From positions 1-15,659 of the forward strand of contig WTCC01000164.1 of assembly GCA_013138755.1 (NCBI GenBank): 15,659 nucleotides of DNA, written 5' to 3'. The stretch comes from Gammaproteobacteria bacterium (GTDB lineage Bacteria; Pseudomonadota; Gammaproteobacteria; SZUA-229). Each line of letters begins with the position of its first letter. The first letter of the stretch is position 1. Under the pieces are notes generated by a model, which searched no databases, was not told the DNA's origin, and was given only the letters and a program-made list of their open reading frames with translations. This document shows, one piece after another, positions 1 through 15,659 of this stretch. The translations under genes and the position numbers were made by a program.

Positions 1-453
1 GTGACTAAATACCGTGAAAAAGCGGTATTTATACCAATAGGACCGGTGAATAATGGGCCGCAAAAATTATATGGACTACGATATTCAATGACAGCATGGC
101 CTATCGATAGCGATGAAGCTTTTCATGAAGAATTAGGTTACTGGTTGTGGGATAAAGAAAACGGTCAAGTTTTAAAAACTCTGATGGTGCCGCGAGGGGT
201 TACTGTCAATGCAGGTGGCTGCGTTGATGAGGACAGTAAAAGCTTTCGCCTGGAAGCTGTATGTGGCTCAGAAACATACGGTGTTATGTCTAACAAATTC
301 CTTAACGATACCTACAAAACGAAAAGCTATGGGGTGGATATCGTTATCCATGATGACGGCAAATTCAGCTACAAACAAGATACACAGTTGTGGATTCCTA
401 TCAATGAGGCAATTTTTCATCATACGGATGAAAATACTCTAGAGAAGGTTTGA
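1..453 (+). CDS. Heme-binding beta-barrel (nitrobindin-like) protein, 5' end cut by window
   Basis: The visible 150 residues resemble bacterial nitrobindin/FABP-like heme-binding beta-barrel proteins. Seen: a PIGPVNNGPQKLYGLRY segment (residues 12-28), a GYWLW strand (46-50) followed by a VPRGVT turn (63-68), and a C-terminal FHHTDENTL (139-147). In this family the last His-containing strand supplies the proximal heme ligand, so H140 or H141 is the likely ligand; that is family knowledge. Members are usually longer, with an N-terminal strand carrying a GxWxGxxG motif that is missing here. The GTG at base 1 is therefore probably an internal codon, and the true start lies upstream of the window. 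The following DUF4442 gene begins 13 bases after the stop, so the two may be co-transcribed. Cofactor and substrate are not shown by sequence; NO or peroxynitrite chemistry is only the general idea for nitrobindins. Confidence 0.75.
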   Translation: MTKYREKAVFIPIGPVNNGPQKLYGLRYSMTAWPIDSDEAFHEELGYWLWDKENGQVLKTLMVPRGVTVNAGGCVDEDSKSFRLEAVCGSETYGVMSNKFLNDTYKTKSYGVDIVIHDDGKFSYKQDTQLWIPINEAIFHHTDENTLEKV

Positions 454-466
454 TCGTATACAGCGA

Positions 467-961
467 GTGACGATGCTTACACACCGGCAAGCAAGATTTA
501 GGGATGATTTTTTATCTCCATGGCGGCAGCGATTCTATTACTTAAAGAGCCTGCCTATGGGGTTGCTCAGCGGTATTAAAATGATTCAGCTGGATGAAGC
601 TATATCAGTCAGCGAAGTTCCAATGCGATGGGGTAATAAAAATCCGTTTAATTCGATGTACTTTGCTGTGCAAAGTATGGCTGCAGAATTATCGACAGCG
701 GCGCCGGTTCTGATGGCATTAAAAGGTAGCGATGCAGATATAGCGCTGATAATTGTGGAACTGAAAGCTGAGTTTGTGAAAAAAGCACAATCCAAAGTCA
801 CTTTTTCATGTGTTGATTTCGATAAGATAACAAATGCAGTGGCGCAGTTAAAATGTACAGGCGATATTGCTATGGTAACGGCTAGAACAACGGGTAGGGA
901 TGTGGATGACAATGAAGTGGCTAACTTTTATTTCACCTGGTCTTTTAAGAGACGGTCATAG
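467..961 (+). CDS. DUF4442 domain protein (hotdog fold, thioesterase-like)
   Basis: This 164-residue protein matches my memory of the DUF4442 family. The signature is RWGNKNPFNSMYFA (residues 54-67) followed by AAELSTA (72-78), the helix and central strand of a hotdog fold. DUF4442 proteins are grouped with acyl-CoA thioesterase-like hotdog proteins, but no catalytic residue or substrate can be fixed from the sequence. The GTG start at 467 has no good ribosome site; the ATG two codons later (473) lies 7 bases after a GAG and is equally plausible. No signal peptide or membrane helix is seen, so it is probably cytoplasmic. It follows the heme-barrel gene by 13 bases in the same direction. Confidence 0.75.
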   Translation: MTMLTHRQARFRDDFLSPWRQRFYYLKSLPMGLLSGIKMIQLDEAISVSEVPMRWGNKNPFNSMYFAVQSMAAELSTAAPVLMALKGSDADIALIIVELKAEFVKKAQSKVTFSCVDFDKITNAVAQLKCTGDIAMVTARTTGRDVDDNEVANFYFTWSFKRRS

Positions 962-1016
962 TAATTGAGTGAGTCTTTGTCGTTAAGACAGCAATAAGAC
1001 AATCAGCTACGAAGTA

Positions 1017-1178
1017 TCATATCTCGCTAGTGTTAATAAGATACACACTGACTACAAGAGTAGTAAAACCGACAAGAAAGCTGATGTTGGCGCCGTATGC
1101 ATGCTCTATAAATCTGTAAGCCGCTACTCCTATGACGATACTTGTTATAGCAGCTATTAGTATTAGAAACTTCTCCAC
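1017..1178 (-). CDS. Small two-helix membrane protein A (paralog of the next gene)
   Basis: A 53-residue protein read leftward, with two hydrophobic helices: FLILIAAITSIVIGVAA (about 4-20) and ISFLVGFTTLVVSVYLI (about 32-48). They are joined by a short polar loop, YRFIEHAYGAN. The frame is open further upstream, but I choose the GTG at 1178-1176. A GGAG lies 8 bases before it, and this start gives the same length and an aligned N-terminus (M-x-x-F-L-I) with the paralog at 1286-1447. An ATG two codons earlier sits only 2 bases after the GGAG, too close for normal spacing. No function is recognised. The pair with its tandem copy is the best evidence that it is real. Confidence 0.6.
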   Translation of the reverse strand: MEKFLILIAAITSIVIGVAAYRFIEHAYGANISFLVGFTTLVVSVYLINTSEI

Positions 1179-1234
1179 AGTCATTACTCCACTATCCATT
1201 GGTGACGGTATTGTAGAGAACTGGCCGGGCAAAA

Positions 1235-1275
1235 GAGTGACAGAGCGCGCCTTTCGATTGACGAGGCGCGACGAA
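1235..1275 (-). repeat. Hairpin between the two small membrane-protein genes
   Basis: A perfect 7-bp inverted repeat, CGCGCCT at 1246-1252 and AGGCGCG at 1264-1270, with an 11-base spacer. It lies 15 bases beyond the stop of the upstream leftward gene. No T-run follows on the minus strand, so it is not a standard terminator; it might stabilise the upstream message. Confidence 0.4.
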
Positions 1276-1285
1276 ATGATAATTG

Positions 1286-1447
1286 TTACCAGTGTCGGGT
1301 GTTTATGAAGTAGGCGCTGACCGTTATGATGATAAATCCTGCAAGAAAGCCGATATTGGAGCCGAACTCGTTTTCTATCAACCGATAGAGCAATGCTCCT
1401 ACGCCGATAGCTGTTATCGTGGCAAATGAGATCAGAAAATTATGCAA
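1286..1447 (-). CDS. Small two-helix membrane protein B (TTG start)
   Basis: A 53-residue protein that starts at TTG (1447-1445). The ribosome site GAGGG lies 7 bases upstream, and an in-frame TAG ten codons before the TTG rules out an earlier ATG. The protein has two hydrophobic segments, FLISFATITAIGVGALL (about 4-20) and IGFLAGFIIITVSAYFI (about 32-48). The loop is YRLIENEFGSN, matching YRFIEHAYGAN of the neighbour. Both proteins are exactly 53 residues, align without gaps and share about half their residues. The two genes are in the same direction, 107 bases apart. Function unknown; the conserved YR-x-IE loop and G-x-N-I are the features to search with. Confidence 0.6.
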   Translation of the reverse strand: MHNFLISFATITAIGVGALLYRLIENEFGSNIGFLAGFIIITVSAYFINTRHW

Positions 1448-1598
1448 TGGTTTTCCCTCTGTAAGATAAGACGTCTATCAGCAGTAAAAATTCCATTTGG
1501 TGCCGTTTTTTTAAGATTGTAGTTTGGATGCCGGGAAGGTTTTTTTAAAAACTGCTGTGCACGGACGGTACGCACTAAAAGTTAAGCAATTAATGGCA

Positions 1599-1604
1599 TA
1601 TAAT
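1599..1604 (+). promoter_or_regulatory. Candidate -10 box for the exported-protein gene
   Basis: A perfect TATAAT at 1599-1604 with no convincing -35 at 16-18 bases. Transcription would begin near 1611, which argues against any translation start before that point for the following gene. Confidence 0.35.
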
Positions 1605-1625
1605 ACCTATTGGGTTGGCGCAATT

Positions 1626-2777
1626 ATGTGCATAATTATTCGGATAAAAGTCTCGTTGAAAACGTTAACAAGAATAACAATTTTTGCATTGCTACTGGCG
1701 GTTTCAGGTAGCCAGATTGCACATGCTCAAACAAGACTTTATCAATCTGACAGTAAGCTGCCATTTGTAAGAATGATGATGAGTATGATGGAGGCGATGG
1801 GAATCCTGGATAGGGTTTCGAATAATAGTGCCTATGGAGCATACGGTTATCCGGGGTCTCATTATGCGAATAACACATTTTCAAGATCGCCCTGGCTGCA
1901 GTCTCCCTGGACGCAATCGGCTTTTGATGGCGCTAGCCCTGCATGGGGCAGTCCAGACTGGGGAGTTTTGCCAACGCATAGATATTCGTACAATAGCTAT
2001 GGGCCGTATGGCACGCGGTGGTCTTCAACAGATTTAGACGGTTGGGTTAAAGAACCCTGGGAGTCATCCAAATGGAACCCTGATGCTGAAGCTAAAGCTA
2101 AATCGCAAGTTCAACCGCCGGTTCAGATGCGTGCTCCACAGCAAGTACAACCTGCCCAACCCATAATACCGATAGTGCAAAACTTTAACTATAGTTCACC
2201 TGAGGCAGTACAGCAGCGTGAAAGACCGGGTAATAATGTGCGTGCCAACGACAGGCTGAATAATATTCAGCAGAAAAATAAACAGTTGAGCAGACCGTCA
2301 CCGTTGGCAAAATTGCTGCCGTCACGGCAGAACTCGCGACCAGCTGTTCCATCAGGCGCTCAGGTAAGGAGTCAGTTTTCGCCACCTCAGTTGTCAGCAA
2401 AGCAGTCAAAAAAGCAGTATAGGCAGGAGAAGCTATGTGTTACCGATTTTTGTGGCTTGAAAAAACCGAATTTAAACGGTTTGTGGGTAGCACAAGATGG
2501 AGAAATGCTGGGTATTAAAAATAGACGGTATCTATGGAGTGATGGTGATTCACGCTATCTGACTGGCCAGCTTAAGGTGCAAAATGAATATCTGCTTGCC
2601 AATGTCGATGGCCATGAGAAGTTGATGCGTTTTAAATATAAGCTTTCAGGCAATCATTTATTGACCATGCAACCTGACGGTAAAATACGAGAGTTTGTGC
2701 GCACACCGAACAATCGATACGATGGTCAATATCCGGGTTACGGTTATGATCAGGGGTATGGGCAGAATTACGACTAG
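1626..2777 (+). CDS. Exported low-complexity protein of unknown function
   Basis: I do not recognise this protein. From the ATG at 1626 it has 383 residues. It has a signal peptide with a basic start, a hydrophobic core IFALLLAVSG (19-28) and an AHA-Q cleavage site (34/35), so it is likely periplasmic or surface-exposed. Then come a methionine-rich MMMSMMEAM patch, a Trp/Ser/Pro/Tyr-rich stretch (SPWLQSPWTQS, PAWGSPDWG) and a Pro/Gln-rich linker. A better-ordered C-terminal domain starts near residue 270 with CVTDFC and GLWVAQDGEMLGI; the last 20 residues are Tyr/Gly-rich. The frame is open back to 1524, but the TATAAT at 1599 makes that start unlikely. A TTG at 1656 would give the cleaner signal peptide MKTLTRITIF. 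The last 280 bases encode the part most likely to have homologs. Confidence 0.65.
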   Translation: MCIIIRIKVSLKTLTRITIFALLLAVSGSQIAHAQTRLYQSDSKLPFVRMMMSMMEAMGILDRVSNNSAYGAYGYPGSHYANNTFSRSPWLQSPWTQSAFDGASPAWGSPDWGVLPTHRYSYNSYGPYGTRWSSTDLDGWVKEPWESSKWNPDAEAKAKSQVQPPVQMRAPQQVQPAQPIIPIVQNFNYSSPEAVQQRERPGNNVRANDRLNNIQQKNKQLSRPSPLAKLLPSRQNSRPAVPSGAQVRSQFSPPQLSAKQSKKQYRQEKLCVTDFCGLKKPNLNGLWVAQDGEMLGIKNRRYLWSDGDSRYLTGQLKVQNEYLLANVDGHEKLMRFKYKLSGNHLLTMQPDGKIREFVRTPNNRYDGQYPGYGYDQGYGQNYD

Positions 2778-2837
2778 TATTCAGGCCAGTGCTCAGGCAG
2801 CTATTACCGTTAGACTGTAATCTGAAAACCGTGCTTA

Positions 2838-3263
2838 TCAGCTGTTTTCCAGCAGCAATTCAATCTCCACCATGTCGTCTTTCTGCGGACTGTATGCACG
2901 CATTTCTAAAACGCCTTTGGTGTTAAGTGAAATGATGATGTAAAAAACATCTTTATAAGTATTCTCTTTGATATCTAATAGTGACGGTACTGCAACCGAT
3001 GTTGGATGTGAATGCACGATGGCGAAAAGTGTCTGCTGTTTGCCGCGCATTTCTTTCATGGCTTGTATCTGTTGCGGTGCATCCATCGAGAAACGGCTAC
3101 TTGGATTATTGGAAATATTTTTGATCGGATAATAATCCTTTACCCTTGATGAGCTGCTGCCGATTAATCCGCAAACCTCTATGTCAGGTGTCTTTTGAGC
3201 GTGTGCCAGTATCTTGTTTACCAGAGGGCGTGGTAAGGCGAGTGTTTGTCGTGATGCAGGCAT
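2838..3263 (-). CDS. JAMM/MPN+ (Mov34) metalloprotease-like protein
   Basis: A 141-residue single-domain JAMM protein. The zinc site is complete: E29 (IEVCGLIG), then H84-x-H86, seven residues, S94, two residues and D97 (HSHPTSVAVPSLLD). Bacterial JAMM proteins of this size cleave or trim ubiquitin-like sulfur-carrier proteins; examples are the Mec+ protein with CysO in mycobacteria and QbsD with QbsE in Pseudomonas. Here the gene follows a MoeB/ThiF-like activating enzyme by 21 bases on the same strand, the classic partnership. No ThiS/MoaD-like carrier gene is in view, so the substrate is unknown. It is the last gene of the leftward hemA operon and runs convergently toward the exported-protein gene 60 bases away. 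Confidence 0.85.
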   Translation of the reverse strand: MPASRQTLALPRPLVNKILAHAQKTPDIEVCGLIGSSSSRVKDYYPIKNISNNPSSRFSMDAPQQIQAMKEMRGKQQTLFAIVHSHPTSVAVPSLLDIKENTYKDVFYIIISLNTKGVLEMRAYSPQKDDMVEIELLLENS

Positions 3264-3284
3264 AGATAGTTTGTTCTTTCGGTA

Positions 3285-4049
3285 TTAATTGTTACAGGTT
3301 GAGCAATTCGGGTCTTTGTTAAGTTTCATCGTGCGCCACTGCAGTGACAGTGCATCGAATATTAACAAGCGGTTCTGTAATGTGTCGCCTATATTGCAGA
3401 TTAGTTTGATGGTCTCTAATGCTTGCATGCTGCCGAGTATACCGACTACGGGCGCAAGTATGCCGTTATCGCTGCAATTGGTGTTCTCATCGGCACCGTC
3501 TTCGCTATAGAGGCAGGCGTAACATGGACTGTTTTCTTTACGTAGATTAAACACGCTAATCTGACCTTCGTACTGTATGGCAGCGGCGGAGATCAAAGCG
3601 ATCTTCTGTGAGACGCAGGCGTGGTTGATAAGAAAGCGAGTATTAAAATTATCGGTGGCATCGATGACACAGGTTACATTTGAGATCAATGATTCTAATT
3701 CATTCAGAGACAGCTTTTTATCGACACAATGAATCGTTGTTTCTGGATTGATAGCGAGTAAAGTTTCTTTTGCCGAAATGACTTTGCTGGTGCCGATATT
3801 ATTGGAGCGATGAATTATCTGGCGCTGCAAGTTACTGTCATCAACAGTATCGAAATCGACCAATGTCAGTGTGCCTACGCCCGATGCAGCAAGATATAAA
3901 GCAGCAGGGCTACCCAGGCCACCGATACCTATGATGACTACATGTGCATCGTGAAGCTGTTGTTGTCCCTCAATGCCAAAATGCGGCAGCATGATCTGAC
4001 GACTGTAATGTAGCAGTTGTTCGTCATTGAAGGTGATTTCGTCAGCCAT
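3285..4049 (-). CDS. moeB: MoeB/ThiF/HesA-type sulfur-carrier adenylyltransferase
   Basis: A 254-residue E1-like enzyme that adenylates the C-terminal Gly-Gly of a ubiquitin-like sulfur carrier (MoaD in molybdopterin synthesis, ThiS for thiamine). Visible motifs are the nucleotide loop GIGGLG (41-46), VDFD (64-67), the arginine-finger segment LQRQ (74-77), DATDN (130-134), two zinc CxxC pairs (C176/C179 and C249/C252) and the conserved cysteine C192 in TNCSDNGILAPVVG. Length matches E. coli MoeB, with no rhodanese extension. MoeB follows prmC in many gammaproteobacteria. MoaD as partner is the default guess, but the adjacent JAMM gene could mean another carrier. A 57-base gap before it contains a perfect -10 box. 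Confidence 0.85.
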   Translation of the reverse strand: MADEITFNDEQLLHYSRQIMLPHFGIEGQQQLHDAHVVIIGIGGLGSPAALYLAASGVGTLTLVDFDTVDDSNLQRQIIHRSNNIGTSKVISAKETLLAINPETTIHCVDKKLSLNELESLISNVTCVIDATDNFNTRFLINHACVSQKIALISAAAIQYEGQISVFNLRKENSPCYACLYSEDGADENTNCSDNGILAPVVGILGSMQALETIKLICNIGDTLQNRLLIFDALSLQWRTMKLNKDPNCSTCNN

Positions 4050-4063
4050 AATATTTAATCAGT

Positions 4064-4069
4064 ATTATA
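4064..4069 (-). promoter_or_regulatory. Possible internal -10 box before moeB
   Basis: The minus strand reads TATAAT in the prmC-moeB gap, but the -35 region is poor and the untranslated leader would be only about 8 bases. A weak internal promoter is possible. Confidence 0.2.
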
Positions 4070-4106
4070 TTTTTTATGCTGTGTATATGAACTTCTACTT
4101 ACACAT

Positions 4107-4952
4107 TTAGTGAGTGTGCAAGGTTTTCCCTGTTGTCATTCGAACGTGTCCCGTTAGATCTTGTTTCTGTTTGATATCGATATAACCATTGTTAGTAAAA
4201 CACTCAGCGACTAGATGTTGTTGATTATAACCATGTTCGACAATAAAAGAGCCGCCTTCCTTTAGGTAATCTTTCGCATGTAAGCATAAATGCTCGATAT
4301 CATCCATGCCAGTTTCTCCCGAGATCAATGCGCGCTCTGGCTCGAAACGAACATCACCTTGTCGCAGGTGTGGATCATTGGCTGCGATGTAGGGTGGGTT
4401 GCTCACGATGATGTCAAAATCATAACGTGATACTTCTGAAAACCAGTCGCTCTGAAGAAATGCAATGCGATGGGTCTGATGTGTTTCACTATTCTGTTTT
4501 GCCAGTATTATCGCATCCTCGGAAAGATCGCTGGCCACTATCTCCCATGAGGGTCTTTCGCTGGCGATTGATATTGCGATGGCGCCAGTGCCGGTGCCGA
4601 GATCAAGCAATGTTAAGTTTTCTTTATCGTTAAAGTTCGACAGAATGTATTCAACCAGTGTTTCAGTATCTGGGCGCGGGATTAACGTACTGTCGTTGAC
4701 CGAAAAATTGAGAGACCAAAATTCACGTTGCTGTGTTAGATATGCAACCGGGATGCCCTTGATTCTCTGTTGGATTAAATTCAGATATTTTGTTTGCTGC
4801 TCTTTACTAAGATCTTTTTCGGGCCATGCAGCCAGGTGCGCGGTGTTGCAATGCAGTACATGGCTAAGCAATACCTGAGTATCCAGCGCGGCAGTCGGGC
4901 TAACTTCAGACAAGCTAGAACTGGCTTGTTGTAGTGCTTGCTGGATATTCAT
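4107..4952 (-). CDS. prmC: Release factor glutamine N5-methyltransferase PrmC
   Basis: A 281-residue SAM-dependent methyltransferase that methylates the glutamine of the GGQ motif in release factors RF1 and RF2. Motifs: an N-terminal helical domain (about 1-80), IPRPDTE (91-97), SAM-binding DLGTGTGAI (117-125), the acidic residue in SDLS (141-144), and the catalytic NPPY (185-188) that grips the glutamine side chain. Length is typical. It lies 33 bases downstream of its own substrate gene, prfA, on the same strand, the usual hemA-prfA-prmC arrangement. Confidence 0.95.
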   Translation of the reverse strand: MNIQQALQQASSSLSEVSPTAALDTQVLLSHVLHCNTAHLAAWPEKDLSKEQQTKYLNLIQQRIKGIPVAYLTQQREFWSLNFSVNDSTLIPRPDTETLVEYILSNFNDKENLTLLDLGTGTGAIAISIASERPSWEIVASDLSEDAIILAKQNSETHQTHRIAFLQSDWFSEVSRYDFDIIVSNPPYIAANDPHLRQGDVRFEPERALISGETGMDDIEHLCLHAKDYLKEGGSFIVEHGYNQQHLVAECFTNNGYIDIKQKQDLTGHVRMTTGKTLHTH

Positions 4953-4985
4953 CGGATGTATTGTTGTGAGTAAGTATCTACTGCT

Positions 4986-6071
4986 TTATTCACTGGATAA
5001 AGAGGCAAGCTGCTCTGCCTGATACTCGTTAACCAACGGTTCGACGACCTGATCGAGTTCACCCTGAACGATTTCATCCAGTTTATATAAGGTGAGATTA
5101 ATCCGATGATCAGTCACTCGTCCTTGCGGATAGTTATAGGTACGGATGCGCTCAGATCGATCACCGCTACCGACCAGGCTCTTTCTTGTCTGTGCCTGTT
5201 CTGCATTCTGTTTTTCTATCTTGGCGTCCATGATGCGCGCCTGTAGCAGAGACATCGCCCGAGCTTTGTTTTTATGTTGTGAACGTTCATCCTGACATTC
5301 AACAACCGTACCGGTTGGTAGATGAGTCAGACGGACGGCGGAGTCAGTTTTATTGACGTGCTGACCGCCTGATCCAGAAGCACGGTAAGTATCGATACGT
5401 AGATCAGAGGAATTGATCTCTATCTGTGCAACTTCAGCGACTTCTGGCATGACAACAACCGTTGCTGCGGAAGTGTGTACGCGTCCCTGTGATTCGGTTT
5501 CAGGTACACGTTGTACGCGATGGGCTCCCGATTCAAATTTCAGTTGCGAATAAGCGCCGTTACCGATGATGCGTGCAATGATTTCCCGGTAACCGCCGTG
5601 CTCTCCGATATTTTGGCTGATGATCTCAACCTGCCAGCGTTTTAATTCAGCGAAGCGGGAATACATGCGGAATAGATCGCCGGCGAAAATTGCCGCCTCA
5701 TCACCGCCAGTGCCAGCGCGAATCTCGAGAAAAATATTGCTCTCATCGTTTGGATCTTTGGGTAATAGTAATTTTTGCAGTTCGAGCTCGAATGTTACAA
5801 TGTTTTCGCTGGCAGTCTTTTTTTCATCAACTGCCATCTCACGGACATCAGTATCGTCATCTTTCAGCATCTCATCGGCTTCGGCTAAATCGTTCTTTGC
5901 TGAATTGTAGCTTTGGAAACACTTCACGACAGGCTCCAGCTGAGCGTATTCTTGCGAAAGCTCGCGGAACTGATTTTGATCACCGATAACGTCAGGGTCG
6001 GCAAGCAGGCCGGCGACTTCTTCATGCCGGTCGATCAGCATGTGGAGCTTATTTAGTATTGAGTCTTTCAT
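4986..6071 (-). CDS. prfA: Peptide chain release factor 1 (RF1)
   Basis: A 361-residue class I release factor that reads UAA and UAG and triggers peptidyl-tRNA hydrolysis on the ribosome. The GGQ motif is at 235-237 (SGSGGQHVN), and the RF1-type PxT anticodon-like motif is PET at 190-192 ([10 protein letters not shown]). That, rather than SPF, marks it as RF1 and not RF2. The acidic patch AGTGGDEA (119-126) and full length agree with the family. Its ATG directly abuts the stop codon of hemA with no gap, so the two are very probably translationally coupled. Confidence 0.97.
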
Positions 6072-7352
6072 TTATTGTTTTTTATCTGAATCACTGTTTA
6101 CATCGACGTTAAGAAACAGGTCTTGCGCGATGTTTAAAATATCATCTCGATCTTCCTGACTCGCCTGGCGCAATTTGGTGCTTGGCTGATGTAAAAATTT
6201 ATTGGTTAAGGTATGCGCCAGAAAGTCGAGCGCCTCTTCAGCACTTTGCCCGGCGGCTAGCTGTTTTTTTGCTTTCCTGAGCACTTCGTTACTGATTTCT
6301 TGTGTGCTTTGTCTGATCTGTGCGATGACGTCGACAGAGCCAAGAGAGCGTTGCCACTGCAAGAAATGCTGCACCTGTACATCGATGATCTCAGAGGCTT
6401 GTTGTGCTGCCTGCTGGCGATTTTCCATGTTCTCTTCGATAACGGATTGTAGGTCGTCAACGCTGTATAAATATATATCGTCAAGTTCACTGACTTCTGG
6501 TTCGATATCACGAGGCACAGCCAGGTCAACCATAAAGATGGGTTGATGTTTGCGTTGCTTCAATGCGCGCTCTACAGTGCCTTTGCCGATTATCGGTAGG
6601 GGACTGGCGGTTGATGATATGACGATGTCACTACGGTGTAGATGCTCACCGATGTGTTGCAGACTGATGGCCTGGCCATTGAATTCACCAGCCAGTTTCT
6701 GCGCACGTTCGACGCTGCGATTAGCGATAATGATGTTACCAACACCCTGAGAGTGTAAGTGCCGAGTGGCTAGTTCGATGGTCTCACCAGCACCAACCAA
6801 TAATACGGTTGTCTGTTTGAGGTCACCGAAAATCTGTTTGGCCAGGCTGACCGCTGCAAAAGCAACAGATACTGGACTGGAACCGATGTCGGTGTCGGTG
6901 CGCACTTGTTTAGAAACAGCGAAAGCACGTTGATAAAGCTTGCCTAGTAATTGCCCGATGGTGCCATGTTCATTTGCCAGTGCATAAGCATCTTTCATCT
7001 GGCCGGCAATCTGGGGTTCGCCAAGCACCATAGAATCCAGTCCGCTGGCAACTTCCATGGCGTGACGTATAGTTGCCTCATGCGCATGGACATAGAGATG
7101 TTCCCGTATCAGATCAGTGTCTAAGCCGTGAAAATTGCTGAACCATTCGATGATTTTTTGGTCATTATCTTCAGACGTAACGCAATAGAGTTCGGTGCGG
7201 TTACAGGTCGATAGAATACTGGCTTCTTCGATATGACTGAGTTTTTTTAGGCTGGATAAGGCTTCTGGTAAAGATTGTGGGGTGAACGCAAGCCGTTCGC
7301 GCAGCTCAAGCGGCGCGGTTTTATGATTGATACCCAGCGTAATCAAAGACAT
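6072..7352 (-). CDS. hemA: Glutamyl-tRNA reductase HemA
   Basis: A 426-residue enzyme that reduces glutamyl-tRNA(Glu) to glutamate-1-semialdehyde with NADPH, the committed step of the C5 route to heme. The N-terminal motif is LGINHKTAPLELRERLAF (6-23), and the catalytic cysteine is C50 in STCNRTE. GLDSMVLGEPQI (104-115) and the NADPH-binding LVGAGE (185-190) are in place. The C-terminal dimerisation helix is glutamine-rich. It is the first gene of the leftward operon and is divergent from the TPR lipoprotein gene across 245 bases. No convincing promoter for this strand could be seen. Confidence 0.97.
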   Translation of the reverse strand: MSLITLGINHKTAPLELRERLAFTPQSLPEALSSLKKLSHIEEASILSTCNRTELYCVTSEDNDQKIIEWFSNFHGLDTDLIREHLYVHAHEATIRHAMEVASGLDSMVLGEPQIAGQMKDAYALANEHGTIGQLLGKLYQRAFAVSKQVRTDTDIGSSPVSVAFAAVSLAKQIFGDLKQTTVLLVGAGETIELATRHLHSQGVGNIIIANRSVERAQKLAGEFNGQAISLQHIGEHLHRSDIVISSTASPLPIIGKGTVERALKQRKHQPIFMVDLAVPRDIEPEVSELDDIYLYSVDDLQSVIEENMENRQQAAQQASEIIDVQVQHFLQWQRSLGSVDVIAQIRQSTQEISNEVLRKAKKQLAAGQSAEEALDFLAHTLTNKFLHQPSTKLRQASQEDRDDILNIAQDLFLNVDVNSDSDKKQ

Positions 7353-7468
7353 AGACGGTTGCGGAACAGTAACTTTACGGGAAAACGAGCAATTTTGAGG
7401 GATGGATGCACTTAACTCAAGCAGAATACGATATTTTATTCATTTGTTGAGGATTTTTGTCACCAATC

Positions 7469-7499
7469 TTGACATAGTATTACTGTCTGCCAGTATTAT
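7469..7499 (+). promoter_or_regulatory. Candidate promoter for the TPR lipoprotein gene
   Basis: A perfect -35 box, TTGACA (7469-7474), and a -10-like TATTAT (7494-7499) separated by 19 bases, somewhat long. A small inverted repeat, GTGTT-AAT-AACAC, lies at 7508-7520, near the predicted start of the message. The rest of the 245-base divergent region shows nothing else convincing. Confidence 0.45.
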
Positions 7500-7597
7500 A
7501 GGGTCTAGTGTTAATAACACGCACCTGAAGTCGCTAAAGGTGTTTTCTGCCCGGCACGGTAGGTAGACGCACACAATCTTTTTACAATTTTTAGACT

Positions 7598-9487
7598 ATG
7601 TTGAAAATTAAAATTAAATTTATGTTGAGTATTCAATCTATTGTTAGTCGCGTAACTCGCCCTATTAAGAAGTCATCGCGTAAGCAGGCAGTTATCGCCA
7701 GCCTATTATTTGTTCCTTTATTGTCTTCATGTGTAGCAACGTCGCCGTCAAAGGTAGATTCCGAAAACACGGTGGTGGATAAGCAGGAAACTGCTATCTC
7801 TCGCCCTAGTGACGGTGCAACTGATAATAAACAAGCTGTAAGTAGCAAGATTTCCAGTGAAGCGTCTACCCAGATTACAGAAATAAAAGAACCAGAAAAA
7901 CTTGATGAAGAGTCTCTGTTCAATCTACTGGCAGCAGAATTTGCTGGTAATAGTGGAAACGTTGAAGCATCGCTGAAATATTATGGTGAAGCGGCAAAAT
8001 CAATTAAAGATAGTCGCATCGCTGCACGTGCTGCCTATATTGCTTTGTACGGTGAGAATTATGAAGAAACGCTTGTGGCTTTAGATCGTTGGCATGATCT
8101 GGAGCCGGACGCGGATGATATACCGAGAATGTACGCGGTTGCTTATCTTAAACTTGGTCAGCCAGATAAGGCAGTGCCCTATATCGAAAGTATCTTTCAA
8201 AACACAAATGAGTCATCCGTTGATGAAGCCTTAGCCGTCAAGCAGTTGCTGGCTAAAGAAGCGACTACGGAAGATGCTTATGTCGTATTGCAAAGCTTGA
8301 ACAGTAAGGATACAAAAAACAAACATCTGTTGATATTGCAGTCACGTTATGCCGCACAGCTGAAAAAGTATGACGAGTCGCTGGCTATTCTTGATCAGGT
8401 GCTGGAGATTGACCCTTCACTGCATGAAGTACTCATTATAAAGTCCAGAATTTTATCAGCGCAGGGTCGTCACGAAGAAGCTGCTCTATTGATAAAACAG
8501 TTGTTAGAAGAGTTGCCTGAAAATAATACATTACGTTTGCAATATGCCCGCATGCTGGTCGAACGACGTGAATTGGATGCTGCTACAGAACAATACTTGA
8601 TCCTGCATGAGAATCTGCCTGATGACGGTGAAATCGCTTTAAGCCTGGCGCTGCTCTATATCGAAAGAAAACAGCTTGATGAGGCAGTTGAAGTACTCAA
8701 TCATCTCATCGAGATAGATCAAAAAGTTTCAGTCTCAAATTATTACCTGGGTCGCATCTCACAGAATCAAGGCGATGATAAACAAGCGGTGTCGCATTAT
8801 CTGAAAGTGAAAAGTGGTGACTATGTTTTTGATGCGCAGTTACGTATCGGGGTATTACTGGCAGTACTCGGTAAACCAGATGAAGGGCTGGCTAAACTCG
8901 AAGCTCTGGCAGAAGAGCAAACGGGTTGGGAATTACGCGTCAGATGCTATCTTGCGCAAGGTGAAATACTGAGAAGTCAGCAACGCTTTAAAGAAGGCGT
9001 GGAAATGTATAGTCGAGCCCTGCAGCAAAATCGTGATGATATAAATCTGTTATATGCTCGTGGTTTGATGGCAGAAAAAGTTGATCGCCTTGATATGGCT
9101 GAATCTGATCTGTTAAAAGTTATCTCAAAAGAACCTGATAACGCAAATGCCCTAAATGCCTTAGGTTTTACGCTGGCTGACCGCACGGTCAGATATAAGG
9201 AAGCTTTAAAATATATTAAAAGAGCGGCAGATTTAGTGCCTGATGACCCCGCAATAATGGATAGTTTAGGTTGGGTGAGTTTTAGGCTGGGAAAAATGGA
9301 TGACGCTTTAAAGTATTTATCTAAAGCTTTCGAAATGCTGGAAGATGCTGAGATAGCTGCGCACTATGGTGAAGTGTTGTGGAAGTCTAATCAAAAAGAT
9401 AAAGCACGAAAAGTCTGGGACAAAGGTAAGGTGAGTAATGCGAAAAATCCCGTTTTAGTTGAGACTCTGCACCGTTTAAACCCTTAG
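7598..9487 (+). CDS. TPR-repeat outer-membrane lipoprotein, LbcA-like
   Basis: A 629-residue lipoprotein built of tetratricopeptide repeats. A basic N-terminus and hydrophobic core AVIASLLFVPLL lead to lipobox LSSC with the lipidated C45. The +2 residue is valine, not aspartate, so it should be sorted to the outer membrane. TPR helices fill about 105-620; examples are KYDESLAILDQVLEIDP, RLDMAESDLLKVISKEPDNANALNALGFTL and DPAIMDSLGWVSFRLGKMDDALKYLSKAF. In Pseudomonas aeruginosa the gene at this position (PA4667, LbcA) is, to my memory, the adaptor lipoprotein for the periplasmic protease CtpA that degrades cell-wall hydrolases; equivalence here is inference from position and architecture. The ATG at 7622 would give a shorter, more usual signal peptide; neither start has a clear ribosome site. 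Confidence 0.85.
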   Translation: MLKIKIKFMLSIQSIVSRVTRPIKKSSRKQAVIASLLFVPLLSSCVATSPSKVDSENTVVDKQETAISRPSDGATDNKQAVSSKISSEASTQITEIKEPEKLDEESLFNLLAAEFAGNSGNVEASLKYYGEAAKSIKDSRIAARAAYIALYGENYEETLVALDRWHDLEPDADDIPRMYAVAYLKLGQPDKAVPYIESIFQNTNESSVDEALAVKQLLAKEATTEDAYVVLQSLNSKDTKNKHLLILQSRYAAQLKKYDESLAILDQVLEIDPSLHEVLIIKSRILSAQGRHEEAALLIKQLLEELPENNTLRLQYARMLVERRELDAATEQYLILHENLPDDGEIALSLALLYIERKQLDEAVEVLNHLIEIDQKVSVSNYYLGRISQNQGDDKQAVSHYLKVKSGDYVFDAQLRIGVLLAVLGKPDEGLAKLEALAEEQTGWELRVRCYLAQGEILRSQQRFKEGVEMYSRALQQNRDDINLLYARGLMAEKVDRLDMAESDLLKVISKEPDNANALNALGFTLADRTVRYKEALKYIKRAADLVPDDPAIMDSLGWVSFRLGKMDDALKYLSKAFEMLEDAEIAAHYGEVLWKSNQKDKARKVWDKGKVSNAKNPVLVETLHRLNP

Positions 9488-9512
9488 TATTTTGTATCGA
9501 TGTTGACTTGAT

Positions 9513-9541
9513 TTGTTTTCACTCGAAGCAGTGATTACAAT
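9513..9541 (+). promoter_or_regulatory. Candidate promoter for lolB-ispE
   Basis: A -10 box TACAAT (9536-9541) lies 17 bases after a weak -35, TTGTTT (9513-9518). The spacer carries an inverted repeat, TCACT-CGAAGC-AGTGA. The region is 100 bases between the TPR gene and lolB. Confidence 0.35.
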
Positions 9542-9587
9542 AGCGGCTCATTTCAATTAACTTTCTCTATTTCCCGTTTTAAAAACT

Positions 9588-10202
9588 ATGTTTCGTCTTA
9601 TTTCAATTCGTTTGGCTTATGCCCTGATGTTTTTAACATTGGCTTCTTGCTCTGTAATAAAAGAAAAAATAACTAGTGAGCCTGGAGGCTGGCCTGAGCA
9701 ACAACAAAAACGTCAGCAGATTAAAGCTTGGGAAGTCCGTGGCAGACTGGGGGTGCAAACTGAAGCGACCGGTGGTAGCGTTGACCTCATCTGGAAGCAA
9801 TCTAATCAAGATTATTCTATACGTCTTATCTTACCTCTGGGTGTCGGTAGTTATCTGATACAGGGTAATGGTCAACGGGCAGTGATTCGCTATCCTGATG
9901 GACGCAGAAGACAGGTCAGTAATGTCGATAATGTTTTTTCATCGATATTAGGTGTGAGTCTGCCAGTCAGTGCGATGAGAGACTGGATTCGTGGGTTGCC
10001 CGCCAGGTCATTTTCTGTGGAGGCGATACAGTGGAATGATCAGGAACTGTTAGATACTATTAAACAATCCGGTTGGACTGTGGAGATGGCAGACTACGCG
10101 GGTAACGAATTATTGCTACCGCACTCGGTTTATTTAAGTCGTGAAGATAATGAAGAATTGGATATAAGATTGGTGCTCAGACAATGGTTAGTAGATAGCT
10201 GA
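9588..10202 (+). CDS. lolB: Outer-membrane lipoprotein receptor LolB
   Basis: A 204-residue lipoprotein that accepts lipoproteins from LolA and inserts them in the inner leaflet of the outer membrane. The signal peptide ends in lipobox LASC with C21 lipidated and serine at +2 (outer-membrane sorting). The family start WEVRGRLGVQ (48-57) is followed by GGSVDLIWKQ. The hydrophobic segment LILPLGVGSYLIQ (80-92) should include the protruding loop needed for membrane insertion. DWIRGLP (132-138) and the C-terminal RLVLRQWLV are also typical. Length matches E. coli LolB. It precedes ispE by 21 bases, as in many gammaproteobacteria. No good ribosome site precedes the ATG. Confidence 0.93.
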   Translation: MFRLISIRLAYALMFLTLASCSVIKEKITSEPGGWPEQQQKRQQIKAWEVRGRLGVQTEATGGSVDLIWKQSNQDYSIRLILPLGVGSYLIQGNGQRAVIRYPDGRRRQVSNVDNVFSSILGVSLPVSAMRDWIRGLPARSFSVEAIQWNDQELLDTIKQSGWTVEMADYAGNELLLPHSVYLSREDNEELDIRLVLRQWLVDS

Positions 10203-10223
10203 CACTGAGTAATGTGAAGACTT

Positions 10224-11105
10224 ATGAACGTTAGAATTTGGCCGGCACCTGCTAAATTAAATTTGATGTTGCACATCACTGGTCAACGTGAGGATGGTTA
10301 TCACGAGTTACAGACCGTTTTTCAGTTCATTGATTTTTCAGATGAGATGACTTTTGTGCTGAGAGATGACGATAAAATTATCCGTCATTGTGCTGATTTC
10401 GAAGTGCCTGAGAGTGAAGACATCAGTGTGCGTGCGGCGATACTGCTGCGTAAAAACTTCTTGTCTAAAAAACCTTCATCAGAACGGCTTTTTGGTGTTG
10501 ATGTCTCTCTTAAAAAGAATATTCCCATGGGCGCAGGTCTGGGTGGCGGAAGCTCTGATGCTGCAACCACTTTAGTGGCACTCAATGAGATGTGGCAAAT
10601 GAACTTCAGCGTCGATCAGCTGGCTGAAATGGGTTTATTTCTCGGAGCTGATGTTCCTGTCTTCGTGCGTGGGTTTGCGGCTTTTGCGGAAGGTATCGGT
10701 GAAAAATTAAGCCCGATTTCGCCAGACGAAAAGTGGTATTTTGTGCTCGTGCCACCCGTGCATGTTTCGACAAAAGAAGTCTTTTGTCATCCGCAATTGA
10801 CACGGGATTGTTCTGCCATCAAACTATGCGACCTTTCGCGGCATGAGTGGCGGAATGTGTGTACGCCAGTGGTGATTGAAAGCTATCCTCTGGTGTCTCA
10901 AGCTATTGATATTATTAATAATTATTCAATCGCTTGTATGAGTGGTACAGGTGCTTCGGTATTTGCGAGTTTTGATACGAAAGCACAGGCGGACGAGGTT
11001 TTGCAGAAAATTAAAGAAAACCCGGTTTCAGAGTCGTGGTTTAGCTTTGTTGCAAAAGGTTTGAACCAGTCGCCGTTGCATCGTTATATAGAATCTCAAA
11101 AGTAG
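10224..11105 (+). CDS. ispE: 4-diphosphocytidyl-2-C-methyl-D-erythritol kinase IspE
   Basis: A 293-residue GHMP-family kinase that phosphorylates CDP-methylerythritol in the non-mevalonate isoprenoid pathway. Visible: APAKLNLML with catalytic K11, the substrate region DGYHELQT (24-31), the ATP-binding loop PMGAGLGGGSSDAA (101-114), catalytic D143 in GADVPVF, and the third GHMP motif MSGTGASVFA near residue 240. Length is typical. It lies 21 bases after lolB and is followed by the tRNA-Gln region. Confidence 0.96.
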   Translation: MNVRIWPAPAKLNLMLHITGQREDGYHELQTVFQFIDFSDEMTFVLRDDDKIIRHCADFEVPESEDISVRAAILLRKNFLSKKPSSERLFGVDVSLKKNIPMGAGLGGGSSDAATTLVALNEMWQMNFSVDQLAEMGLFLGADVPVFVRGFAAFAEGIGEKLSPISPDEKWYFVLVPPVHVSTKEVFCHPQLTRDCSAIKLCDLSRHEWRNVCTPVVIESYPLVSQAIDIINNYSIACMSGTGASVFASFDTKAQADEVLQKIKENPVSESWFSFVAKGLNQSPLHRYIESQK

Positions 11106-11126
11106 TTTTTTTGAGTTAAAAGTTAT

Positions 11127-11196
11127 TGGGCCGTCGCGCATGATGGTACAAGCTGGGTAAGTCACCAGATTCTGACTCTGGCATGTGTAGGTTCGA
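11127..11196 (+). pseudogene. Broken tRNA-Gln(CUG)-like 5' part
   Basis: Begins TGGGCCGTCGC like the intact gene at 11507. The anticodon stem is CCAGA/TCTGG with loop TTCTGAC, which would give anticodon CUG (Gln). Then follows GTAGGTTCGA of the T-arm, after which the sequence switches to a palindromic insert. The D-arm is about ten bases too long and does not fold cleanly. The 3' half reappears only as AATCCTGCCG at 11439-11448, without the acceptor strand or CCA. It cannot form a normal tRNA, so I call it a pseudogene. Confidence 0.65.
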
Positions 11197-11438
11197 CAAA
11201 ATTGCCGGGAGCAATTTTGAACGTGCGGAGCACGGCCCGTAGGGCGAAGGACAGGAGTCCGAAGTACAAAATTGTCTGGACACTTACAGGGAAGTAAGTG
11301 GTAGAACGACTCAGGAGACAAAGTCGAACAATTTTGAACATCAGCGACTTTTGCTGATGGCCCGAAGGGCGTAGGGCACGACTATATGGATATAGGAGGT
11401 AGAGCAATGCAGGAGCAATTGCCGAGGAAGCCCGGAGT
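11197..11438 (+). mobile_element. Palindrome-rich insert 1 in a tRNA-Gln T-loop
   Basis: Inserted between GGTTCGA and AATCCTG of a tRNA-Gln-like copy. It is a chain of perfect hairpins. CAAAATTGC/GCAATTTTG has loop CGGGA (11197-11219). CGTGC/GCACG has loop GGA (11222-11234). GCCC/GGGC has loop GTA (11235-11245). GGAC/GTCC has loop AGGA (11249-11260). An outer stem CAAAATTG/CAATTTTG (11267-11336) encloses CACTTAC/GTAAGTG (loop AGGGAA) and CGACT/AGTCG. Then come CATCAGC/GCTGATG (11339-11359), GCCC/GGGC (11360-11370), CTATA/TATAG with loop TGGA (11382-11395) and GCAAT/ATTGC (11404-11422). It has no protein gene. A shorter relative lies at 11661-11739. 'Mobile element' is inference from the two copies at the same tRNA site. 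Confidence 0.5.
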
Positions 11439-11506
11439 AATCCTGCCGAACATGTGTTTGTGTTTAGCTGGAGCTACAGTTTTACAAAAGTTTGAAATTT
11501 TACAAT

Positions 11507-11581
11507 TGGGCCGTCGCCAAGCGGTAAGGCACCAGGTTTTGATCCTGGCATGCGTAGGTTCGAATCCTGCCGGCCCAGCCA
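11507..11581 (+). tRNA. tRNA-Gln (anticodon UUG)
   Basis: A complete 75-base tRNA with encoded CCA. The acceptor stem is TGGGCCG (11507-11513) with CGGCCCA (11571-11577), then discriminator G and CCA. The D-arm is GCC/GGC. The anticodon stem CCAGG/CCTGG has loop TTTTGAT, so the anticodon is TTG at 11539-11541. The T-arm GTAGG/CCTGC has loop TTCGAAT. It sits between ispE and prs, as in Pseudomonas. It is the only intact tRNA-Gln among three related copies here. No clear promoter of its own was seen; it may be read from ispE. Confidence 0.96.
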
Positions 11582-11586
11582 TATTT
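11563..11586 (+). repeat. Direct repeat, copy 1 (tRNA-Gln 3' end plus flank)
   Basis: A 24-base sequence from the T-loop AATCC through CCA to the flanking TATTT, repeated exactly at 11740-11763. A duplicated tRNA 3' end is the usual shape of an integrase attachment core. Confidence 0.7.
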
Positions 11587-11592
11587 GAAAAC

Positions 11593-11617
11593 CTTAACTA
11601 CAACTTGAGTAGTTAAG
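11593..11617 (+). repeat. Hairpin just after tRNA-Gln
   Basis: A perfect 9-bp inverted repeat, CTTAACTAC/GTAGTTAAG, with loop AACTTGA, 12 bases past the tRNA CCA. No T-run follows, so it is not a standard terminator; it may be a 3' processing or stability structure. Confidence 0.6.
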
Positions 11618-11660
11618 TAAAGGTAGTAAGACGGTAGGATGCGAACCGTTATAGGTTCGA
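11618..11660 (+). pseudogene. Degraded tRNA-like 5' part before insert 2
   Basis: Contains GGTAGT (D-arm-like), a stem ACGGT/ACCGT with a 9-base loop AGGATGCGA in the place of an anticodon arm, then TATAGGTTCGA of a T-arm that runs directly into insert 2. The tRNA 3' half resumes at 11740. Too altered to name an amino acid; no acceptor 5' strand matches. Confidence 0.4.
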
Positions 11661-11739
11661 CAAAATTGCCGGGAGCAATTTTGAACACCAGCGTCTTTTG
11701 CTGATGGCCCGTTAGGGCGAAATACACGATGTATTTCGT
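11661..11739 (+). mobile_element. Palindrome-rich insert 2 in a tRNA-Gln T-loop
   Basis: A 79-base relative of insert 1 at the same T-loop position. It has the identical first hairpin CAAAATTGC/GCAATTTTG with loop CGGGA (11661-11683). It then has a CAGC/GCTG hairpin with a TCTTTT loop (one mismatch in its outer stem), GCCC-GTTA-GGGC (11707-11718) and a perfect GAAATACA-CGA-TGTATTTC (11719-11737). It equals insert 1 with the 117 bases between its two CAATTTTGAAC repeats removed, plus a different end. No coding capacity. Confidence 0.5.
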
Positions 11740-11763
11740 AATCCTGCCGGCCCAGCCATATTT
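11740..11763 (+). repeat. Direct repeat, copy 2 (displaced tRNA-Gln 3' end)
   Basis: An exact second copy of 11563-11586, including the acceptor 3' strand CGGCCCA, discriminator G, CCA and five flanking bases. Here it is not attached to a tRNA 5' half and follows insert 2. Confidence 0.7.
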
Positions 11764-11770
11764 AAAAGAA

Positions 11771-11861
11771 TTGTTACAATGGAAAGTAACAATAGTGCTA
11801 GAAAATTTTAAAGCACAGATTAACTGGATAGACTCCTAAGCTAACAGTATATTAGTTAGCT
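11771..11861 (+). promoter_or_regulatory. Two hairpins in the prs leader
   Basis: TTGTTAC/GTAACAA with loop AATGGAAA (11771-11792) and AGCTAAC/GTTAGCT with loop AGTATATTA (11839-11861), both perfect 7-bp stems without a T-run. The second ends 29 bases before the prs start. They might shape the leader of prs or belong to the neighbouring palindrome region. Confidence 0.4.
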
Positions 11862-11890
11862 CCGCCATTGCTCAACAAGAGATAGACAAG

Positions 11891-12853
11891 GTGAATCAAG
11901 AAGACGAAAACCAGTTGATGATATTTGCGGGGAATGCCAACCCCGAATTAGCTCAACGTATTGCCGAGATCTTAGGTCATCGGATTGGTAAAATGAGCGT
12001 AGAAACATTCAGCGATGGAGAGATCTGCGCCGAAGTGATGGAAAACGTTCGTGGGCGTGATGTGTTTATTGTGCAGCCTACCTGTTCACCTTGTAATGAT
12101 CATCTGATGGAATTGATGGTGATGATCGATGCGATGCGACGTGCTTCGGCACATCGTGTGACTGCTGTTGTGCCTTATTATGGTTACTCGAGGCAAGATC
12201 GTAAACCGCGCTCGGCACGTGTACCGATTACGGCAAAGGTTGTTGCTAATATGTTGGCTGGTGTGAAGCTGGATCGTCTGTTGACAGTTGATCTACATGC
12301 GGATCAGATACAGGGTTTTTTCGACCTGCCGATTGATAATGTTTATGCTTCACCGATATTATTAAAAGATATCTGGCAGCAGAGGCACAAAGATTTATTA
12401 GTGGTATCACCGGATGTTGGTGGCGTGGTGAGAGCGAGAGCTTTGGCAAAAAGACTGGATGATGCCGATTTAGCTATCATCGATAAACGTCGACCAAAGG
12501 CGAATGTCTCTGAAGTGATGAATATTATCGGCGATGTTGCTGGTAAAAATTGCGTCATAGTAGATGACCTTGTTGATACTGCCGGTACTTTATGTAAGGC
12601 CGCAGGTGCTTTAAAAGCCCAGGGTGCTGCCAGCGTATCGGCTTATTGTACGCATCCTGTCTTATCAGGTAATGCGATAAAAAATATTACTGAGTCAGTA
12701 TTGGATGAGTTGGTCGTGACTAACACCATCCCGTTATCGAAAGAAGCGCAAGCATGTGACCGCATCAGGCAGTTATCGGTTGCAGAGATGCTGGCAGAGA
12801 CAATACGACGGATTCATATGGAGGAATCCGTCAGTGAGATGTACGTAGATTAA
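11891..12853 (+). CDS. prs: Ribose-phosphate pyrophosphokinase (PRPP synthetase)
   Basis: A 320-residue class I PRPP synthetase that makes PRPP from ribose-5-phosphate and ATP for purine, pyrimidine, histidine, tryptophan and NAD synthesis. Motifs: [10 protein letters not shown] (12-21), FSDGE (40-44), [12 protein letters not shown] (51-62), the ATP-binding RQDRK (101-105), the metal and catalytic region [12 protein letters not shown] (134-145), the flexible KRRPK loop (199-203) and the PRPP loop [11 protein letters not shown] (224-234). The GTG start at 11891 follows AAGAGATAGACAAG; an ATG nine codons later is the only alternative. It lies downstream of tRNA-Gln, as in Pseudomonas. Confidence 0.96.
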
Positions 12854-12858
12854 CGAGC

Positions 12859-12965
12859 GGATATTTTATCCTCACTCGGCGTTAAAAATTATTTCAAGAT
12901 ACTCACTTACAATTGTAAGCTGCGTTTTTTCAATAACTTTTGCCTTGATTGAGAATAAAATATCC
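12859..12965 (+). repeat. Long inverted repeat in the prs-rplY gap
   Basis: The arm at 12859-12877 (GGATATTTTATCCTCACTC) pairs with the arm at 12947-12965 at 17 of 19 positions, with a 69-base loop. The loop contains a smaller palindrome, CTTAC-AATT-GTAAG (12906-12919), followed at 12925-12930 by six T. The left arm can also fold on itself (GGATA-TTT-TATCC, flanked by CGAG/CTCG). It lies six bases past the prs stop. Confidence 0.6.
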
Positions 12966-13000
12966 ACTCTCAAGATTTTGGTAGATAACACTATCAATAC

Positions 13001-13016
13001 GGAAGTTTTAACTTCC
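13001..13016 (+). promoter_or_regulatory. Possible antiterminator arm before rplY
   Basis: Perfect hairpin GGAAGT-TTTA-ACTTCC. Its GAAGT and ACTTC segments are repeated in the following terminator stem (ACTTC at 13023-13027, GAAGT at 13042-13046), so the two structures can exchange partners. Confidence 0.4.
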
Positions 13017-13022
13017 AGACAA

Positions 13023-13054
13023 ACTTCATTTGGTCGCGAATGAAGTATTTTTTT
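13023..13054 (+). terminator. Intrinsic terminator/attenuator 23 bases before rplY
   Basis: A perfect 8-bp stem ACTTCATT/AATGAAGT (13023-13030 and 13039-13046) with loop TGGTCGCG, followed by A and seven T (13048-13054). This is the best intrinsic terminator shape in the window. It could end the prs message, or act as a leader attenuator, because rplY begins only 23 bases after the T-run. Confidence 0.65.
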
Positions 13055-13077
13055 AACTAGAATGCTCGGAGATTATC

Positions 13078-13746
13078 ATGAGTTCTGAATTAAACGCTAC
13101 ATTGCGTGGTGACAAGGGGAAAGGTGCGAGCCGCCGCCTGCGCCACGCAAATACATTTCCTGCTATCGTTTACGGTGGCGGTAAAGATCCAGTGTCAATT
13201 ACACTGCAACAAAAAGATGTACAGCACAAACTGCCTGATGAAACTTTTTACTCACAAGTACTTTCATTAAACATCGAAGGTAAAGTTGAAGACGTTCTGT
13301 TACGTGATATTCAACATCACCCATATAAGATGAATGTGATGCACATGGATTTCATCCGTGTCGATGCGAATAAAGTTGTACACGTGTTTTCACAATTACA
13401 TTTTTCTGGTGAAGATGTATCGCCAGGTGTTAAAACTGAAGATGGTGTGGCTAATCACGTTATCACTGAAGTTGAAGTGGTCTGTTTACCTAAAGATATT
13501 CCTGAGTTCATCGCGGTCGATCTATCCGAAATGCAAGTTGGTGATGTTGTACATCTGTCAGACTTGAAACTACCTGAAGGCGTTGAAATATTAGCGCTGA
13601 AACAAGGTGAAGAACACGATACGGCTGTCGTAGGTATGCACGTACGTAAAGTTGTTGCAGAAGTTGAAGAGGGCGCACCTGAAACACCAGATGCTCCTGA
13701 ATCTGAAACCGGTTCTAGCGACGAAGAAGGTGATGACGGCGAGTAG
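13078..13746 (+). CDS. rplY: 50S ribosomal protein L25 (Ctc/TL5 type)
   Basis: A 222-residue long-form L25 that binds 5S rRNA. The N-terminal 5S-binding domain (about 1-92) shows KGASRRLR (15-22) and PAIVYGG (28-34). The C-terminal TL5/Ctc beta domain (about 95-190) includes LPKDIPEFIAVDLS and the VGDVVHLSDLKLPEGVE segment. The last 28 or so residues are an acidic, disordered tail (Glu/Asp/Ser/Pro). The two-domain form is usual outside the enterics; E. coli L25 has only the first domain. A strong GGAG lies about 7 bases before the ATG. pth starts two bases after the stop, so the two are coupled. The terminator-like leader suggests regulated readthrough. Confidence 0.95.
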   Translation: MSSELNATLRGDKGKGASRRLRHANTFPAIVYGGGKDPVSITLQQKDVQHKLPDETFYSQVLSLNIEGKVEDVLLRDIQHHPYKMNVMHMDFIRVDANKVVHVFSQLHFSGEDVSPGVKTEDGVANHVITEVEVVCLPKDIPEFIAVDLSEMQVGDVVHLSDLKLPEGVEILALKQGEEHDTAVVGMHVRKVVAEVEEGAPETPDAPESETGSSDEEGDDGE

Positions 13747-13748
13747 CT

Positions 13749-14336
13749 ATGTCCGTTAGGTCAATTGATCTTAAAGTCATCGTGGGGCTGGGTAATCCTG
13801 GCTCCAAATACACTGAAACCCGGCACAATGCCGGGTTTTGGTTTATTGAGGAAGTGGCGCGTCATTATTCGGCAACTTTTCGCCCAGAGAAAAAGTTTCA
13901 TGGTGAAGTTGCAAAAGTGTCGGTTGCAGGTAAAGATATCTGGTTATTAAAACCCGATACCTTTATGAATCTCAGTGGTCGCGCGGTACAAAGCTTACTG
14001 TCGTTTTACCGGATCACCGCAGAGCAGTTACTGGTTGCGCATGATGAGATTGATCTGAATCCGGGTACGGCTAAATTAAAAACCGGTGGCGGTCATGGTG
14101 GACACAATGGCCTCCGTGACATCATTAATCAGCTAGGCACAAAAGAGTTTCATCGTTTACGCATTGGCGTAGGGCACCCAGGAAGTAAAGATCAGGTTGT
14201 TGATTTTGTGCTGCACAATGCATCACGTGATGAACGAGCGTTGATAGATAAGGATATAGATGATGCCGTTAGCGTAGTTCCCGATTTGGCATCAGGCGCT
14301 TTTGAACAAGCGATGCAAACGTTGCATAGTAAATAG
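13749..14336 (+). CDS. pth: Peptidyl-tRNA hydrolase
   Basis: A 195-residue enzyme that frees tRNA from prematurely released peptidyl-tRNA. The catalytic set is complete: N16 in VGLGNPG (12-18), H26 in TRHNAGF (24-30), N74 in FMNLSG (72-77), D99 in AHDEID (97-102), and GGGHGGHNGLR (113-123) with N120. Length is typical. The start ATG lies two bases after the rplY stop, and ychF follows 17 bases after its stop, giving the widespread rplY-pth-ychF unit. Confidence 0.97.
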   Translation: MSVRSIDLKVIVGLGNPGSKYTETRHNAGFWFIEEVARHYSATFRPEKKFHGEVAKVSVAGKDIWLLKPDTFMNLSGRAVQSLLSFYRITAEQLLVAHDEIDLNPGTAKLKTGGGHGGHNGLRDIINQLGTKEFHRLRIGVGHPGSKDQVVDFVLHNASRDERALIDKDIDDAVSVVPDLASGAFEQAMQTLHSK

Positions 14337-14353
14337 TTTAGAGAGGATTCATA

Positions 14354-15445
14354 GTGGGTTTTAAATGTGGCATTGTCGGATTACCAAACGTCGGTAAATC
14401 CACCTTATTTAACGCGTTAACGAAAGCGGGTATACAGGCGGAAAACTACCCGTTCTGTACTATTGAGCCTAATGTCGGAATTGTTTTTGTGCCCGATGCC
14501 CGTATGGATAAGCTGGCAGAAATCGTACAGCCTGAACGTGTCGTTCCAACGTCAATGGAATTTGTGGATATCGCCGGTTTGGTTGCAGGCGCATCAAAAG
14601 GTGAAGGTTTAGGTAATAAATTTCTCGCTAACATTCGAGAGACCGATGCGATCGCACACGTAGTTCGTTGTTTCGAAAACGACGACGTGATACATGTTGA
14701 AGGCAAGATAAACCCGATCAGCGATATCGAAGTTATCGACACCGAGTTAGCGCTTTCTGATCTGGAATCGGTTGAAAAAGCAGCCGATAAAGTTGGTCGT
14801 GTCGCTAAGAGTGGCGACAAAGATGCGAAAGCACAATCTGCATTACTGGAAAAAGTTGTCGCGCATCTAAATGAGACAAAACCTATACGTTCTATGGGTT
14901 TGAGCGAAGACGATTTAGCCGCGTTGTATGACCTGCACCTGCTGACGGTAAAGCCGGTGATGTACATCGCTAACGTGAGTGAAGATGGTTTTGAAAATAA
15001 CCCGCACCTCGATGCAGTTAAAGAAAGGGCAGCGGGTGAAGACGCAGTTGTAGTTGCCGTATGTGCCTCGATAGAAGAAGAGTTAATCGAGCTAGATGCA
15101 GACGAAGCAAAAGAATTTCTTGATGAATTAGGGTTGGAAGAGCCAGGTTTGAACCGGGTTATCCGAGCTGGTTATACCTTATTAAACCTGCAGACTTACT
15201 TTACGGCAGGTGTAAAGGAGGTGCGTGCATGGACAGTGGCTATCGGCGCCACCGCACCAAAAGCAGCAGCGGTTATTCATACCGACTTTGAAAAGGGCTT
15301 TATCCGTGCAGAGACCATCGCTTATCAGGATTTTGTTGATAACAAGGGTGAGCAGGGTGCTAAAGAGGCTGGAAAGCTTCGCGTTGAAGGTAAAGAGTAC
15401 ATCGTACAGGATGGTGATGTGATGCATTTCAGGTTTAATGTGTAA
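14354..15445 (+). CDS. ychF: Redox/ribosome-associated ATPase YchF (OLA1 family)
   Basis: A 363-residue Obg-family P-loop ATPase, the same length as E. coli YchF. Visible: the P-loop GLPNVGKS (9-16), the switch-2 region DIAGL (72-76) and [13 protein letters not shown] (79-91), a coiled-coil insert (about 125-175), and G4 as NVSE (207-210) instead of NKxD, which explains the family's preference for ATP over GTP. The TGS domain occupies about 280-363, ending in [13 protein letters not shown]. The GTG start is preceded by GAGAGGA, a strong ribosome site. YchF interacts with ribosomes and is linked to oxidative stress control in other bacteria. Last protein gene of the rplY-pth-ychF unit. Confidence 0.96.
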
Positions 15446-15480
15446 TAGCGAAAATATTCGCCACTATACCCCTGTAAATA

Positions 15481-15509
15481 TTGACAATAAGTACATAAAA
15501 CGGGAAAAT
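15481..15509 (+). promoter_or_regulatory. Stable-RNA-type promoter for tRNA-Met
   Basis: A perfect -35 TTGACA (15481-15486), a 17-base spacer and a -10-like GAAAAT (15504-15509). A GC-rich discriminator CCCCGCCC follows immediately, as in growth-rate and stringently controlled tRNA and rRNA promoters. It would give a leader of about 65 bases before the tRNA. Confidence 0.55.
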
Positions 15510-15580
15510 CCCCGCCCTCATTGAGATTCAATAGATTAGTCCATTCGGGCGAACTCTTAAGAAAGTTTAAATCGAATAAA

Positions 15581-15657
15581 GGTCATGTAGCTCAGCTGGT
15601 TAGAGCACGGCATTCATAATGCCGGGGTCGGTGGTTCAAGTCCACCCATGACCACCA
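15581..15657 (+). tRNA. tRNA-Met (CAU anticodon, probably elongator)
   Basis: A complete 77-base tRNA with encoded CCA. The acceptor stem is GGTCATG (15581-15587) with CATGACC (15647-15653), discriminator A. The D-arm is AGCTCAGCTGGTTAGAGCA. The anticodon stem CGGCA/TGCCG has loop TTCATAA (anticodon CAT), and the T-arm is GGTGG/CCACC. The first acceptor pair is a normal G-C pair, unlike initiator tRNA. tRNA-Ile2 (lysidine-modified CAU) cannot be fully excluded by eye. Its position after ychF matches the tRNA-Met of Pseudomonas. Confidence 0.93.
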
Positions 15658-15659
15658 TT

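What the first reader, a model, noticed from the sequence alone, without database searches (positions are those of the whole stretch)
11197..11739. Two related palindromic inserts at the same T-loop position of tRNA-Gln copies
Seen: two tRNA-Gln-like copies are broken at the same place, after GGTTCGA and before AATCCTG, by sequences starting with an identical 9-bp-stem hairpin (loop CGGGA). The 79-base insert equals the 242-base one minus 117 bases lying between two CAATTTTGAAC repeats, and the shared 3' parts align. Neither has a protein gene. Known: the T-arm to CCA end of tRNA genes is a common target for tyrosine recombinases. Inferred: a non-autonomous, structure-rich element family that targets, or was built from, tRNA-Gln. 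I know of no described element of this form.
Basis: partly seen in the sequence, partly recalled or inferred. Interest (0 to 1): 0.75.

Follow-up and report, generated by a model that had tools for sequence, protein, structure and literature searches.

The report
Mobile hairpin RNA beside tRNA genes
The two inserts belong to a widespread family of short, hairpin-rich bacterial sequences that have moved precisely into new sites, often next to tRNA genes, and that may act as RNA binding a regulatory protein.

Summary
The inserts are real, but they are not a 242-base element and its deletion. They are copies of a ~70-80-nt unit, CAAAATYGNCNGGANCRATTTTGAAC-(hairpin 2)-GGCCCGAAGGGC-(hairpin 4, loop CAGGATG)-RGTA. 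One unit follows the intact tRNA-Gln; two tandem units, the second enlarged by nested repeats, lie in a degenerate tRNA-Gln copy upstream. A covariance model finds the unit in 164 of 369 sampled species of the class. Covariation is strong (263 double-change cells against 80.5 shuffled). The unit is mobile: Kosakonia RtT loci give reciprocal occupied and empty sites, and 8 of 13 readable genus members are occupied after tRNA-Gln. Junctions follow (C)GA with no target duplication seen; 29 of 115 to 58 of 159 copies lie in T-loop sequence. RtT RNA (RF00391) is the nearest named family and can host the unit. Hairpins 1 and 4 keep GGA loops, hairpin 4 on 43 different stems, at CsrA-bridging spacing, so I favour a mobile CsrA/RsmA-binding RNA; csrA co-occurrence is weak, and no GGA loss was seen where csrA was not found. 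The mobiliser is unknown. CsrA binding was already proposed in print for TwoAYGGAY.

The parts
11127..11196 (+). degenerate tRNA-Gln-like copy, 5' part (anticodon position reads CTG, by eye), ending in the T-loop sequence GGTTCGA
   Evidence: sequence; not called by ARAGORN or Rfam, nor with flanks joined; degenerate tRNA-Gln copies at this place in six other genus members, there without a unit (by eye)
11197..11266 (+). unit 1: H1 (loop CGGGA), H2 (loop GGA), H3 GGCCC..GGGC, H4 (loop AGGA), end GAAGTA
   Evidence: covariance model R1, 85 bits, E 1.4e-20 (this unit is one of the model's 67 sequences)
11267..11439 (+). unit 2, tandem, enlarged by nested repeats in the H1 and H4 loops, end GGAGTA
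   Evidence: anatomy; R1 match 11319-11392, 33.6 bits; repeats D2, D4, D5, I2
11281..11327 (+). nested hairpin repeat in the H1 loop of unit 2, after TCTGGA; similar repeats occur elsewhere in the genome
   Evidence: 82-91% identical matches on contigs C223, C101, C251, C198, C225
11379..11429 (+). nested hairpins (CTATATGGATATAG and others) in the H4 loop of unit 2
   Evidence: matches to this part on C8, C368, C139, C251, C274 and in relatives
11440..11448 (+). T-arm 3' strand left after the insertion (ATCCTGCCG); the acceptor end is missing
11507..11581 (+). intact tRNA-Gln(TTG)
   Evidence: ARAGORN; Rfam 61.7 bits
11632..11660 (+). partly inverted T-arm copy ending GGTTCGA, predicted to pair with the tRNA 3' end copy (RtT-type context)
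   Evidence: fold; sub-threshold RtT match 11618-11758, 22.9 bits, cut-off 45
11661..11740 (+). unit 3 (single unit); its H4 loop reads CACGATG, without GGA
   Evidence: R1 64.3 bits, E 2.4e-15
11741..11758 (+). duplicated tRNA-Gln 3' end including CCA
   Evidence: repeat D6, 28 nt at 96% identity to the intact gene and its flank

Best explanation
A non-autonomous mobile unit of ~70-80 nt, found across the class, inserts precisely after (C)GA, without target duplication in the junctions read, and is often found in T-loop sequence TTCGA^ATC beside tRNA genes. SHOWN: conserved four-hairpin structure; strand bias of G-U pairs; sharp ends; reciprocal occupied/empty sites; presence/absence in the genus; nesting. 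INFERRED: it is transcribed with the tRNA (same strand, 48 of 58 T-loop copies with a tRNA upstream), and each unit acts as an RNA with two GGA-loop hairpins that bind one CsrA/RsmA dimer, so units and tandem arrays titrate or tether that regulator. The mobilising enzyme acts in trans and is unknown; a single-strand (HUH Y1) transposase would fit the absence of target duplication.
For: Mobility: at the tRNA-Lys RtT locus, Kosakonia L092 and L100 carry a unit at GATTCGA^ with 166 of 180 aligned joined-flank columns identical to the unoccupied E. coli strain compared; L110 carries one 22 bases further on, at GTCGA^, with 170 of 181; each is empty at the other's site (the other 6 of the 9 units compared there align with larger gaps). 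In the genus, the site after tRNA-Gln is occupied in 8 of 13 readable genomes and empty in 5 (5 of 18 not readable); in G010 a whole unit lies in another's H3, GGCCCGA^unit^ACGGCG. 30 of 42 parsed T-loop copies continue ATC; 72 of 72 other parsed copies are preceded by A, 51 by GA (45 of 159 not parsed). Structure: 98.9% of cells paired, 12 pairs with double changes, 263 double-change cells against 80.5 shuffled and 7-60 slid (67 of 101 parsed units used). H3 outer pair G-C 44, G-U 19, A-C 2. GGA: in H4 loops 124 of 139, on 43 different stems, H4 not selected for; H1 56 of 68 when the loop was left free; by contrast H2 5 of 53 and H3 7 of 53 in the same units where H1 has 46 and H4 48 (found with a model trained mostly on GGA units). 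GGA-GGA spacing 36-52 nt, median 44, inside the 10-63 nt CsrA bridging range, and H4 resembles the SELEX site RUACARGGAUGU (passages of PMC7652899). TwoAYGGAY was proposed as CsrA-binding (passages of PMC4333381).
Against: For CsrA: csrA is in 148 of 164 unit genomes against 165 of 205 others (Fisher p 0.013, confounded by size and kinship, recounted in 83). GGA is not significantly lost where csrA was not found (H1 27 of 34 against 46 of 53, p 0.38; H4 28 of 34 against 48 of 53, p 0.33), and G049 (100% complete, no csrA) keeps both. G127 has csrA, yet 7 of 9 H1 loops lack GGA. Window unit 3 lacks GGA in H4; GGA counts in the two inserts are not significant (12, p 0.09; 1, p 0.7). The E. coli RtT copies read have no GGA hairpin in the H1 or H4 place (by eye). 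A genome-wide census showed no GGA excess. No expression data. In one search the number of further pair types did not exceed shuffles (36 against 33.5, 68 of 500). For mobility: no mobilising gene found.
Confidence: 0.55

Rival explanations
1. The unit is mobile, but the paired GGA hairpins are the recognition signals of its own mobilising enzyme (for example a Y1 transposase or RAYT relative acting on single-stranded DNA); any host RNA function is incidental.
For: Precise insertion without duplication and hairpins at or near both ends. Y1_Tnp found in 127 of 164 unit genomes against 114 of 205 others (p 1.6e-5, recounted in 83). GGA persists where csrA was not detected.
Against: G-U pairs favour the tRNA strand (G-U 19, A-C 2), pointing to RNA. 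Unit-rich genomes without a Y1_Tnp match exist (G334 12 copies, G324 10, G155 8). H1 starts at the very first base, leaving no room for an IS200/IS605-type guide (recalled).
Confidence: 0.27
2. An RtT-like stable RNA of tRNA operons, spread by recombination between T-arm sequences shared by all tRNAs rather than by transposition; the hairpins serve processing or RNA stability.
For: GGTTCGAATCC is shared by many tRNAs; inverted tRNA 3' ends in the T-loop class (12 of 41 with an inverted match of 8 or more, re-paired mean 2.1); RtT matches.
Against: Most copies are outside GTTCGA contexts (101 of 159); nesting in an H3 hairpin and a second RtT insertion point.
Confidence: 0.12
3. A site-specific element integrated by a tyrosine recombinase at tRNA genes.
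For: T-arm to CCA is a common attachment region (recalled); the element's 3' side restores a tRNA 3' end.
Against: No duplicated core at the junctions read; no gene in the unit; many sites are not tRNA genes; ~75-nt units nest in one another. Integrases elsewhere in the genomes were not searched for.
Confidence: 0.02
4. A fixed functional RNA of this lineage or a local rearrangement, not mobile.
For: Conserved structure; several relatives share the place after tRNA-Gln.
Against: Present in 164 of 369 species, often in several copies; 5 of 13 readable genus members have an empty site.
Confidence: 0.03

Closest known systems
RtT RNA (Rfam RF00391; annotated in E. coli beside tRNA-Lys, note 'processed from tyrT transcript')
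   Same: Lies downstream of tRNA genes, partly inverted T-arm, GGTTCGA, hairpin GGCCCGAAGGGC, tRNA 3' end with CCA; window 11618-11758 matches below cut-off (22.9 of 45 bits); 6 of 11 chosen relatives match at E 1.6e-4 to 0.044, below cut-off; Kosakonia L092 (57.5 bits) and one place in L100 (49.1) are above it.
   Different: The E. coli RtT read here has no H1 CAAAATYG hairpin (best R1 match in that locus 17.7 bits). RtT is a host of the unit: in Kosakonia the unit is inserted into it at two places.
AaHKsRNA22 (Rfam RF02902, Aggregatibacter sRNA)
   Same: Model begins with an H1-like hairpin ending UUUUGAAC, followed by H2 and a GGCCC-type hairpin (alignment); E 0.0016 to 0.022 in 5 of 7 enterobacterial loci scanned, over the units.
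   Different: All matches are below its cut-off of 39.8 bits; window matches 14.7-22.4 bits; its genomic context was not looked at.
TwoAYGGAY RNA (Rfam RF01731)
   Same: Two hairpins with GGA loops; proposed to bind CsrA (PMC4333381, passages read); two above-threshold places in Klebsiella indica L049, which also carries a unit.
   Different: No TwoAYGGAY match in the window or in the eight loci (seven own-genome contigs) tested.
CsrB/CsrC/RsmX-Z decoy RNAs
   Same: Repeated GGA hairpin loops at bridging distance (PMC7652899 and PMC4333381 passages).
   Different: Those are dedicated genes (recalled); this is a dispersed mobile unit, two sites per unit.
REP/BIME, ERIC, PATE and other non-autonomous palindromic repeats
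   Same: Short, palindromic, dispersed, no gene; mobilised in trans (recalled).
   Different: Four-hairpin unit with fixed ends, strand-biased RNA structure, frequent T-loop sites. No sequence comparison with these families was made.

Membership tests
RtT RNA (RF00391) | score above the curated cut-off of 45 bits | tested here: not met
   window 22.9 bits
RtT RNA (RF00391) | downstream of a tRNA gene, ending in a copy of its 3' end with CCA | tested here: met
   unit 3 context, 11632-11758
RtT RNA (RF00391) | released from the tRNA transcript | not testable with these tools
   no RNA data
CsrA/RsmA decoy RNA | several hairpins with GGA in the loop | tested here: met
   family: H4 124 of 139, H1 56 of 68 with a free loop; but window unit 3 has only one
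CsrA/RsmA decoy RNA | sites 10-63 nt apart (bridging by a dimer) | tested here: met
   36-52 nt in the 66 of 67 aligned units with both; range from PMC7652899 passages
CsrA/RsmA decoy RNA | host has CsrA/RsmA, and sites decay without it | tested here: inconclusive
   148 of 164 have csrA; no significant decay in 16 genomes where csrA was not found, several of them incomplete
CsrA/RsmA decoy RNA | binds CsrA | not testable with these tools
   needs a binding assay
TwoAYGGAY (RF01731) | Rfam match | tested here: not met
   no match in the window or the own-genome loci
IS200/IS605-type non-autonomous element (PATE/REP) | precise insertion without target duplication after a fixed short sequence | tested here: inconclusive
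   precise and without duplication at (C)GA^, but the preceding sequence is short and not strictly fixed
IS200/IS605-type non-autonomous element (PATE/REP) | ends shared with a transposase-bearing copy | not tested
   only genome-level co-occurrence of Y1_Tnp was counted
tyrosine-recombinase element at tRNA | duplicated attachment core | tested here: not met
   no duplication at the junctions read
tyrosine-recombinase element at tRNA | a matching integrase | not tested
   none in the unit itself; not searched for elsewhere

The most novel reading that the evidence does not exclude
A mobile regulatory RNA cassette: a class-wide transposable unit whose payload is a bivalent CsrA/RsmA-binding site, which lands in tRNA operons and so makes CsrA decoy RNA together with tRNA, tying global post-transcriptional control to translation capacity and letting decoy dosage evolve by jumping and tandem duplication.
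Probability: 0.3. Interest if true: 0.87.

Novelty: new variant of a known kind. Interest (0 to 1): 0.68.

Why it matters
It links RtT and AaHKsRNA22, and perhaps TwoAYGGAY, to one mobile unit present in about 44% of sampled species of the class, suggests why tRNA 3' regions such as RtT vary between relatives, and offers a direct test of whether a transposable sequence can carry a regulator-binding RNA as its payload. It may also explain assembly breaks at tRNA T-loops in such genomes.

Tried and rejected
Hairpin-loop targeting as a general rule: flank-joined hairpins at the junction are not clearly enriched (stem of 5 or more: 6 of 61 other sites against a re-paired mean of 3.0, maximum 9; T-loop class 5 of 41 against 1.7, maximum 5). 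Inverted-flank pairing stands out only in the T-loop class (12 of 41 against 1 of 61).

Genome-wide excess of GGA among hairpin loops: none seen in 400 kb each of G005 and G158; the intended control G055 was as high, and it later proved to carry five units, so the control was flawed.

csrA co-occurrence from the strict H1 pattern: 27 of 31 against 286 of 338, uninformative.

Whole-tRNA insertion as the main form: joined flanks make a tRNA in only 3 of 159 copies (L022, L032, L081).

Phages: one Klebsiella unit had no match in 50,697 phage records; 170 plasmid records matched (not followed).

Literature: searches gave nothing on point; one search listed 20 of 96 papers, none on point by title. 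Two searches led to PMC4333381, PMC2864571 and PMC9788540 (passages read); one search listed 20 of 49 papers and led to PMC9577009 (passages; it names AaHKsRNA020, not 22); search 72 led to PMC7652899 (passages); a search for six unit strings found one paper, on a plant (listing only). The library is open-access only, so a description elsewhere is possible. The E. coli tyrT papers on RtT are recalled, not seen.

67 of 101 parsed units went into alignment A1. In one search, 20 of 159 copies were not parsed, 45 of 159. One search scored 13 candidates per genome, so its copy numbers are capped. One search drops duplicates and matches under 55 nt; its csrA-negative set comes from 30 loci and its csrA-positive set from 43, both found with models or patterns rich in GGA. 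Rfam was run on 7, 8 and 11 chosen loci.

Full report
The window (G000:C222, a 2.15-Mb, 368-contig, 73% complete genome) holds an ordinary gammaproteobacterial gene order as I read the translations (prfA, hemA, lolB, ispE, tRNA-Gln, prs, ctc, pth, ychF; names recalled, ORFs, no family search run). Only two tRNA genes are called, Gln(TTG) at 11507-11581 and Met at 15581-15657.

Observation. The two hairpins at 11197 and 11661 are identical and follow the same 9 bases. Read against the family, the long insert is two tandem units with nested repeats in two loops of the second; the short insert is one unit. A covariance model of the family finds 11197-11266 (85 bits), 11661-11740 (64.3 bits) and part of the enlarged unit, 11319-11392 (33.6 bits).

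Family. A search of 58 genomes (the own one and relatives) with 248 bases of the long insert matched 37. Their titles name Gammaproteobacteria, including Klebsiella, Kosakonia, Serratia, Pseudoalteromonas and Rheinheimera, or say only Proteobacteria, except three (Desulfosporosinus L067, Filomicrobium L076, Acidobacteria L130), which may be contamination. With the loop left free, 31 of 369 sampled species of the class matched, 68 places, against one place for the reversed control. The covariance model found 164 of 369 species and 128 of 272 genera at E 0.001 or better; of 16 genomes searched more deeply, the most had 17 copies. The unit is C-AAAATYG-loop-CRATTTTG-AAC, hairpin 2, GGCCC-GAA-GGGC, hairpin 4, RGTA.

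RNA structure. In 67 aligned units (of 101 parsed), 98.9% of cells pair; 12 of 21 pairs show double changes; 263 double-change cells against 80.5 in shuffles and at most 60 when slid; only the number of further pair types does not beat the shuffles (36 against 33.5). Hairpins 2 and 4 have up to six pair types per pair; hairpin 1 hardly varies because it was the search key. The outer pair of hairpin 3 is G-C 44, G-U 19, A-C 2 (71, 23 and 4 in the wider set of 141, where 35 read G-G because four-C variants fall out of register). This favours RNA read on the tRNA strand.

Context. Of 159 copies, 58 have a GTTCGA-like 5' flank; 48 of these have a tRNA on the same strand within 700 bases upstream, against 13 of the 101 others. 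The 101 include 5 with TTCA, which may be variant T-loops, and 13 ending in TA, mostly second units. In the first scan alone, 29 of 115 follow TTCGA. In the T-loop class the 5' flank often holds an inverted copy of the tRNA 3' end (12 of 41 with a match of 8 or more, re-paired mean 2.1 and maximum 9; 1 of 61 in the rest). This is the architecture of RtT RNA, and 6 of 11 chosen tRNA-linked loci score as sub-threshold RtT, as does the window.

Mobility. Three lines agree. First, in the genus the place after tRNA-Gln can be read in 13 of 18 genomes: 8 carry units (G000, G004, G006 with two, G008, G009 with two, G010, G012, G017) and 5 do not (G003, G005, G007, G011, G016); G011 has a unit after prs instead. 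Second, G010 has a whole unit inside hairpin 3 of another. Third, the tRNA-Lys RtT locus: the E. coli strain compared is empty, Kosakonia sacchari L092 and K. quasisacchari L100 are occupied at GATTCGA^, and K. arachidis L110 at a second place, GTCGA^; the joined flanks are 92-94% identical over 180-181 columns, the junctions are exact to within one base, and nothing is duplicated. Each lineage is the other's empty site, so loss in E. coli alone cannot explain it. Six further units compared align less cleanly; in K. oryziphila L148 and L153 the 22 bases between the two places are missing, as if two units had recombined.

Mechanism. GGA is kept in H4 loops in 124 of 139 copies on 43 distinct stems, whereas H2 and H3 loops rarely have it (5 and 7 of 53). 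Two GGA hairpins 36-52 nt apart fit one CsrA dimer: passages of PMC7652899 give RUACARGGAUGU as the SELEX site and 10-63 nt as the bridging distance. Passages of PMC4333381 propose CsrA binding for TwoAYGGAY. Against this, csrA co-occurrence is weak, GGA is not significantly relaxed where csrA was not found, G127 keeps csrA but has mostly lost the H1 GGA, and the window's own unit 3 has one GGA only. I therefore hold mobility and RNA structure as shown, co-transcription as likely, and CsrA binding as the leading but unproven function.

Mobiliser. Unknown. Y1 transposases are commoner in unit genomes (127 of 164 against 114 of 205, p 1.6e-5), but unit-rich genomes without a match exist. No test separates cause from genome size, and other transposase or reverse-transcriptase families were not counted.

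Noticed in passing
window 11127-11196 and L250, L251, L254, L255, L258, L259: A degenerate tRNA-Gln-like copy with an altered anticodon arm lies just upstream of the intact tRNA-Gln in seven genus members (two tandem copies in G017); only the window's copy holds a unit. It may be a tRNA-like leader or a recurrent pseudogene (by eye).
   Followed up: no
L002 (own contig C8), 1-700: A unit lies between csrA and tRNA-Ser after a tRNA-Ser 5' fragment; the contig ends exactly at the T-loop TTCGA of tRNA-Ser, as expected if another unit broke the assembly.
   Followed up: partly
L003-L008 (own genome): A second family of hairpin repeats (GGACGCTTACATGGATGTAAGCG..GACTCAGGAGACAAAGTC and relatives) with many AYGGA-type loops is dispersed in this genome.
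   Followed up: partly
L052 (Serratia marcescens), L119 (S. rubidaea): A unit lies directly after 23S rRNA, between 23S and 5S.
   Followed up: no
plasmid records H7-H21: 170 plasmid records (165 Salmonella; 143 called conjugative) hold a unit 80-95% identical to one from Klebsiella; the 15 rows listed show no annotated feature there.
   Followed up: no
G127: This genome has csrA, but 7 of 9 H1 loops read CCCGGCG-like without GGA: a natural test of what the loop is for.
   Followed up: no
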